Positions 1-64,000 of a stretch of DNA of 64,000 nt are shown in pieces. Every line of letters begins with the position of its first letter. The first letter of the stretch is position 1. The notes under the pieces are model-generated. The model ran no database searches and was not told where the DNA came from. It saw only the letters and a list, made by a program, of their open reading frames with translations. The stretch spans positions 62,001-126,000 of the forward strand of contig MKTX01000007.1 in NCBI GenBank assembly GCA_001898465.1, read 5' to 3'. The position numbers and the translations under genes are program-made. Source of the stretch: Sphingobacteriales bacterium 39-19 (lineage in GTDB: Bacteria; Bacteroidota; Bacteroidia; Chitinophagales; Chitinophagaceae).

Positions 1-2
1 TT

Positions 3-551
3 GCCATTTTTAAAAGTAAAGGAGTAAGTGCTGCTGCTGCAGAAAATTATGGCAACTTATTTAAGTTGATGTGCACAGGTATTTTACAGGCTAAAACGGC
101 TGAAGAAGCGGAGGAAAATACCGTAAAAAATATTATTGAATGGAATGCTCCTGTAGCCGTAAAGAAAGAGTTGCATTTTGAATCATTAGATACCATTCGC
201 CTGTTTGCCTCTTCTTTTGTGAATGAAGTTAATACCATCCCCATGCGTTATTTTTTAGCATATGATCCTATGCCCAATTTTAAAAAGATAAAAAGTAAAG
301 TACTGGCCTTAAATGGCAGTAAAGATATACAAGTGCTGCCCGATCCCAACCTGGCCGGTATACAGCAAGGCCTAAAACATTTGGGAAAGAAAAAACTTAA
401 AATACAGGAACTGCCTGGGCTTAATCATTTATTTCAAACCTGTAAAGTTTGTAATCTTGATGAATATGTAACCCTGGAAGAAAGCTTTTCTCCTCTTGCA
501 TTAGAAGCCATGGGCGATTGGCTGCAGCAACAAAATATAATCACTCCTTAA
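3..551 (+). CDS. alpha/beta hydrolase, C-terminal part (5' end outside window)
   Basis: The reading frame is open from base 3, so the ORF-track start at 66 is an internal Met and the gene begins upstream of the window. The visible 182 residues look like the last part of an alpha/beta-hydrolase. The segment KVLALNGSKDIQV carries the usual acid of the triad (Asp in GSKD), and LPGLNHLFQ near the C-terminus carries the usual catalytic His. The nucleophile elbow must lie outside the window. The C-terminal helix (SPLALEAMGDWLQQQ) is typical of the family. Substrate cannot be told. The stop overlaps the longest reading of the next ORF. Confidence 0.75.
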   Translation, partial: AIFKSKGVSAAAAENYGNLFKLMCTGILQAKTAEEAEENTVKNIIEWNAPVAVKKELHFESLDTIRLFASSFVNEVNTIPMRYFLAYDPMPNFKKIKSKVLALNGSKDIQVLPDPNLAGIQQGLKHLGKKKLKIQELPGLNHLFQTCKVCNLDEYVTLEESFSPLALEAMGDWLQQQNIITP

Positions 552-1159
552 ATCATCATCTCATTAATTTTCTGGGCCACGCATATTTGTCTTTTGGTAA
601 ACCGGATATTCTTACCGGCAATATGATCAGTGATTATGTAAAAGGGAAACAGAAATTTAATTATCCGCTACAGGTGCAACATGGCATTATGCTGCACCGT
701 GCCATTGATAGTTTTACCGATTCACATATGGCAACAAAGCAGATAAAGAAATATTTTCAACCCCGGTACCGCTTATATGCAGGTGCACTTACAGATATCG
801 TGTATGATTATTTTTTGGCTAACGACCCGGCCTATTTTCCCGATACCGGGAGCTTACTGGATTTTACAGAAACTTGTTATGCGCTGTTGCAAGAACAGCA
901 AGCATGGCTTGGGCCAGTATTTGGTAAAATGTTCCCGTATATGCGTACCCAAAACTGGATGTATCATTATCGTTTTCACTCGGGCATTGAAAAAAGTTTT
1001 GAAGGGTTACGCAGGCGGGCTTTACATATCACAGAAACCCACTCTGCCATGGAAATATTTATCATGCACGAAAACGATATGTTACCCTATTGCCATGATT
1101 TCTTTGAATCTGTTAAAAAATTTTCCGCTCATACATTATCTCAATTAGAGCAATCCTGA
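518..1159 (+). CDS. ACP phosphodiesterase family protein (AcpH / DUF479)
   Basis: The protein resembles acyl-carrier-protein phosphodiesterase, which removes the 4'-phosphopantetheine arm from ACP. Near the N-terminus it has NFLGHAYLSF, then ILTGNMISDYVKG and HRAIDSFTDSH, which match the family's conserved His/Asp-rich motifs. Length (about 195-213 residues) fits. The start is uncertain. The only upstream ATG (518) overlaps the preceding gene by 34 bases and adds about 16 residues not normally present, whereas family members usually begin at the equivalent of INFLGHAY, where this sequence has ATT. A rare ATT start or the long form are both possible. Confidence 0.75.
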   Translation: MAAATKYNHSLNHHLINFLGHAYLSFGKPDILTGNMISDYVKGKQKFNYPLQVQHGIMLHRAIDSFTDSHMATKQIKKYFQPRYRLYAGALTDIVYDYFLANDPAYFPDTGSLLDFTETCYALLQEQQAWLGPVFGKMFPYMRTQNWMYHYRFHSGIEKSFEGLRRRALHITETHSAMEIFIMHENDMLPYCHDFFESVKKFSAHTLSQLEQS

Positions 1160-1164
1160 TTTTT

Positions 1165-1172
1165 TATCTTTG
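1165..1172 (+). promoter_or_regulatory. Bacteroidota -7 box (TATCTTTG)
   Basis: TATCTTTG matches the Bacteroidota housekeeping -7 consensus TAnnTTTG and lies 22 bases before the ATG of the first DUF2911 gene. Confidence 0.5.
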
Positions 1173-1186
1173 TTAAAATACTTTAC

Positions 1187-1750
1187 ATGAAAAAAATATT
1201 ATTTCTGCTGACGGCTACCATCGGGTTAAGCGCTATGAGCCAGGCTCAGCCAAAGATTCCCGAAATGGATAAATCACCCATGGATATGAGTTATTTCCCC
1301 GCCAATTATCCGGTTTTAAAATTACAGGGAAAAGCGCCGGCTAACCCGGTTGCCCGTATTATTTATGGCAGGCCGCAAAGAGATAACCGTCAAATATTTG
1401 GTAAACTATTGGAATATGGTAAAGTATGGCGCCTGGGTGCCAATGAATCTACAGAACTTGAATTTTTTAGAAATGTAAAAATTGATGGAAAGCCCATTAA
1501 AAAAGGGCGCTACACCTTATATGCCATACCCGATAGCAGCACCTGGACTTTTATACTCAGTAAATCTATTGACACTTGGGGTGCGTTTGATTATAATGCA
1601 GCAAACGATGTGCTGAGGGTAAGCGTACCGGTAGAAAAACAAACCGAATCGGTTGAAGATTTTTCTTTGTTTTTTGATAAAACAGCTGCCGGTTGTATGT
1701 TAATAGCAGAATGGGAATATGTAAAAGCAGCTTTACCAATATCTTTGTAA
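1187..1750 (+). CDS. secreted DUF2911 family protein
   Basis: 187 residues with a clear signal peptide (MKKILFLLTATIGLSAMSQAQ). The mature part shows DUF2911 hallmarks: SPMDMSYFP, IIYGRPQRDNR, VWRLGANEST, GRYTLYAIP, WTFILS and a final AEWE strand. The family is common in Bacteroidota, probably beta-rich and periplasmic or extracellular, and has no established function. It is immediately followed by a paralogue, so the pair is a tandem duplication. A promoter-like TATCTTTG lies just upstream. I am confident of the family; no activity is claimed. Confidence 0.85.
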   Translation: MKKILFLLTATIGLSAMSQAQPKIPEMDKSPMDMSYFPANYPVLKLQGKAPANPVARIIYGRPQRDNRQIFGKLLEYGKVWRLGANESTELEFFRNVKIDGKPIKKGRYTLYAIPDSSTWTFILSKSIDTWGAFDYNAANDVLRVSVPVEKQTESVEDFSLFFDKTAAGCMLIAEWEYVKAALPISL

Positions 1751-1752
1751 TT

Positions 1753-2388
1753 ATGAAAATAAAAATTCACATTCTTGTATTTCTTTTTGCACTGGCTGCT
1801 ATTTCCTGCCATTCTAAAACAGAAACAAAAGAGGGGGCAGAAAATGCAGAAGATTTGCAATCCGTAAAAACTAATCCATATACCCGTTTAGATCAATCGC
1901 CGATGGATATGATCTACTATCCCGAAAATTATCCTATCCTTAGGATGAACCATGGCGATACGGTTCCTCTTATTGCCCGGGTAATTTATAGCCGACCCCA
2001 TAAAAAAGGGAGAAAAATTTTTGGCGAAGGGGATGCCTATCTGTGCCCTTATGGAAAAATCTGGCGCCTGGGTGCCAATGAAGCAACCGAAATTCAATTT
2101 TTTAAAAATGTTTCCATTGCAGGTACTAATATTCCTGCCGGTGATTATGTAATGTATTGCATACCCCATGCCGATCGCTGGACCCTTGTACTGAATAAAA
2201 ACCTGTACACCTGGGGCCTGCATGTTGATGAATCGAAAGATTTTTTTAGAACAGATGTTCCGGTAATGACACAATCACCTCCGGCAGAAGATTTCACAAT
2301 GATTTTTACGGATGCCAGTGGAGGGGCTGGTTTACTTATGGCCTGGGACCAGGTGAAAGTCATTTTGCCCATCCTGTTTGTAAAATAA
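1753..2388 (+). CDS. DUF2911 family lipoprotein (tandem paralogue)
   Basis: Start chosen at the ATG at 1753 (the ORF-track start at 1693 lies inside the previous gene), giving MKIKIHILVFLFALAAISC, a type II signal with the lipobox ending at Cys19. It shares SPMDMIYYPENYP, ARVIYSRPHKKGR, WRLGANEATE and GDYVMYCIP with the upstream DUF2911 gene but is lipid-anchored rather than freely secreted. The gap is two bases, so the pair is probably cotranscribed. The mature N-terminus (about residues 20-45) is a charged flexible stretch. Function unknown. It ends convergent to asnB with only five bases between stops. Confidence 0.85.
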   Translation: MKIKIHILVFLFALAAISCHSKTETKEGAENAEDLQSVKTNPYTRLDQSPMDMIYYPENYPILRMNHGDTVPLIARVIYSRPHKKGRKIFGEGDAYLCPYGKIWRLGANEATEIQFFKNVSIAGTNIPAGDYVMYCIPHADRWTLVLNKNLYTWGLHVDESKDFFRTDVPVMTQSPPAEDFTMIFTDASGGAGLLMAWDQVKVILPILFVK

Positions 2389-2393
2389 AAAAA

Positions 2394-4256
2394 TCAGAAC
2401 AAATGAGAAGCACATATATAACGCCAATCGCAATTGTTACTTTCATAAGCATCTAGCGGTATTGATTTTTTATGTATTACCGAAGGCTTTAAAATCTTTT
2501 CATTTATTAATTTCCTTTTAGACTCTGCCAGGTATTCGGTAAAAGTTGCAGAAGACATCCATTCTTTTTGTGGGGGTTCAAAACCTACTTTATCTTTTCG
2601 CCATACGATAGAAGCAGGCAGGCGTGTATCCATCAGGCTTCGTAATATCCATTTGCCATAACCATTATTTATTTTTTGAGAAGATGGCAACGAAAAAATA
2701 AATTTCACCAAATCTGCCTGTAAAAAAGGAAGCCTTACTTCTATACCATGTGCCATACTATTGCGATCGGCATATCGCAGTAATTCTTCCATACCCATCT
2801 GCATGGTATTGAAATATAAAATATCATTGAGTTTTGTAATGATGGGTTTATGAATACCATCCCATTCACGGCCCTTTACACAACGCATCAGTTCATGCGT
2901 GATATCGGGGTTATTCACAATTCTGCGGTATTCTCTTCTTTCTAATGCCAGGGCGGCATGCGAAGGCAGCATAGCGGCAATATAATTTTTATAGCCCCAG
3001 CTTAGCATGGCCTTATTTTGTTTCAGTAAAAATTTTTCTTTTTTTACCATGGCAAACTTATACCCTGCGGCCATTTCCTGTAAATACCAATGGAGGTAGC
3101 GGTGGTAACCAGCCAGGATTTCATCGGCACCCTGCCCGTCTAACAATACTTTTACTCCTTTTTGAGCGGCTAATTCATATACTTTGTATTGGGCAAATAT
3201 GCTGGAACTGGGAAAAGGTTCTTCCTGGTGGTATAATAATTTCTCAAAAGTATGAATGAGCTCCAGCGGAGAGGGGGTAACGGTATAATTTGTAAATCCC
3301 ACCAATTGTGAAGCTTCCTGTATATATTCTTTTTCATCTCTGTCAAACCCCGGGAAGCATGCTGAAAAAGTGCAAAAATCTGAAGCGGACCGGCTGTTTT
3401 GTAAAATGGTTTTTACAAACCAAATGATGGTGCTGCTATCTAAACCGCCGCTCAGGCTGCTTCCAAGCGGTACATCGCTACGCAAGCGGCGGCCAATGGA
3501 GGTGCGTAAAAGCAACTCAAGCTTATGCAATATAGCATCGTCGTGTAATTTTTGAGTGTGTTGCTTGTCAATATCCCAGTAAGGTTGTACCTGTAACCTC
3601 ATATCCTGTAACTGCAATACAGCATAGTGTGCCGGGGGCAGAGAATGAATTTGCAGGTAAAATGTTTGTGCTTTATTGGCCGGGTTTTGTACGTTTCCTA
3701 AAGAAAGATAGTTCAGCAACATTTTTTGGTCAATATCTTTTGGTATGCCGGCAGCCCATAAAGCCTTCATTTCACTGGCAAAAGAAAAAGTGTTTTTACC
3801 AAGGTGATAATAAAATGGTTTTTCTCCAAAACGATCCCGGGCAATAAAAAGTGTTTGTTGCTTTTCGTCCCATAAGGCAAAGGAAAACATACCATCAAAA
3901 TACTGCAGGCAGCGCTCCCGGTAACAATCATAGGCAGCCAGGATCACTTCGGTATCGCTGGCCGTATTAAAACTATACCCTGCTTTTTGAAGGTCTTTTT
4001 TTATTTCGGGATAATTATAAATTTCGCCATTAAATACAATACTATACCGGTTCATGTAATGCATGGGCTGCGATGCCTCATCAGAAAGGTCAATAATGGC
4101 CAGGCGGCGATGTGCCAATCCGCAATTATTTTTTTTATTTATCCATATACCTTCACCATCCGGGCCACGGTGAGCCAGGGTGGTAATCATTAATTTTAAT
4201 ATGGATTGGCCCACCTTGTTTGATTGGGGGGATATTATTCCTGCAATTCCGCACAT
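2394..4256 (-). CDS. asnB: asparagine synthetase (glutamine-hydrolysing)
   Basis: 620 residues starting at MCGIAGI; the ORF-track Met 13 residues upstream is not used because Cys2 must become the N-terminal nucleophile. Residues 1 to about 200 are a class II glutamine amidotransferase domain (HRGPDGEG, HRRLAIIDL, FNGEIYNY, SDTEV). The synthetase domain has the ATP pyrophosphatase loop LSGGLDSS at about residues 260-270 and later LDGQGADEILAGY. It makes asparagine, or amidates a related acceptor, from aspartate, glutamine and ATP. It is divergent from the Cys/Met PLP enzyme. A cell-wall or polysaccharide amidotransferase role for this AsnB-like branch cannot be excluded. Confidence 0.92.
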   Translation of the reverse strand: MCGIAGIISPQSNKVGQSILKLMITTLAHRGPDGEGIWINKKNNCGLAHRRLAIIDLSDEASQPMHYMNRYSIVFNGEIYNYPEIKKDLQKAGYSFNTASDTEVILAAYDCYRERCLQYFDGMFSFALWDEKQQTLFIARDRFGEKPFYYHLGKNTFSFASEMKALWAAGIPKDIDQKMLLNYLSLGNVQNPANKAQTFYLQIHSLPPAHYAVLQLQDMRLQVQPYWDIDKQHTQKLHDDAILHKLELLLRTSIGRRLRSDVPLGSSLSGGLDSSTIIWFVKTILQNSRSASDFCTFSACFPGFDRDEKEYIQEASQLVGFTNYTVTPSPLELIHTFEKLLYHQEEPFPSSSIFAQYKVYELAAQKGVKVLLDGQGADEILAGYHRYLHWYLQEMAAGYKFAMVKKEKFLLKQNKAMLSWGYKNYIAAMLPSHAALALERREYRRIVNNPDITHELMRCVKGREWDGIHKPIITKLNDILYFNTMQMGMEELLRYADRNSMAHGIEVRLPFLQADLVKFIFSLPSSQKINNGYGKWILRSLMDTRLPASIVWRKDKVGFEPPQKEWMSSATFTEYLAESKRKLINEKILKPSVIHKKSIPLDAYESNNCDWRYICASHLF

Positions 4257-4353
4257 ATTGTAAATATACTTACTCAATAGCAGTTCCCAAACCAAAAGAA
4301 CAATCTATTTATATGAAAATGCCCCTGGCGAAAAGCATTGCTTTTTTTATCAG

Positions 4354-4361
4354 TAAATTTG
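4354..4361 (+). promoter_or_regulatory. Bacteroidota -7 box (TAAATTTG)
   Basis: TAAATTTG fits TAnnTTTG and lies 26 bases upstream of the ATG of the Cys/Met PLP enzyme, in the divergent gap with asnB. Confidence 0.45.
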
Positions 4362-4379
4362 CTCATAAAAAAATAAATA

Positions 4380-5543
4380 ATGGCTACTGAAAATTTTCGC
4401 TTAAAAAAACAAGGAACCCAATATGTACATGCAGGTGCAGAACCCGACCCATCTACCGGGGCCATTATGACCCCCATTTTTCAAACTTCCACTTTTGTAC
4501 AGGATGCTCCCGGTGTAAACAAAGGTTTTGAATATGCACGGAGCCAGAATCCTACCCGCACAAAATTAGAAGAAGCATTGGCCATTATTGAAAATGGAAA
4601 TTACGGGCTTGCATTTAGCAGTGGTGTGGCTGCTACAGATGCGGTTATAAAATTATTAAACCCGGGAGATGAAGTAATAGCGGCTGCCGATATGTATGGC
4701 GGAACCTATCGTTTATTTACTAAAGTATTTGAGCGCTTTGGTATAAAATTTATATATGTGGATACCACAAATACAGCTGCGGTTGAAAATGCCATCACCG
4801 GTAAAACAAAGTTGATATGGGTAGAAACGCCCACCAACCCCATGATGAATATCACTGATATTGCTGCCATGGCCGGCATTGCAAAAAAAGCAAAAGCATG
4901 GCTATGTGTAGATAATACTTTTGCTTCGCCATACTTGCAAAACCCGCTAAACCTGGGCGCCGATATCGTGATGCATTCCAGCACCAAGTACCTGAGCGGC
5001 CATAGCGATGTTATTCAAGGCGCTTTGGTAATGAACAACAAGGAGCTGCGGGATCAATTATATTTTATTCAAAAAAGCTGCGGGGCAGTGCCGGGCCCGT
5101 TTGATTGTTTCCTGGTATTGAGAGGAATTAAAACCCTGCATGTTCGCATGCGCCAGCATTGTGAAAACGGAAGGCAGGTAGCTGCTTTCTTGCATGCCCA
5201 CCCCAAAGTAGATAAAGTTTTCTGGTGTGGATTAGAATCTAACCCCGGTTACGAAATTGCAAAAAAGCAAATGAAAGATTTTGGCGGCATGATGAGTTTT
5301 ACGTTGAAAGATGATAGCCAGGAAGCAGCATTGAAAGTGTTAACTTCTACCCGGGTATTTTCTTTGGCAGAAAGCCTGGGTGGTGTAGAATCATTAATCA
5401 ACCACCCGGCCACTATGACGCATGCCAGCATCCCCAGGGAAGAAAGATTAAAGACAGGCCTTACCGATGGATTAATTCGCTTAAGCCTGGGTATTGAAGA
5501 CCCGGAAGATTTAATAGCAGACCTGAACCAGGCCCTGGCATAA
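4380..5543 (+). CDS. trans-sulfuration PLP enzyme (cystathionine gamma-synthase/lyase family)
   Basis: 387 residues, full length for the Cys/Met metabolism PLP family. Visible motifs are the aromatic-rich N-terminal QTSTFV, YARSQNPTR, the cofactor-binding SSGVAATDA and MYGGTY, VETPTNP, CVDNTF, and the Schiff-base lysine in HSSTKYLSGHSD (Lys203). SLGGVESL and the C-terminal IRLSLGIED are also family hallmarks. It could be cystathionine gamma-synthase (metB), gamma-lyase or methionine gamma-lyase; these cannot be separated by eye. Cytosolic sulfur amino acid metabolism. No methionine-pathway gene adjoins it, so the exact reaction is left open. Confidence 0.88.
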   Translation: MATENFRLKKQGTQYVHAGAEPDPSTGAIMTPIFQTSTFVQDAPGVNKGFEYARSQNPTRTKLEEALAIIENGNYGLAFSSGVAATDAVIKLLNPGDEVIAAADMYGGTYRLFTKVFERFGIKFIYVDTTNTAAVENAITGKTKLIWVETPTNPMMNITDIAAMAGIAKKAKAWLCVDNTFASPYLQNPLNLGADIVMHSSTKYLSGHSDVIQGALVMNNKELRDQLYFIQKSCGAVPGPFDCFLVLRGIKTLHVRMRQHCENGRQVAAFLHAHPKVDKVFWCGLESNPGYEIAKKQMKDFGGMMSFTLKDDSQEAALKVLTSTRVFSLAESLGGVESLINHPATMTHASIPREERLKTGLTDGLIRLSLGIEDPEDLIADLNQALA

Positions 5544-5564
5544 TAGCCTTATATACGTTTATAC

Positions 5565-6338
5565 ATGGAAGAAGCCCGGCTAAAGAAATTCCTGGATGAG
5601 AAAGTGAAACACTTTAACCGGGCTTCTTTTATTAAAGATGATCCAATTTGTATCCCCCATTCTTTTAGCAAATTACAGGATATTGAAATTGCCGGCTTTT
5701 TCTCTGCTGTTTTTGCATGGGGCATTCGCAAAACCATTATAGCCAAATCAAAAGAGCTCATGAATCGTATGGACCAGGCACCCTACCAGTTTTGCCTGCA
5801 ACATACTGATGCCGATTTAAAAAAATTATTACAATTCCGGCACCGTACCTTTAATGATACCGATTTGCTTTATTTTATCTCTTTTCTTAAATATCACTAT
5901 AGCCGGTCTCATTCTCTTGAAACCGCTTTTACCTATAAGCGTAATAAAGGTTTATTCAGTATGGAAGATTCGCTGAACAATTTTTATGATTATTTTTTTT
6001 CTTTAGAACATGTACCGGCACGCACCCTAAAACATATCGCCGCTCCCAGGAAAAAATCAGCCTGTAAAAGATTAAATATGTATCTGCGGTGGATGGTGAG
6101 GCAGGATGATACCGGGGTTGACTTTGGTATATGGCATACGATACAACCCATGCAATTAATCATACCATTGGATGTTCATGTGGCCCGGGTAGCCCGGCAT
6201 TTTAAATTATTAGAGCGAAAACAAACAGACTGGCTTGCTGCTGCAGAACTTACAAATACCTTGCGGGCCTTTGATTCAAAAGATCCTGTAAAATATGATT
6301 TTGCATTGTTTGCCCTGGGCGCACTTGAAAAATTTTAA
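5565..6338 (+). CDS. TIGR02757 / DUF2400 family protein
   Basis: 257 residues matching the TIGR02757 family: an N-terminal helical region with AGFFSAVFAWGIRKTIIAKSKELM, then KRLNMYLRWMVRQDD-GVDFGIW, the PLDVHVARVARHFKLL segment, and a closing FDSKDPVKYDFALFALG. The MYLRWM and PLDVH motifs recall the helix-hairpin-helix DNA glycosylase fold, and a DNA-repair role has been suggested for the family, but I do not see enough to claim catalysis. It follows the PLP enzyme by 21 bases and precedes a small hypothetical gene by 15, so an operon is likely. Confidence 0.82.
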   Translation: MEEARLKKFLDEKVKHFNRASFIKDDPICIPHSFSKLQDIEIAGFFSAVFAWGIRKTIIAKSKELMNRMDQAPYQFCLQHTDADLKKLLQFRHRTFNDTDLLYFISFLKYHYSRSHSLETAFTYKRNKGLFSMEDSLNNFYDYFFSLEHVPARTLKHIAAPRKKSACKRLNMYLRWMVRQDDTGVDFGIWHTIQPMQLIIPLDVHVARVARHFKLLERKQTDWLAAAELTNTLRAFDSKDPVKYDFALFALGALEKF

Positions 6339-6353
6339 CTTTATAATAAAAAA

Positions 6354-6671
6354 ATGCAAACAGGGAGTGAAGCAGAAATAAATTCATTGTCAGCCAGCCT
6401 GGCAGCACAACCTGGGCAGGATGAGCTATTTTTATTATTGGTAGGGCATATACAAACTTTAATCAACGAAGATTTTTCCTCATTGGTTTATTTGCTGTAT
6501 CGTATAGATGTTCGTGAATCGCTCATTAAAGAGACATTAGCGCAACATCCAAATGAAAATACGGCCCTCTTAATAGCCCGGCTTATTATTGAAAGGCAAA
6601 TTGAAAAATTAGAATTCCGTAAAAAATTCAGTAGCCCCCATCGGGATATTCCCCCGGAAGATAAATGGTGA
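6354..6671 (+). CDS. hypothetical protein, 105 aa
   Basis: A small acidic, largely helical soluble protein with no signal peptide or membrane segment. I do not recognise a named family. The middle (DELFLLLVGHIQTLINEDF and SLVYLLYRIDV) is amphipathic and suggests a helical bundle. It is cotranscribed after TIGR02757 (15-base gap), and its TGA abuts the stop of the opposing 128-aa gene with no base between them. Coding status is supported by position and regular codon use rather than by homology. Confidence 0.6.
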   Translation: MQTGSEAEINSLSASLAAQPGQDELFLLLVGHIQTLINEDFSSLVYLLYRIDVRESLIKETLAQHPNENTALLIARLIIERQIEKLEFRKKFSSPHRDIPPEDKW

Positions 6672-7058
6672 TTATCGTTTTATTTTAAAAAAATAAGTAA
6701 ATAAATTCCCACTTGCATTATTTTCGGCTTCAGCATATTCATTTATTATTTTATCAATGTGTGTTTGGGAATGGGCTGCATTAGTGTGTGCCCGTTGTGC
6801 TGTCTTTTGAGTTCTTTGCAAACTGGGAGTGGGTTGTAGCCCATCTGTAAAATTACGGGCTCTTGCCTCATCCCAGTTCATAGTTCTCTGTAAAAAGGCA
6901 ATGGCTTCTTCTTTTTTATTTTCTTTGAGTAATGCTTTTACAATCGGGAGGGGTATTTGGCGAACCTGTTGCCGCCCGGTATGGGCTGGGGAAGGGTTGC
7001 CGGCTTCCTGTAAAGCTTTAAAAACTTCGCCCATTAATTTCATAAAAGTACCGGCCAT
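6672..7058 (-). CDS. hypothetical protein, 128 aa
   Basis: Not recognised. The central part (IVKALLKENKKEEAIAFLQRTMNWDEARARNFTDGL) resembles the short helix-turn-helix seen in L7/L12 C-terminal-like or SHOCT-like modules, in which a Lys/Glu-rich helix is followed by a Trp/Ala-rich helix. The rest is low complexity and Gln/Thr/Ala rich. No signal peptide. It lies 18 bases downstream of the fatty acid hydroxylase stop on the same strand in reverse order, so it precedes that gene in a likely two-gene transcript. Function unknown. Confidence 0.5.
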   Translation of the reverse strand: MAGTFMKLMGEVFKALQEAGNPSPAHTGRQQVRQIPLPIVKALLKENKKEEAIAFLQRTMNWDEARARNFTDGLQPTPSLQRTQKTAQRAHTNAAHSQTHIDKIINEYAEAENNASGNLFTYFFKIKR

Positions 7059-7076
7059 CGTTGTAAAATAAGAAAG

Positions 7077-7748
7077 TTAATACATCAATTTCTTCACAGC
7101 CTCTTTATCTTCTTTTTCTTTTTTAAGATCAAACATGGTTCCAAAAACATGATCCCACAATGTAGAACTTACGCCAAAACCCTGGTGCTCATTTTTATAA
7201 TGATGAAGATGGTGGTTTCTCCATAAACCCTTCATCCATTTATAAGGAGGGTTCCAGGCATGAATCGCATAATGCATACTTCCATATACCAGGTATCCAA
7301 AAATAAAACCCGGAAAAAACGCAAATGCAAATTCACGAATGCCCAAGGCCATCCCTATTAACCAGAACAAAGAAAATAAAACAGAAGAAATAATGAGGCT
7401 GGGAACAGGCGGCATAAATAATCTCTCCTTATCCCTTGGATATTCGTGGTGATTGCCATGCATCACATAAATTATTTTTTGAGTGCTTTCTTTTTCTGAT
7501 ACAAAATGAAAAACCCAGCGGTGCATGATATATTCAAAAAAAGTCCAAAAAAAGATACCGGCAAAAAAGGTTCCTGTAATTACCCCCACAGGCATTTCGA
7601 AATGCGTTTTACTATAATACAGCATATAACCTATGATGGGTAAATACATCCCCCAAATTACCAGTGGATGGGTTTTGGTGAGATACTCCAGGTACTGATT
7701 TTTAAATAACTGCGCCTGGCCTTTATTATGAATCTTTTCAAATTTCAT
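7077..7748 (-). CDS. fatty acid hydroxylase / sterol desaturase superfamily membrane enzyme
   Basis: Start set at MKFEKIHNKG (7748); the extra 14 residues of the ORF track are unlikely. About 223 residues with four hydrophobic segments and the eight-histidine di-iron signature spread as HRWVFHF, HGNHHEYP, HYAIHAW and HHLHHYKN. The spacing resembles fatty acid 2-hydroxylases, which hydroxylate acyl chains of sphingolipids and, in Bacteroidota, possibly of aminolipids or lipid A. The active site is expected at the cytoplasmic membrane face. Exact substrate not determinable. Confidence 0.85.
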   Translation of the reverse strand: MKFEKIHNKGQAQLFKNQYLEYLTKTHPLVIWGMYLPIIGYMLYYSKTHFEMPVGVITGTFFAGIFFWTFFEYIMHRWVFHFVSEKESTQKIIYVMHGNHHEYPRDKERLFMPPVPSLIISSVLFSLFWLIGMALGIREFAFAFFPGFIFGYLVYGSMHYAIHAWNPPYKWMKGLWRNHHLHHYKNEHQGFGVSSTLWDHVFGTMFDLKKEKEDKEAVKKLMY

Positions 7749-7944
7749 ATACTGGCGTTTTCTACTGCAAATATACCCAAGATTTTGCATTCAAAAAAAG
7801 GAACATAACTTTTACAATGGCAGGCTGTAATGCCCTGTTTAAGCCCATTTTAGGCATCCCGGGCCCCGGGCTTAGTAAGCTGTATTTTATTTACCTGGGG
7901 CAGTGCTGTTTGTTTCCATTATTTTTACAAAAAAATCAGGGATC

Positions 7945-8955
7945 ATGAAGTTTGTAACTTATTTAAAAGATGAAAGAGACCAACTGGCTTTGCTGGTAGA
8001 GGGTCAATTATATGATTTGGACCGGTTGCATCCGGATATGCCCGGCAGCATGACCATGTTGCTCAATTACTGGGATGATTTAATTCCATTGGCCAGCATG
8101 ATTGAAAAAAAAATCAAGGCAGGCGATTTTAAAAGTATAGATACCACGCCATTTGAAGAAGCCGATTTGCTTGCCCCTGTTCCTCATCCTTCCAGTTGCC
8201 GGGATGCGTATGCCTTTCGGCAGCATGTGGCTGCGGCACGCAGAAACAGGAAAGTAGAAATGATTCCTGAATTTGATCAATACCCCATTTTTTATTTTAC
8301 CAATCACAATAGTATCCAGGGCCCCGGGCCGGTGTATTGTATGCCCGATCATTTTCAAAAATTAGATTTTGAACTGGAATGTGCCGTAGTGATTTGCCGG
8401 CCGGGCCGTAACATCCGGGCAGCCGATGCGGACCCGTATATTGGAGGCCTTATGATCATGAATGATATGAGTGCACGCCAATTACAAATGGAAGAAATGA
8501 AATTAAACCTGGGGCCTGCCAAAGGAAAAGATTTTGCAACCTGCATTGGCCCCATGCTGGTAACGCTCGATGAATTGGAATCTTATGAAGTACCCTGCAA
8601 ACCAAACCACACCGGCAAAGCATGGAACCTCAGCATGACTTGTAAAGTAAATGATAAGGAACTGAGCCGTGGTAATGTAAGTGATATGGATTGGACCTTT
8701 GCAGAGATTATAGAACGCTGCAGCTATGGGGTTACCCTGATGCCCGGTGATGTAATTGGCAGCGGAACTGTAGGCACAGGCTGTTTTTTGGAATTAAACG
8801 GAACCGGGAAATTCAATGACCCGGAGTATAAAGAACAATGGTTACAGGAAAATGATGTAATACAAATGGATATTGACGGTTTAGGAACACTTGTGAATAC
8901 CATTATAAAAGAAGAAAGTGAGATGAGCCTTTTTGCATTAAAGAAAAATATTTAA
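7945..8955 (+). CDS. fumarylacetoacetate hydrolase (FAH) family protein
   Basis: 336 residues from MKFVTYLKDERDQLALL at 7945 (the upstream Met of the track is not supported). An N-terminal domain of about 100 residues is followed by the FAH fold: YFTNHNSIQGPG, the metal-binding DFELECAVVICRPGRN, ACIG-type CIGPMLVTLDEL, MDWTFAEIIERCSYGVTLMPGDVIGSGTVGTGCFLELNG. The Glu pair and Asp expected to bind Mg/Ca are present. The family cleaves C-C bonds in beta-diketo acids (aromatic degradation, acylpyruvate hydrolysis). With the flavin reductase-like gene downstream this suggests aromatic or tyrosine catabolism, but that is inference. Confidence 0.85.
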   Translation: MKFVTYLKDERDQLALLVEGQLYDLDRLHPDMPGSMTMLLNYWDDLIPLASMIEKKIKAGDFKSIDTTPFEEADLLAPVPHPSSCRDAYAFRQHVAAARRNRKVEMIPEFDQYPIFYFTNHNSIQGPGPVYCMPDHFQKLDFELECAVVICRPGRNIRAADADPYIGGLMIMNDMSARQLQMEEMKLNLGPAKGKDFATCIGPMLVTLDELESYEVPCKPNHTGKAWNLSMTCKVNDKELSRGNVSDMDWTFAEIIERCSYGVTLMPGDVIGSGTVGTGCFLELNGTGKFNDPEYKEQWLQENDVIQMDIDGLGTLVNTIIKEESEMSLFALKKNI

Positions 8956-8970
8956 TTTAAAAAATAGGAT

Positions 8971-9035
8971 CCCGGCAGTATGGTAACGCCCGGCTTCAGT
9001 GGCGTCGCACACTGCAGCTTCATCCATACACCGGG
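8971..9035. repeat. REP-like intergenic inverted repeat, copy 1
   Basis: A GC-rich element in the gap between two genes. Its ends are complementary (CCCGGcagTATGG against CCATAcaCCGGG), and an inner stem CAGTG/CACTG frames the core GCGTCGCA. The core CCCGGCTTCA-GGCGTCGCAC recurs in reverse orientation near 13.38 kb upstream of alaS. It lengthens the longest ORF of the flavin reductase gene artificially. Confidence 0.5.
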
Positions 9036-9048
9036 CTCACAGAGATAT

Positions 9049-9927
9049 ATGCAAATTCATTTAAAAGATATTTCTACTGCAGAGGCACAAAATTATTTGC
9101 AGCATGCAATTGCGCCCCGCCCAATTGCCTTTGCCTCTACCATCAGTGCCGGAGGCATGGTGAACCTAAGCCCTTTTAGTTTTTTTAATTTATTTTCTAC
9201 CCATCCTCCCGTAGTAATATTCTCAGCAGCCAGGCGGGTAAGAAACAATACCACCAAACATACGCTGCAAAATGCAGAAGAAACCCGGGAAGTTGTAATA
9301 AATATTGTGGATTATGATATGGTGCAGCAGGTATCACTCGCCAGTTGTGAATATGATAAAGGCGTGAATGAGTTTCTTAAAAGCGGCTTTACTCCTATTG
9401 CAGCTACACTGGTAAAACCACCCATGGTAAAAGAGAGCAAGGTAAACCTGGAATGTAAAGTTTTAGAAATAAAATATCTTGGCCAGGAGGGAGGAGCCGG
9501 CAATTTAATTATTTGCGAAGTGCTGGTAATGCATATTGATGATTCAATACTGGATGAAAATAATAAAATAGATCAGCGAAAATTTCATCATGTGGCTCGC
9601 CTGGGCGGCGACTGGTATTGTAAGGTAGATGAAAGCAATTTGTTTAAAGTGGCAAAACCCAATGTACAATTAGGTGTGGGGGTAGATGCCTTACCGGCTG
9701 CTATTCGCAACAGTAAGATTCTTAGTGGAAACAACTTGGGCCAGCTTGCAAATGTAACGGCGCTGCCCCATATAGATCCGGCATTTGAAGATGAAAGACT
9801 AAAACATATTGTTCAGTATTTTTCATTAAACCCGATAGACATGGAAATGGAAATACATCGCTATGCTAAAGAATTACTGGTAGATAATAAAGTAGATGCA
9901 GCCTGGCAGGTTTTATTATCTGCTTAA
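9049..9927 (+). CDS. flavin reductase-like FMN-binding split-barrel protein
   Basis: Start chosen at MQIHLKDIS (9049), because the upstream 23 codons of the track translate the intergenic repeat. About 292 residues. The first 200 match the flavin reductase-like (DIM6/NTAB) split barrel: HAIAPRPIAFASTISAGGMVNLSPFSFFN, then VVINIVDYDMVQQVSLAS and NLECKVLEI with HHVARLGGDWY. A C-terminal extension of about 80 helical residues (HIVQYFSLNPIDMEMEIHRYAKELL) is seen in Bacteroidota homologues. It probably reduces or binds FMN in partnership with a monooxygenase or hydrolase. Same direction as the FAH gene, about 90 bases downstream. Confidence 0.82.
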   Translation: MQIHLKDISTAEAQNYLQHAIAPRPIAFASTISAGGMVNLSPFSFFNLFSTHPPVVIFSAARRVRNNTTKHTLQNAEETREVVINIVDYDMVQQVSLASCEYDKGVNEFLKSGFTPIAATLVKPPMVKESKVNLECKVLEIKYLGQEGGAGNLIICEVLVMHIDDSILDENNKIDQRKFHHVARLGGDWYCKVDESNLFKVAKPNVQLGVGVDALPAAIRNSKILSGNNLGQLANVTALPHIDPAFEDERLKHIVQYFSLNPIDMEMEIHRYAKELLVDNKVDAAWQVLLSA

Positions 9928-10073
9928 AAATTTTAGGCTTATAATAGACTTGGAAATAAATTATCTATTTATAACGGAGTTTTAAAACAATTACTTTTTT
10001 CTAAATAGTTAAAACTTTAATAACTGGATAATTTGAAATTCTTAAAAGGCACATTATGCAAATAATAGTATGG

Positions 10074-10112
10074 GGATATTTCCCTATTTTTAGTAATAGG
10101 ATATTTCCCTAT
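10074..10112 (+). promoter_or_regulatory. tandem GGATATTTCCCTAT boxes, leader of small lipoprotein gene
   Basis: GGATATTTCCCTAT occurs at 10074 and again at 10099, 25 bases apart. The second copy runs directly into the -7 box. Similar boxes precede the 32.9 kb lipoprotein gene. Spacing near two helical turns suggests cooperative binding of a regulator, but no regulator is identified. Confidence 0.45.
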
Positions 10113-10117
10113 GTTTG
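10110..10117 (+). promoter_or_regulatory. -7 box TATGTTTG, 40 bases before ATG
   Basis: TATGTTTG matches TAnnTTTG. The distance from its first base to the ATG at 10150 is 40, exactly the same as at the 32.9 kb lipoprotein locus. Confidence 0.5.
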
Positions 10118-10149
10118 TAAATATAATTTTAACCCCATACCTGATGTTT

Positions 10150-10637
10150 ATGAAATTTAAAGTTAGCCCCCCCACAGGGATTTTGGAGTTCTCACAATCC
10201 TAACAATTGTGTTTTTTGTAGCTTGTAAAAAAATGGACAGCCTGATTACCGCTCCCATGCAGGATGCAAACAGGATCGAAGAAAAGTTTTTCAATACTCC
10301 ATTAAACTTTAATCTTGATATTACACGGGTAACGAATCAATTTGATGAATTAACATATGATGAAAAAATGCTTATTGCGATTTATCCTTTACAAGCATTC
10401 CAAATAAAAATGAATATTCAAGAAGCATTTTCTGCTGCTGACGCTACAGGACTGCCCAATCCTTTAAATGGTAAGCAGGATGCATTTCGGCATGTTTTTT
10501 TTCAGGCAATTAATACCCGGGATGTATCACCAGGATTAATTGGCCCCAATGCTCTTTCTGGTTCTGTTATCGTGTCTCTGTTTGCATTTGCTCATGAATC
10601 CGAAGTGCCAGGCCAACTTCACTTAGAAAAAGAATAG
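10150..10637 (+). CDS. small lipoprotein with AFRH (DUF6973-like) domain, signal peptide out of frame at a C7 run
   Basis: The ORF track starts at a GTG (10209), but ATG AAA TTT at 10150 begins a signal peptide that runs into seven C residues (10167-10173). A -1 shift there gives MKFKVSPPHRDFGVLTILTIVFFVAC, a good lipoprotein signal followed by KKMD as in the 33 and 49 kb lipoproteins. In the plain frame translation stops after 17 codons. The mature part has FFNTP, also shared with the family, then NGKQDAFRHVFFQAI and LFAFAHE, resembling the DUF6973-type domain found at the end of some polymorphic effectors. The normal following motif is missing, so the C-terminus looks truncated. Could be a switchable gene or a decaying one. 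Confidence 0.5.
10167..10173 (+). repeat. C7 tract in signal-peptide codons
   Basis: Seven C bases in codons 6-8 after ATG AAA TTT, read as C CCC CCC in the start frame. A one-base insertion or a -1 ribosomal slip restores the lipoprotein frame. Confidence 0.75.
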
Positions 10638-10659
10638 ATTTATTCTTCTTATAGGTTGT

Positions 10660-13287
10660 CTAAATTTCCGACAAAACAGCTTTTACATTTGCTATTACCT
10701 GCGCCAGCCCACCGGGCTCTGTGCCGCCTGCTGTAGCTAATGTTTTTTGTCCGCCGCCGCCACCTTTTATGAGCGGGCTTACAGTTTCTTTTATGAGTTT
10801 AGCAGCATCTAAACCTCTTGCTGCTACTACGGTATCGCTAATGCCAATAGCCACAAAAGCTTTTCCGCCAATATTGGCGCAAAGCACTATCACATGATCA
10901 TTTACATGATGCTTTACATCGAAACAAAGTTTTTTTAACGCATCCGCATTATTTACTTCTACAATATCTGCAATAAAGTTTATGCCATTAATAATTTCAT
11001 CTTTTTGCAAAAGTTCATTTCGGATACCTACCATTTGCCGGGCTTCCAGGGCATCTATTCTTTTTTGCAGTTGTATATTTTCGGCCTGGAGTTGTTCAAT
11101 GGTTTTAAGTGCATCCTGGGGTTGTTTTAATCGTTCTTTTATTTGTTGCAGTTCATTGTCATTTTTATTGAGGTACTGCATCGCTGCTTTTCCACTTAAT
11201 GCTTCTATACGCCTTACTCCTGCTGCCACTGCCGATTCTGATTTAATTTTAAACAATCCCAACTCCCCGGTATTACCTACATGGGTGCCACCACAAAGTT
11301 CAATAGAATAGTTGGGATCCATAATTACCACACGTACCGTATCGCCATATTTTTCACCAAATAATGCCATGGCTCCCAATGCCATAGCCTCTTCTTTATT
11401 CATGCTTTTGATTACAACCGGAATATTTTCTCGTATTTTTTCATTCACTAATTCTTCTGCCTTATTTAATTCTTCGTCACTAAGTTTTGCAAAATGAGAA
11501 AAATCAAAACGCAGATGTTCCTCATTTACCAGGCTTCCTTTTTGTGCTACATGCTTACCCAGTACTTCTCTTAATGCGGCATGCATAAGGTGTGTGGCAC
11601 TATGGTGTACCGCAATATTTTTCCGGCGTTCTTTCTGCACAATGGCTTTTACCATTCCTCCTGTTTCTGCCGGCAGGGTTTCAGTAAAATGTATGATGAG
11701 GTCATTTTCTTTTTTGGTATTGATGACAGGGATTTGTGTTTCGCCAAATACTAAAACACCCGTATCGCCTACCTGGCCGCCACTTTCAGCATAAAATGGA
11801 GTTTGCTCCAGTACAAGCTGGTATAGTTGTTTTCCTTTTGCAGAAACCTGCCGGTGCTTTAATATTCTTGTTTCTGCTTCTAAATGCTGGTATCCTACAA
11901 AGCCTGAGCTGTTGCCCTCATGTACCATTACCCAATCGGCAGTATCTAATGCCGTAGCGGCCCGGCTATTGTCTTTTTGTTTTTGCATGTGTGCCGTAAA
12001 GCCGGCTTCATCAATTGTTATATTATTTTCTGCCGCAATGAGGCGGGTAAGATCAATGGGAAAACCATAAGTATCCAGCAATTCAAAAGCAGCAGCCCCG
12101 CTTATTTTTTTATTTTCCCGGGCTTGCATCATCAATTCATCCATTTTTTTTAATCCTTTATCCAGGGTTCTTAAAAAGGCTTCTTCTTCTTCTTTAATTA
12201 CTTTTGCCACAAAATCTTTTTGTGCAAATAATTCGGGGAACACATCCTTAAACTGGTCGGCAATTACAGGAAGTAATTGATGCAGCAGGGGTTTCTTATA
12301 ATTCAGGTAAGAGAAATAATAGCGGGCAGCCCTGCGTAAGATGCGGCGAATAACATAGCCTGCGCCGGTATTGGATGGCAGTTGCCCATCGGCAATGGTA
12401 AAACCAATAGCCCGTATATGATCGGCCAGCACCCGGAAGGCTACATCTTCTTTTGTATTGGAAAAAGTATATTTTTTATGTACCCATTCTTCGGTTGCAC
12501 GAATGGTTCCTGCAAATACATCGGTATCATAATTACTGGTTTTATTTTGCAGTACCCGTACTAATCTTTCGAAACCCATCCCGGTATCTACATGCCGGGC
12601 AGGCAGGGGTTCCAGGCTTCCGTCTTTTTTTCGGTTGTATTGAATGAATACATTGTTCCAAATTTCAATTACCTGGGGATGATCATTATTTACGAGGCTT
12701 GTACCGGGTATTTTTTCTTTTTCGGTAGTACTGCGGCAATCGGCATGTATTTCTGTGCAGGGGCCACAAGGCCCGGTATCGCCCATTTCCCAAAAGTTAT
12801 CTTTTTTATTACCTAATAAAATATGGTCTTCGGCAACATATTTTTTCCATTCCTGCCAGGCTTCTTCATCTTTGGGTAAACCTTCTTTTTCATCGCCTTC
12901 AAAAACGGTAACATATAAATTTTCTTTGGGGATCTTATAAATTTCAGTTAATAATTCCCAGCTCCAGGCAATGGCTTCTGCTTTAAAATAATCACCAAAA
13001 CTCCAGTTGCCCAGCATTTCAAACATGGTATGGTGGTAAGTATCTACGCCTACTTCTTCCAGGTCGTTATGTTTACCACTTACTCGTAAGCATTTTTGAG
13101 TATCGGCAATACGTGGGTAGGGAGCTGGTTTATTTCCTAAAAAATAATCTTTAAACGGGTTCATACCTGCATTGGTAAACAGCAGGGTAGGGTCGTTTTT
13201 TACAATAATGGGAGCCGAAGGCACAATTTTATGACCCTTACTTATAAAAAAATTAAGGAAAGCTTTTCTTATTGCTGTTGCCGTCAT
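10660..13287 (-). CDS. alaS: alanyl-tRNA synthetase
   Basis: About 875 residues starting at MTATAIRKAFLNFF (13287; a second ATG directly before it at 13290 is equally possible). The upstream part of the track ORF is untranslated leader and repeat. The class II core includes FTNAGMNPFKDYFLG, HHTMFEMLGNWSFGDYF and GMGFERL. The editing domain carries HSATHLMHAALREVLG and the zinc-site CGGTHV. A coiled-coil (QIKERLKQPQDALKTIEQLQ) leads to the C-terminal GGGGGQKTLATAGG segment of the C-Ala domain. It charges tRNA-Ala and clears mischarged Ser/Gly. Adjacent divergent genes are M23 peptidase and MerR. Confidence 0.97.
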   Translation of the reverse strand: MTATAIRKAFLNFFISKGHKIVPSAPIIVKNDPTLLFTNAGMNPFKDYFLGNKPAPYPRIADTQKCLRVSGKHNDLEEVGVDTYHHTMFEMLGNWSFGDYFKAEAIAWSWELLTEIYKIPKENLYVTVFEGDEKEGLPKDEEAWQEWKKYVAEDHILLGNKKDNFWEMGDTGPCGPCTEIHADCRSTTEKEKIPGTSLVNNDHPQVIEIWNNVFIQYNRKKDGSLEPLPARHVDTGMGFERLVRVLQNKTSNYDTDVFAGTIRATEEWVHKKYTFSNTKEDVAFRVLADHIRAIGFTIADGQLPSNTGAGYVIRRILRRAARYYFSYLNYKKPLLHQLLPVIADQFKDVFPELFAQKDFVAKVIKEEEEAFLRTLDKGLKKMDELMMQARENKKISGAAAFELLDTYGFPIDLTRLIAAENNITIDEAGFTAHMQKQKDNSRAATALDTADWVMVHEGNSSGFVGYQHLEAETRILKHRQVSAKGKQLYQLVLEQTPFYAESGGQVGDTGVLVFGETQIPVINTKKENDLIIHFTETLPAETGGMVKAIVQKERRKNIAVHHSATHLMHAALREVLGKHVAQKGSLVNEEHLRFDFSHFAKLSDEELNKAEELVNEKIRENIPVVIKSMNKEEAMALGAMALFGEKYGDTVRVVIMDPNYSIELCGGTHVGNTGELGLFKIKSESAVAAGVRRIEALSGKAAMQYLNKNDNELQQIKERLKQPQDALKTIEQLQAENIQLQKRIDALEARQMVGIRNELLQKDEIINGINFIADIVEVNNADALKKLCFDVKHHVNDHVIVLCANIGGKAFVAIGISDTVVAARGLDAAKLIKETVSPLIKGGGGGQKTLATAGGTEPGGLAQVIANVKAVLSEI

Positions 13288-13358
13288 CATGTATTCAAAA
13301 ATTTTATACGGGTTGATTTTTAGTGTTATGGGGTTATATTTGTACAACCCCTGCTGCT

Positions 13359-13401
13359 CCCCGGTAGGCCGTACAAGAGTGCGACGCCCATGAAGCCGGG
13401 G
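13359..13401. repeat. REP-like intergenic inverted repeat, copy 2
   Basis: CCCCGG and CCGGGG bracket GTGCGACGCCCATGAAG. On the minus strand the core reads CCCGGCTTCATGGGCGTCGCAC, nearly identical to the element at 8989-9013. It lies in the alaS 5' leader. Confidence 0.5.
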
Positions 13402-13499
13402 ATTGCTACTTTTGCCGGGTACCAAAAAAGGAATTACTTTTTTAGGAGCAGCAAATTTAGTTAATCGGGATGAGTATGGGGAGTGCTTGAGATCATTTT

Positions 13500-14474
13500 A
13501 TGAAAAAAATCAAATATTACTATAATACGCAATCTTTGCGGTATGAAAAACTAGTTACCCCCCTAAGGGTAAAGCTGCTTCGTACCATTGGTTTTATAAG
13601 TGTATTGCTGGTAAGCTCAGCCATTGTGATTTATTTCTATAACCGTTTTTTTCCCAAACCTGCTGACCTGGAGAACCGCCAGAAATATAAAGAGCTTGCC
13701 GATAACTATAATGTACTGAGGGGGAAACTAAAAATGGCAGAGCAACAAATGGCAGCACTTGAAAAAAGAGATAACGAAGTGTACCGCTCTATTTTTGAAG
13801 CCAACCCGGTACCCGATAGCACCCGTGCAAAACTTATAGAAAAACAAAAGGAATTTGATAAAGTGAGCGGTATGGATGAAGATATTATAGGGAAAGATAT
13901 TGCCGCCCAGCTAAATAACCTGAATGCCCGCATTACTTACCAATTGCAGAGCTATGAAAAAATTGAAAGCCTGATTAAAAACCAGGATGCCAAACTGGCC
14001 AGTATCCCCGCCATACAACCGGTGAGCAATAAGCAACTGAACCGCATAGCGAGTGGCTTTGGTAGCCGGATTGACCCGGTATATGGTACTCCCAAAATGC
14101 ATAAGGGCCTCGATTTCTCTGCGCCCCAGGGTACACCCATTTATGCAACCGGAGATGGCATAATAGAAGCAGCCGGGTATAGCGAGGGCGGGTATGGGAA
14201 CCATGTAATGATAAACCACGGCTATGGATATGAAACCCTGTATGGCCATATGGTGCGAATAAAAGTACGTGTTGGCCAAAGAGTGAAAAGGGGCGAAGTA
14301 GTGGGATGGGTGGGCAGTACCGGCAAAAGTACAGGCCCCCATTGCCATTATGAAGTGCATATAAATGGAAACGCAGTAGACCCTGTTTACTTTTTTTATA
14401 ACGACCTGGGGCCTGAACAATATGAACGGCTCTTAAAAATTGCGGCTACTGGCAGCGCACGTAGTTTTGACTAA
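13500..14474 (+). CDS. M23 family metallopeptidase (membrane-anchored)
   Basis: 324 residues. There is a single N-terminal membrane segment (about residues 26-47, TIGFISVLLVSSAIVIYFYN), then a periplasmic helical/coiled-coil region (about 55-170). The LytM domain has the zinc ligands HKGLD and HCHYEVH with the ASGFGSRIDPVYG entry strand and GNHVMINHGYGYETLYGHM. All expected ligands are present, so it is probably an active peptidoglycan endopeptidase. It is divergent from alaS and followed by the MerR regulator, a neighbourhood I believe is common in Bacteroidota. Confidence 0.9.
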   Translation: MKKIKYYYNTQSLRYEKLVTPLRVKLLRTIGFISVLLVSSAIVIYFYNRFFPKPADLENRQKYKELADNYNVLRGKLKMAEQQMAALEKRDNEVYRSIFEANPVPDSTRAKLIEKQKEFDKVSGMDEDIIGKDIAAQLNNLNARITYQLQSYEKIESLIKNQDAKLASIPAIQPVSNKQLNRIASGFGSRIDPVYGTPKMHKGLDFSAPQGTPIYATGDGIIEAAGYSEGGYGNHVMINHGYGYETLYGHMVRIKVRVGQRVKRGEVVGWVGSTGKSTGPHCHYEVHINGNAVDPVYFFYNDLGPEQYERLLKIAATGSARSFD

Positions 14475-14580
14475 ATCCTTGTTTTCATTCTGCTTACATT
14501 TGCTGCTATTGCTTACACGCTTTGCCGCATGGTTTTTGGTTCTTAGGCACCAAGTAAAACTTAATCATTAATTTTAAAGC

Positions 14581-15162
14581 ATGAAAAAGCTTACACAAAT
14601 TGCTTTTGATTTTGGGATGGATGAACCTGACTCAAAACGGAATGAGGAAATGCCGGCAAGTGAGGAAAAAAAGGAGGCAGATGAAGATACTATACAGGTA
14701 AATGAAGAACCGGTAGTATTGCCTGAAATTTATGCAACAGTAAAGAAGGAGAAAGAAAAAAAATTACGCAAATCACCCCGTGGGCGTATGCGACTGAGCG
14801 ATATGGATGCGCATAACGATAAAGTGGATATTCCCGGGGATGAAGAATTATTTTCAAAAAGATATTATGCTATAGGAACGGTAGCGGGAATGTTTGGCGT
14901 AAATGTATCGCTTATTAGGTTTTGGGAAAATGAGTTTGATATATTAAAACCCAAAAAAAATGGCAAAGGCGACAGGCTCTTCAGGCCCGAAGATGTGAAA
15001 AACCTGCAGATGATTTATTTTTTATTGCGTGAAAAAAAATATACCATCGAAGGAGCAAAAGATTTTATAAGAAAAAATAAAAAAGCAGAAGAGCAGTATG
15101 CACTTATTGAATCTTTACAAAAATTGAAATTTTTTTTACTGGAATTAAAAGCAAACATATAA
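14581..15162 (+). CDS. MerR family transcriptional regulator
   Basis: 193 residues. A charged, disordered N-terminal half (about 1-95, rich in Glu/Lys) precedes a MerR winged-helix: YYAIGTVAGMFGVNVSLIRFWENEF, then the wing and helix FRPEDVKNLQMIYFLLREKKYTIEGAKDFI. The C-terminal helix is short with no effector domain or conserved Cys, so no metal or drug sensing can be inferred. Expected to bind DNA as a dimer in the cytosol. The downstream thioredoxin-like gene starts four bases later and is likely cotranscribed. Confidence 0.88.
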   Translation: MKKLTQIAFDFGMDEPDSKRNEEMPASEEKKEADEDTIQVNEEPVVLPEIYATVKKEKEKKLRKSPRGRMRLSDMDAHNDKVDIPGDEELFSKRYYAIGTVAGMFGVNVSLIRFWENEFDILKPKKNGKGDRLFRPEDVKNLQMIYFLLREKKYTIEGAKDFIRKNKKAEEQYALIESLQKLKFFLLELKANI

Positions 15163-15166
15163 CCTT

Positions 15167-15682
15167 ATGAAATTATTGATGACGGCCCTTTTACTGGCAT
15201 GCGTAATGGGGAACCCGCTGCTGGCCCAGTCTCCTTATACCTCTTATGCAGATAGCGCCCAGGCAGGCTCGTATATTTTAAATGGCATCATAAGCAAATA
15301 CGCCGTTATGAATAATGCTGAATATAGTTGGTATAAAACAAACCAGGAGGCCTATGCTCCTTCAGCCGATGTACTGGAGGCCATGGAAAAAGCAAAAGGG
15401 AAGTTTACTTTTTTAGTATTTGGAGGTACCTGGTGCGAAGACACTCATTTTATAATTCCTAAATTTTTTAAACTCCAGGAGCTGAGTGGCATTGCTGATA
15501 AAGATATTTCCTTTATAGGTGTAACCCGGTTAAAAACAACGCTGGGTAACCTTACCCGGGTTTTTAATATTAGCCATGTTCCTACCATCATCATATTAAA
15601 GGATGGTAAAGAAACGGGGAGGCTGGTAGAATATGGCAGCACCGGCCTTTGGGATAAAGAACTGGTTACTTTACTGAAATAG
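15167..15682 (+). CDS. secreted thioredoxin-fold protein with single active-site Cys
   Basis: 171 residues with a signal peptide (MKLLMTALLLACVMGNPLLAQ). The fold is thioredoxin-like: FTFLVFGGTWCEDTHFIIPKFFKL, then VTRLKTTLGNLTRVFNISHVPTIIILKDGKE, which has the cis-Pro (VPT). The active site is WCEDT rather than CxxC, so only one Cys is present and classical dithiol reduction is not expected. Possible roles are monothiol exchange or a structural/chaperone role. It follows merR directly. Confidence 0.78.
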   Translation: MKLLMTALLLACVMGNPLLAQSPYTSYADSAQAGSYILNGIISKYAVMNNAEYSWYKTNQEAYAPSADVLEAMEKAKGKFTFLVFGGTWCEDTHFIIPKFFKLQELSGIADKDISFIGVTRLKTTLGNLTRVFNISHVPTIIILKDGKETGRLVEYGSTGLWDKELVTLLK

Positions 15683-15688
15683 ATTTTT

Positions 15689-16156
15689 TTATTGGCAGGC
15701 CCGGGCAATATTTCTTAAAAAACTGGTATCATAGTCAATAATCGTATTCACATTATTAAGCGGACCAAACTGGTATAATTCTTTTTTTACGGGATTATAA
15801 GAAAACTGGGCTACCACCGAGTGCATATCGGGGAAAATTTCATGCACTGAGAATTCATATTTATCACTTTCCTTAGTAATACCATCTGCCTGGGGATGCG
15901 GGCTGGCATCTAATACAAAACCATGGCCGGTACCGCCATTCTTTTTTACTGTTTCATCCACAGAACTCAGCAGGCTTTGTACTTTTTGAGAAGATAAAAC
16001 CAGCTTCAGTACCGCACCCTTACAACCCGGGTCATTTGCCTGGAGATAGCTTATTTTATCTTCTAAAATTTCATTTCCAAAGTCGTTATACTTTTTACCC
16101 TTGCAGGCAAATATTGAAAAAACCAGGATGGCATATAGCAAGTAAGAAGGTTTCAT
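15689..16156 (-). CDS. putative lipoprotein, unknown function
   Basis: The ATG at 16156 is preferred to the GTG five codons earlier. MKPSYLLYAILVFSIFAC gives a lipobox with Cys18, followed by KGKKYNDFG. The mature protein of about 138 residues has two further Cys (GCKG and the C-terminal ARAC). I do not recognise a family. It appears beta-rich and C-terminally soluble. It is convergent with the thioredoxin-like gene (six bases) and lies upstream of nothing obvious on its strand. Confidence 0.65.
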   Translation of the reverse strand: MKPSYLLYAILVFSIFACKGKKYNDFGNEILEDKISYLQANDPGCKGAVLKLVLSSQKVQSLLSSVDETVKKNGGTGHGFVLDASPHPQADGITKESDKYEFSVHEIFPDMHSVVAQFSYNPVKKELYQFGPLNNVNTIIDYDTSFLRNIARACQ

Positions 16157-16201
16157 AAAATATATTTTCACCTAAGTTATGCCAATTATTTTTGATGCTG
16201 C

Positions 16202-17323
16202 TTATAAAATAGTACTGTCTTTGGGTGCAGTGGCAGCTGTATTTACCACTTTTATTGTATTGCCAGCGCTCACCAGTTCTATTTTTAATTCTTCCATCAT
16301 TTTCATGATGTGGATATACACTTCCTGCCTGAGTTGGTTAAATTCTAAAAGGGTAAAAGGAATGGTAAAATATTCGGCCGTAATATTTAACCCGTTTTTG
16401 CTTAGATCTGTTATGAATACTGTATTACTTTGTATGGAATTTTCATGGGCAGCTAAAATCTTTTTAATGCCCTCTATACATTCATTGGCTTTAGAAACAG
16501 GGGTTGTAGCCAGCAGGTCAAAACTCATAACGCAGCGCCGGAGGGTACGCATACTTAAATTATCTACGGCACTGCTGACCATTTGCCGGTTGGGAATGGT
16601 AACTAAAGTTCTATCTGCTGTACGCAACCGGGTACTGCGAAGCCCAATTTTTTCAACCACGCCGCTCAGGTTATCTACTGTTACGGCATCGCCGGTAAAG
16701 AAGGGTTTATCAAAAAATATGATAAAAGAGGCTATTAAATTTTCGAGGCTTTCTTTTGCTGCCAGGGCCAAAGCCGCACCTACGATACTTAAGCCGGTAA
16801 GCAGGTTGCCAATATCCTGGTTAAATGCCAGTTTTAGCACTAATAAAAACCCCATGATACCAATCATGACCTTTAAAAAATCCCTGAAAAAAACAACCAG
16901 TTGCCCATGGCTTTTTTCATTTTCCTGTTGGGCTTTATATATAAGGAGTAAAGAAATAAAATCTACCACACTCATTACAAACCAGGTGAAGCTGGTTACC
17001 AGCATTACGACCCCCAGCCTGTCTAGCATTACGGCAATGGAGTGGCCATATATTTTATGATCGAATTGGGGCGGAAAATTTAATTTATCGAGTGTAACGA
17101 TACTAATGAGCAGAAAGACAAACCAACTGGTGGGCTTTACCGTAAGGCGAACAAAGCCCCCCTTTTCCATACTTTTCCATTTAGTAGAAAGTAATTTGTA
17201 CAATAAAGAAGCAATGCGGTGCGAAATAAAACGCTTAAGCAGCAGGGCTAATAGGATAATGCCTGCTACGATCAGCCAGTTTTGTACCGTGTTCCCCAGT
17301 ATAATATGATGTAAAAATTCCAT
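16202..17323 (-). CDS. MscS-type mechanosensitive ion channel
   Basis: 373 residues. Four to five hydrophobic segments occur in the first 200 residues, then the pore helix and beta domain: GNLLTGLSIVGAALALAAKESLENLIASFIIFFDKPFFTGDAV, with the Gly/Ala-rich TM3 typical of MscS. The beta domain continues with GVVEKIGLRSTRLRTADRTLVTIPNRQM, followed by a mixed alpha/beta C-terminal domain. It would gate on membrane tension to release solutes during osmotic downshock. It is the last of a minus-strand cluster after the beta-propeller protein, with a five-base gap. Confidence 0.92.
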   Translation of the reverse strand: MEFLHHIILGNTVQNWLIVAGIILLALLLKRFISHRIASLLYKLLSTKWKSMEKGGFVRLTVKPTSWFVFLLISIVTLDKLNFPPQFDHKIYGHSIAVMLDRLGVVMLVTSFTWFVMSVVDFISLLLIYKAQQENEKSHGQLVVFFRDFLKVMIGIMGFLLVLKLAFNQDIGNLLTGLSIVGAALALAAKESLENLIASFIIFFDKPFFTGDAVTVDNLSGVVEKIGLRSTRLRTADRTLVTIPNRQMVSSAVDNLSMRTLRRCVMSFDLLATTPVSKANECIEGIKKILAAHENSIQSNTVFITDLSKNGLNITAEYFTIPFTLLEFNQLRQEVYIHIMKMMEELKIELVSAGNTIKVVNTAATAPKDSTIL

Positions 17324-17328
17324 AGTAA

Positions 17329-18195
17329 CTATTGTATGCTATACACTTCCACAGCATCTTTATTTAAAATATACAACCGGTTATTCATGGCTTTAATGCC
17401 TGTATAATCTTTAAAAACCGGGGGCAATGTAAATGTTTTTAATTGCAAAGAATGAAGTTGGTAACTGTTGAGCACATGCCCCGTAAATCCATATAAAACA
17501 TTGCCCGATATAGCTACCTGCTGCCAATGTAAAAGCGGGATGCTGTTTTTCAGGCTACCATAATAATCAAAAATAAAAAAGCCTTTGGTACTGTCGTATA
17601 AATATACAAAACCATCGCTATCCTTCATCCATTGCGGGTTTGGAAGCTCAGTAAATAACATTCGCCAATCTGTTGTTTCTGATAGTACTTTGCCTTCTGC
17701 ATCAATTTTTTTGAGTTTAAAATCCTGCTCATCAAAAATCCATACATTATTATCGTATGCTGCGGCCAGGATATTTACCGAAAAAATATTTCCTTTTCTA
17801 AAGTTAATTTGGTTGCGGAGGCTTAATTGCCTGTCCAGCATGAGCAGGGTAGAAAAATTTTTATAATAGATAAGGGGGCGAAGCGGGTTGCTTACATCAA
17901 TAAGCGAGGGGGTACCGTATTTTTTTACATTGTTGAAAACAGCAATGGAATCTCCTTTGGCATTAAATTTTATTAATTGGGAGTTGCTGGTAATTAAGAA
18001 AATATTATCCAGGGCATCTACATCCATATAATGATAGGTACCGGTAATACGATGTAGCAGTGTATAGGAAATATTGCCGGTATTTTGCTGTGCTGCTGTG
18101 GTACTGTCTTTGGCAGTAGCGATTGATTGTGCACAACTAAAATGGAGGCCCGTAAGGCTGATAAAGATAATATGTGCAATAATAATTTTTAGCAT
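17329..18195 (-). CDS. secreted protein of unknown function, propeller-like repeats
   Basis: 288 residues with an N-terminal export signal (MLKIIIAHIIFISLTGLHFSCAQ; a Cys is present but the lipobox is weak). Short repeated strands such as MDVDALDNIFLITSNSQLIKFNAKGD and NNVWIFDEQDFKLKKIDAEG suggest a beta-propeller of NHL/6-bladed type. Its ATG overlaps the lpxH stop by one base (TAATG), implying translational coupling with lpxH. No function can be stated. Confidence 0.7.
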   Translation of the reverse strand: MLKIIIAHIIFISLTGLHFSCAQSIATAKDSTTAAQQNTGNISYTLLHRITGTYHYMDVDALDNIFLITSNSQLIKFNAKGDSIAVFNNVKKYGTPSLIDVSNPLRPLIYYKNFSTLLMLDRQLSLRNQINFRKGNIFSVNILAAAYDNNVWIFDEQDFKLKKIDAEGKVLSETTDWRMLFTELPNPQWMKDSDGFVYLYDSTKGFFIFDYYGSLKNSIPLLHWQQVAISGNVLYGFTGHVLNSYQLHSLQLKTFTLPPVFKDYTGIKAMNNRLYILNKDAVEVYSIQ

Positions 18196-18953
18196 TACAA
18201 CTCATTGTGGCTTTGTAAAGTTATTGTGTTGCCATCAAATACGGCGTAGGTAAAATACTTTATCCAATCGCCCAGGTTTATGTAGCGGCTGTTGTTTGGC
18301 AGGGGTTGGTCAATAGGTAAATGGCGGTGCCCGAAAATAAAAAAATCGTAATGTTCTTCCTGTAAAATTTCTTTGGCATAAATGATCAGCCATTCTTTTT
18401 CTTCGCCTAAAAAAACTTCATCTGTACTGCCGGTTTGTGCCCTGCTTTTCCTGCTAAAATAATCGGCGAGGCCCATTCCTATGTAGGGGGGCAGTACGCC
18501 AAATAACCATTGCGATACAGGGTTGCGAAATATTTTTTTAATGAATTTATAACCTTTGTCGCCCGGGCCTAAGCCATCACCATGGCCAATTAAAAATTTT
18601 TTTCCTGCAAACTCAAAAGGGGTGGGTTCATAATACACCTGTATGTTTAATTCTTTTTGAAAATAATCTTTCATCCACATGTCGTGGTTGCCCACAAAAA
18701 AATGAATGCGGATGCCGCTGTCTGTAAGTTCTGCTAATTTACCCAATATACGGGTATAGCCTTTGGGCACTACTTTTTTATACTCGAACCAAAAGTCGAA
18801 GAGGTCGCCCAGGATAAAAATGGTATGAGCCTCATTTTTTATTTGGTCTAAAAAGCGGATAATCTTTTTTTCCCTGGCGAGGCTTTTTTCAGCATTGGGA
18901 GCGCCCAGGTGAAAATCAGATAAAAAAAATATTTTAGTTGCGGCATGCCCCAT
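18195..18953 (-). CDS. lpxH: UDP-2,3-diacylglucosamine diphosphatase-type metallophosphoesterase
   Basis: 252 residues. The calcineurin-like phosphoesterase metal ligands are all visible in order: FLSDFHLG, LGDLFDFW, GNHDMW, IGHGDG and FGHRHLP. DFHLGAP and FDFWFEY are typical of LpxH, which cleaves UDP-diacylglucosamine to lipid X in lipid A synthesis on the cytoplasmic membrane face. Length fits LpxH or its Bacteroidota homologue. No other lpx gene is nearby. Confidence 0.88.
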   Translation of the reverse strand: MGHAATKIFFLSDFHLGAPNAEKSLAREKKIIRFLDQIKNEAHTIFILGDLFDFWFEYKKVVPKGYTRILGKLAELTDSGIRIHFFVGNHDMWMKDYFQKELNIQVYYEPTPFEFAGKKFLIGHGDGLGPGDKGYKFIKKIFRNPVSQWLFGVLPPYIGMGLADYFSRKSRAQTGSTDEVFLGEEKEWLIIYAKEILQEEHYDFFIFGHRHLPIDQPLPNNSRYINLGDWIKYFTYAVFDGNTITLQSHNEL

Positions 18954-18962
18954 CCTGTAAAT

Positions 18963-19394
18963 TTAGGGTTTGTTCTTTTGCTGCAGGTACTTCATTACAT
19001 CGCCGGTTTCTATCGGCTTCATGTGGCTGGTGTCGCCATTATACCAATATATCCAGGCTTCAATAGGTTTCCCATCCATATAGGCGATTGTTTCTTTACG
19101 AATATATGCAGGCGGAATGCCCTCTTCGGTATTCATTCCTTCATAATCATCCAGCTGACCAAATACCCAGGCAAATTCATCGGGGTTTTTGAGGGCGTAT
19201 AATTCCCCGTTTATAAAATGATCGTCATTAAATGGTTTGGCAACCGGGAAATCACCTTTATCATAAAGCATTCCTTTTACAATCGCTTCGCCCAGCAAAT
19301 GAAAATTTTGGGTAAGGTAACCATAAGCCGGGTTACGGAAGCCACTGCGTAAAGAACCATATACAAAAAGATGGTTTATAGATGGAGTATTCAT
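18963..19394 (-). CDS. gamma-glutamylcyclotransferase-like (AIG2/GGCT) protein
   Basis: 143 residues with the GGCT/AIG2 fold signature: FVYGSLRSGFRN near the N-terminus, GMLYDKGDFPVA, GELYAL, and the acidic LDDYEGM whose Glu is the usual catalytic residue. IEAWIYWYNGD closes the barrel. Family members cyclise gamma-glutamyl-amines or gamma-glutamyl amino acids to 5-oxoproline. It sits nine bases upstream of lpxH on the same strand and may be cotranscribed. Substrate not assignable. Confidence 0.85.
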   Translation of the reverse strand: MNTPSINHLFVYGSLRSGFRNPAYGYLTQNFHLLGEAIVKGMLYDKGDFPVAKPFNDDHFINGELYALKNPDEFAWVFGQLDDYEGMNTEEGIPPAYIRKETIAYMDGKPIEAWIYWYNGDTSHMKPIETGDVMKYLQQKNKP

Positions 19395-19558
19395 ATATGC
19401 AAAAATAGCTTCAATAAGAGAGAATTGGTAATATATTGTAAAGATTAATATTACAGGTAAACGCCCGTAAAATAAGCGCTCTTTATTGAAGCATATTAAT
19501 TAATAAGACGATTTTTTAATTAAAAAACAGGGGCAGGAATGTGATGTTTTATTAAAAA

Positions 19559-20188
19559 CTATCCTTCTGTTAAAAAACAATACACTTCTTTTGGCCCATG
19601 TACACCCGTTACCAGGGTTTTTTCAATATCAGCCGTACGGCTGGGGCCGGTTGCAAAACTGATGAGGGAGGGAAAGTTTTCTTTATACTTTTCCTTCATA
19701 AACTCAAGTGCATCTTTAATATCATACAGCAACTGGTGATTAAATGCAATACAAATATGTATGGGTGCATATACACTTGCCGTACGGCCATTGGATTGAG
19801 CAGCACTGAGCACTATACTTCCGGTACGGGCTACCAGGTATTCGCAACCTGTTATGGATGCATCGCAATGGGCCAGGTCATGCGTGAGGGTGATGCCTGA
19901 TTGTTGTAATGCAGGAATAAATGCAGGATCGCTGCAATAAATTTTTTTCAATTGTTGTTGTTCCAGCAGCCCTTGCAATTGTTGCCATAATACTTCTTCA
20001 CTCGTACAATACACAAACTTACCCTGTAGCCGGGTAAATTCTTCTGCAAAAGTTACTGCATCATCCTCTGTGCTGGCAGTAAATACAGATTCCTGTCCTT
20101 CACTGCCGCTATAAGGCAGGGGAACGGGATGGCTTAAAGCCTCCCGGATTTTTTTTAAAATATTTTCTTTTGCCTGGTTCGATTGCAT
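19559..20188 (-). CDS. lutC: LUD-domain lactate utilisation protein C
   Basis: 209 residues of the LutC/YkgG (LUD) type: an N-terminal helix (ENILKKIREAL), then YCSDPAFIPALQ, ITGCEYLVARTGSIVLSAAQSNGRTASVYAPIHICIA and the end motif ISFATGPSRTADIEKTLVTGVHGPKEVYCFL. In the LutABC complex this subunit supports iron-sulfur-dependent L-lactate oxidation. Here lutA and lutB are not adjacent; the gene follows ftsH with a 19-base gap instead, so cotranscription with ftsH is likely. Confidence 0.85.
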   Translation of the reverse strand: MQSNQAKENILKKIREALSHPVPLPYSGSEGQESVFTASTEDDAVTFAEEFTRLQGKFVYCTSEEVLWQQLQGLLEQQQLKKIYCSDPAFIPALQQSGITLTHDLAHCDASITGCEYLVARTGSIVLSAAQSNGRTASVYAPIHICIAFNHQLLYDIKDALEFMKEKYKENFPSLISFATGPSRTADIEKTLVTGVHGPKEVYCFLTEG

Positions 20189-20207
20189 GGCCTTGATTAA
20201 ATGCCTG

Positions 20208-22289
20208 TTAAATCGCAGGGGGATCTTTTAATGTTTCTGGAATCCCGGTATTGGGTTCGGGAAGCGCTACGGCATCTTCGGGCTTTACAGGATCTTCTAA
20301 AAGTTTCTTTTCTTCATAAGGCCGTTTGCCAATTAATTGCTCCACATCACTTTTAAATAACACTTCTTTTACCAGTAATTCTTTTGCCAGTTTTTCTACT
20401 GCCCAGCGGTATTTAGTTAATAGTTCTTTCGTTTTGTTATATGCCGTTTCTACCAGCTTCCTTACTTCTTCATCAATCATTTTACCGGTTTCTTCACTAT
20501 AGGGTTTGGTAAAATAATTTTCTTGTTGCGGATCGTAAAAACTAATGTTTCCTACTTTATCATTCATACCATACATGGTTACCATACTGTAGGCAATTTT
20601 TGTTATTTGCTGCAAGTCATTGCTGGCACCGGTACTTATTTTTCCAAAAAATATTTCTTCACTGGCCCGGCCTCCCAGTGTCATACAAATTTGATCCATC
20701 AACTGGTCAGTATTATACAAGTATTGTTCCTTAGGCGTATATTGAGCATAACCCAATGCAGCCGAACCCCGGGGAACAATGGTAACTTTTAATAATGGGT
20801 ATGCATGCTCCAGGAACCAGCCACAGATTGCGTGGCCTGCTTCGTGGTATGCAATAATTTCTTTTTCATCGGGTGAAATAATTTTATTCTTTTTTTCTAA
20901 TCCACCAATCACCCTGTCAATCGCATCCTGGAAATCGCTCATATCTACTGCTTCTTTATTTTTCCGGGCTGCTATTAAAGCAGCTTCATTACACACATTA
21001 GCGATATCGGCACCTGCAAACCCGGGGGTTTGTTCAGCCAGTTTATGGATATCTAAGGTTTGCGAAATTTTAATGGGATTTAAATGCACTTTAAAAATAG
21101 CTTCTCTACCTACCAGGTCGGGCCGGTCAATAGAAATTTGCCTGTCGAAACGGCCTGGCCGCAGTAAGGCACTGTCCAATACATCCGGGCGGTTGGTGGC
21201 AGCCAGGATAATAATTCCCAGGTCGGTACCAAAGCCATCCATTTCTACCAGCAATTGGTTTAATGTATTTTCTCTTTCATCATTGCTCATCATCACATTT
21301 TTACCTCTTGCCCGTCCAATGGCATCTATCTCATCTATAAAAATAATGCAGGGTGCTTTTTCCCTGGCCTGTTTAAAAAGATCTCTTACCCGGCTGGCAC
21401 CAACCCCTACAAACATTTCTACAAAATCACTGCCACTCAGGCTAAAGAAGGGCACTTGTGCTTCGCCTGCAACGGCTTTTGCCAATAAGGTTTTACCGGT
21501 ACCGGGGGGGCCAATCAATAAAGCGCCTTTTGGAATTTTACCACCCAGGTTGGTGTATTTTTTTGGGTTCATCAGGAAATCAACAATTTCCATTACTTCT
21601 ACTTTAGCTTCATCAAGCCCTGCTACGTCGGCAAATGTGATATTAACCCGGGTACCTTTATCAAATAAAGTGGCTTTTGATTTCCCGATATTAAAAATAC
21701 CCCCGGGGCCGCCGGCACCGCCGGGCCCGTTCATTTTGCGCATCATCATTACAAATACCAATACCAGTAAAAAGATGGGTAATAAAGTATTCAGCAATTG
21801 TCCCCAGCCTTCACCTTCGCTACTGGCATCTTGTTTTACCTCGGGTATGTTTGGATTTTTTTTATAAAATTCCTGTAAATCGGCAGCAAAAGATTTTGAA
21901 TCGGCAATGGAAAAATATAACTGGGGCTCTGCCAGCTTTTTTGATATTTCGTAGCGTTTGTCATCACCCGCTGTGTTGAGGATATTACTGTAAAAAGCCG
22001 ATTTGGCCTTTAAACTATCGGGGTTAATTGAAACCCTTACAATATCTTTATTTCTAATTACGGTAATGAGTTTTACATCGCCCTGTTTTACCATTTCATA
22101 AAAATTTTGCTGAAATGTTTCTACGCCACTGCTGTTGGCATTCCTGAACAGGGTAAAGGTGATAAGACTTAAAAAAACAAGGCCCCATATCCAATATATA
22201 TTAAACTTTGGTTTTTTATTTTGTGGGTCTTCGTTTCCGATACCGGGTTTTTCGGGTAGCATTTTTTTATTATTAGTTTGCTTATTCAT
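20208..22289 (-). CDS. ftsH: ATP-dependent zinc metalloprotease FtsH
   Basis: 693 residues. Two membrane segments (about 32-48 and 168-184) flank a periplasmic domain. The AAA module follows: Walker A GPPGTGKT at 260-267, Walker [12 protein letters not shown], the pore motif [11 protein letters not shown] and the second region of homology [19 protein letters not shown]. The protease zinc site is YHEAGHA. It degrades misassembled membrane and regulatory proteins. Its Walker A region contains a C7 run that is in frame, a useful contrast to the frame-breaking C runs elsewhere. It is cotranscribed with rsfS upstream. Confidence 0.96.
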
Positions 22290-22325
22290 TTGTTATTGCA
22301 CCATTTAAACGGATACTTGTTATTA

Positions 22326-22724
22326 TTATTCGTGTTCCATCATGGGAGCATCGCTCCACATTTCTTCCAATTGATAAAATTTACGGGGTTCGGGTAGCAT
22401 AATATGTACTACCACGTTAATGTAATCTATCAAAATCCATTGCAGGGCTTGTTTCCCTTCGTGTTTGTAAGGGAATTCGCCACATTTTTGTTTTACTTCA
22501 TATTCTACAAAATCGGCTATTGCCCTTAATTGTGTAGTATTATTGGCTTCACATACAATAAAAAAATCAGATACCGCTTCAGGGATCTTTCTTAAATCCA
22601 GGCTTATGATCTTCTCCCCCTTTTTCTCAGCAATGGCCTGTATAATGGTTTTGAAAATTTTACTGTTTCGGGTAAGTCGGGTAATGCTTTTTTTACGGCT
22701 CTCTAATGCGGTCAAATTATTCAA
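22326..22724 (-). CDS. rsfS: ribosome silencing factor RsfS (iojap family)
   Basis: 132 residues. The core KIISLDLRKIPEAVSDFFIVCEANNTTQLRAIADFVEYEV and EGKQALQWILIDYINVVVHIMLPEPRKFYQLEEMW matches RsfS, which binds ribosomal protein L14 and blocks subunit joining under starvation. The track start is TTG, and no in-frame ATG lies between it and an upstream stop, so TTG (or a nearby non-ATG codon) is likely used. Followed by ftsH 36 bases later. Confidence 0.9.
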   Translation of the reverse strand: MNNLTALESRKKSITRLTRNSKIFKTIIQAIAEKKGEKIISLDLRKIPEAVSDFFIVCEANNTTQLRAIADFVEYEVKQKCGEFPYKHEGKQALQWILIDYINVVVHIMLPEPRKFYQLEEMWSDAPMMEHE

Positions 22725-22833
22725 ATGTTTTATTTTTATGTTGCGTTTTTAACAGTAATTTTTATTCCTGTACCGGGCTCAAAATAAAGTAGCTTGCGAT
22801 AAGTTCAAAATTACTATTTCTTTTTTACCTATC

Positions 22834-23574
22834 ATGCCGCCAAACGAGCTTTTTCATATTTTAAACACTGTGGATAGTACCAACAACTATGCCATGGCAA
22901 AGTTACATGAAGGAATGGCGAAACATGGAATGGCCTGGTTTGCAAGGGAACAAACCGGGGGCCGTGGGCAAAGAGGCAATTCCTGGCAAAGCAGGCCAAA
23001 CGAAAATATAGCATTAAGCATGGTAACCATGCTGCCCAGGCTTGCTGTACATTCTCAATTTGAGCTTTCTGTATGTGTAGCATTGGGGGTAAATGACTTT
23101 TTATCTCTGTTACAGCTTCCTGGTATTTTTATAAAATGGCCCAATGATATATTTATCAATGACAGAAAGGCAGGTGGAATCCTGATTGAGAATCAAATAC
23201 AGGGCTCTCATATTAGTGCCAGTATAATTGGAATAGGTTTAAATATTAACCAAACCTTATTTGATTCTTCGCTTGCAAAAGCGATTTCACTAAAGCAGAT
23301 CACCGGTAAAAATTACGATATTATCCAATTGGCAAGGGATTTACATATTTCTGTATTAAAACGGGTAAACCAGGTAAAGCAAAATAAAAAAAGCAGTTTG
23401 GCAGAATACAATCGTGCACTTTATAAAAAGGACGAAAAAGTGAAATTCAAAAAAGGAAATATTGCTTTTGAAGCGGTGGTAAAATCAATAAGCGCCGATG
23501 GCCGATTAATATTACAGCACGGAGATCATGAAGAGGCCTACCCATTTGGTGAATTGATATGGGTACTGCCTTAA
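22834..23574 (+). CDS. birA: biotin--[acetyl-CoA-carboxylase] ligase
   Basis: 246 residues, the short form without a DNA-binding domain. The catalytic domain shows TNNYAMAKL, the biotinyl-AMP loop GGRGQRGNSW, ALSMVTMLP, IKWPNDIFINDRKAGGILIE and the GIGLNIN strand. A small SH3-like C-terminal domain follows (VKFKKGNIAFEAVVKSI). It attaches biotin to the carboxyl-carrier subunit. It is divergent from rsfS-ftsH. Confidence 0.92.
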   Translation: MPPNELFHILNTVDSTNNYAMAKLHEGMAKHGMAWFAREQTGGRGQRGNSWQSRPNENIALSMVTMLPRLAVHSQFELSVCVALGVNDFLSLLQLPGIFIKWPNDIFINDRKAGGILIENQIQGSHISASIIGIGLNINQTLFDSSLAKAISLKQITGKNYDIIQLARDLHISVLKRVNQVKQNKKSSLAEYNRALYKKDEKVKFKKGNIAFEAVVKSISADGRLILQHGDHEEAYPFGELIWVLP

Positions 23575-23597
23575 TTTATTTTTTATAAGAGTGATCT

Positions 23598-23921
23598 TTA
23601 CAGGGTGCCTGTATTTTCTGCTGCCCGGGCTTCTACTTCAAATTTATTGTGGTAATAACCATGGCGGATAGATTCTATTAAATATAGCCATACAAACCGA
23701 GTGGTGCCATATTGCCTGAATTGCTGTACATGGCACAGCTCGTGTTTCACCCATTGTTCATCGGCTAAAAATTCACTTTTGCTGGTATTACATAAGTGTA
23801 TGCTGCGCCCCCATACAATGGCTACTCTTTTACTGCGTAATTTAGCGGCAGCAATTTTTGCCAGCCAGGAATTTTCTTTCACAATTACCTGTTCCAATTT
23901 ATTTTGAATAGCTGTATTCAT
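23598..23921 (-). CDS. small HELCH-motif protein, probable metal-binding
   Basis: About 107 residues. The centre is EQWVKHELCHVQQFRQYG, a HExxH zinc-site motif, with a C-terminal FEVEARAAE whose Glu could be the third ligand, resembling the short DUF4157-type gluzincin module. No signal peptide. ATG at 23921 is preferred (23930 also possible); both overlap the 3' end of bcp, so the two are translationally linked. Activity unproven. Confidence 0.65.
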   Translation of the reverse strand: MNTAIQNKLEQVIVKENSWLAKIAAAKLRSKRVAIVWGRSIHLCNTSKSEFLADEQWVKHELCHVQQFRQYGTTRFVWLYLIESIRHGYYHNKFEVEARAAENTGTL

Positions 23922-24378
23922 TCCAGGCATTTAAAATTTCTGCTGCATGCTGTTTGCTTTTAGGCTTCAAAAATATTTTTCGAATAATCCCTTTTCCATC
24001 TACCAAAAACGTAGTGCGGTGCAGCCCCATATAACTGCGGCCATATAATTGCTTTTGCCCCCATACGCCGTATGTATCAATAATATGATGATCGGGATCG
24101 GATATTAACGGGAAGGGGAGATCGTATTTTTGTTCAAATTTTTTATGCTTTTTTACCGCATCGGGGCTAATGCCTATAATGGCGAAGCCGGCTTTTTTCA
24201 ATGCCTTGAAATTATCTCTTAAATTACATGCCTGGATGGTGCAGGTAGGCGTATCGTCTTGCGGATAAAAATAAATAATAAGTTTATTTCCTTTAAAATC
24301 TTTTAAAGAAATAAGTTTATCATTTTGATCATGGCCGGTAAATGCCGGTGCTTTATCGCCTTCTTTAAGTGTAATCAT
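23899..24378 (-). CDS. bcp: thioredoxin-dependent peroxiredoxin (Bcp/PrxQ type)
   Basis: 159 residues. EGDKAPAFTG, then LIIYFYPQDDTPTCTIQACNLRDN with the peroxidatic Cys in PTCT and a second Cys five residues later, as in two-Cys PrxQ enzymes. GISPDAVKKHKKFEQKYDLPFPLISDPDHHI and RTTFLVDGKG complete the fold. It reduces peroxides with thioredoxin. It is twelve bases from the upstream M23 protein and overlaps the HELCH gene. Confidence 0.92.
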   Translation of the reverse strand: MITLKEGDKAPAFTGHDQNDKLISLKDFKGNKLIIYFYPQDDTPTCTIQACNLRDNFKALKKAGFAIIGISPDAVKKHKKFEQKYDLPFPLISDPDHHIIDTYGVWGQKQLYGRSYMGLHRTTFLVDGKGIIRKIFLKPKSKQHAAEILNAWNEYSYSK

Positions 24379-24389
24379 GGCATATTTTA

Positions 24390-26120
24390 TTAACGGGTGA
24401 ACCGGTACGTTTTTTCGGTTGTGTTTCCTGCCTGGTCGGTTGCAGTTAATTTCAGTTCATGTTCACCGGGTCCGCAGGCTTCATCAAATTCATATACAAA
24501 AACCCGGCCTTTATCATTGCTGAATAAAATCCATTTCCCGTCCAGCTGGCCTGTAAAATTTTCTATTTCTTCTGTATTGTCCTTTACGGCAAAAGAAATT
24601 TTGGTTAACCTGGCCGTATTCATACCGTCTTTAAACCCTAATGGGGTAATGGTGGGCGGTTCGCTGTCTTCCATTAATTGAAAATTACCAAACTCACGCC
24701 AGGAGGCACTGTACCATCCTCTTTCCGGGCCTGTTATTACTGGTACAGCTTTTTTATAACTGGTTTTACTGCCGGCAAACCATTTCATTACCATTTTATC
24801 GGTAGGCATATAAAGAATATTATCTCTTATTTGCACCGTAAAATAATTTTGAACAGGAACCGTATGATGATGAAGTTGATGAACCGGTTTCCCCATATTT
24901 ACATATATTTTATTGTACTTAAAATAAAAGGAATCATAAATGCTGTTTTCGGGTAAATAAAATTTCACTTCTTCGTTTTCAAAAATATTGATGGCTTGTG
25001 GTATAAACAAGGTTCCTGGTTGTACCGGATAAGTAATATCGGCCAAGCTCCTTTTTAAAGTGAATTTTAATTCCGATTTATTGAGATCGGCATCATACAC
25101 TTCAATCTTAATGTCCTTTGTTTCCCCGGGATTTAATGAGATTACCCCGTTTGATTCGTTGGTTTTATAAATAATGTTTGCTGCCCCACCCAGGCGTGAG
25201 AGGTGTTGCAGGTATGGCCCCCCGCTGGCTTTTGTTTTATAATCAATGTGTGCATTCAGCATCCGGGTTTCATCATAACTAATACTATCCATCTGGAAAC
25301 CACAAACAGGATTATTGTTTTCATACAATATTGCTTCATAAATACCATTATGGTTAGTAGAGCCGGTATAGCGGTCAAAAGCAGTTATCGCAAAGCTTAT
25401 TTTGCCGGTACTTACATTTAATACGCCTCCATGCGGTGTGTAAATACCATTTATTTTTTTAATGGCCACGTATTTTGGCGTTTGTTCATAGGTGCTTTTG
25501 TTACGGTCATAATAAGCAAGGCGAATAATATCCGGTGCTATTTTATCTGTAATGGGCATATTAAATAAAAGCGGGTTCAGCACCTTATCTGTTTTAGTAT
25601 CTCTTATTTCAAAATGTACATGCGGCCCTTGGGAGCCACCGGTTGTACCGCTATAAGCGATAAAATCTCCTTTTTTTACCGGGAACATATTTGCCGGTAT
25701 ATCTAATAATACCTGCCATTTTTGTAATTGATATTGTTGCTTTCGTACATATTGCTCCAGCCCGGGTGTAAAATCATTTAAATGGGCATATAAAGTAGTG
25801 AGGCCATTGGGATGGTTTATATAAATAGCCCTGCCAAAACCCCAGGGTTCTATTTTTACTTTGGCAATATACCCATCGGCAGCGGCTAATACCTGTTTAT
25901 TTTGCACCTGCTCGGTTCGGCAATCTAATCCCATGTGGTAATGATTGGGCCTGAGTTCGCCAAAGTTGGCAACAATGGCTTTTATGGCATTCACCGGCCA
26001 GCCAAAATAATTTTGAGGATAATTTTTTTGAGGCAACCATTGTGCTTGTACCATAAAAGGCAGCAAAACTACTATGAGCAGGATACTGCACCGCTTGGTA
26101 CTGTTTGTTTTTATATGCAT
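24390..26120 (-). CDS. secreted M23 family metallopeptidase with C-terminal extension
   Basis: Start set at MHIKTNSTKRC (26120), which gives a signal peptide ending FMVQAQ; the 14 extra residues of the track are doubtful. About 576 residues. The LytM domain is in the first 200 residues, with HMGLD, LTTLYAHLNDF and HVHFEIRD as zinc-site elements. The rest (about 220-576) is beta-rich with Ig-like strands, ending TDQAGNTTEKTYRF. It is likely a periplasmic or surface peptidoglycan-binding hydrolase. Confidence 0.88.
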   Translation of the reverse strand: MHIKTNSTKRCSILLIVVLLPFMVQAQWLPQKNYPQNYFGWPVNAIKAIVANFGELRPNHYHMGLDCRTEQVQNKQVLAAADGYIAKVKIEPWGFGRAIYINHPNGLTTLYAHLNDFTPGLEQYVRKQQYQLQKWQVLLDIPANMFPVKKGDFIAYSGTTGGSQGPHVHFEIRDTKTDKVLNPLLFNMPITDKIAPDIIRLAYYDRNKSTYEQTPKYVAIKKINGIYTPHGGVLNVSTGKISFAITAFDRYTGSTNHNGIYEAILYENNNPVCGFQMDSISYDETRMLNAHIDYKTKASGGPYLQHLSRLGGAANIIYKTNESNGVISLNPGETKDIKIEVYDADLNKSELKFTLKRSLADITYPVQPGTLFIPQAINIFENEEVKFYLPENSIYDSFYFKYNKIYVNMGKPVHQLHHHTVPVQNYFTVQIRDNILYMPTDKMVMKWFAGSKTSYKKAVPVITGPERGWYSASWREFGNFQLMEDSEPPTITPLGFKDGMNTARLTKISFAVKDNTEEIENFTGQLDGKWILFSNDKGRVFVYEFDEACGPGEHELKLTATDQAGNTTEKTYRFTR

Positions 26121-26341
26121 CCCGGCAAAAATAAGAGAAACGTACTTAACAGGCTGTTGCATAAAACTTAAGATTATGAAGTAAAAAAAAAGCTAATGAA
26201 AAATCTGCAATATTTGAGCGTTTCATTTTTTTATTAGGTTATTTACTGAATAGAAAATGTAAAAAATATTTTTTTTGGCTTTTCACTTTTTTGTGCATTA
26301 AAAGCGGAGAAATTCCCTTTCGCTTATACCTATTTTAAAAG

Positions 26342-26349
26342 TATTTTTG
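26342..26349 (+). promoter_or_regulatory. Bacteroidota -7 box (TATTTTTG)
   Basis: TATTTTTG fits TAnnTTTG and lies 37 bases before the carB ATG, in the divergent intergenic gap. Confidence 0.45.
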
Positions 26350-26378
26350 CACGCCATCAAAAAAAATTCCTGCACCAT

Positions 26379-29228
26379 ATGCCAAAAGATACTTCTATTC
26401 AATCGGTTTTAATTATAGGTTCGGGCCCTATTGTTATAGGACAAGCCTGCGAATTTGATTACAGCGGTACCCAGGCGGCCCGCAGCTTACGGGAAGAAGG
26501 TATCCGGGTGATCCTCATAAATAGCAACCCGGCAACCATTATGACGGATAGTATGATGGCCGACCGGGTTTATTTATTGCCTTTAACCGTAGAGAGTATT
26601 GAACAAATATTAGAAGAGAATAAAATTGATGCTGTTTTACCCACCATGGGCGGCCAAACTGCCCTTAACCTCTGCAAAGAGGCAGATGAACTGGGCGTTT
26701 GGGAAAAACATGATGTAAAATTAATTGGGGTAGATATTAAAGCCATTGATAAAGCCGAAGACCGTGAAAAATTCCGCAAATGGATGATTCAAATGGGCAT
26801 TTCCGTTTGTGAAGCAAAAATTGCAAACTCATTTTTAGAAGGAAAAGAATTTGCACAGGAAATTGGTTTTCCTTTAGTGCTTCGCCCCTCTTTTACACTG
26901 GGCGGTACAGGCGGGGGTATTGTATTTAAAAAAGAAGAGTTAGATGAAGCATTAAACCGGGCGCTTACCGCCAGCCCCTTGCATGAAGTGCTGGTAGAAA
27001 AAGCAGTACTGGGCTGGAAGGAGTTTGAGCTGGAACTGCTCCGGGATAATAATGATAATGTAGTGATCATTTGTGCCGTAGAAAATTTTGACCCGATGGG
27101 CGTGCACACCGGCGATAGCATAACGGTAGCCCCTGCCATGACTTTAAGCGATACCGTGTATCAGCGAATGCGCAATACCGCAATTCGTATGATGCGAAAC
27201 CTGGGAAACTTTGCAGGTGGCTGTAATGTACAATTTGCCATGAACCCGCAAACAGAAGAAATTATTGTAGTGGAAATCAACCCCCGGGTAAGCCGCTCTT
27301 CGGCACTGGCCAGTAAAGCAACCGGCTATCCCATTGCAAAAATTGCAGCCAAACTGGCAATTGGTTATAATTTAGATGAATTAAAAAACCAAATTACCCA
27401 GTCTACCTCTGCCTATTTTGAACCGGCGTTAGATTATGTGATTGTAAAAATACCCCGTTGGAATTTTGATAAATTTAAAGGCGCTGATGATACACTCGGG
27501 TTTCAAATGAAAAGCGTAGGAGAAGTGATGGGCATTGGCCGTAATTTTTCCGAAGCCATGCAAAAAGCTTGTCAGAGCCTGGAAAACGAAGCAGTAGGCC
27601 TGGGCTATTATGGTAAAAGCCTGATGCATGCCGATGAATTGATAGAATATATTAAAATTCCCAAATGGGATCGCATATTTAGAATAAAAGATGCCTTGAT
27701 GGCAGGCGCCAGTGTAAAACGAATTTGTGAAAGCACGCTAATAGATCGTTGGTTCATTTATCAAATTCAAGAGATTTGCGATTGTGAAAGAGCAATAGCA
27801 AAATACAATTTGCAAACCCTGCCCGATGATCTTTTAACCGAAGCCAAAATGCTGGGTTTTAGTGATGAACAAATTGTGCGCATCATGAAAGAAGAAGATG
27901 CTGATGCCTTATATGAACGGCGAAAAAAAATGAACCTCATGCGGGTATATAAAATGGTAGATACCTGCAGTGCCGAGTTTGAAGCCAAGACGCCGTATTT
28001 TTATTCTTGTTTTGAACTGCCCAATAAACCAGCAAACAAAGATGAATTGCAGCATAATGAATCCATCCCCTCGCAAAAGAAAAAAATAATTGTACTGGGC
28101 AGTGGCCCCAACCGAATTGGGCAGGGAATTGAGTTTGATTACTGTTGTGTACATGGCCTGCTGGCTATTAAAGAATGTGGCTACGAAGCCATCATGGTAA
28201 ACTGTAATCCCGAAACCGTTTCTACAGATTTTGATATTGCCGATAAACTTTATTTTGAACCCGTATTTTGGGAACATATCCGGGAAATTATAGATCATGA
28301 AAAACCCGATGGTGTCATTGTACAGTTGGGCGGGCAAACCGCATTAAAACTGGCTAAATTAATTCATGAAAAAGGAATTAAAATATATGGCACTAGTTTC
28401 GATAATATGGATATTGCCGAAGACCGTGGCCGCTTTAGCGATATGCTGAAAGAATTAAATATTCCATATCCAAAATATGGGACAGCTTATAATACGGATG
28501 ATGCAATTGAAGTGGCACACCAGGTAGGGTACCCCGTATTGGTAAGGCCCAGCTACGTTTTGGGCGGCCAGCGGATGCGAATTGTATTGAATGATGAAGA
28601 ACTGGAAAAAGGAGTACTGAGTTTATTGAAACATTTGCCGGGAAATAAAATTTTGATAGATCACTTTTTAGACCGTTGCCAGGAAGCAGAAATTGATGGC
28701 ATTTTTGATGGTGAAGAATTCCACATCATGGGTGTAATGGAACATATTGAGCCCGCAGGTATTCATAGCGGCGATAGCAATGCAGTATTACCCCAGTTTA
28801 ATCTTTCGCCATTAATTGTACAAACCATGGAAGAGTATGCTGAAAAACTGGCCCGATCGCTAAACATACTGGGGCTCATCAATATCCAGTTTGCCATTAA
28901 AGATGGAACCGTATATGTAATTGAAGCCAATCCCAGAGCCAGCCGTACCACCCCTTTTATTGCAAAAGCCTACCAAATTCCCTATTTGAATATTGCCACC
29001 AAAGTAATGCTGGGCGAGGCTAAATTAAAAGATTTTAGTTTTCAAAAAAACTTAAAAGGCTTTGCCATAAAAGAACCCGTATTTTCTTTTAATAAGTTTC
29101 CCGGTGTAAATAAAGAATTAGGCCCCGAAATGAAAAGTACCGGAGAAGCCATACGTTTTATAAAAGACCTGAGAGACCCCTACTTTCGGCAATTGTATAA
29201 AGAAAGAAGTATGCACCTGAGTAAATAA
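26379..29228 (+). CDS. carB: carbamoyl-phosphate synthase large subunit, lacking the MGS regulatory domain
   Basis: 949 residues. The first ATP-grasp half has [44 protein letters not shown] and [20 protein letters not shown]. The second half repeats them with [41 protein letters not shown] and [12 protein letters not shown]. The chain ends after [22 protein letters not shown], where longer enzymes (about 1,070 residues) continue with the allosteric methylglyoxal-synthase-like domain. I believe this short form is usual in Bacteroidota. It makes carbamoyl phosphate for pyrimidine and arginine synthesis. carA is not adjacent. Confidence 0.95.
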
Positions 29229-29383
29229 ATAGCGTATTCTTTTTATTCATGTATGGCACAGTACCCGGCTTACTGGGTGATTTGTGAATCCTGTATTTAT
29301 TCCATTCATATAATTATTTAATTAATTTAAAAGAGAATAATTACCTTCCTTATCTATTTAATTCTTGAATTAATAAGCGATAT

Positions 29384-32300
29384 ATGAAAATTAAATTTTT
29401 ATTGATAGCCTTATGCATGCATACCATGTTACTGGCTCAAAACAATGCAGGTCTTTTTCGTTTCCCCGATGTATCTGCCTCAGAAATTGTATTTAGCTAT
29501 GCAAATGATTTGTGGGTGGTTGCCAAAAACGGGGGGCAGGCATATAAAATAAGTTCCCCGCCCGGCCAGGAATCATTCCCCAGGTTTTCTCCTGATGGAA
29601 AAAATGTAGCATTTACCGCAAACTACGATGGTAATTTTGATGTTTACCGTACTTCTATACAGGGAGGATTGCCTGTGCGGCTTACCTATTTTGGCGGTAC
29701 CGACCGTGTGGTTGATTGGGCTCCCGACGGAAAAAATATTTTATTTGCTTCGGGCCGTGAAAGTGGCAAAGAAAGGTTCAACCAATTTTACAGCATCAAC
29801 CTCAATGGCGGGCCGGCAACAAAATTGCCTTTAGCCTATGCCGAATATGGATCTTACTCTCCCGATGGCAGCCAGCTTGCCGTAGTTTTCCGTTCACAGG
29901 CATTTAGAAACTGGAAGCGCTACCGGGGTGGTACTACGGCCGATATTTATATTTTTGATTTTAAAACAAATACTTCAAAAAATATTTCTGCCGATACCGA
30001 TGCGGGTGAAGAATTTCCTATGTGGGTAGGTAACGATATTTATTTTATTAGCGACCGGGGCAAAGAAAACCGAATGAACTTATGGCGCTATAATATCAGC
30101 AATGGCAGCCGCCAGCAATTAACCAGCTATACTGATTTCGATATTCAATTTCCTGCATCCGGACCTGGAGATATTGTATATGAACAGGGTGGGTATATCC
30201 ATTTATTCAATATCGCATCGGGCCAGGATAAAAAAGTAGATATTCATATCGCTACCGATGAAATGGCATTGCATAGCAGAACAGAAAATGTACAATCATT
30301 AATTTTTAATACCAACATTAGCCCCGATGGTAAAAGAGTAGTGATGGAAGCCCGGGGCGATATTTTTTCTTTACCGGCAACAGAAGGGTTTGTAAAAAAT
30401 ATTACTGCCAGTTCCCAAGCAGCAGACCGCTATCCATCCTGGTCGCCGGATGGAACCAAACTGGCCTGGTGGAGCGATGAAACCGGGGAATACCAGCTCT
30501 ATATTAAAGACCTGAAAAACGAATTGCCGGCAAAAAAAATAACAAATTATAAAAATGGTTTTCGGTACCATACTTTCTGGTCGCCCGATAGTAAAAAAAT
30601 AGCCACCATCGACCAGGCTGGTGTAATCCAAATCATTAGCATTGCGAATGGAAATATTGAAAAAGTTGACCAGGCTTTACGCTGGGCAGACGGGCCGTTG
30701 CGAAGCTTTACACCCAGTTGGTCGCCCGATAGCCGCTACCTGGCCTATCACAGGGACCTGGAAAATCAGCATGAAGGCATTTTTATTTATGATGCCGATG
30801 AAAAGAAATCACATACCGTTACATCCGGTTTTTACAATGCTACCAATCCCCAGTTTGATCCCGGCGGTAAATATTTATACCTGTTAACAGGCCAAAATTT
30901 TAATCCCGTTTACTCTGATCTTGACAATACTTTTGTGTACCCCAATACCACGATGGTTGGCGTTATCAGCCTTCAAAAAAATACTCCTTATGTGCTGGCC
31001 CCCAAAAATGATTCAGTAACCTATAAAATAACCGAAGAAGAAAAATTACCCAAGGCAGATAGCGCCAAAGTTGTAAAAAAGAAAAAAGAAAAAGGAATTG
31101 CTGAATTAAAACAAGCTGCAAAAAATACAGTGATTGATTTTGACGGGATGGAAGAACGATTATACCTGTTGCCTGTAAAGCCCGGTAATATCAGCAACCT
31201 GCAGGCTACCAATGAAAAAATATATTATTTACGTTTTGCAAATGCCGGTTCAGATGGAGAAGCTGCTTCTTTAACTTATTTTGACCTGGATAAAAAGGAA
31301 GAGAAAACCGTAATGAGTAATGTAAACGGGTATGTTCTAAATTTTAATACGGATAAAGCATTGGTAAACGCCGGGGGCAAGTATGCCGTAATACCGGTTT
31401 CTGAAAATGCGAAGATAGATAAAACCGTACCCGTGGCAGAAATGGTGATGCAAATAGACCCGAAGCAGGAATGGAAACAAATGTTTAATGATGTGTGGAG
31501 ATTGGAACGGGATTATTTTTATGATGCCAATATGCATGGTGTAAACTGGGCAGGCGTAAAAGAAAAATATGGTAAATTATTAGAGAGCGCCCTCACCCGG
31601 GAAGATGTGAACTATTTAATTGGGGAAATGATTGGAGAATTAAATTCATCCCATACCTATCAAAGCGGCGGCGACCTGGAACGCCAGCGGAAAACGAATG
31701 TAGGCTACCTGGGAATTAATTGGGAGGCCGATGCTGACTATTACAAAGTGGGTAAAATTATCCGTGCCGGCATATGGGATGCCGAAGTTCATTCTCCTCT
31801 CGACATCTCGGGCGTTAATATCCCCGAAGGAAGTTATATTTTAGCAGTAAATGGTATTCCCATTAAAACAGATAAAGAGCCGTATGCCGCTTTTGCCATG
31901 CTGGCCGATAAAACCGTTGAGATTACCTATAATTCAAAACCCGATTTTAAAAATGCCCATACAGCCATTGTAAAAACTTTAAGCAGTGAATTTAGATTAC
32001 GTTATCTCAACTGGGTAGAAGGCATGCGTAAAAGAGTAGAGGAAGCTACCCGGGGCGAAGTGGGATATTTATTTGTACCCAGCACGGGGGTAGATGGCCA
32101 AAATGAACTGGTAAGGCAGCTAAATGCACTGAGCGATAAAAAGGCATTAATTGTAGATGAGCGGTTTAATAATGGTGGCCAAATACCCGATCGCTTTATT
32201 GAATTACTCAATCGTAAACCATTGGTATTTTGGGCCACCCGTGATGGGCATCCCTGGCATTGGCCGCCCAATGTTTTATTTGGCCCCCGGGTCATGCTTA

Positions 32301-32650
32301 TTAATGGCTGGAGTGGTTCGGGCGGAGATGCCTTTCCCTATTATTTTAAAAAAGAAAAATTAGGCCCCCTGGTGGGCACACGCACCTGGGGCGGGCTCAT
32401 CGGTATTTCGGGTGTGCCTTCGCTTATTGATGGCGGAAGCATTACGGTTCCCAGTTTTAGAATGTATGATGAAAACGGGTGGTTTAAAGAAGGCCATGGC
32501 GTAGACCCGGATATCCAGGTACCTGAAGATTTAGGAGCTTTGGCAAAAGGCGTAGATCCCCAATTAGAAAAAGCCATCGAAACGGTGATGGAATTGATGA
32601 AGACCAAAGGCTTTAGCATACCGAAAGTTCCGGAAGCAGAAAAAAGATAA
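29384..32650 (+). CDS. tricorn protease homologue (S41 peptidase)
   Basis: 1,088 residues with a signal peptide (MKIKFLLIALCMHTMLLAQ). The N-terminal half is a WD/TolB-like propeller with repeated SPDG or SPDS blades (for example FPRFSPDGKNVAF, YPSWSPDGTKLAW, HTFWSPDSKKIA). A basic Lys-rich linker (KKKKEKG) leads to a helical core, a PDZ-like domain (GVNIPEGSYILAVNGIPI) and the serine peptidase region, with the nucleophile in GWSGSGGDAFP near residue 977-979. It is expected to degrade peptides in the periplasm. Confidence 0.93.
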   Translation: MKIKFLLIALCMHTMLLAQNNAGLFRFPDVSASEIVFSYANDLWVVAKNGGQAYKISSPPGQESFPRFSPDGKNVAFTANYDGNFDVYRTSIQGGLPVRLTYFGGTDRVVDWAPDGKNILFASGRESGKERFNQFYSINLNGGPATKLPLAYAEYGSYSPDGSQLAVVFRSQAFRNWKRYRGGTTADIYIFDFKTNTSKNISADTDAGEEFPMWVGNDIYFISDRGKENRMNLWRYNISNGSRQQLTSYTDFDIQFPASGPGDIVYEQGGYIHLFNIASGQDKKVDIHIATDEMALHSRTENVQSLIFNTNISPDGKRVVMEARGDIFSLPATEGFVKNITASSQAADRYPSWSPDGTKLAWWSDETGEYQLYIKDLKNELPAKKITNYKNGFRYHTFWSPDSKKIATIDQAGVIQIISIANGNIEKVDQALRWADGPLRSFTPSWSPDSRYLAYHRDLENQHEGIFIYDADEKKSHTVTSGFYNATNPQFDPGGKYLYLLTGQNFNPVYSDLDNTFVYPNTTMVGVISLQKNTPYVLAPKNDSVTYKITEEEKLPKADSAKVVKKKKEKGIAELKQAAKNTVIDFDGMEERLYLLPVKPGNISNLQATNEKIYYLRFANAGSDGEAASLTYFDLDKKEEKTVMSNVNGYVLNFNTDKALVNAGGKYAVIPVSENAKIDKTVPVAEMVMQIDPKQEWKQMFNDVWRLERDYFYDANMHGVNWAGVKEKYGKLLESALTREDVNYLIGEMIGELNSSHTYQSGGDLERQRKTNVGYLGINWEADADYYKVGKIIRAGIWDAEVHSPLDISGVNIPEGSYILAVNGIPIKTDKEPYAAFAMLADKTVEITYNSKPDFKNAHTAIVKTLSSEFRLRYLNWVEGMRKRVEEATRGEVGYLFVPSTGVDGQNELVRQLNALSDKKALIVDERFNNGGQIPDRFIELLNRKPLVFWATRDGHPWHWPPNVLFGPRVMLINGWSGSGGDAFPYYFKKEKLGPLVGTRTWGGLIGISGVPSLIDGGSITVPSFRMYDENGWFKEGHGVDPDIQVPEDLGALAKGVDPQLEKAIETVMELMKTKGFSIPKVPEAEKR

Positions 32651-32698
32651 TGTTTACTGAGGCATATAAAAAAACTCACCTACGGGTGAGTTTTTTTT
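32643..32698. repeat. terminator-containing direct repeat, left flank of the island
   Basis: AAAGATAATG-TTTACTGAGGCATATAAAAAAACTCACC-type sequence directly after the tricorn gene. A near-identical 56-57 bp copy lies at 37345-37401, so the two bracket the lipoprotein island. Confidence 0.8.
32668..32698. terminator. bidirectional intrinsic terminator after the tricorn protease gene
   Basis: Stem CTCACC/GGTGAG with loop TACG, preceded by A7 and followed by T8. Works in either direction by symmetry. Confidence 0.88.
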
Positions 32699-32782
32699 GA
32701 ATTGGCAATTATGTTTTTAATAGATACAGTTTTGTAATTAAAGCAAATTTTTTCTTACAGAAAATAACTTAAATAAACACCG

Positions 32783-32843
32783 GGGTTTTCCCCCGTAAAA
32801 AATTAGGTTTTTCCCCATTTGTTGTAACAGGTTATTTCCCTAT
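32783..32843 (+). promoter_or_regulatory. three phased GGTTTTTCCCC-type boxes upstream of the 32.9 kb lipoprotein
   Basis: GGGTTTTCCCCCGT at 32783, GGTTTTTCCCCAT at 32806 and GGTTATTTCCCTAT at 32830 are 23-24 bases apart. The last one abuts the -7 box. Two such boxes occur at the same position upstream of the 10.2 kb lipoprotein gene. Probably binding sites for a regulator or an AT-tract structural signal. Confidence 0.45.
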
Positions 32844-32848
32844 GTTTG
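32841..32848 (+). promoter_or_regulatory. -7 box TATGTTTG, 40 bases before ATG
   Basis: TATGTTTGTAAA is nearly identical in sequence and spacing to the box at 10110. The whole stretch from GGTTATTTCCC to ATGAAATTTAA is shared between the two loci. Confidence 0.5.
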
Positions 32849-32880
32849 TAAAATAGTTTTTAACCCTTTACCAAATGTTT

Positions 32881-34484
32881 ATGAAATTTAATTACCCCCC
32901 CCCGCAAAGATTGCAGCCTGCTTTGTTATTTCATTAATTGTTTTTGCAGCCTGTAAAAAAATGGATACAGGCTTCTCTGAAAATACAAAGGATATTACTG
33001 CTAAATTTTTTCAAACCACTTCGGCTCCAAATGCTACCGTACAAAGAGTAATGGAAGAAATAAAAAAACGCAATGAGGAAAAAGAATTTATAACTCAGTT
33101 TGCTAAAGAAAATGGGTATCCTGTTTGGAACAAGGTCATAATAGGAACATCAATTCAACAAAATAATGAAACCAGCTTTATAAACAATAACAGCAATGCT
33201 GAAATAGATACTACAATCTTAATCCCTTTTGTATTGGTAGGCGAAAATACAGTAGAGGGGTTTATTAAAGCTGAGGTAAAACAGCGAACTATTGATTTAA
33301 GTTATTCGCTTGCTAAAGATTATAAGGCTTATGAATTTAAGCAAGATAACTCAAGGGCTTCTTCTACCTCATTTGCCTACTTAAATATACTATTAAACAA
33401 AGTGGTTTTTGGTGTAAATGATTATACAATAACCGATCCCCGGTTATTTAGTACCGATACGGGCCATGTGAACAGCAATAATATTCATATTAATGATATG
33501 AATATTACATTTAGTACGGAAAATACTTACAGGTATATTACATTATGTGGTAGTACTACAACCCAATATGGTTTTTGCGGAACTCCGGATTTTTGTAGAC
33601 GTAATAGAGGTTGCGATGCGGGCAATTGCCCTACCGGCCAATGTTATTTTTATTATACTACCAGTACCACTTGTATTTCTACACTGATTCCTCTTCCCGA
33701 CCCCATGCAAGGGGGTGGCGGTACCGGGGGGTATGGAAATACCGGGGAAATACCGCATGCTTATCCCTGTACAACCCCCGATAACCCCACAGACCCTTAC
33801 ACAGCCCAAAGCAATGTGGTTGACCCTGGCAATTGCCCGCCACCATCAGGCGGGCCGGGCTGGGTGCCTGTGCTTATCGAGGAGCCGCCGTTTGATCCAC
33901 CTACAGATTCCATACCCTCAAATATTTCCAGAGCTTGCGATAAGGAACTGGATTCGCTTTACCAATGGGGAATGAACAATCAATTTAGAGAACAGAGTTT
34001 TATTGTTGTTAAAAAAAATGGATCAATATATCTAAAAAATTTTATGCCTGGTTTTCCGGGTGGAGATAAAACGAGAGTTAACTATACACTTGCAGCAGGA
34101 GAGGAATTATTGGCTTACGCACACATACATGCTGAAGATACCGTGAATTTTTACAGATCATCTTTTTCGCCTGATGACTTAATAGAATTTAATAAAAATG
34201 CTTACAATGTTGGTTATACTGCAATATTAGAAGTAGGAAATGCACGCTATGCTTTTGTATTGGAAGACGTACAAATGAAGTCTAATTTTAATATTAGCAA
34301 GATGGGGCAACATAAAAAACTATTTAATGCAAAATTTAATACTTTAACCTTACAATATCCCAATGGTCAAACTTGTTCTGAGCAAACCTGGATTCAGTAT
34401 TTAGGTTCTGCATCTGTTTCGGGCATTGGCTTTTATAAAGCTACTTCTCCCAATAAAAATAATTACATTAAATTAAATCCATAG
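32881..34484 (+). CDS. modular lipoprotein with HxH...FSPDD C-terminal domain; signal peptide out of frame at a C9 run
   Basis: The ORF track starts at 32961, inside the true gene. ATG AAA TTT AAT TAC at 32881 enters nine C bases (32895-32903); a -1 shift or one added C yields MKFNYPPPAKIAACFVISLIVFAAC, a strong lipoprotein signal, then KKMD. The mature protein (about 507 residues) has a conserved N-terminal half with FFQTT, ENGYPVWNK, IPFVLVGENTVEGFI and TDPRLF, a Cys-rich segment, and a Pro/Gly linker ending NCPPPSGGPGW. The C-terminal domain (about the last 190 residues) has AYAHIHAED followed 12 residues later by SPDD, a JAMM-like pattern. A small secreted gene follows one base later. Function unknown; an effector role is inference. 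Confidence 0.72.
32895..32903 (+). repeat. C9 tract in signal-peptide codons
   Basis: Nine C bases beginning at the sixth codon, after ATG AAA TTT AAT TAC. The start frame stops after 18 codons (TAA at 32935); the lipoprotein frame is one base off, as at the C7 tract near 10.17 kb. Confidence 0.8.
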
Positions 34485-34485
34485 A

Positions 34486-34893
34486 ATGATGAATAAAATA
34501 TTATTTAGTCTTCTATTTATCTTTTTGATGAATAAGGCTGGTGCTCAAGTATCATTAGATGCACAATTGAGAAATTTTCCAATTGCGAATTATCTAAATA
34601 AACCTATTGATACATTAATTGCTCATTTACCAAATGGCTTTGATACTGCATTTATTGTAAGTAGTGCTGGAAGTTTGAATCGAGGTGCTTCACTACAAAT
34701 AAATTATCCAAACAATGAATTTTGGATTGATATTTATATTACAAATGCACATTTTATTACTGTTTGGAAAGATCGAACAACTGGGCCTCCGGAGGTGCTT
34801 TGGCCACTTTCTTTATTGCGAAAAGAAAAAATTGGCAGTATTGCCATTTATAATATGTTATGCGAAATTATTAACGAAGGGGATATATACTAA
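34486..34893 (+). CDS. small secreted protein, partner of the 32.9 kb lipoprotein
   Basis: 135 residues (ATG at 34489 also possible) with a signal peptide MNKILFSLLFIFLMNKAGAQ. The mature part of about 113 residues is mixed alpha/beta (FDTAFIVSSAGSLNRGASLQINYPNNEFWIDIYI) and matches no family I know. It starts one base after the lipoprotein stop, so the pair is one transcript. The position is that of an immunity or accessory gene in effector cassettes; that role is inferred only from context. Confidence 0.6.
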   Translation: MMNKILFSLLFIFLMNKAGAQVSLDAQLRNFPIANYLNKPIDTLIAHLPNGFDTAFIVSSAGSLNRGASLQINYPNNEFWIDIYITNAHFITVWKDRTTGPPEVLWPLSLLRKEKIGSIAIYNMLCEIINEGDIY

Positions 34894-35310
34894 TTATTGT
34901 ATCGTGTACTTACATTAATATAAAAATAATGAGGCAGTATTAGATTCAAAAGCAGCCCGGCCTTCAAAATTGTCCCCCTCTGCAGGTTGTAAAGATTAAA
35001 CTAATTTAAATTTTACACTGGCTTTTAGTAGTATACGAGCCGATGTTGGAAGGTGCCAATGAAGGCGAGGGTACGCCAGACAGCAGTACTCCACCGGAAT
35101 GCGACCAGGTACCCACGGGTGACTTACGCCTCGGTTCGTGGCACACGAACCAATAAATTTTATCAATTAGTGTGTGCAAATAATCCGCAAATCATATTCA
35201 TAAATTAGTAAAAATTTACTTTTTTACTGCCACTATTCATCAATGAAAATATTTGCTGAATGATGAAAACAAGAATTAATTTTGGATTACCTGAAAGAAC
35301 TATAAGATAA
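34894..35310 (+). other. gene-poor degenerate stretch with remnants and a REP-like hairpin
   Basis: About 417 bases with no intact gene. One frame from about 35008 reads PMLEGANEGEGTPDSST and ends at TAA 35154; it may be the tail of a lost module. A more GC-rich patch (35040-35150) ends in the perfect hairpin at 35133. The part after 35160 is very AT-rich and precedes the transposase remnant. Confidence 0.5.
35133..35151. repeat. REP-like hairpin, left of transposase remnant
   Basis: GGTTCGTG GCA CACGAACC, a perfect 8-bp stem with a 3-base loop. The reverse complement of its first 15 bases recurs at 35733-35747 on the other side of the transposase remnant. Confidence 0.75.
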
Positions 35311-35719
35311 AAATTGAAAAAAGTGTATGCCTTTGTGCTAATGCCAAACCATATTCATCTTATTTGGAAGCAACTTAATAATAATGGAAAAGAAATGCCT
35401 CAGGGAAGTTTTTTAAAATATACTGCACATGAATTTTTGAAGAAATTGAAACGCCTCAGGGAAGTCAAAAGAACATGAAGTAATAGCGGCAAATAAAAAG
35501 TATGAAATAGGGCAGTGGTATTCTTTAATTGTTGAAATATATAGTCGTGAAGTAGCCAGTCAAAGGTTAGATTATATTCATTTTAATCTGGTTAGCAAAA
35601 AGTGGGAGTTATCTAAAGATGATCTTGATAATTAATATTCATCTGCTTATTTTTATGAAAACGGAACTGATCATTTTGGGTTTTTAAATAATTTGTATGC
35701 GGAATTTGATGGGGATTGA
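35311..35719 (+). pseudogene. REP-associated tyrosine transposase (Y1/RAYT family) remnant
   Basis: Translation in shifting frames gives VYAFVLMPNHIHLIWKQ, with the HxH metal motif of Y1 transposases, then KEMPQGSFLKYTAHEF and, in another frame, SLIVEIYSREVASQRLDYIHFN and YSSAYFYENGTDHFGFL, all in RAYT order. The N-terminal third is missing and there is at least one frameshift with stops. A 13-bp direct repeat (GCCTCAGGGAAGT at 35397 and 35453) marks an internal scar. REP-like hairpins lie on both sides. The element is dead. Confidence 0.82.
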
Positions 35720-36668
35720 GAAGGAGTTGTTTCGTGTGCCACGAACCAGGGCGAAGGAAATACCACATGCTTATCCCTGTACAACTCCCGATAACCCCAC
35801 AGACCCTTATACGGCTCAAAGCAATGTGGTTGACCCAGGTAATTGCCCGCCACCAACAGGCGGGCCGGGCTGGGTGCCGATTGAAGATCAACCTGGTGAA
35901 TATAATCCTTACCAAGCAGATGAAGTAATTATAGATCCTTCCATAAAAAATTATTATCCATGTGTTAGTCGAATTATTGATTCTTTAACGAATTACAGTA
36001 ATATGAATGCACTAGCCCAAGTAGCTTTGCATACTGTTTTTGGTGTGAATGAGAAAATGCATTTAACTTTTAAAACAAATTCTGGTTGGACACAATCGGA
36101 TGATGATGCTGGTACAAAACCAGATAGTTCATTTGTTAGCGAAAGTGGTTTTTACGCTACTATACAATTGAACCCTTGGGTTCTCAAGAATTCCACAGAA
36201 GAATATATTGCATCTACAATTATTCATGAAGCAATACATGCTTATATTGATTTCAAATATTATCAATATATTACAAACCAAATTGATTCTATTGAATTTA
36301 AAACATTATTTCCTATATACTGGCCACCTAATATATCTGGCGGAATTTATATACCACCTGGAAATCTTTCACAACATAAAATTATGGCATCAAATCTGGT
36401 TGCAACAATGACGAATTCATTAATTTCTACATATCCCAATGCCAGCATTTCTCCAGAATTAAGAGATTCAATTTATAGAGGATTAACATGGGGAGGTCTG
36501 CAGCATACTACTGCATTTCTTAGTAGAAGTGATACTTTAGCAATCAAGGCTATTAATATAATAGCAAGAGACACTTCAGTACATGCCCCATTTATATTAA
36601 CAGGGTATCCAACCCCACAATACACATATGATGCTCATAATTTAAACATGAAAATAGGATGCCAATGA
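35697..36668 (+). CDS. 5'-truncated modular lipoprotein: linker plus HExxH C-terminal domain
   Basis: The first 20 or so codons translate transposase and REP sequence, so the real N-terminal half and signal peptide are lost. From about 35755 the frame enters the linker EIPHAYPCTTPDNPTDPYTAQ...GGPGW, almost identical to that of the 32.9 kb gene. The remaining 270 residues form a different C-terminal domain with STIIHEAIHAYIDFKYY (HExxH zinc-protease-like) and a later LRDSIYRGLTWGGLQ. Without a signal peptide it is probably not exported. It overlaps the next small gene by four bases (ATGA). Either an orphan silent cassette or a pseudogene. Confidence 0.65.
   Translation: MRNLMGIEKELFRVPRTRAKEIPHAYPCTTPDNPTDPYTAQSNVVDPGNCPPPTGGPGWVPIEDQPGEYNPYQADEVIIDPSIKNYYPCVSRIIDSLTNYSNMNALAQVALHTVFGVNEKMHLTFKTNSGWTQSDDDAGTKPDSSFVSESGFYATIQLNPWVLKNSTEEYIASTIIHEAIHAYIDFKYYQYITNQIDSIEFKTLFPIYWPPNISGGIYIPPGNLSQHKIMASNLVATMTNSLISTYPNASISPELRDSIYRGLTWGGLQHTTAFLSRSDTLAIKAINIIARDTSVHAPFILTGYPTPQYTYDAHNLNMKIGCQ
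35729..35747. repeat. REP-like hairpin, right of transposase remnant
   Basis: TTCGTG TGC CACGAA stem-loop. CGTGTGCCACGAACC is the exact reverse complement of the left element's 5' part, so the pair is inverted about the transposase. Confidence 0.7.
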
Positions 36669-37285
36669 AAACACTTATCATTATATTGCCTTTCCTGTTA
36701 TTGACTTCTCAAAATTTTGCACAATGCACAAAAGGGGATGTAAATAAAATTAGAAAAAAAATAGAGAATAGGGGATCAAAAACCGAATTGCAAGATTCAG
36801 TTTTGCAGAAACTTAAAATTAATAATGATTTGATTGTGGGTTATTCTAAGTTTAATACGACCTGGATGCATGTTCCTTCCCAATATTTCTTATTTGCTTT
36901 AAATAAGAATGGCTGCATTGGATATCACTATATAATTAAAAAAAATTCAATTAATAATGAAAAGCCATTAACTATTGACTCCGTGATAATACCCAACCAA
37001 ATTGCTAGCATGATATTAACTACAATTGTTAATAATAAAGCTTGGGAGATAAAACGTAATGAAAATGACAGCACTAATATATTTTGTGTAGATGCAATAA
37101 ATAAATTCAACTGCCAGATTTCAGATGCGTCTTATAAATCTTTGATATTATTGACAAAGTCTTCGAATATTGTCTCTACTTTTTATGCACCAGAATACTT
37201 TGAGAACGAATGTTGTCCTGGCAATAAAGACAGGCAAACTTTTATTAAATGCTATAATGTTCTTTACGGGATAATAAAAAATTAA
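36665..37285 (+). CDS. small secreted protein, partner of the HExxH cassette
   Basis: 206 residues from ATG at 36665, which overlaps the cassette stop (ATGA). Signal peptide MKTLIIILPFLLLTSQNFAQ. The mature part contains several Cys (CTKGDVN, GCIGYH, FCVDAINKFNC, ECCPGNKD, KCYN), suggesting disulfides in the periplasm. No family recognised. Position mirrors the small genes after the other two linker lipoproteins. The reading frame is intact although its upstream partner is truncated. Confidence 0.62.
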   Translation: MKTLIIILPFLLLTSQNFAQCTKGDVNKIRKKIENRGSKTELQDSVLQKLKINNDLIVGYSKFNTTWMHVPSQYFLFALNKNGCIGYHYIIKKNSINNEKPLTIDSVIIPNQIASMILTTIVNNKAWEIKRNENDSTNIFCVDAINKFNCQISDASYKSLILLTKSSNIVSTFYAPEYFENECCPGNKDRQTFIKCYNVLYGIIKN

Positions 37286-37344
37286 GCACATTCGAGAACA
37301 ACTCTCTGCTGGCGGCTATTGTAACGGCTTACCTACAACGGTAG

Positions 37345-37401
37345 AAAGATAATGATTTTTCTGAGGCATATAAAAAAACTCACCTACGGGTGAGTTTTTT
37401 T
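37345..37401. repeat. terminator-containing direct repeat, right flank of the island
   Basis: AAAGATAATGATTTTTCTGAGGCATATAAAAAAACTCACC-type copy of the left-flank repeat at 32643. Differences are confined to a few bases near the start. Confidence 0.8.
37372..37401. terminator. bidirectional intrinsic terminator between the island and transketolase
   Basis: Same CTCACC TACG GGTGAG hairpin with A7 before and T7 after, serving the convergent small secreted gene and the transketolase gene. Confidence 0.85.
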
Positions 37402-37441
37402 ATTAATGCCAACAGGCAAAAAATATTTTAAGAACGATATT

Positions 37442-38401
37442 TTATTTTTTTCTGATCAAAACTTTATCAACAGCAGCTACAATATGATCTGCATCTAACC
37501 CGTATTTTACAAGCAGTTCTTCCGGCTTGCCGCTTTCGCCAAACGTATCGTTGGTGCCAATATATTCAATGGGTATGGGATGATTTTTTGCGGCAACCTG
37601 TGCAATGCTATCACCCATGCCTCCATAAATATTATGCTCTTCGGCCGTAACGGCACAACCTGTTTTTTTGATAGAAGCTAAAATGCCTTCTTCATCCAAT
37701 GGTTTGATGGTATGCACATTGATCAAATCAACCTGAAGGCCTCTGGCCGCCAGAATTCTGGCAGCTTCTACGGCTTTCCAAACCATGTGGCCGCAGGCAA
37801 ATATGCTTACATCTGCTCCTTCATTTAAAACCTGTACTTTCCCAATTTTAAAATCTTCTTCTTTGGTAAATATAGGCCATACGGGGCGGCCAAAACGAAG
37901 GTAAACGGGCCCTTCATAATTGGCAATGGCTTTGGTTGCAGCCTTGGTTTGATTATAATCTGCAGGTACAATCACCGTCATACCCGGCAGCATTTTCATT
38001 AAGCCAATATCTTCTAATATTTGGTGCGTAGCGCCATCTTCACCTAGGGTAAGCCCGGCATGCGAAGCACAAATTTTTACATTTTTGCCACTATAAGCTA
38101 CGCTCTGGCGAATTTGATCGTACACTCTTCCGGTGCTGAAATTGGCAAACGTAGTGGTATAGGGTATTTTACCTCCAATGGTAAGGCCGGCAGCAATACC
38201 TGTCATATTGGCTTCTGCAATTCCGCATTGAATAAATCTTTCCGGGAATTCTTTCATAAAGCCACCCAGTTTTAAAGATCCTGCCAGGTCGGCAGTAAGG
38301 GCAACAATATTTTCATTTTCACGGGCGGCTTCCAGTATGCCATCCCCAAATCCACTGCGGGTGTCTTTTTTCCCGGTTACTTCTATGTCTTGTAAAGTCA
38401 T
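37442..38401 (-). CDS. transketolase, C-terminal subunit
   Basis: 319 residues corresponding to the second half of transketolase: the pyrimidine-binding domain (NIVALTADLAGSLKLGGF, ERFIQCGIAEANMTGIAAGL, HAGLTLGEDGATHQILEDIG) and the C-terminal domain (VSIFACGHMVWKAVEAARIL, HTIKPLDEEGIL). The N-terminal TPP-diphosphate half is a separate protein in split transketolases, but it is not next to this gene; upstream is galE. It acts in the non-oxidative pentose phosphate pathway with the missing subunit. Confidence 0.9.
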   Translation of the reverse strand: MTLQDIEVTGKKDTRSGFGDGILEAARENENIVALTADLAGSLKLGGFMKEFPERFIQCGIAEANMTGIAAGLTIGGKIPYTTTFANFSTGRVYDQIRQSVAYSGKNVKICASHAGLTLGEDGATHQILEDIGLMKMLPGMTVIVPADYNQTKAATKAIANYEGPVYLRFGRPVWPIFTKEEDFKIGKVQVLNEGADVSIFACGHMVWKAVEAARILAARGLQVDLINVHTIKPLDEEGILASIKKTGCAVTAEEHNIYGGMGDSIAQVAAKNHPIPIEYIGTNDTFGESGKPEELLVKYGLDADHIVAAVDKVLIRKK

Positions 38402-38444
38402 GTATTCTGTTTTATGTGGCGCAAGTTAATTTATTTAATGCTTA

Positions 38445-39497
38445 TTAGTTTAGCGCTGCTTTTACGGCACCAAATAAATTATCATCTTCTTTTAATTTTA
38501 CTTCCCATGCCCAGGCCGTCTTCATCATATCTTCTAATGAATACCGGGGTATCCAATGTAAAATATTTTTTGCTTTATCATTATTGGCATAAATAGCTAC
38601 CACATCTCCCGGCCTGCGGCTGGCAATTTGGTAATTTAATTTTTTGCCACTTACTTTTTCAAAACTATTAATTACTTCTAAAACAGTATAGCCGTTCCCG
38701 GTACCCAGGTTAAAAACATCCAGCGAATTATTGCTTTGCTGCATTAAATTAAGCGCTAAGGTATGGGCATGTGCAATATCACATACATGAATATAATCCC
38801 GTATACAGCTTCCATCCCGGGTAGGATAATCATTCCCCCACACTTTCATTTGCGAAAGCTTACCTATTGCAGTTTGTGTAATGGCAGGAACCAGGTTTGC
38901 CGGTTTACCAATGGGAATTTCACCAATTTCTGCCGAAGGATGGGCCCCTACAGGATTAAAATAGCGAAGTAAAATGGCTTTAATATTAGGATGTGCATGA
39001 ATGGTATGCTGAATAATTTCTTCACCCATTTGTTTTGTATTGCCATAAGGTGATTCTGCCGGTTTAAAAGTTGTTTTTTCTGTTACCGGAATTTCATCCG
39101 GGTTGCCATATACCGTGCAGGAAGATGAAAATACAAAATGAGGGATTTTAAAATCATTTGCACAGCGTAATAAATTAAGCAAAGAGTTTAAATTATTTTC
39201 ATAATACATTAATGGATTTTCTACAGATTCGCCTACGGCTTTATATGCTGCAAAATGGATGATCCCTTTTAAATCGGGATTTTCCTGGAAAATGGCACAG
39301 GTGTCATCAAAATTGCAAAGATCAACAATGTAATTTTTTACTTTAACCCCGGTAATCTTTTCTACTCCATTTAATATTTGAATGTGGCTACGGCTATTAT
39401 TATCGGCCGATATTACCTGGTACCCATTCTCTATAAGATCTACCAGGGTATGTGATCCAATAAAACCACATCCTCCGGTAACTAAAATTTTATTCAT
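38445..39497 (-). CDS. galE: UDP-glucose 4-epimerase
   Basis: About 350 residues from MNKILVTGGCGFIGSHT (39497); the upstream 15 residues of the track are outside the Rossmann start. NAD-binding TGGCGFIGSHT, HFAAYKAVGESVENPLMYY, SSSCTVYG and the catalytic SPYGNTKQ (YxxxK) are all present, followed by RYFNPVGAH and RDYIHVCDIAHAH. It interconverts UDP-glucose and UDP-galactose for surface polysaccharide precursors. Same strand as transketolase, 43 bases apart. Confidence 0.93.
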   Translation of the reverse strand: MNKILVTGGCGFIGSHTLVDLIENGYQVISADNNSRSHIQILNGVEKITGVKVKNYIVDLCNFDDTCAIFQENPDLKGIIHFAAYKAVGESVENPLMYYENNLNSLLNLLRCANDFKIPHFVFSSSCTVYGNPDEIPVTEKTTFKPAESPYGNTKQMGEEIIQHTIHAHPNIKAILLRYFNPVGAHPSAEIGEIPIGKPANLVPAITQTAIGKLSQMKVWGNDYPTRDGSCIRDYIHVCDIAHAHTLALNLMQQSNNSLDVFNLGTGNGYTVLEVINSFEKVSGKKLNYQIASRRPGDVVAIYANNDKAKNILHWIPRYSLEDMMKTAWAWEVKLKEDDNLFGAVKAALN

Positions 39498-39581
39498 AAT
39501 AACCGTTTGGAATCTTGCAAAGAAAACAAAAATATCACTCATATACAGAGTGATTTTAAAATGATTTTAAAGAGAAAGGCT

Positions 39582-40724
39582 TTAAGTAAAGAAATGATTC
39601 AATATAAAATAAAAAACACCAGCTAACAGGGCACTCACCGGTATGGTAAGAATCCAGGCCCAAATAAGGCTTACGGTAACGCCCCAGCGAACAGCGCTCA
39701 GCCGCCGGGTAGCGCCTACGCCCATTATGGCACCCGAAATGGTATGTGTAGTACTCACCGGGGCTCCCAGGTTGGCGGCAGTAAATAGGGTGATGGCACC
39801 CGCCGTTTCTGCACATACTCCTTCTAACGGGGTTACTTTGGTTATTTTGGTGCCCATGGTTTTTACAATCTTCCAGCCCCCGCTTAGTGTACCAATACCA
39901 ATAGCGGTATAACAAGCCAGCGGTACCCAATCCGGCATCTCGCTAAATTGATTTATTTGCCCCCCGGCAATTAAAGCAACCGTAATAATACCCATTACTT
40001 TTTGTGCATCGGCGCCTCCATGCCCAATACTAAATGCCGCAGAAGAAACCAATTGCAATTTTTTAAACATATTCCCGGTCCTGGCTGCCGTTTCGCCACG
40101 TAAAAAATTATAGGTATAGGCAAGTACAAAAATTACACCCAATGCCAGCAACCCCCACCGTTCAAATTCTTTTTTGAACGGGATAAACAATACACAACCG
40201 GCTACGAGTACAACGATAATAGAAATTTTAAGCCAAAATTTTTGCTGTATGGTTACCAAGGTAATAAAAATGGCAATGAACATTCCAATAAGCGGAGCCA
40301 GCAAAATAAAAATAATGGTCTTCATAATCATGGCGCTATCAATACTGCTAAATCCTGCAGCTGCAATGGCAGCGCCTGCAAACCCGCCAATTAATGTATG
40401 TGAAGAAGAAGAAGGGATACCGTACCACCAGGTAAGTAAGTTCCAGCTTATAGCAGCCAGTAATCCCGATAAGATGATTACCATTCCGTGGCTCCCACTT
40501 ACAATTTCAGGCTTTACGGTTTTTGCTACGGTATTTGCAACGGCATGATCGCTAAATACAAAAAAGGCAACAAAATTAAAAAAGGCAGCCCAGATTACAG
40601 CCTGAAAAGGAGTGAGTACTTTAGTACTTACAATGGTTGCAATAGAATTGGCGGCATCATGAAAGCCATTTATAAAATCAAATACCAATGCTAAAAAAAT
40701 AATTAAAATTAAAATGGTTGCCAT
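39582..40724 (-). CDS. pit: PiT family inorganic phosphate transporter
   Basis: 380 residues with about ten membrane segments. Both PiT signature repeats are visible: FDFINGFHDAANSIATIVSTKVL near the N-terminus and SIGHGGADAQKVMGIITVAL in the second half, along with GIPSSSSHTLIGG and APVSTTHTISGAIMG. It imports phosphate by cation symport. It is the downstream member of a DUF47-PiT operon (35-base gap). Confidence 0.94.
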   Translation of the reverse strand: MATILILIIFLALVFDFINGFHDAANSIATIVSTKVLTPFQAVIWAAFFNFVAFFVFSDHAVANTVAKTVKPEIVSGSHGMVIILSGLLAAISWNLLTWWYGIPSSSSHTLIGGFAGAAIAAAGFSSIDSAMIMKTIIFILLAPLIGMFIAIFITLVTIQQKFWLKISIIVVLVAGCVLFIPFKKEFERWGLLALGVIFVLAYTYNFLRGETAARTGNMFKKLQLVSSAAFSIGHGGADAQKVMGIITVALIAGGQINQFSEMPDWVPLACYTAIGIGTLSGGWKIVKTMGTKITKVTPLEGVCAETAGAITLFTAANLGAPVSTTHTISGAIMGVGATRRLSAVRWGVTVSLIWAWILTIPVSALLAGVFYFILNHFFT

Positions 40725-40759
40725 TAGATTATTTGAACAGTAAGAAAAACAGTGTGTGC

Positions 40760-41407
40760 TTAAGCGTATTTAATAATAATAGATTCTATTACGTTGGCAG
40801 CATCTTCACATTTATCTGTTACCACTTCCATGATCTGGTAAATTTCTCTTTTTTTAATAACTTCTTTGGCATCGGGTTCTGTAGCAAAGAGGCGTTCAAT
40901 ACTCATATCAAAAATATCATCTGCCTGGTTTTCTATACTGTTAATAGCCACCAGGGCATCGGTAATTTGCCTCATGTTTTTCATATTGCGTAATTCGGTT
41001 ACCGCTTTATGTACCTGCACACATCCCATGGCTATCAGGTCGCCCATTTTTTGTATGCCAATATCATCCGGGTTTACCCGGTAAAAATTTATTTTTTTGG
41101 CAGATGCATAAATGTAATCGGCAATATCATCTAAAGAAGTTGCCAGGGCATGAATATCTTCCCGATCGAAAGGCGTAATAAAGTTTTTACTGAGCTCAGT
41201 AAATATTTTATGGGTAAGTTCATCATTCACATGTTCCATTTCTTCAACCTGCTTTATAAGAACTGCTCTTTTTTCAAACTCGGGCTCACTTATAATTTGT
41301 TTAAGTGTTTCTCCCATTTTAAGCAACTCGGCCGATACACTTTCGAATAGCTGGTAAAAGACCCTGTCTTTGGGAAGAAAGATCTTTAAAATAGAATTGA
41401 ATGACAT
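40760..41407 (-). CDS. DUF47 / PhoU-like phosphate transport regulator
   Basis: 216 residues from MSFNSILKIFLPKDRVFYQLF (41407); the longer track ORF runs into the promoter region. All-helical, with the acidic E/DxxxD clusters of PhoU-like proteins (VEEMEHVNDELTHKIF, EDIHALATSLDDIADYIYAS, ENQADDIFDMSIERLF). DUF47 proteins usually pair with PiT permeases and modulate phosphate uptake, as the gene order here supports. A TAAATTTG box lies just upstream on the minus strand. Confidence 0.9.
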   Translation of the reverse strand: MSFNSILKIFLPKDRVFYQLFESVSAELLKMGETLKQIISEPEFEKRAVLIKQVEEMEHVNDELTHKIFTELSKNFITPFDREDIHALATSLDDIADYIYASAKKINFYRVNPDDIGIQKMGDLIAMGCVQVHKAVTELRNMKNMRQITDALVAINSIENQADDIFDMSIERLFATEPDAKEVIKKREIYQIMEVVTDKCEDAANVIESIIIKYA

Positions 41408-41424
41408 GTAAATAAAATTTTGGG

Positions 41425-41432
41425 CAAATTTA
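41425..41432 (-). promoter_or_regulatory. -7 box (TAAATTTG, minus strand) of the DUF47-PiT operon
   Basis: TAAATTTG on the minus strand 18 bases before the DUF47 ATG, in the 117-base divergent gap with the porin. Confidence 0.4.
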
Positions 41433-41524
41433 TAATTATAGGTTCTTTGCACAGGCAAAGAAAAATTAGTAATAATTTGATAACATACAACTAATATAAA
41501 CATTAATTTTAAGGTCAATATGAT

Positions 41525-42829
41525 ATGGGCATAAAAAAAATTATTATACCACTCTGTTGTATGTTGATTTCTGGTGTATTGAAAGCCCAGTTTTTAATGG
41601 ATATGGTGGATACAACCACCAACACGGGGAAGGGATTGCTGTCAATTTACAAAAATTTTGATGGATTTCGCATCAGCGGTTATGTACAGCCCCAATTTCA
41701 ATTAGCACAGGAAAAAGGGACAAGTAGTTTTGAAGGGGGCAATTTTGCTGCAGAAGTAAGCAACCGATTTATGCTACGCCGCAGCCGGGTGCGTATAGAT
41801 TATGTGCATTTTGGCCAGGGAAAGAAGCCCGGAGTACAGGTTGTATTTCAGTTTGATGCCAACGAAAGAGGCTTTACAGTACGGGATGTATGGGGTCGCA
41901 TTACCGAAAATCAATGGCAGTTATTTTCGTTTACTACCGGCATTTTTGCCCGCCCCTTTGGGTACGAAGTAAACCTGAGCAGTAGCGAAAGAGAAAGTCC
42001 CGAAAGAGGCCGCATGAGCCAGCTTTTAATGAAAAGCGAAAGAGATATTGGCGCCATGCTGAGTTTCGATGTAAGAAAAGAAACACATCCCCTCAAGAAA
42101 ATAAAATTCGATCTGGGGTTTTTTAACGGGCAGGGTATTGCAGTAAAGTCTGATTTTGATAATCACAAAGACCTGGTCGCTCGTTTATCCTTAAAACCCG
42201 TTTCGTTGAGTTCAAAAATAATTTTATCTGCTTCAGCTTCTACTTTACAGGGAGGGCTGCTCAATAATACCCCTTATGTATTTACTACCTTAATGCAAAA
42301 TGGCGAATGGAAGCAAGCCATAGATTCCGGCACTCAAAACAAAGGGAGTTACTCGCCCCGAAAATATTATGGCGCCGATGTACAATTAAAATTTAAAAAT
42401 AAAAAAGGATTTACCCAGTTGCGGGCTGAAATGTTGCAAGGCACCCAATCGGGTACAGCAATTAGTTCATTAACCCCCGAAGAGTTACAATCGGGTACTA
42501 ATGGGTTTTATCAGCGTCGTTTCAGGGGTGGTTATTTTTATTTTATACAAAACCTGGGCTCAGTAAAACACCAGTTGGTTTTAAAGTATGATTTTTACGA
42601 TCCCAATACCCGGGTATCGGGTAAAGAAATAGGCTGGCCCGGTGCAGGATTTACGCAGGCAGATATAAAATACAGCACCCTGGGCTTCGGGTACAATTAT
42701 TATTTTTCAGAAAATGTAAAGCTTATGCTTTATTATGCAAGCGTAAAAAATGAAAGTAGCAGCCTGCCCGGTTTTACAAGAGATGTTAGTGATAATGTAC
42801 TAACCACACGCCTGCAATTTAAATTTTAG
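41525..42829 (+). CDS. phosphate-selective porin (OprO/OprP family)
   Basis: 434 residues with a signal peptide (MGIKKIIIPLCCMLISGVLKAQ). The mature chain is a beta-barrel with alternating strands: GFRISGYVQPQFQLAQEKG, RFMLRRSRVRIDYVHFG, RPFGYEVNLSSSERESPERGRMSQL and a C-terminal LTTRLQFKF ending in Phe, as outer-membrane barrels do. Its divergent position against DUF47-PiT supports a phosphate or polyphosphate uptake function across the outer membrane. Confidence 0.88.
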   Translation: MGIKKIIIPLCCMLISGVLKAQFLMDMVDTTTNTGKGLLSIYKNFDGFRISGYVQPQFQLAQEKGTSSFEGGNFAAEVSNRFMLRRSRVRIDYVHFGQGKKPGVQVVFQFDANERGFTVRDVWGRITENQWQLFSFTTGIFARPFGYEVNLSSSERESPERGRMSQLLMKSERDIGAMLSFDVRKETHPLKKIKFDLGFFNGQGIAVKSDFDNHKDLVARLSLKPVSLSSKIILSASASTLQGGLLNNTPYVFTTLMQNGEWKQAIDSGTQNKGSYSPRKYYGADVQLKFKNKKGFTQLRAEMLQGTQSGTAISSLTPEELQSGTNGFYQRRFRGGYFYFIQNLGSVKHQLVLKYDFYDPNTRVSGKEIGWPGAGFTQADIKYSTLGFGYNYYFSENVKLMLYYASVKNESSSLPGFTRDVSDNVLTTRLQFKF

Positions 42830-42903
42830 GTAAATAACATTTCCGTAACAGTAGGGTAACATTTATGTAAACTTTAGTTTACATCCTGGTAATATGGTAG
42901 AAA

Positions 42904-42911
42904 TACCTTTG
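42904..42911 (+). promoter_or_regulatory. Bacteroidota -7 box (TACCTTTG)
   Basis: TACCTTTG fits TAnnTTTG and lies 24 bases before the TonB receptor ATG. Confidence 0.5.
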
Positions 42912-42927
42912 CGCAAATAAAAGAGTT

Positions 42928-45726
42928 ATGCGCATTTTAATTTTTTTAATTGCTTTATTAAGCACAAATTTAAATTGTTTTTCTCAAACCGGAACCATTG
43001 AGGGTAAGATTACTAACAATACAAACGGAGCTGTTGTATATGGAGTTTCAATTACCATTGATGGGCAGGCAAAAGGTACAACCAGCGATGCTGACGGATA
43101 TTTTTCTCTAACCGTAGAAGCGGGTAAACCACATCGCATCAAACTTACTCATATAAATTTTGCACCTAAAGAAATTACCGACCTCACCGTAGAAAAAAAC
43201 CAGGTTCTTAATATAGATGTCTTACTGAACGAATCGTCAAAAACCGAGGATGTCGTTGTAGTTCGCACTTCAGGTAGTCGCCCGGAAACAGTAGCAGCAT
43301 TAATTGCTTACCAGCGCAATGCACCCGTGGTGGCACAGGTGATCAGTGCGGAGGCTATCCGCCGTAGCCCTGATAAAAATACAGGTGAAGTTTTAAAAAG
43401 AGTGTCCGGCGCCAGCATCCAGGAAGGAAAATACCTGGTAGTGCGTGGCCTGGCTGATCGGTATAACCAAGCCATGATAAATGGTGTATTGTTAAACAGT
43501 ACAGAACCCGATCGCAAAACTTTCAGTTTTGATATTATTCCATCGGCTATGATTGATAATATTATCATCAATAAATCTTTTATAACTGAACTTCCGGGAG
43601 AATGGGCAGGAGGCCTGATACAGGTGAACACAAAAGATGTACCGGCAAAAAATTTCTTTACCGTGCAAATAGGAACGGGCTTTAATACCCAAACCGTTGG
43701 AAAAGAATTTTTTGGTTACATGGGAAGTAATACTGATTGGCTGGGGTACGATAATGGGGCAAGAGCATTACCCAATGGGTTCCCATCTAAAAAAACATTT
43801 GCGCAATTGAGCCGGGAAGAAAAAACTCAGTGGGGTAAAGAATTTGAAAATATCTGGGATTCAAAAAAAGAGGGATCGAGCCTACTGGCTCTTAACCAAA
43901 CATTTTTGGTAAATGGCGGATTCAATAAAAAAATAAAAGATAGTAAGCTGGCTGGCATCTTTGCCCTCAGCTACAACCGCAGTAATAAAAGAGTGATTTA
44001 TCAGAACCAGGTAAACATGATTCAAAATGATATGGTCAGCCTGAGTTTTGATTATGAAAACAGCAAATACAATAAAGAAGTATTGGCTGCTGCTTTAGGG
44101 AATATTACGCTGCAATTGGGTAATAGAAATAAAATCTCTTTCCGCAATATATTAAATGTAAATACCAGTAATTATGTAACGCTGCGTACCGGTAAAGATT
44201 ATGAATCTAATTCTGATATTGGTGATAATATCCGGGCGTCTGAACTGGCATTTAAAGCCAATACATTTTTTAATTCGCAACTTTCAGGGGTGCACCAAAT
44301 AGCTGCTGCCAATTTAAAACTGCATTGGTTTGGAAGTTTCAATATTTTAGATCAATACATCCCCGATCAGCGCCGGGTACAGTACAATCAGGAAGATCCA
44401 ACCAATCCATCTTCTCCCTATGCCTTACTGGTAGGTGCTTCTAATGCATCGCAAAAATCGGGTAGTCGGTATTATGGTTTCCTGAACGATTATGTTTACA
44501 CCGCCGGCGCCGACCTGGCAAAAAACTTTAGCTGGAAAAAACGCACACAAATTATCAAAGGGGGTTATTTCTTCCAGGTGAAAGATCGTTTGTTCAACTC
44601 AAGGCCATTTGCTATTTATTTACCGATCGACAATAAAGAGCTGCGCCGCCTGCCTTTAAGCCAGGTATTTAATCCTGAGAATTTTGGCAATGGTTCCGAT
44701 AATCATTTTGCTTTCAGCGAACTTTCAGGAGATAGCTATCGCTATATTGCCAACAGCATTTTAAACGCAGGATTCTTACAACTAGACAATCAGTTTAGCG
44801 ATAAGTTGCGTGCCGTATGGGGTGTAAGGGTAGAGCATTTTGATCAGGTAGTAGGTAGCATGAAGGCTAAAGATCCACGCCATGTGCATAGCAAACTGAT
44901 CGATTATCTACCCGGTATAAACCTTACCTATAAATTAAAAGATAATACCAATCTGCGAGCTTCTGCTTCGCAAACGGTGATCCGTCCGGAATTTAGAGAG
45001 TTGAGTACATTTCAGTTTTATGATTTCGACCTGGGTGCTACGGTAGCTGGTAATACTAATTTGCAACGCACCAAGGTTTCTAATTTCGATCTGCGTTACG
45101 AACTCTATCCCGGTGCTGCTGAGCTCATCACTTTTGCCGTATTTTATAAATATTTCAAACTGCCCATCGAAGCTTATTTTAACCCGGGCGTAGGCGGTTC
45201 AAGCACGTATAATTTTATTAACGCCGATGAAGCCAATAGCTTTGGCGCTGAGCTTGAATTCCGTAAAAAGCTGGACTTTACGCCTGCTTTCAAAAACTTT
45301 ATTTTACAGGGTAATATTTCTTATATCTACAACCGGGTTACTTCTAAAACCACTAATTTAAATCGTCCCATGCAGGGCCAAAGTCCATACCTCATTAACC
45401 TGGGCCTGCAATACGATGAAGAAGTAAAAGGCTACAACGCTACTTTATTGTTCAACCAAATTGGCCGACGCATCGCATTTGTAGGCGGTACCGATCAGCC
45501 CGCTATTTGGGAAAACCCACGTCCACTCCTGGATTTTCAGGTAGGTAAAAAAATATTGGATAAAAAAGGCGCCATCAAACTTGGCATAGCCGATATCCTT
45601 AATAAAACAGCCATCTTTTACAACGATCTAAATCATAACAAAAAATATGATAAGGATAAAGATGTATTTGCCATCCGCAGAAAATATGGCAGCAATATCA
45701 GCATTTCGTTCAGCTATAATTTATAA
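42928..45726 (+). CDS. TonB-dependent receptor with N-terminal carboxypeptidase-D-like domain
   Basis: 932 residues with a signal peptide ending near NCFSQ. Residues about 24-105 are a CarboxypepD_reg beta-sandwich (GTIEGKITNNTNGAVVYGVSI). The plug follows (IRRSPDKNTGEVLKRVSGASIQEGKYLVVRGLADRYNQAMINGV), then a 22-strand-type barrel with the terminal strand SNISISFSYNL. It imports or binds an unknown ligand using TonB energy. Downstream lies a beta-helix lipoprotein 30 bases away; upstream is the phosphate porin. The position hints at a phosphate-linked substrate such as a phosphorylated organic compound. Confidence 0.92.
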   Translation: MRILIFLIALLSTNLNCFSQTGTIEGKITNNTNGAVVYGVSITIDGQAKGTTSDADGYFSLTVEAGKPHRIKLTHINFAPKEITDLTVEKNQVLNIDVLLNESSKTEDVVVVRTSGSRPETVAALIAYQRNAPVVAQVISAEAIRRSPDKNTGEVLKRVSGASIQEGKYLVVRGLADRYNQAMINGVLLNSTEPDRKTFSFDIIPSAMIDNIIINKSFITELPGEWAGGLIQVNTKDVPAKNFFTVQIGTGFNTQTVGKEFFGYMGSNTDWLGYDNGARALPNGFPSKKTFAQLSREEKTQWGKEFENIWDSKKEGSSLLALNQTFLVNGGFNKKIKDSKLAGIFALSYNRSNKRVIYQNQVNMIQNDMVSLSFDYENSKYNKEVLAAALGNITLQLGNRNKISFRNILNVNTSNYVTLRTGKDYESNSDIGDNIRASELAFKANTFFNSQLSGVHQIAAANLKLHWFGSFNILDQYIPDQRRVQYNQEDPTNPSSPYALLVGASNASQKSGSRYYGFLNDYVYTAGADLAKNFSWKKRTQIIKGGYFFQVKDRLFNSRPFAIYLPIDNKELRRLPLSQVFNPENFGNGSDNHFAFSELSGDSYRYIANSILNAGFLQLDNQFSDKLRAVWGVRVEHFDQVVGSMKAKDPRHVHSKLIDYLPGINLTYKLKDNTNLRASASQTVIRPEFRELSTFQFYDFDLGATVAGNTNLQRTKVSNFDLRYELYPGAAELITFAVFYKYFKLPIEAYFNPGVGGSSTYNFINADEANSFGAELEFRKKLDFTPAFKNFILQGNISYIYNRVTSKTTNLNRPMQGQSPYLINLGLQYDEEVKGYNATLLFNQIGRRIAFVGGTDQPAIWENPRPLLDFQVGKKILDKKGAIKLGIADILNKTAIFYNDLNHNKKYDKDKDVFAIRRKYGSNISISFSYNL

Positions 45727-45756
45727 AATCATCATAACAAAAAAAATAACAACAAA

Positions 45757-47172
45757 ATGAAAAAGCTAATTATTTACGGTGTTTTAATAGCATGCACAGC
45801 ATTGAGCTGCCGTAAAATAGAAGTAGATGGCGATTCAAACGGAGGCGGTTCTACCAATCCGCCACCCACATCAGAGAACATTATTTTAGAGGGGCGTATC
45901 TCGGCCAACCGTACCCTGAAAGCAGAGTACACGTATAAATTACGGGGTTTGGTATATGTAACCAATGGCGCTATTTTAACCATTGAGCCGGGTACAAAGA
46001 TCGTAGGAGAAAACGGCCGCAATGGTGGTTTAATCATCACCCGCAGTTGCCAGATTAAAGCAGAAGGAACCGCAGACAAACCCATTGTATTTACTTCAGA
46101 ATCTACCAATCCGCAAAGAGGCGATTGGGCCGGGATCGTAATTTTGGGTAATGCGCCTACCAATGCATCTTTTAATGGTGTACAAGGTGTAGGCGAAGTA
46201 GAAGGTGGCGTAAACAACAGCGATGGCCTGGGTTTATATGGCACGCCCGCTACACAGCAACAAAACCCCGCCGATAATAGCGGTATCTTAAGATATGTAC
46301 GTATTGAATATGCAGGGTATGCATTTTTACCCGATAAAGAAATTAACGCCTTAACCCTTGGCGGCGTTGGTAGCCAAACAGTCATTGATCATATTCAGAT
46401 CAGCTATTCAAACGATGATGCCATCGAATGGTTTGGTGGTACAGTAAATTGCAAATACCTGATTGCATACAAAACCCTGGATGATGATTTTGATACAGAC
46501 AATGGTTACAATGGCCGGGTTCAGTTCGGTATTATCTTAAGAGATTCAGGTGTTGCAGATATTTCGAAAGTAGAAGGTTTTGAAAGTGATAACGATGCAG
46601 CCGGTAGTTCATTAACGCCTCAAACAGCGCCTGTATTTTCAAACATCACCGTGATTGGACCAAGGGCTACTGCTGCCAACGTAGGCAACGCATATTATTT
46701 AGCCGCAGCGCAGATCCGCAGAAACTCAAGCCTGTCTTTATTTAATTCAGTGATCATGGGTTGGCCCGTTGGTGTTTACATCGATGCTACTAAAGGTATT
46801 CCGGTTGATAATAATATTCCTTATTCATTGTTTATCCAAAACAGCATCATTGCAGGTTGTGCAGAGCCGGTAAAATATAGCATCACCGGTAATAGCAATC
46901 CTCCGCAAACGCCCAATACCACACAAACTATTTTAACCTGGTTTAATACACCTGCTTATGGTAATAGTATTTTGCAAAACAATACCGATGTTGGTTTAGG
47001 TGCTCCATTCAATTATGCAAATCCCGATTTCAACCCTACAGCTGCTTCTGCCGCTACTTCCGGCGCTAGCTTTAGCCATGTAAAATTAAGTACCGGCTTC
47101 AGTGCAGTTACTTACCGCGGCGCTTGCACCGTAGGTGATACCTGGTGGAAGGGTTGGACAAAATTTAACTAA
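45757..47172 (+). CDS. beta-helix lipoprotein, TonB receptor partner
   Basis: 471 residues. MKKLIIYGVLIACTALSC gives a lipobox with Cys18. After a Gly/Pro spacer (SNGGGSTNPPPTSEN) come parallel beta-helix coils: ILTIEPGTKIVGENGRNGGLIITRS, IEYAGYAF, IDHIQISYSNDDAIEWFGGTVNCKYL. It ends VGDTWWKGWTKFN. Cotranscribed with the TonB receptor (30-base gap) and closed by a terminator, so probably the surface-exposed binding subunit of that receptor. Ligand unknown. Confidence 0.8.
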   Translation: MKKLIIYGVLIACTALSCRKIEVDGDSNGGGSTNPPPTSENIILEGRISANRTLKAEYTYKLRGLVYVTNGAILTIEPGTKIVGENGRNGGLIITRSCQIKAEGTADKPIVFTSESTNPQRGDWAGIVILGNAPTNASFNGVQGVGEVEGGVNNSDGLGLYGTPATQQQNPADNSGILRYVRIEYAGYAFLPDKEINALTLGGVGSQTVIDHIQISYSNDDAIEWFGGTVNCKYLIAYKTLDDDFDTDNGYNGRVQFGIILRDSGVADISKVEGFESDNDAAGSSLTPQTAPVFSNITVIGPRATAANVGNAYYLAAAQIRRNSSLSLFNSVIMGWPVGVYIDATKGIPVDNNIPYSLFIQNSIIAGCAEPVKYSITGNSNPPQTPNTTQTILTWFNTPAYGNSILQNNTDVGLGAPFNYANPDFNPTAASAATSGASFSHVKLSTGFSAVTYRGACTVGDTWWKGWTKFN

Positions 47173-47192
47173 TAGTTCTCCATTTCATGTGC

Positions 47193-47220
47193 AAAGGCAG
47201 CCGCAAGGCTGCTTTTTTTA
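47193..47220 (+). terminator. intrinsic terminator after the beta-helix lipoprotein
   Basis: Stem GCAGCC/GGCTGC with loop GCAA, followed by T7. Confidence 0.85.
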
Positions 47221-47323
47221 TTTTGCTACCGGTGGCATCAAGTTCAAGCAACTTCATTGGCTACGCTCAGTTCATCTTCAGTTGGCATGGCAGCGTTTAG
47301 CCTTAGTTCTAAGTGAGCTGTAT

Positions 47324-47560
47324 TTATAGCTCCGGCGTATATTTATGAATTCTATCTTCCAGATATTTTGCAAAATGTTTTCCCCATTCTTCTGTACCAT
47401 ATCCTACTTTTATATCGGCAGGGGTGCCTGTAAATTTAAGGGTATAAGTACCATCACTAGCGGCCATGGTAACATAGTAATCGGCAAAATTACCCGAGCT
47501 TAGGTTTAAATAAATAAGCTGCATTAAAACATCTACATCAGCCGGGCTAAAAATTGAAAC
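47324..47560 (-). pseudogene. orphan C-terminal cassette fragment (copy of the 48 kb lipoprotein tail)
   Basis: No start of its own in the homologous part. From IFSPADVDVLMQLIY to FAKY (bases 47554 down to 47363) it is the same 64 residues as the tail of the 48-49.8 kb lipoprotein, with one amino-acid difference (Gly for Arg before KHF); six of seven base differences are synonymous. It then diverges and stops after a different short end. It lies directly behind the stop of the small secreted gene, as displaced cassette tails do in polymorphic effector loci. Confidence 0.8.
47363..47554. repeat. 192-bp direct repeat, copy 1
   Basis: About 96% identical (seven differences counted by eye) to 48321-48512. 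Encodes the shared IFSPAD...FAKY segment. Confidence 0.85.
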
Positions 47561-48141
47561 TATTGTTTTGTTAAACCCATGTTTCTTGGAAAAATAGTTC
47601 TGTAATTTCCATACCCCCCGGGGCAATTTGAAGGATCAAATAGATCACCGCCTCTTATAAAAGAAATTGACATTTTTGTGGAGTCAATAGTTCTTAAAGA
47701 AATAAAGATATCTCCCCAATCATTGCATTCAGAGTTAGCGCCAAAATACATATTATAAACCCTTGGTGTGCCAAAATTTTTGCCAAACATTGATGTATTT
47801 GAATCGGAACTATCTAAATCATTAAACAATACCTGGTTGGTTAAAGAGTCTTTAACAAGCACACGGCCAATTAGAGCATCCCATTTAATGCCGTCACCCG
47901 GCAGGCCAAAATCCCATGCTGTTTTTTTAGTAAACCTCACTTCGTAAAGCCAGCCTGCATTACTGCCTTTCCAAATACCAATAAAAGGGTCAAGCTTGTG
48001 GTTAATGTCTTTTACATAATTTACTGTTGCCGGAAAAAGACTGTCTCCTGTATAAGTGGCAGCCTGCTCTAATGATATTACAGATTGTGCTTTTGCTGTA
48101 TTGAAGCAGCATGAAAAAGCAATAATAATTAAATGTTTCAT
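47560..48141 (-). CDS. small secreted protein, partner of the 48 kb lipoprotein
   Basis: 193 residues from ATG at 48141 (the track's first codon is TTG). Signal peptide MKHLIIIAFSCCFNTAKAQ. The mature part has IGIWKGSNAGWLYEVRFTKK and DWGDIFISLRTIDSTKMSISFIRGGDLFDPSNC, beta-rich and lipocalin-like in pattern, but no family is recognised. It starts 11 bases after the lipoprotein stop, so it belongs to that transcript. Its 3' end sits at the junction with the duplicated cassette fragment. Confidence 0.65.
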   Translation of the reverse strand: MKHLIIIAFSCCFNTAKAQSVISLEQAATYTGDSLFPATVNYVKDINHKLDPFIGIWKGSNAGWLYEVRFTKKTAWDFGLPGDGIKWDALIGRVLVKDSLTNQVLFNDLDSSDSNTSMFGKNFGTPRVYNMYFGANSECNDWGDIFISLRTIDSTKMSISFIRGGDLFDPSNCPGGYGNYRTIFPRNMGLTKQ

Positions 48142-48152
48142 ATACAAAAGTT

Positions 48153-49817
48153 TTAAGGGCAGGGTGTTTTAATAATTTTATTATTTACGGTAAGCGTTAC
48201 CTGGTCAATGGTATCATTGCTGTTTATTTTATATAAACCTACCCCGTTAAGCTGCATTACATCTCTCAGGTATGTTAAAAATGTTTTTTCCAGTCCATAT
48301 TTTTTTAACCAGTCGTTACAATATTTTGCAAAATGCTTTCTCCATTCTTCTGTGCCATATCCTACTTTTATATCGGCAGGAGTGCCTGTAAATTTAAGGG
48401 TATAAGTACCATCACTAGCGGCCATGGTAACATAATAATCGGCAAAATTGCCCGAGCTTAGGTTTAAATAAATAAGCTGCATTAAAACATCTACATCAGC
48501 GGGGCTAAAAATGCGGATGGGTTTATTTAAAGTAGTTTCTTCATCACCATAAATATTAATAGATGTTACTTCATAATCGTTCAAATGGTTATGCGAAAAG
48601 CCTTTGATTGTGCTATCTACAGGAGCTTCTATTGCGTCTGAATTGCTGGTAGATGGGGCAGGTACAAGCGCCGTAAACTGGTTTTGTTTATTTTCACTAA
48701 AGCCCGCTTCTTTTTTTTCGTTAAACTTTGTTTTAAGGTAGCTAATTCTGTTTTTATAGGCTGTATCTGCGTTTTGTACCTTTAATACAGCGCAGGGGTC
48801 ATAAACGTCTTCTATAGGTATTGGCTCCCAGCCAGGACCTCCTGTTGCGGGAGGGCATTCAGGTAAATCTTCGGGCGGTACTATTTGGCTGGTATTTACT
48901 ACATTACTACCTGTATTGCACAGGTAATAGTATGGTATGCCCCCAGTTTCGCCACCTCCTGTACTGGGTACACCGGTAGTTCCTCCACCGGTATATATCC
49001 CATTGTCCCACTCTATGCCTATTATATAACAATTATTATATACAGCTTCAATGCCACAGGATACTTTTTTAATATTCTGTTGTGTTTTGGCAGCCGGGCA
49101 ATTCCATGTAATACTAACAGAAGATTGTGCGCATTGGTAAATAACTGTTATGTTATTTTGTTGCTGGAGTGAATCAGAAAAACCAACGGTTAGTGTAGCT
49201 GTATCACTTTCCTGTGGCCTAAACAAGCTATGGTCAGTTACTTTAAAATGAGAATAGCCAAATATCATTTTTTCAAACTGCATCATCAGGCTGGCATAGT
49301 TCTCTGCTGTGTTTAATGAGCTTTCATTTACATTATAATCTAATAACTTATAATCTTGCGTAAGCCGGTATCTAAAATCCATACTATCTCCCGGACTTAG
49401 CTTTACTTCAATAAAACCTGCAACCCTTTGACTGCCCTGCTTCACAAATGGGATACAAATAAGGGTGTCATTTGAATTATTGTTTGAAGCAGAAGAAACA
49501 AAACTTTGTGGATTTTGGCTATTCTTCATAGTAGCAAGTGTTTTATTCCAAACAGGGTATCCATTTTTTAAGGCAAATGCAGTAACAAAGGGCTTCAGTT
49601 CGTTTTTATGTTGCAATGTTTTTATGATTCTTTTCGTAAGATCGTCAGTACCTTCTGGGGTATTAAAAAAATCTCTTGTAACTGCAATAATGTTAGCATT
49701 TGGAGAATCCGTATCCATTTTTTTGCATGAAATAATAAAGAAAATAATGGAGAAATAAAAAAGCAGTTGTTTAAGAGTACGAATTATTTTAATAAGCGGA
49801 TAGTTATTTGTTTTCAT
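48153..49817 (-). CDS. modular lipoprotein with HNH...FSPAD C-terminal domain (intact signal peptide)
   Basis: 554 residues. The signal runs LLFYFSIIFFIISC followed by KKMD, in frame and without a poly-C run. The N-terminal half shares FFNTP, LKNGYPVWNK, IPFVKQGSQRVAGFI and TDHSLFRP with the 32.9 kb gene. The linker is Gly/Thr-rich (TGGGTTGVPSTGGGETGG) and ends ECPPATGGPGW. The C-terminal domain (about 200 residues) carries GFSHNHLND and, 25 residues later, IFSPADVDVLMQL, the same HxH...SPxD order as the 32.9 kb protein, consistent with a JAMM-like hydrolase. A secreted small gene and a cassette duplicate follow. Function unknown. Confidence 0.75.
   Translation of the reverse strand: MKTNNYPLIKIIRTLKQLLFYFSIIFFIISCKKMDTDSPNANIIAVTRDFFNTPEGTDDLTKRIIKTLQHKNELKPFVTAFALKNGYPVWNKTLATMKNSQNPQSFVSSASNNNSNDTLICIPFVKQGSQRVAGFIEVKLSPGDSMDFRYRLTQDYKLLDYNVNESSLNTAENYASLMMQFEKMIFGYSHFKVTDHSLFRPQESDTATLTVGFSDSLQQQNNITVIYQCAQSSVSITWNCPAAKTQQNIKKVSCGIEAVYNNCYIIGIEWDNGIYTGGGTTGVPSTGGGETGGIPYYYLCNTGSNVVNTSQIVPPEDLPECPPATGGPGWEPIPIEDVYDPCAVLKVQNADTAYKNRISYLKTKFNEKKEAGFSENKQNQFTALVPAPSTSNSDAIEAPVDSTIKGFSHNHLNDYEVTSINIYGDEETTLNKPIRIFSPADVDVLMQLIYLNLSSGNFADYYVTMAASDGTYTLKFTGTPADIKVGYGTEEWRKHFAKYCNDWLKKYGLEKTFLTYLRDVMQLNGVGLYKINSNDTIDQVTLTVNNKIIKTPCP
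48321..48512. repeat. 192-bp direct repeat, copy 2
   Basis: Lies inside the C-terminal cassette of the 48-49.8 kb lipoprotein; matches 47363-47554. Confidence 0.85.
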
Positions 49818-49951
49818 TACAAATTTAATAAATCAATAGAAAAATGTGAACTTAAAATGATTATTAAAAATAACTTTACAACATTCAATTATATATAAAT
49901 ACAAATAAAAAATTATCTATTTGTAGTTGAACTTAGACTTAATTTTATTCG

Positions 49952-51859
49952 TTGTCAGACTATACACATATATTAAAAAAATATTGGGGCCATAGTGATT
50001 TCCGCCCATTGCAACTTGAAATAATTGAAGCGGTAATGGCTCAAAAAGATTGCCTGGCATTACTACCTACAGGTGGCGGCAAATCTGTTTGCTTTCAAAT
50101 ACCGGCCATGGCGATGGATGGCATTTGCCTGGTAGTAAGCCCGCTTATTGCCTTAATGAAAGACCAGGTTGAAAATTTAAAAAACCGGGGTATCCATGCA
50201 CTGGCCATATATTCCGGTATGAGTGAACGGGAAGTAATACAGGCATACAAAAATGCAGCCTATGGAAATTATAAATTTTTATATCTCTCGCCCGAAAGGC
50301 TGGAAACAGCTTTATTTTTAGAATACCTGCCTGCCATAAAACCTGTTTTAATTGCGGTGGACGAAGCGCATTGTATTTCGCAATGGGGTTACGATTTCAG
50401 GCCTCCATACTTGCGCATAGCTGCTTTACGGGAACATTTGCCCGGGGTTCCTGTTATAGCGCTTACGGCTTCGGCTACACCCCGTGTACAAAAGGATATT
50501 TGCGATAATCTTAAGTTCAGCAAGGGATATGCCGTTTTTGAACAATCTTTTATAAGGCCTAATTTATCTTACAGTGTTTTTATGCCACAGGCCAAGCAAA
50601 CAAAAATGCTGCAGGTATTAACCCATGTACCCGGGAGCGCTATTATTTATTGTAAAAGCAGGAAACATACTTTGCAAATTGCTCAAATGCTCCAGGCAAA
50701 TGGTTTACAGGCTCACTATTATCATGCAGGCTTAAGCAGCGAAGAGCGTTCTCAAAAACAGGAAGAATGGAAAAATAACAAAGTTCGCATTATGGTTTGT
50801 ACCAATGCATTTGGAATGGGTATTGATAAACCCGATGTGCGGGTAGTACTGCATTACGATATGCCCGATTGCCTGGAGAATTATTACCAGGAAGCAGGCA
50901 GGGCAGGCCGGGATGGGAAAAGAGCCTATGCTGTGTTATTGCATGACTATAATGAAGTACAGGATTTGCTCTTTAAAACACATATTAAATACCCCGATGC
51001 AGAATTTTTAAAAGAACTCTATATCCAGCTCATGAATTACCTGCAAGTACCTGCCGGTATGGGCGATAGTTTAAGTTATGATTTTGACCTGGCAGATTTT
51101 GTAGAAAAATATAAATTGAACGCTTTTACCACCAGTTTTGGAATTCAGGCACTGGCCTTTTTAGGGTTTATCAGTTTTTCAGATCATCTTTTAAAATCAG
51201 CTACCCTTGAATTTACTTTACGGGGCAGGGGATTGCAGGATTTTGAAAAGATGAATCCAAACCTGGAGCCTGTTATAAAAGGATTATTGCGAAGTTATGA
51301 GGGCATCCTGGATTATCCCGTTACGATTGATGAGAGAAAACTGGCCGGCTTTATAAAAATTCCCCGGGAAGAGCTTATTACACAATTAAACCTGTTACAG
51401 CAATACCAGGTTGTGTCTTATAAACCATCGTATGCAGGGCAGCAAATCATATTATTAAAAAACAGGGTGTACAGCAATGATTTATTTATAAATACCCGCT
51501 TTTTGTTAGAACAAAAGCAACATTATGAGCACCGGGTATCGGGTATGTCAAATTATATTAATAATAAAGTGGAGTGCCGGAATAAACAAATAGCTGCGTA
51601 TTTTGGAGATTTTAAAGCGGTTAATTGCCAAATATGTGATAATTGCATTAATAATAGTGCAACCGGTTTGGCTGCGGGGGATTTAAAAATCCTGGCAGAA
51701 AAAATTTTGGGATTATTGCGGCAAGAGGCATTACCTGTAACCAGCCTTATACAAAAACTTAAGCCGGTAAAAGAAAATCATATTTGGATTGTATTGAATT
51801 TTTTAATGGCCGAAGAAAAAATAACTGTTGATAAAAATAAGCAGGTATCTGTAAAATAA
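49952..51859 (+). CDS. recQ: ATP-dependent DNA helicase RecQ
   Basis: 635 residues, starting at TTG because no earlier in-frame ATG fits and the next Met lies inside the helicase core. Motifs: FRPLQLEIIEAV, Walker A LPTGGGKS, AVDEAHCISQWGYDFRP, ALTASATPRVQKDI, and GMGIDKPDVRVVLHYDMP with YYQEAGRAGRDG. The zinc cluster is ECRNKQIAAYFGD...NCQICDNC. A short winged-helix tail follows; no HRDC domain is seen. It unwinds DNA in recombination repair. Divergent from the 48 kb lipoprotein. Confidence 0.94.
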   Translation: MSDYTHILKKYWGHSDFRPLQLEIIEAVMAQKDCLALLPTGGGKSVCFQIPAMAMDGICLVVSPLIALMKDQVENLKNRGIHALAIYSGMSEREVIQAYKNAAYGNYKFLYLSPERLETALFLEYLPAIKPVLIAVDEAHCISQWGYDFRPPYLRIAALREHLPGVPVIALTASATPRVQKDICDNLKFSKGYAVFEQSFIRPNLSYSVFMPQAKQTKMLQVLTHVPGSAIIYCKSRKHTLQIAQMLQANGLQAHYYHAGLSSEERSQKQEEWKNNKVRIMVCTNAFGMGIDKPDVRVVLHYDMPDCLENYYQEAGRAGRDGKRAYAVLLHDYNEVQDLLFKTHIKYPDAEFLKELYIQLMNYLQVPAGMGDSLSYDFDLADFVEKYKLNAFTTSFGIQALAFLGFISFSDHLLKSATLEFTLRGRGLQDFEKMNPNLEPVIKGLLRSYEGILDYPVTIDERKLAGFIKIPREELITQLNLLQQYQVVSYKPSYAGQQIILLKNRVYSNDLFINTRFLLEQKQHYEHRVSGMSNYINNKVECRNKQIAAYFGDFKAVNCQICDNCINNSATGLAAGDLKILAEKILGLLRQEALPVTSLIQKLKPVKENHIWIVLNFLMAEEKITVDKNKQVSVK

Positions 51860-51867
51860 AAAAGGGA

Positions 51868-51892
51868 CCAAGATAGAAATCTAGTCCCGCTT
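51868..51892. terminator. possible stem-loop after recQ
   Basis: GGGAC-AGAT and ATCT-GTCCC can pair around AGAA, but there is no strong T run, so termination is uncertain. The rest of the 202-base gap to the next gene shows nothing recognisable. Confidence 0.3.
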
Positions 51893-52061
51893 TAAAATCC
51901 AATATCCTATGAAAAACCGATGTAAAAGTAACTGCCTTTTACCGATTCTCCAAATTATTTGAGGTTTTTTTGTAGAATTTATACTACATAGTGTCGAATA
52001 TTACCAAAAGATAAGTAATTAAATGATTATTAATGAGTTTGGTGAATGTAAATAAGGCGTT

Positions 52062-53975
52062 TTAATTCTTTTTATACCCATTATTATTAAAAAGGTAGCT
52101 TGCAGATTGATACCAGGCGATAGTTTCGTTCACCAAATTACCATCGGGCGCAACCGGTTTTGTTTCTCCATTTACGGGGTTTATTTGCTCCATTTCGGTT
52201 TTCTTTAAAGGGGCCAGGGTTACCAGGTTATGGTTTTTAAAATATCCTAATTTTTGATAAGTACTTATAAAAACCCGGCTGTTTTGCGGCGGGCTTTTGT
52301 AAATATCAAAGCCCATGAATTTACTTTTATAATGGAGGTTCATCAATCCTAAAAGGGTTGGTATTAAATCTATCTGACTGGTAAAACGCTCTTCCATTTT
52401 GGGTTGTATTAATGCCGGGGCATACAGGAAACAGGGTATATGGTAATTTTCAATAGGTAGTTCTGTTTTTCCGGCGCTGCGGGCACAATGGTCGGCTACA
52501 ATGATGAATACGGTACTATCAAACCAGGGTTTTATTTTGGCATCTTGTATAAATTTATGAATGCTGTAATCGGTATATTTTACAGCCCCCTGGATTGATT
52601 TTGATTTTGAAGGCCTGTCAATTCTTCCATCAGGATAGGTATAGGGCCGATGATTACTTACCGTCATGATATGATTAAAAAATGGTTTGTTTTGTTTAAA
52701 GCTGCTATCACAGGCATTCAGCACCAGGTCAAAACTATATTCATCGGCAACACCCCAGGCGGTTTTAAATTTATTTGCCACATCCGGAATGTCTCGTTCA
52801 TCAATTACTTTATACCCGTTGTGACTAAAAAAATAACCCATATTATCAAAAAAACTATTGCCACCATATATAAAGCGGGTATCATACCCTTTATCTTTTA
52901 AAAGGTTTCCTATTGTAAACATGTTTTCATTATTGGGCCTTCTTACAATTGATTGGCCGGGGGTAGGCGGTATAGCCAGGGATAAAGCTTCTAACCCCCT
53001 TACCGTACGGGTGCCGGTTGCATAAAAATTCTTAAAAAATAAACTATGCGGAATTAACGAATCGAGGTATGGAGTTATTTGTTCATTATTGCCAAAATAC
53101 TGTAAATAGCTGCCACTTAAACTTTCTACAGAAATGAGTACAATATTCCATTTACGTTCCGGTTGTTCGGGAGTTATTTCTCTTTCTATACTTAAGGGGT
53201 TGGCGGTAAAACGGGCATCCGGTTGCTGAAGCAGGTTTCTGATTATTCTAAAATTTTCTTCATTATTCCCGGTTTTATAAAAGCTGGGATAGTCAATTTC
53301 ATTGTGCCAGAAAGCAGCACCAAATTCATACACGCCATTTCCTGCCAGTTCATTTACATATGTATTGCGGCTAAAATTTTTATAACTATTATTCACAAAA
53401 AAATATCCGGCTGCCGCTATGGCCATAAAGCCCAAAAAATAAATGCTGCGTGAAAGAAAACGCATGCTTACTTGTTGTGACAGCATAATTTTTTTTCGAA
53501 ACAGATAGAGTAAAATAACAACCCCTAAAAGCACAGCGCCCAGTATCAAGGGCATATTATACGATTCCCGGATATTACCAATTACTTCAGTGGTATAAAC
53601 AAGATAATCTACTGCTATAAAATTATAACGGGTGCTGAATTCGTTCCAAAATGTAATTTCACCGCCTACATTAAATACCAGGATAAGCAGGATAATGGTG
53701 AATAAAGTAAAAAGGGGTACCCGGTTCCATTTTTTTTGATACCAGGCATCCTTCATCAGCCAGCAATAAAGAGCCACCGGTATGGCAAAGAAAAAGCCTG
53801 TAACGAGATCATAAAACAAGCCGATGAAGAAGATACCCAGCAGGTGCATAATACTAAAATCAATATTACCCCAGCTGGAAAATAATAATACCAGGCGGGT
53901 AATAAAACTCAATATGACTACAAAAAGGATTACCAGGAATACCGGCCCAAACCGGTTTTTAAAAATCGGGTTCAT
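52062..53975 (-). CDS. LTA synthase-like membrane sulfatase-family enzyme
   Basis: 637 residues. Five hydrophobic segments occupy about residues 10-200 (FLVILFVVILSFITRLVLLF, LLGIFFIGLFYDLVTGFFFAI and others), then a large periplasmic sulfatase-fold domain: NIVLISVESLSGSYLQYFGN, the nucleophile region YATGTRTVRGLEALSL, FIYGGNSFFDNMGYFF, FNHIMTVSNHRPY and IIVADHCAR. This is the architecture of LtaS-type phosphoglycerol or phosphoethanolamine transferases. In Gram-negative Bacteroidota it probably decorates a lipid or glycan head group. Confidence 0.88.
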   Translation of the reverse strand: MNPIFKNRFGPVFLVILFVVILSFITRLVLLFSSWGNIDFSIMHLLGIFFIGLFYDLVTGFFFAIPVALYCWLMKDAWYQKKWNRVPLFTLFTIILLILVFNVGGEITFWNEFSTRYNFIAVDYLVYTTEVIGNIRESYNMPLILGAVLLGVVILLYLFRKKIMLSQQVSMRFLSRSIYFLGFMAIAAAGYFFVNNSYKNFSRNTYVNELAGNGVYEFGAAFWHNEIDYPSFYKTGNNEENFRIIRNLLQQPDARFTANPLSIEREITPEQPERKWNIVLISVESLSGSYLQYFGNNEQITPYLDSLIPHSLFFKNFYATGTRTVRGLEALSLAIPPTPGQSIVRRPNNENMFTIGNLLKDKGYDTRFIYGGNSFFDNMGYFFSHNGYKVIDERDIPDVANKFKTAWGVADEYSFDLVLNACDSSFKQNKPFFNHIMTVSNHRPYTYPDGRIDRPSKSKSIQGAVKYTDYSIHKFIQDAKIKPWFDSTVFIIVADHCARSAGKTELPIENYHIPCFLYAPALIQPKMEERFTSQIDLIPTLLGLMNLHYKSKFMGFDIYKSPPQNSRVFISTYQKLGYFKNHNLVTLAPLKKTEMEQINPVNGETKPVAPDGNLVNETIAWYQSASYLFNNNGYKKN

Positions 53976-54017
53976 GTTTATCCGCTTAAATGATGAAGTA
54001 GGCTATACTTTTTTTTA

Positions 54018-55559
54018 TTAAAAGAAACTTTTACTTTTTGTGGATCTGCCACCCAGGCCCAGTGAACCCAGGAGCGACCTTACAATGGTATTTCCTGCAG
54101 TGCGAACAATGCTTTTAACAACACTGTTATTGGCTACTTTCTCAAATGTACTGGGTTCCGGTTTTTCTTGCCGCCCGCTTACCGGGGGTGGTGATTTTTC
54201 TGCGGCCTCCTGTAATTTAGCCGTAAGTATTTCATAAGCGCTTTGGCTATCAATTTCCTGGTTGTATTTATTTATTAATTTGCTGTTTGCATTAATAGTA
54301 TCCAGCTCAGCCTGGGTAAGTACATCCATGCGGCTCCTGGGCGAGCAAAGCATTACATGTACCAGTGGGGTAGGAATTCCTTTTTCATTGAGCAGAGTTA
54401 TCATAGCTTCACCAATACCCATTTCGGTAATCAGGTCTTCTGTTTTATAAAAGGTAGTAGTAGGGTAGTTGTCTGCCGTTTGTTTAATAGCCTTTCGGTC
54501 TGCTGCGGTAAAAGCCCTTAAAGAATGTTGAATTTTTAAACCCAATTGTCCTAATACCGATGCAGGTACATCCATTGGGTTTTGGGTGCAAAAATAAATA
54601 CCAATTCCTTTACTGCGTATAAGTTTGATAATCGTTTCAATTTGTTGCAGGAGAGCTGTACTGGCTTCCTGGAAAATGAGATGGGCTTCATCAATAAACA
54701 TCACCAGTTTGGGTTTATCGAGGTCGCCTTCTTCGGGGCAGGTAGCATAAATTTCTGCCAGCATCTGGAGCATAAATGTAGAAAATAATTTGGGCTTATC
54801 CTGTATATCTGCAGTTCGTAAAATATTAATCATTCCCCGGCCATCATTATTTATTCTCATCAGGTCATCTACTTCAAAACTTTTTTCACCAAAAAATTCA
54901 TCAGCGCCCTGTTGCTGTAATTCTATTACCTTTCTTAATATAGTACCCGTAGAAGTAGTGGAGATTTTGCCATAATCTTTTTCTATTTCTGCTTTTCCTT
55001 CATCACCGATGTATTGCAGCACTTTAATAAAATCTTTAAGATCCAACAAAGGATATTTATGATCATCGCAGTATTTAAAGATGAGGGAAACAACACCTCC
55101 CTGCGTATCATTTAATCCTAAAATTTTGCTTAATAAAACCGGGCCAAATTCACTCACCGTAGCTTTTAATTTACAACCGTCTTTACCTGTGAGTGATAGC
55201 ATTTCGCAGGGGAATGCTTCGGGTGTATAAGTAAGGTTAAGTTTCTTGTATCTTTCTGCAACCTTATCATTTAATACCCCGGGAGCGCCTATGCCACTTA
55301 AATCGCCTTTAATATCCAGCAGCAGCACAGGGATGCTGGCATCGCTTAAAAATTCTGCAATAAGTTGTAAAGTTTTTGTTTTTCCTGTTCCGGTAGCGCC
55401 GGCAACCAGCCCATGCCGGTTAAGTGTTTTAAGGGGAAGGCGTACGGTCGCTTCGCTTATAACTTCGCCATTGAGTATGCCACACCCCAATTGTATAGAT
55501 TCTCCTTTAAATGTATATCCGTCATTAATCGTTTTTGTAAAATCTTCACGACTTGCCAT
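54018..55559 (-). CDS. HerA/DUF853-type ATPase
   Basis: 513 residues. Walker A is GATGTGKTKTLQ near residue 55, followed by VLLLDIKGDLSGIG; Walker B is KLVMFIDEAHLIFQ and the sensor IYFCTQNPMDVP. This matches the DUF853/HerA-C family of FtsK-like ATPases. The C-terminal 60 residues are Pro- and Gly-rich (PPPVSGRQEKPEP ... LLGSLGLGGRS) and likely flexible. Its partner and substrate are unknown; no NurA gene is adjacent. Confidence 0.88.
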   Translation of the reverse strand: MASREDFTKTINDGYTFKGESIQLGCGILNGEVISEATVRLPLKTLNRHGLVAGATGTGKTKTLQLIAEFLSDASIPVLLLDIKGDLSGIGAPGVLNDKVAERYKKLNLTYTPEAFPCEMLSLTGKDGCKLKATVSEFGPVLLSKILGLNDTQGGVVSLIFKYCDDHKYPLLDLKDFIKVLQYIGDEGKAEIEKDYGKISTTSTGTILRKVIELQQQGADEFFGEKSFEVDDLMRINNDGRGMINILRTADIQDKPKLFSTFMLQMLAEIYATCPEEGDLDKPKLVMFIDEAHLIFQEASTALLQQIETIIKLIRSKGIGIYFCTQNPMDVPASVLGQLGLKIQHSLRAFTAADRKAIKQTADNYPTTTFYKTEDLITEMGIGEAMITLLNEKGIPTPLVHVMLCSPRSRMDVLTQAELDTINANSKLINKYNQEIDSQSAYEILTAKLQEAAEKSPPPVSGRQEKPEPSTFEKVANNSVVKSIVRTAGNTIVRSLLGSLGLGGRSTKSKSFF

Positions 55560-55686
55560 GTTATAGAATTTTATGGAAAGTTACGAAGCGGAATGATAAG
55601 TTTTAAGAATTCTAAAATTTTGGTTTTTATTATTACCGTTTATCACTATTGCGTGTTGTAATTATTGAAAATAGGGGCATTGTGCC

Positions 55687-55694
55687 TATTTTTG
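55687..55694 (+). promoter_or_regulatory. Bacteroidota -7 box (TATTTTTG)
   Basis: TATTTTTG, 27 bases before the first M16 gene's ATG. Confidence 0.5.
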
Positions 55695-55713
55695 TCATCC
55701 TAATTTTTGAAAT

Positions 55714-57024
55714 ATGAAAAAAACAGTAATTTATTTTGCACTGCTGGCTTTTAGTTTAAATGCATCAGCGCAAAAAGTAGCTTATACGGAGTACAAGCTA
55801 AAGAATGGGTTAGATGTGATATTACACCAGGATAAGTCAGTACCGGTTGTTGCCGTGTCAGTCATGTATCATGTAGGGAGTAAAGATGAACAACCTAACC
55901 GTACCGGTTTTGCCCATTTTTTTGAGCATTTGCTCTTTGAAGGTTCAGAGAACATCAAGCGGGGTGAATTTATGAAAATTGTAAGCCAAAACGGCGGTCA
56001 AAATAATGCAAATACCACCCAGGACCGCACATTTTATTACGAAGTTTTTCCCGCTAATCAATTAGAAACCGGTTTGTGGCTGGAAAGTGAAAGAATGATG
56101 CATCCCGTGATAAATGAAGTAGGTGTAAAAACGCAAAACGAAGTAGTGAAAGAAGAAAAAAGGATGCGGGTAGATAATCAACCTTACGGCCAGTTTATTT
56201 CTGAAATTATGAAAAGGCTATTTACCAAGCATCCTTATACCTGGGTGCCCATTGGAAGCATGGCAGACCTGGATGCCGCAACTTTGCAGGAGTTTAAAGA
56301 TTTTTTTAAAAAATATTATGTACCCAACAATGCTGTTTTGTCTATTGCCGGTGATATTGATATTGAAAAAACAAAGAAATGGGTAGATGCTTATTTCTCT
56401 GATATTCCTAAAGGCGCACCGGTGCCCCGGGTTACCCAAAAAGAAGACCCGATTACAAAAGAAATTATAGATACCGCATATGATGCCAATATTCAGATAC
56501 CTGCCGTTATGATTGCTTATCGCACCCCTTCCATGACCAGTAAAGATTCAAAAATCCTGGAAATGGCATCGGCTGTGTTAAGTGGTGGAAAAAGCAGCCG
56601 CTTATATACTAAAATGGTAGATGACAAAAAAGAAGCCTTGCAGGTAGGCGCCTTTAATTATGCATTGGAAGATTACGGGGCCTATATTATATATGGCTTA
56701 CCTAATGGAAATGTGGCATTAGATACTTTGATCGCTGATATTGACGAAGAAGTGGAAAAATTACAAACTACATTAATGAGCGAAAAAGAATTTACAAAAC
56801 TGCAAAACCAGTTTGAAAATGACTTTTTAGATAAAAATACCCGGATGCTGGGAATAGCCGAAAATTTAGCAGATGGTTATACATTTTATAACAATACCAA
56901 CAACATAAATACTGAACTGGAACAAATAAGAAAAATCACCCGCCAGGAAGTACAGGATGTTGCCCGTAAATACCTGAATAAAAACCAGCGTGTAGTACTT
57001 TATTATTTACCCAAAAAAGGATAA
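55714..57024 (+). CDS. M16 family zinc peptidase (active subunit)
   Basis: 436 residues with a signal peptide (MKKTVIYFALLAFSLNASAQ). The inverted zinc motif HFFEH is present in GFAHFFEHLLFEGSENI, with the downstream Glu in NEVVKEEKRMRVDNQPYG. One complete M16 N/C domain pair. It likely cleaves small peptides or imported proteins in the periplasm, forming a dimer with the next gene, which lacks the motif. Gap to that gene is 23 bases. Confidence 0.92.
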   Translation: MKKTVIYFALLAFSLNASAQKVAYTEYKLKNGLDVILHQDKSVPVVAVSVMYHVGSKDEQPNRTGFAHFFEHLLFEGSENIKRGEFMKIVSQNGGQNNANTTQDRTFYYEVFPANQLETGLWLESERMMHPVINEVGVKTQNEVVKEEKRMRVDNQPYGQFISEIMKRLFTKHPYTWVPIGSMADLDAATLQEFKDFFKKYYVPNNAVLSIAGDIDIEKTKKWVDAYFSDIPKGAPVPRVTQKEDPITKEIIDTAYDANIQIPAVMIAYRTPSMTSKDSKILEMASAVLSGGKSSRLYTKMVDDKKEALQVGAFNYALEDYGAYIIYGLPNGNVALDTLIADIDEEVEKLQTTLMSEKEFTKLQNQFENDFLDKNTRMLGIAENLADGYTFYNNTNNINTELEQIRKITRQEVQDVARKYLNKNQRVVLYYLPKKG

Positions 57025-57047
57025 TAGCAAACTTTAAACGAATTAAC

Positions 57048-59135
57048 ATGAAAAGAATATTAATACTTGTACTCGGTGTTTTCATTTTTATGAATGCAGA
57101 TGCACAGGTAAAAAAAATAGACAGGTCTAAAAGGCCGGTTGCAGGGCCAGCCCCAATCATCAACCTAAAAGATCCCGTAATATACCATATGCCAAACGGG
57201 ATGACCTTATTGGTTGTGGAAGATCATAAATTACCAAAAGTATCTGCATCCTTAATTATAGATGCAGGTCCTGTAAAAGAAGGAAATAAAGCCGGGCATC
57301 TGGCATTAATGGGCCAGATGTTAGAAGAAGGAACAACCCAAATGGCTAAAGCTGATTTTGATGAAGCCATTGATCAAATGGGAGCCAATGTAAATTTATC
57401 TTCCAGCGGCGCTTCCGCCTCGGCTCTTACCCGCTATTTTCCGAAAGCTTTTGAATTAATGACCCAGGCATTAAGGCATCCTTCTTTTCCTGAAGCGGCT
57501 TTGGAAAAATTGCGCAAACAAGCCCTTACCGGTTTAAAATCCCAGGAAAAATCGGCTCCTGCTATTGCAGCCCGGGTAAACAATGCCCTGGCTTATGGAA
57601 AAAATACAGCCATGGGTGAATTTGAAACGGAAGAAACCATTAAAGCCATCACCCTCCAGGATATAAAAGATGCCTATAATAACTATATAACACCCAGCCG
57701 CAGCTACCTCACTTTTGTAGGCGATATTACACCGGCTGCTGCCAAAGCGCTGGTAGAAAAATACCTGGGCAACTGGACCGGTAAAAAATTAACGCTCCCC
57801 TCTATTCCCGATGCAGAAAACCCGGTTCGTTCCGAAATTGATATTGTAAATGTACCTACTGCTGTGCAGGCCGAAATAAGAATGGGTAATTTGGTAACCA
57901 ACCCTATGAATGGCTCAAACTACCACGCCTCCTTACTTGCCAATTATATTTTGGGTGGCAGTGCCGATGCCAAATTATTTATGAACCTGAGAGAAAAACA
58001 TGGGTTTACTTACGGGAGTTATTCATCCTTAGGGAGCGGCCGCTTTCAGAGTATGTTTAGCGCCAGCGCAGCCGTACGTACCGATAAAACAGACAGCGCT
58101 GTTGCCGAAATCGCAAAAGAAATTATAAGCATGCGGGATGGTAACATCACTGCAGAAGAACTGGCTACCGCAAAGGCCGCTTACAATGGATATTTTGCAT
58201 TAAATATGGAAGACCCTGCCCGCAGCGCCAAACTGGCCAGTAATATTTTAATAAACGACCTGCCCAAAGATTTTTATAAAACATATCTTACCAAAATAAA
58301 CGCAGTAAGTATTGACGATATTAAAAAAGTATCTAAAGAATATTTTAGTGAAGGTAGAAGCCGTATCGTAATTGCCGGGAATGCCGACCGCATTATACCC
58401 AACCTGATGCGCCTGGGTTACCCCATAAAAAAATACGACCGCTATGCCGATCCGGTAGTAGAAAAACCGGCGGATGTAAATGTTGCTGAAACTCCTAAAA
58501 CAACCGATAAAGTTTCTGCCTACAGCATTGTAGAAGATTACCTGAAGGCCATCGGGGGTAAGGAAGCCATAAAAGGGATCACTTCAATTCATACCGACAT
58601 TTCTTTAGAAATGATGGGCCGCAGTTTTGAAGGAACTTCAAAACAAATGAATCCCAATAAAAGAAATACGGAATTAAAAATGGGCGACATGACGATCTTT
58701 AAACAAGTATTTAATGGTACGAATGGTTACATGGTGCAAGGAGGGCAAAAGCTGGATATGACCGAAGATCAAATAAAGGAAATGGCCGATGAAAAAGGGG
58801 TATTTCCACAACTTTACTATACCACTTCTGACTATAAATTAGATTACCTGGGCGCCGGTAAAGTAGATGGAGAAGCTACCTACCGGTTAAAAGTAATAAT
58901 GCCAAGTGGTAAAACTTCTGTGCAACAATACTCTACAAAAACCGGGCTCTTGCTGCAGGAAGAAAATACGGATGCAAAAGGAGAAGTAGAAACGGTAAAT
59001 TACAGCAATTACAAAAAAGTGGGGAATATTTTATTTCCATTCTCCATTGTTCGTAACGCCGGCGGCCAGGAAATACCACTGACCATTACCGCTGTAAAAT
59101 TTAATGAAGGCGTTTCAGATAGCGACTTTCAATAA
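57048..59135 (+). CDS. M16 family protein lacking the HxxEH motif, with C-terminal LolA-like domain
   Basis: 695 residues with a signal peptide. The M16 N-domain is present (GMTLLVVEDHKLPKVSASLIIDAGPVKEG), but the zinc-site segment reads HLALMGQMLEEG instead of HxxEH, so it is catalytically dead and probably the clamp-forming partner of the upstream enzyme. After about residue 475 there is an additional domain of some 220 residues (DYLKAIGGKEAIKGITSIHTDISLEMMG to the end) resembling outer-membrane lipoprotein carrier-type beta sheets. The gene ends in a strong terminator. Confidence 0.88.
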   Translation: MKRILILVLGVFIFMNADAQVKKIDRSKRPVAGPAPIINLKDPVIYHMPNGMTLLVVEDHKLPKVSASLIIDAGPVKEGNKAGHLALMGQMLEEGTTQMAKADFDEAIDQMGANVNLSSSGASASALTRYFPKAFELMTQALRHPSFPEAALEKLRKQALTGLKSQEKSAPAIAARVNNALAYGKNTAMGEFETEETIKAITLQDIKDAYNNYITPSRSYLTFVGDITPAAAKALVEKYLGNWTGKKLTLPSIPDAENPVRSEIDIVNVPTAVQAEIRMGNLVTNPMNGSNYHASLLANYILGGSADAKLFMNLREKHGFTYGSYSSLGSGRFQSMFSASAAVRTDKTDSAVAEIAKEIISMRDGNITAEELATAKAAYNGYFALNMEDPARSAKLASNILINDLPKDFYKTYLTKINAVSIDDIKKVSKEYFSEGRSRIVIAGNADRIIPNLMRLGYPIKKYDRYADPVVEKPADVNVAETPKTTDKVSAYSIVEDYLKAIGGKEAIKGITSIHTDISLEMMGRSFEGTSKQMNPNKRNTELKMGDMTIFKQVFNGTNGYMVQGGQKLDMTEDQIKEMADEKGVFPQLYYTTSDYKLDYLGAGKVDGEATYRLKVIMPSGKTSVQQYSTKTGLLLQEENTDAKGEVETVNYSNYKKVGNILFPFSIVRNAGGQEIPLTITAVKFNEGVSDSDFQ

Positions 59136-59154
59136 ATGAGTAATAACTCTTTAC

Positions 59155-59181
59155 ATGCCACCTACGGGTGGCATTTTTTTT
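59155..59181 (+). terminator. intrinsic terminator after the M16 pair
   Basis: ATGCCACC TACG GGTGGCAT followed by a T run. Confidence 0.9.
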
Positions 59182-59288
59182 ATATTACAGTGCAGCAACA
59201 GATAATAAATGATGGTTAACAAAAAATTAGGCATTATATTAGTGGTATATAGTTTGATTTAATTTTATTTGTAAAAAACTAATAAGAC

Positions 59289-59987
59289 ATGGAAGCAGCT
59301 AAACCCAAAATTTTATTGTGCGAAGATGATCCCAACCTGGGCATGGTATTAAAAAATTACCTGGAATTAAATGAGTATGATGTAATCCTGGAAAGGGATG
59401 GCAGGCTCGGCCTGGCTGCCTTTCAACGGGAGAAATTTGATATTTGCCTGCTCGATGTTATGATGCCCAATATGGATGGATTTGCATTGGCCGAAGAAAT
59501 AAGAGATGTAAACCCCGATGTACCTTTATTTTTCTTAAGCGCAAAAACCATGAAGGATGATATTATACAGGGGTACAAGCTGGGCGCTGATGATTATATC
59601 ACCAAGCCTTTTGATAGTGACGTATTGTTGCATAAGATTAAAGCCATTTTAAAGCGTAACGAAGAACTGCACAAGGAAGAAACCAATGCTGAGTTCGACC
59701 TGGGCCGGTATCATTTTAACCCCCGTTTGCGGGAACTGGCCATAGATGGTAAGACTCAAACCCTGTCGCCTAAAGAAAATGAATTATTAAAAATGCTTGC
59801 TGAGTATAAGAATGACCTTTTACCCAGGGAAGCAGCCCTTAAAAAAATATGGGGCAGCGATACTTATTTTAATGGCCGCAGCATGGATGTGTATATTGCC
59901 AAATTGCGTAAGTACTTACGGGAAGACAGTAAAATAGAAATTGTAAACATTCATGGCAACGGCTTCAGGCTTGTTGTAACTGAATAA
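59289..59987 (+). CDS. OmpR/PhoB-type response regulator
   Basis: 232 residues. The receiver domain carries CEDDPN, the phosphoacceptor in CLLDVMMPNMDG, SAKT and the KPF lysine. The winged-helix effector follows from about residue 135 (LSPKENELLKMLAEYKNDLLPREAALKKIWGSDTYFNGRSMDVYIAKLRKYL). No histidine kinase gene is adjacent, so the sensor is unknown. The gene is monocistronic, with a terminator after it. Confidence 0.93.
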   Translation: MEAAKPKILLCEDDPNLGMVLKNYLELNEYDVILERDGRLGLAAFQREKFDICLLDVMMPNMDGFALAEEIRDVNPDVPLFFLSAKTMKDDIIQGYKLGADDYITKPFDSDVLLHKIKAILKRNEELHKEETNAEFDLGRYHFNPRLRELAIDGKTQTLSPKENELLKMLAEYKNDLLPREAALKKIWGSDTYFNGRSMDVYIAKLRKYLREDSKIEIVNIHGNGFRLVVTE

Positions 59988-60012
59988 ATTATTTTTTTTG
60001 ATATACCTTCTT

Positions 60013-60046
60013 AACTGGCTGCCCATGGGTAGCCAGTTTTATTTTA
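60013..60046 (+). terminator. intrinsic terminator after the response regulator
   Basis: AACTGGCT and AGCCAGTT pair, with an inner CCC/GGG; the following TTATTTT is only moderately T-rich. Confidence 0.7.
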
Positions 60047-60120
60047 TCTTTTTTAAAAAAAGGTAAACGGGGGGCGTATTACGGAATGGGAAATGATGAT
60101 AAGAATGCTTAAGCTAAAAC

Positions 60121-60148
60121 GGAGCGTCGCCACTGCGGTTCCATGCAG
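60121..60148. repeat. possible third, diverged REP-like element
   Basis: GCGTCGCCACTGCGGTTCCATG resembles the GCGTCGCACACTGCAGCTTCAT core at 9002 but with several changes. Weak support. Confidence 0.25.
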
Positions 60149-60160
60149 CTATGCCGCTGG

Positions 60161-60937
60161 TTACAAAATAATTTGTTGCAGATCGTAAGCCAGTTGCCTG
60201 TTTGCAGGCAGTGTGTTATTTATTTTTTCGTGCAGGCCAAGCTGGTGACTGATATGGGTAAAATATGCAAGGGGGATATTTAGTTCATCGGCCAATGCAA
60301 TGGCTTCTGAAAGAGTGAAATGAGAAATATGGGGTTTGTGGCGAAGCGCATTTAAAATTAAAATTTCAGTTCCTGTAATTTTTTCTATTTCTTCAGCATC
60401 TATTTTATTCGCATCGGTAATATAAGTGAAATTCCCAAAGCGAAAGCCCAGTACAGGCATTTTTAAATGCCAAACCTGGATGGGCTGTACGGGTATATCC
60501 CCTACCATAAAGGGACCGCCGGAAATGGAATGCAGGTTTACAGCGGGTATGCCCGGGTATTTTTGATCGGAAAAAATATAATGAAATTCGTTTCGTAAAG
60601 CTTGTTGGGTTATTTCATTTGCATATACATCCATGTCTTTATGACTAAAAAAATTATACCCCCGTATATCATCCAGGCCGGCAATATGATCTTTATGCGG
60701 ATGAGTAAAAATAACGGCATCTAATTTTGTAATATTACTCCGTAACATTTGGTACCTGAAGTCGGGTGTAGTATCTACAACCAAAGTAGTGGTGGGGCTT
60801 TGCACCAAAATACTGCTGCGGAGCCGCTTGTCTTTAGGATTGGTGGAATGGCATACTTCACAAGGGCATGCGATCATAGGAACACCACTACTGGTGCCCG
60901 TACCTAAAAAAGTTATGGTGAGTGGGGGGCAATGCAT
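60161..60937 (-). CDS. MBL-fold metallohydrolase (PhnP-like)
   Basis: About 258 residues from MHCPPLTITFLGTGTSSGVP (60937); the longer start is unlikely. A Cys-rich loop (IACPCEVCHST), as in PhnP-type enzymes, precedes the strand VVDTTPDFRYQML. The metal site is THPHKDHIAGLDD, with later histidines in WHLKMP and RHKPHISHFT and a final FTHISHQLG. Cyclic phosphodiesterase or related hydrolysis is likely. Substrate unknown; no phosphonate genes are present. Confidence 0.88.
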   Translation of the reverse strand: MHCPPLTITFLGTGTSSGVPMIACPCEVCHSTNPKDKRLRSSILVQSPTTTLVVDTTPDFRYQMLRSNITKLDAVIFTHPHKDHIAGLDDIRGYNFFSHKDMDVYANEITQQALRNEFHYIFSDQKYPGIPAVNLHSISGGPFMVGDIPVQPIQVWHLKMPVLGFRFGNFTYITDANKIDAEEIEKITGTEILILNALRHKPHISHFTLSEAIALADELNIPLAYFTHISHQLGLHEKINNTLPANRQLAYDLQQIIL

Positions 60938-61003
60938 TGCAATAAAAAACAAAATTAAGAAACTATCGGCAAAGCATTTTATTACCAAATGAATAACCGG
61001 GTA

Positions 61004-61282
61004 TTAATCCTGGAGGGCTAATTCATTTTTTTTTGTGAGTTCCAGGAAAAGCTTCTGGCTCTCGTGGGTAAGTAAATCAATATGAATATCCAGCTCGGGA
61101 ATAAGGTCAATAAGGGTATTGATTCGTCCTTCTGTTTGAAAAAATTTATTGAGAACAACAACTTTTTTTGATTGCAGGATGCAGTATCCGCTTTGAAAAG
61201 TACCTCTTTCATAACGGATAATATAGCCGCTTTCTTCTATAATCTTTTCTATTTTATCTAAATTATTTTGCGTGAACTTCAT
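61004..61282 (-). CDS. small conserved-looking hypothetical protein, 92 aa
   Basis: 92 residues without signal or membrane segments: KFTQNNLDKIEKIIEESGYIIRYERGTFQSGYCILQSKKVVVLNKFFQTEGRINTLIDLI. The pattern (helix, then two or three strands, then helix) suggests a compact alpha/beta fold. Not recognised with confidence. It lies 67 bases upstream of the MBL gene on the same strand and may share its transcript. Confidence 0.65.
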   Translation of the reverse strand: MKFTQNNLDKIEKIIEESGYIIRYERGTFQSGYCILQSKKVVVLNKFFQTEGRINTLIDLIPELDIHIDLLTHESQKLFLELTKKNELALQD

Positions 61283-61382
61283 AATAAAAAAAAGGTGTTA
61301 ATCATACAAATTAATACCTGCAACTTGCATTAATAGTAAAGAATAGCAAAATAAGGTTATTCACAAAGGTGCATAAGTGTAC

Positions 61383-62939
61383 TTATTTTGTACCCATTCT
61401 TATTACCGGGATTATCATTTCTTCCAGGCTAATACCGCCATGCTGAAAAGTGTTTTTATAATAGTTTACAAAATGATTGTAATTATTGGGGTAGCAAAGA
61501 AAGATATCGCCTTTTGCGAATATGTAGGATGAGTTTACATTGGGTACCGGCAAGCCGGCTTCTTTTGGATCACGGAATGCCAGCACATCTTTTTCTTCAT
61601 AATTCAGGTTCCTGCCATGTTTATACCGCAGGTTGGCCGTTGTTTGTTTATCTCCAATAACTTTAGCAGGCGTTTTTACCCGGGTGCTGCCATGATCGGT
61701 AGCGATAATTACATTTATATTTTTATCAGCCACTTTCTTTAGGGCCTGGTTTAAAGGGCTGTGTTCAAACCAGCTCTGGGTAAGGCTTCTGTAACTCGTT
61801 TCGTCTCCGGCCAGTTCTTTTAAAACTTCCATTTCGGTACGGGCATGGCTTAGCATATCTACAAAATTATATACGATTACATTAAAATCGTTTTGCAGCA
61901 TATTATGCATATTGTCTACTAATTTTTGACCATCCTGGTTATTGGTAATTTTTGTATATGAAAATTTTAGCTCTCCTTTGCCGGCCCGTTTTAATTGTGC
62001 TTTTAAAAATTCTTCTTCATACAGGTTTTTTCCTCCTTCTTCATCATCATTTTTCCACTGGCTGCTAAATTGCTTTTCTATTTCGATTGGCATTAACCCG
62101 GAAAAGATGGCATTGCGTGCATATTGTGTGGCTGTAGGAAGTATTGAGTAAAAAGTATCTTCTTCATAAATTCTAAAGCTGGCAGCAAATAAGGGTTCAA
62201 TGGCTTTCCACTGGTCAAAACGTAAATTATCAATTAAAACAAAAAAAAGGGGTTTGCCTTTTTCCAGGTGTGGCAATACTTTATACTTAAGCAGGGTATT
62301 GCTCATGATGGGCGCTTCGGTGCTTTTGGGAGATATCCACTTTGCATAGTTTTTAGAAATAAACTTAAAAAACTCGTTATTAGCTTCCTGCTTTTGAGTA
62401 TAAAAAACTTCCTGCATTTCGGGGCTGTCGCTTTTTTGAATTTCTAGTTCCCAATACACTAATTTACGATACAGTTCCATCCATTCATTATAATCAGGAT
62501 TATCATTAAGAGCCATAAATAAACTCCTGAATTCCTGCTGGTAGGCAGATGTGGTTTTCTCTGCAATGAGCCGTTTATTGTCAATTAATTTTTTTAAACT
62601 TAATAATACCTGGCTTGGATTTACGGGTTTTATTAAATAATCGCTTATCTGGCTGCCAATCGCATCGTCCATAATATTTTCTGCTTCATTTTTGGTAATC
62701 AAAACCACGGGCAGGGTACTTTTATTCTCTTTAATTTGTTGCAGGGTTTGCAAACCGGTGATGCCGGGCATGGTCTCATCCAGTAAAACCACATCCACAA
62801 TATTTTCTTTTACATATTCTACCGCATCATACCCATTTGTTTTAGTGGCAACTTCGTACCCCTTATTTTCTAAGAATAAAATTTGCGAAGTAAGGCTGTC
62901 TATTTCATCATCTACCCAAAGTATTTTAGCTAAACTCAT
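61383..62939 (-). CDS. porX: response regulator with PglZ domain (PorX-like)
   Basis: 518 residues. The N-terminal receiver has ILWVDDEID, the phosphoacceptor in VVLLDETMPG and KPVNP. After a helical linker (about 125-200) comes a PglZ-type alkaline-phosphatase-fold domain: FFVLIDNLRFDQWKAIEPLF, ILPTATQYARNAIFSGLMP, VIYNFVDMLSHARTE and VIIATDHGSTRVKTP. This combination and length match PorX, the regulator of the type IX secretion system. porY and the T9SS structural genes are not in the window. Confidence 0.92.
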   Translation of the reverse strand: MSLAKILWVDDEIDSLTSQILFLENKGYEVATKTNGYDAVEYVKENIVDVVLLDETMPGITGLQTLQQIKENKSTLPVVLITKNEAENIMDDAIGSQISDYLIKPVNPSQVLLSLKKLIDNKRLIAEKTTSAYQQEFRSLFMALNDNPDYNEWMELYRKLVYWELEIQKSDSPEMQEVFYTQKQEANNEFFKFISKNYAKWISPKSTEAPIMSNTLLKYKVLPHLEKGKPLFFVLIDNLRFDQWKAIEPLFAASFRIYEEDTFYSILPTATQYARNAIFSGLMPIEIEKQFSSQWKNDDEEGGKNLYEEEFLKAQLKRAGKGELKFSYTKITNNQDGQKLVDNMHNMLQNDFNVIVYNFVDMLSHARTEMEVLKELAGDETSYRSLTQSWFEHSPLNQALKKVADKNINVIIATDHGSTRVKTPAKVIGDKQTTANLRYKHGRNLNYEEKDVLAFRDPKEAGLPVPNVNSSYIFAKGDIFLCYPNNYNHFVNYYKNTFQHGGISLEEMIIPVIRMGTK

Positions 62940-63091
62940 ATTTCATGGAATTTATGGCTCATCTTTATAATTAAAGTGAAAGCAAGAAAAGCAAAAGAAC
63001 CAGTACCTGCAAATTTAATTTTTTAAAAAGATGCTGTGTAGCTTTACCTCACTTTGTAATACTTTTAACATATATCAACGAGCTTTGCAAA

Positions 63092-64000
63092 ATGGCATTT
63101 CATAAAATTATAAATGACCCGGTATATGGGTTCATCAGCATTGATGATGTGCTCATCAGTGATATTATTGCACATCCCTATTATCAAAGGTTAAGGCGCA
63201 TTCACCAGATGGCGATGGCACATTTGGTGTACCCCGGGGCCGTACACAGCCGTTTACATCATTCCCTGGGAGCGTATCATTTAATGCGGTGTGCATTGCA
63301 GGAATTATTGAGTAAAGGCGTGGATATTACAAAAGAAGAAGAACAAGCAGCAAAGATTGCCATTTTATTGCACGATATTGGCCATGGGCCTTACTCACAT
63401 GCCCTGGAACATGTACTTGCAGAAAATATGCATCATGAAGAAATTTCTTTGTTGCTTATGAAAGAATTAAATGAGCAATACGGGGGCAGGCTACAAATGG
63501 CGCTTGATATTTTTACCGGCAGTTATAAAAAGAAATTTTTACACCAGTTGGTTTCCGGGCAATTGGATGTTGACAGGATGGATTACCTAACAAGAGATAG
63601 CTTTTTTACCGGGGTAAACGAAGGGGTAATTGCTTATGACCGAATTTTAAAAATGCTTACAGTACACCAGGGGGAACTTATGGTAGAAGAGAAAGGAATA
63701 TATTCAATAGAGAAATTTTTAGTGGCCAGGCGATTAATGTATTGGCAGGTGTATTTGCATAAAACGGTTTTAAGTGCAGAGCAAATGCTGCAACGTATTA
63801 TTAAAAGAGCCCGGTTGGTAAATGCCCAATGCCAGCAACCCCTCAATCGTTTTATACATGAGCCATTGCAGAATATCACCCTGCAGCAGTTTTGCAGTAT
63901 TGATGATGTGGATGTGATGATGGCTATAAAAAGTTGGTGCCACGCAGAAGATAAAGTGTTATCCTTATTATGCAAAGGCATTGTAGACCGGCAATTGCTT
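63092..64000 (+). CDS. HD-domain phosphohydrolase (3' end outside window)
   Basis: The frame is open from ATG at 63092 to the end of the window (303 codons), too far to be in the ORF track. MAFHKIINDPVYGFISIDD, then YYQRLRRIHQMAMAHLVYPGAVHSRLHHSLG, and the HD pair LLHDIGHGPYSHALEH, with DVDRMDYLTRDSFFTGV further on, match the SAMHD1/dGTPase-like HD family. It probably hydrolyses deoxynucleoside triphosphates or another phosphorylated nucleotide. C-terminal part not visible. Confidence 0.9.
   Translation, partial: MAFHKIINDPVYGFISIDDVLISDIIAHPYYQRLRRIHQMAMAHLVYPGAVHSRLHHSLGAYHLMRCALQELLSKGVDITKEEEQAAKIAILLHDIGHGPYSHALEHVLAENMHHEEISLLLMKELNEQYGGRLQMALDIFTGSYKKKFLHQLVSGQLDVDRMDYLTRDSFFTGVNEGVIAYDRILKMLTVHQGELMVEEKGIYSIEKFLVARRLMYWQVYLHKTVLSAEQMLQRIIKRARLVNAQCQQPLNRFIHEPLQNITLQQFCSIDDVDVMMAIKSWCHAEDKVLSLLCKGIVDRQLL

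What the first reader, a model, noticed from the sequence alone, without database searches (positions are those of the whole stretch)
47324..48512. Orphan cassette tail created by a 192-bp duplication with almost only synonymous changes
Seen: 47363-47554 duplicates 48321-48512 with seven differences, six synonymous; the orphan has no start and its 3' end differs. It lies behind the partner gene, as displaced toxin tails do in contact-dependent systems. The synonymous bias suggests past selection on both copies or repeated gene conversion.
Basis: partly seen in the sequence, partly recalled or inferred. Interest (0 to 1): 0.7.

Follow-up and report, generated by a model that had tools for sequence, protein, structure and literature searches.

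The report
Scar of a swapped toxin tail
Beside a gene that looks like an interbacterial toxin with an exchangeable tail lies a 192-base headless piece of a sister tail, most likely the leftover of an older version pushed aside when a new tail-plus-immunity cassette moved in; the same thing has happened repeatedly in related bacteria.

Summary
In detail: 47363-47554 matches 48321-48512 with 7 differences, 6 synonymous (chance 0.0005-0.003 under neutrality). The gene at 48153-49817 belongs to a lineage-specific family of lipoproteins in a Chitinophagaceae genus. About 60 members share a head but carry exchangeable tails (JAB-like, AHH nuclease, Tae4 amidase, SprT-like, DUF6973), each followed by a tail-specific partner gene (DUF6705 here; Imm11 behind AHH). 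This is a polymorphic toxin-immunity system; activity is inferred, not shown. Tail exchange is visible: two genes of one genome share 1,011 bp of head at 98.6% but have unrelated tails, and an AHH-tail/Imm11 cassette is 96% identical between two species, headless here, head-attached there. Headless tail fragments recur, including a complete orphan cassette in this window (35697-36668). Most fragment/resident pairs show the same synonymous bias (dN/dS about 0.04-0.2) at dS 0.16-0.7. So the orphan is best read as the scar of a displaced allele, not a duplicate kept by selection. It lacks the catalytic HxH, a start, the true C-terminus and its own immunity gene, so it is not a usable cassette. 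Phase variation (poly-C tracts in sister heads) is a separate, unproven novelty.

The parts
48153..49817 (-). Full-length toxin-like lipoprotein, 554 aa: signal peptide with lipobox (FFIISC-KKMD), family head (about residues 30-230), Gly/Pro linker, tail of the class called JAB-C here (E..HNH..FSPAD)
   Evidence: ORF; head conserved in 24 relatives, C30/K32/G85/W89/P122 invariant; tail alignment with invariant H, H, F, D
48321..48512 (-). Resident copy of the 192-bp tail core (IFSPAD...HFAKY)
47560..48147 (-). Partner gene, DUF6705 (PF20448), Sec signal peptide (ATG at 48141); predicted immunity protein
   Evidence: Pfam above gathering score; DUF6705-like partners behind the other JAB-C tails and across the phylum
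47363..47554 (-). Orphan copy of the 192-bp tail core; begins 5 nt after the partner's stop codon
47324..47626 (-). Open frame carrying the orphan core; no ATG, no HxH, own 12-residue end LEDRIHKYTPEL without relatives
32892..34484 (+). Second family member in the window: head with a 9-C tract at 32895-32903 (out of frame with the upstream ATG), JAB-like tail of another subclass
34486..34893 (+). Its partner gene (secreted, 135 aa), same partner class as behind similar tails in other species
35697..36668 (+). Complete orphan cassette: shared linker plus SprT-like (PF10263) tail, no head; 46% identical to a head-attached tail in another species (L059)
36659..37285 (+). Secreted partner gene of the orphan SprT-like tail
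33746..33868 (+). Linker shared with 35756-35878 (123 bp, 93.5%; 7 synonymous, 1 nonsynonymous difference)
35756..35878 (+). Linker copy in the orphan cassette
10079..10637 (+). Deletion relic: repeated leader, head start with 7-C tract, fused to a DUF6973-like tail

Best explanation
The locus belongs to a polymorphic toxin-immunity family anchored by a lipoprotein head (inferred: the head displays or delivers the toxin, the tail is the toxic domain, the partner protects the producer). New tail-plus-partner cassettes recombine into a resident gene; the right-hand end of the incoming piece lies just behind its immunity gene, so what is left of the old tail is pushed downstream without a head. 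The 192-bp orphan is such a remnant of an older allele of the same tail class. It diverged from the present tail while both were intact genes under purifying selection, hence the synonymous bias; with or after displacement it lost its own 5' half, true C-terminus and immunity gene. Shown: head/tail modularity, tail/partner pairing, recurrent headless tails, cross-species movement of a tail-immunity cassette, synonymous bias in most pairs. Inferred: toxicity, immunity, surface location, the order of events at this locus.
For: Shared head, different tails: Tae4, AHH, DUF6973, SprT-like, DUF3289 and DUF4329-like tails by Pfam. Tail/partner pairing: 100 of 101 pairs of loci with the same partner class share the tail class, shuffled mean 27.6, maximum 54 in 2,000 shuffles. 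A known immunity family, Imm11, lies behind the AHH tail fragment. Head shared within one genome: 1,011 bp at 98.6% identity, then unrelated tails. Tail-plus-Imm11 cassette 986 bp at 96% between two species, headless in this genome and head-attached in the other. Headless tail pieces next to or behind partner genes in L042, L052, L086, L094, L113, L088 and the window itself. Synonymous bias (dN/dS 0.04-0.2, dS 0.16-0.7) in the finding, L042, L052, L094, L088 and the shared linker. The closest tail relatives (36%) and closest partner relatives (41%) occur in the same set of loci under other heads in another class, while the closest heads are in the genus itself.
Against: Only seven differences, so gene conversion or an old duplication with intermittent selection is not excluded. 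No intact second allele with this core was found in any other genome, so displacement was not seen directly. The cross-species AHH pair shows no synonymous bias (2 synonymous, 5 nonsynonymous). No toxicity data exist for the JAB-C tail. Fold searches of tail and head models found no solved relative.
Confidence: 0.72

Rival explanations
1. Plain tandem duplication of a roughly 958-bp unit (tail piece, tail end, partner gene) followed by deletion of most of the second copy; the synonymous bias is chance or the work of gene conversion with the selected copy.
For: The two copies are in direct orientation 958 bp apart; tandem arrays of partner genes exist in relatives, such as five copies in L054.
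Against: A headless, start-less copy should gather nonsynonymous changes; P of the observed pattern is 0.0005-0.003, and the same bias is seen in independent pairs at dS 0.3-0.7.
Confidence: 0.17
2. The orphan is kept as a donor: recombination through the 192 bp replaces the resident's 3' end and so changes the toxin.
For: Recombination between a main gene and an orphan fragment is documented for Rhs in Salmonella (PMC3967940: 522 bp at 95% identity); the shared stretch here is similar in kind.
Against: The fusion would lose the last 48 or so residues, with the conserved end of JAB-C tails, gain 12 residues without relatives, and delete the DUF6705 gene with no other immunity gene behind it.
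Confidence: 0.06
3. Not a toxin system: a family of surface lipoproteins with variable enzymatic domains (nutrition or envelope remodelling), the partners being chaperones or inhibitors.
For: No member has been tested; JAB-like and SprT-like domains can be ordinary peptidases.
Against: Tae4, AHH with Imm11, and class-specific partners in arrays are hallmarks of interbacterial toxins; headless tails with partners make little sense for housekeeping enzymes.
Confidence: 0.05

Closest known systems
Orphan cdiA-CT/cdiI and rhs-CT/rhsI modules (PMC3150448, PMC3967940)
   Same: Headless C-terminal toxin pieces behind the main gene and its immunity gene, without start signals; some known ones even lack the VENN motif and an immunity gene, as here
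   Different: No CdiA-type head, Rhs repeats or VENN motif; the shared stretch lies inside the tail and not upstream of it
SitA/SitI lipoprotein toxins of myxobacteria (PMC5562445, PMC8546572)
   Same: Lipoproteins with a conserved N-terminal escort part, polymorphic C-terminal toxin parts and cognate immunity genes
   Different: Other phylum; sequence relation of the heads not tested; outer membrane exchange unknown here; many tails and partners here point to the periplasm, whereas SitA tails are nucleases acting in the cytoplasm
Lineage-specific toxin heads (MafB-N, Microscilla-N, Amoebophilus APD1/APD2; PMC3482391)
   Same: A head confined to one lineage, constant while tails vary; APD1/2 also follow a lipobox
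   Different: No Pfam or NCBIfam model was found for this head; APD tails are thought to be aimed at the eukaryotic host and not swapped serially
Tox-JAB-2 / DUF4329 (PMC3482391)
   Same: E..HxH..S..D motif; one sister tail (L017) matches DUF4329 at E 9.5e-5, and its class aligns with the class of the finding at 98.6% hhalign probability
   Different: The finding's own tail matches no Pfam model; fold not confirmed

Membership tests
Polymorphic toxin system | Conserved N-terminal part with many unrelated C-terminal domains | tested here: met
Polymorphic toxin system | Cognate, tail-specific downstream immunity gene | tested here: met
   Association 100 of 101 against shuffled maximum 54; Imm11 behind AHH; DUF6705 behind JAB-C tails at 12 of 13 places in the phylum sample. 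Protection itself is not testable with these tools
Polymorphic toxin system | Known toxin domains among the tails | tested here: met
   Tae4 5.5e-21, AHH 5.8e-8, DUF3289 1.2e-15
Polymorphic toxin system | Tail is toxic, partner neutralises it | not testable with these tools
   needs expression assays
Orphan toxin/immunity module (CDI/Rhs sense) | Headless tail coding sequence lacking translation start, behind the main pair | tested here: met
Orphan toxin/immunity module (CDI/Rhs sense) | Intact tail domain with its own immunity gene | tested here: not met
   No HxH, no true C-terminus, no partner gene between the orphan and the convergent gene at 45757-47172; met by the other orphan at 35697-37285
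CDI (CdiA/CdiB two-partner secretion) | Haemagglutination/TPS domain in the head, or VENN motif | tested here: not met
   No such Pfam match in any of 28 members; no VENN in the sequence
Rhs toxin | RHS/YD repeats in the head | tested here: not met
   no such Pfam match
SitA lipoprotein toxin | SitA escort domain | not tested
   no SitA sequence was compared
Tox-JAB-2 (DUF4329) | E, HxH, S, D residues | tested here: met
Tox-JAB-2 (DUF4329) | Significant profile match of the finding's tail | tested here: not met
   linked only by way of sister classes
Tox-JAB-2 (DUF4329) | JAB fold | tested here: inconclusive
   model pLDDT 76 but no PDB match
DUF6705 (PF20448), partner gene | Score over the gathering cut-off | tested here: met
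   25.2 against 24.4 bits

The most novel reading that the evidence does not exclude
The family is a phase-variable, lipid-anchored polymorphic toxin arsenal. Poly-C tracts at the start of the sister head genes (13 of 66 heads; 5 of the 13 C9+ tracts of this genome) switch heads on and off by slippage, so cells of one clone would display different subsets of tails, while headless tail fragments such as this one record past cassette swaps. The gene of the finding itself has no such tract.
Probability: 0.4. Interest if true: 0.7.

Novelty: new member of a known kind. Interest (0 to 1): 0.5.

Why it matters
It identifies a toxin family for which no description was found, in environmental Chitinophagaceae, with a head for which no Pfam or NCBIfam model was found; it predicts a function (immunity) for DUF6705; and it shows that headless tail scars can be read as a fossil record of cassette swaps. 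Their synonymous-biased divergence says that what is displaced is usually a divergent functional allele and not a fresh duplicate, which bears on how polymorphic toxins turn over.

Tried and rejected
Foldseek of the tail model and of the head model against the PDB: no significant match. Other genomes carrying the orphan core: none. Two alignment calls with wrong frames failed and were redone. The first dN/dS run without trimming mixed in unrelated flanks; the trimmed run is, but its AHH row is in a wrong frame, so the in-frame count (2 synonymous, 5 nonsynonymous) is the one to use there, and its L113 row includes unrelated flank (the in-frame core has 10 synonymous and 2 nonsynonymous changes). 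Clustering tails on the last 220 residues merged classes through the shared linker; it was repeated on the last 130, which still merges three JAB subclasses and so understates the pairing. Papers on DUF6705, on Chitinophagaceae polymorphic toxins and on phase-variable polymorphic toxins: no description of this family found.

Full report
OBSERVATION. The repeat is real and exactly placed: 47363-47554 and 48321-48512 (minus strand), 192 bp without gaps, seven differences, six of them synonymous in the shared reading frame and one R/G. Given the codons, six or more synonymous changes out of seven have a probability of 0.0005 to 0.003 under neutrality. The orphan core starts 5 nt after the stop codon of the partner gene, has no ATG, and ends in 12 codons unrelated to the resident's end of about 48 residues. 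Neither core nor end was found anywhere else in the genome or in 93 same-genus genomes.

THE GENE AND ITS FAMILY. The 554-residue protein at 48153-49817 begins with a signal peptide and lipobox (FFIISCKKMD), followed by a head of about 200 residues, a Gly/Pro-rich linker and a tail. No Pfam model matches it and no NCBIfam model passes its cut-off. Nine matches lie in the same genome, and a head profile finds the family in many genomes of the same genus but only marginally elsewhere in the order sample; named relatives are mostly metagenome genomes labelled Chitinophagaceae, Sphingobacteriales or Bacteroidetes, plus Sediminibacterium soli. The heads share an invariant lipobox Cys, K32, G85, W89 and P122. 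The tails fall into unrelated classes: Tae4 amidase, AHH nuclease, DUF6973, SprT-like metallopeptidase, DUF3289 and DUF4329/JAB-like.

TAIL-PARTNER PAIRING. Each tail is as a rule followed directly by a small gene, mostly with a Sec signal peptide or lipobox (periplasm or envelope), but without one behind AHH nucleases, where it is Imm11, a known immunity family. Of 101 pairs of loci with the same partner class, 100 share the tail class; shuffling gives 27.6 on average and 54 at most in 2,000 trials. The tail class of the finding, called JAB-C here, has the motif E..HxH..FSxxD and is paired with DUF6705-like partners. The pairing is general: of 13 distinct DUF6705 places sampled across the phylum, 12 lie behind a JAB-C-like tail, often under unrelated lipoprotein heads (one of the 12 is a member of the JAB-C model itself). 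The nearest tails (36%) and nearest partners (41%) of the finding occur in the same group of loci in another class, whereas its nearest heads are in its own genus or close to it. Head and tail-partner cassette therefore have different histories.

TAIL EXCHANGE. In genome G026 two toxins share 1,011 bp (98.6%) from upstream of the start to the linker and then have unrelated tails. Conversely, a 986-bp stretch with the 3' part of an AHH tail plus Imm11 is 96% identical between G026, where it is attached to a head, and the genome of this window, where it is headless.

HEADLESS TAILS RECUR. In this window 35697-36668 is a complete orphan: linker and SprT-like tail without head, followed by its own partner, behind a JAB-tailed toxin and its partner, with the linker shared at 93.5%. 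Its tail is 46% identical to a head-attached tail in another species. Shorter pieces like the one in the finding lie next to toxins in L042, L052, L086, L094, L088 and L113. Several begin within a few tens of bases of the stop codon of the preceding partner gene, which is what insertion of a tail-plus-partner cassette into an existing tail would leave behind (inference).

WHY THE SYNONYMOUS BIAS. For same-locus pairs, trimmed to the homologous core, the counts of synonymous:nonsynonymous changes are 6:1 (finding), 7:2 (L042), 14.5:9.5 (L052), 11.7:5.3 (L094), 33:30 (L088, 150 codons) and 7:1 (shared linker in the window), with dS from 0.16 to 0.7; for L113 the in-frame core gives 10:2. A headless copy should drift neutrally. 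Divergences this deep with such bias are expected if both sequences evolved as intact genes in different lineages and one was then displaced. The cross-species AHH orphan, recent by its dS, shows no bias (2:5), as expected of a headless copy. With seven changes the finding alone cannot separate this from gene conversion.

IS THE ORPHAN A USABLE CASSETTE? Unlikely. It contains only the FSPAD half of the JAMM-like motif and none of the HxH half, lacks the conserved end of JAB-C tails, and no partner gene follows before the convergent gene at 45757-47172. Recombination through the 192 bp would delete the DUF6705 gene and give a tail with a foreign 12-residue end. Such degenerate orphans are known in CDI loci: fragments without VENN and without immunity gene occur in Klebsiella variicola and Erwinia pyrifoliae (PMC3150448). 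Intact orphans can be re-attached, as shown for Rhs in Salmonella (PMC3967940).

STRUCTURE. The tail model (mean pLDDT 76) and the head model (76) have no significant match among solved structures. The JAB assignment rests on the motif, on a DUF4329 match of a sister tail (E 9.5e-5) and on profile-profile comparison of the tail classes (98.6% and 96.7% probability; the first of these alignments includes part of the shared linker). It is probable, not proven.

PLACE AMONG KNOWN SYSTEMS. It works like a polymorphic toxin system with orphan tails. It is not CDI or Rhs: no TPS domain, VENN motif or RHS repeats. The closest parallels are SitA lipoprotein toxins (PMC8546572) and lineage-specific toxin heads such as MafB-N, Microscilla-N and the lipobox-bearing APD1/2 (PMC3482391); whether the head is related to SitA escort domains was not tested.

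Noticed in passing
window 32895-32903, 10167-10173; L041, L042, L043, L044, L046, L059, L060, L071, L073: Poly-C tracts of 7-12 C a few codons after the start of head genes in 13 of 66 members; from the upstream ATG nearly all read out of frame in the assemblies, one (L041) in frame. 5 of the 13 C9+ tracts in the genome lie in head genes: candidate phase variation.
   Followed up: partly
L130 (G000 contig 1, about 378-381 kb): Array of headless tails away from any head: JAB-C tail with DUF6705, then a tail with the sequence look of an LRAT/NlpC-type enzyme (by eye only), with its partner.
   Followed up: partly
L041 1-2673 (G000 contig 18): Contig begins inside a linker and tail; next to it a headless AHH tail piece with Imm11. 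Contigs 7, 12 and 18 all break in or at family genes, two of them inside heads about 92% identical in DNA.
   Followed up: partly
window 32643-32697 and 37345-37401: 57-bp direct repeat (95%) with a terminator-like hairpin flanks the whole second toxin locus.
   Followed up: no
window 35311-35632: Scraps resembling a REP-associated (RAYT-type) transposase lie between the second toxin's partner and its orphan cassette (by eye only).
   Followed up: no
L054 1809-4558: Five tandem paralogous partner genes behind one JAB-tailed toxin.
   Followed up: no
L127 1501-3604: In a bacterium of the same class but another family: toxin tail, its partner, then an 80-residue headless JAB-C tail end with DUF6705, the same layout as in the finding but with the immunity gene kept.
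   Followed up: partly
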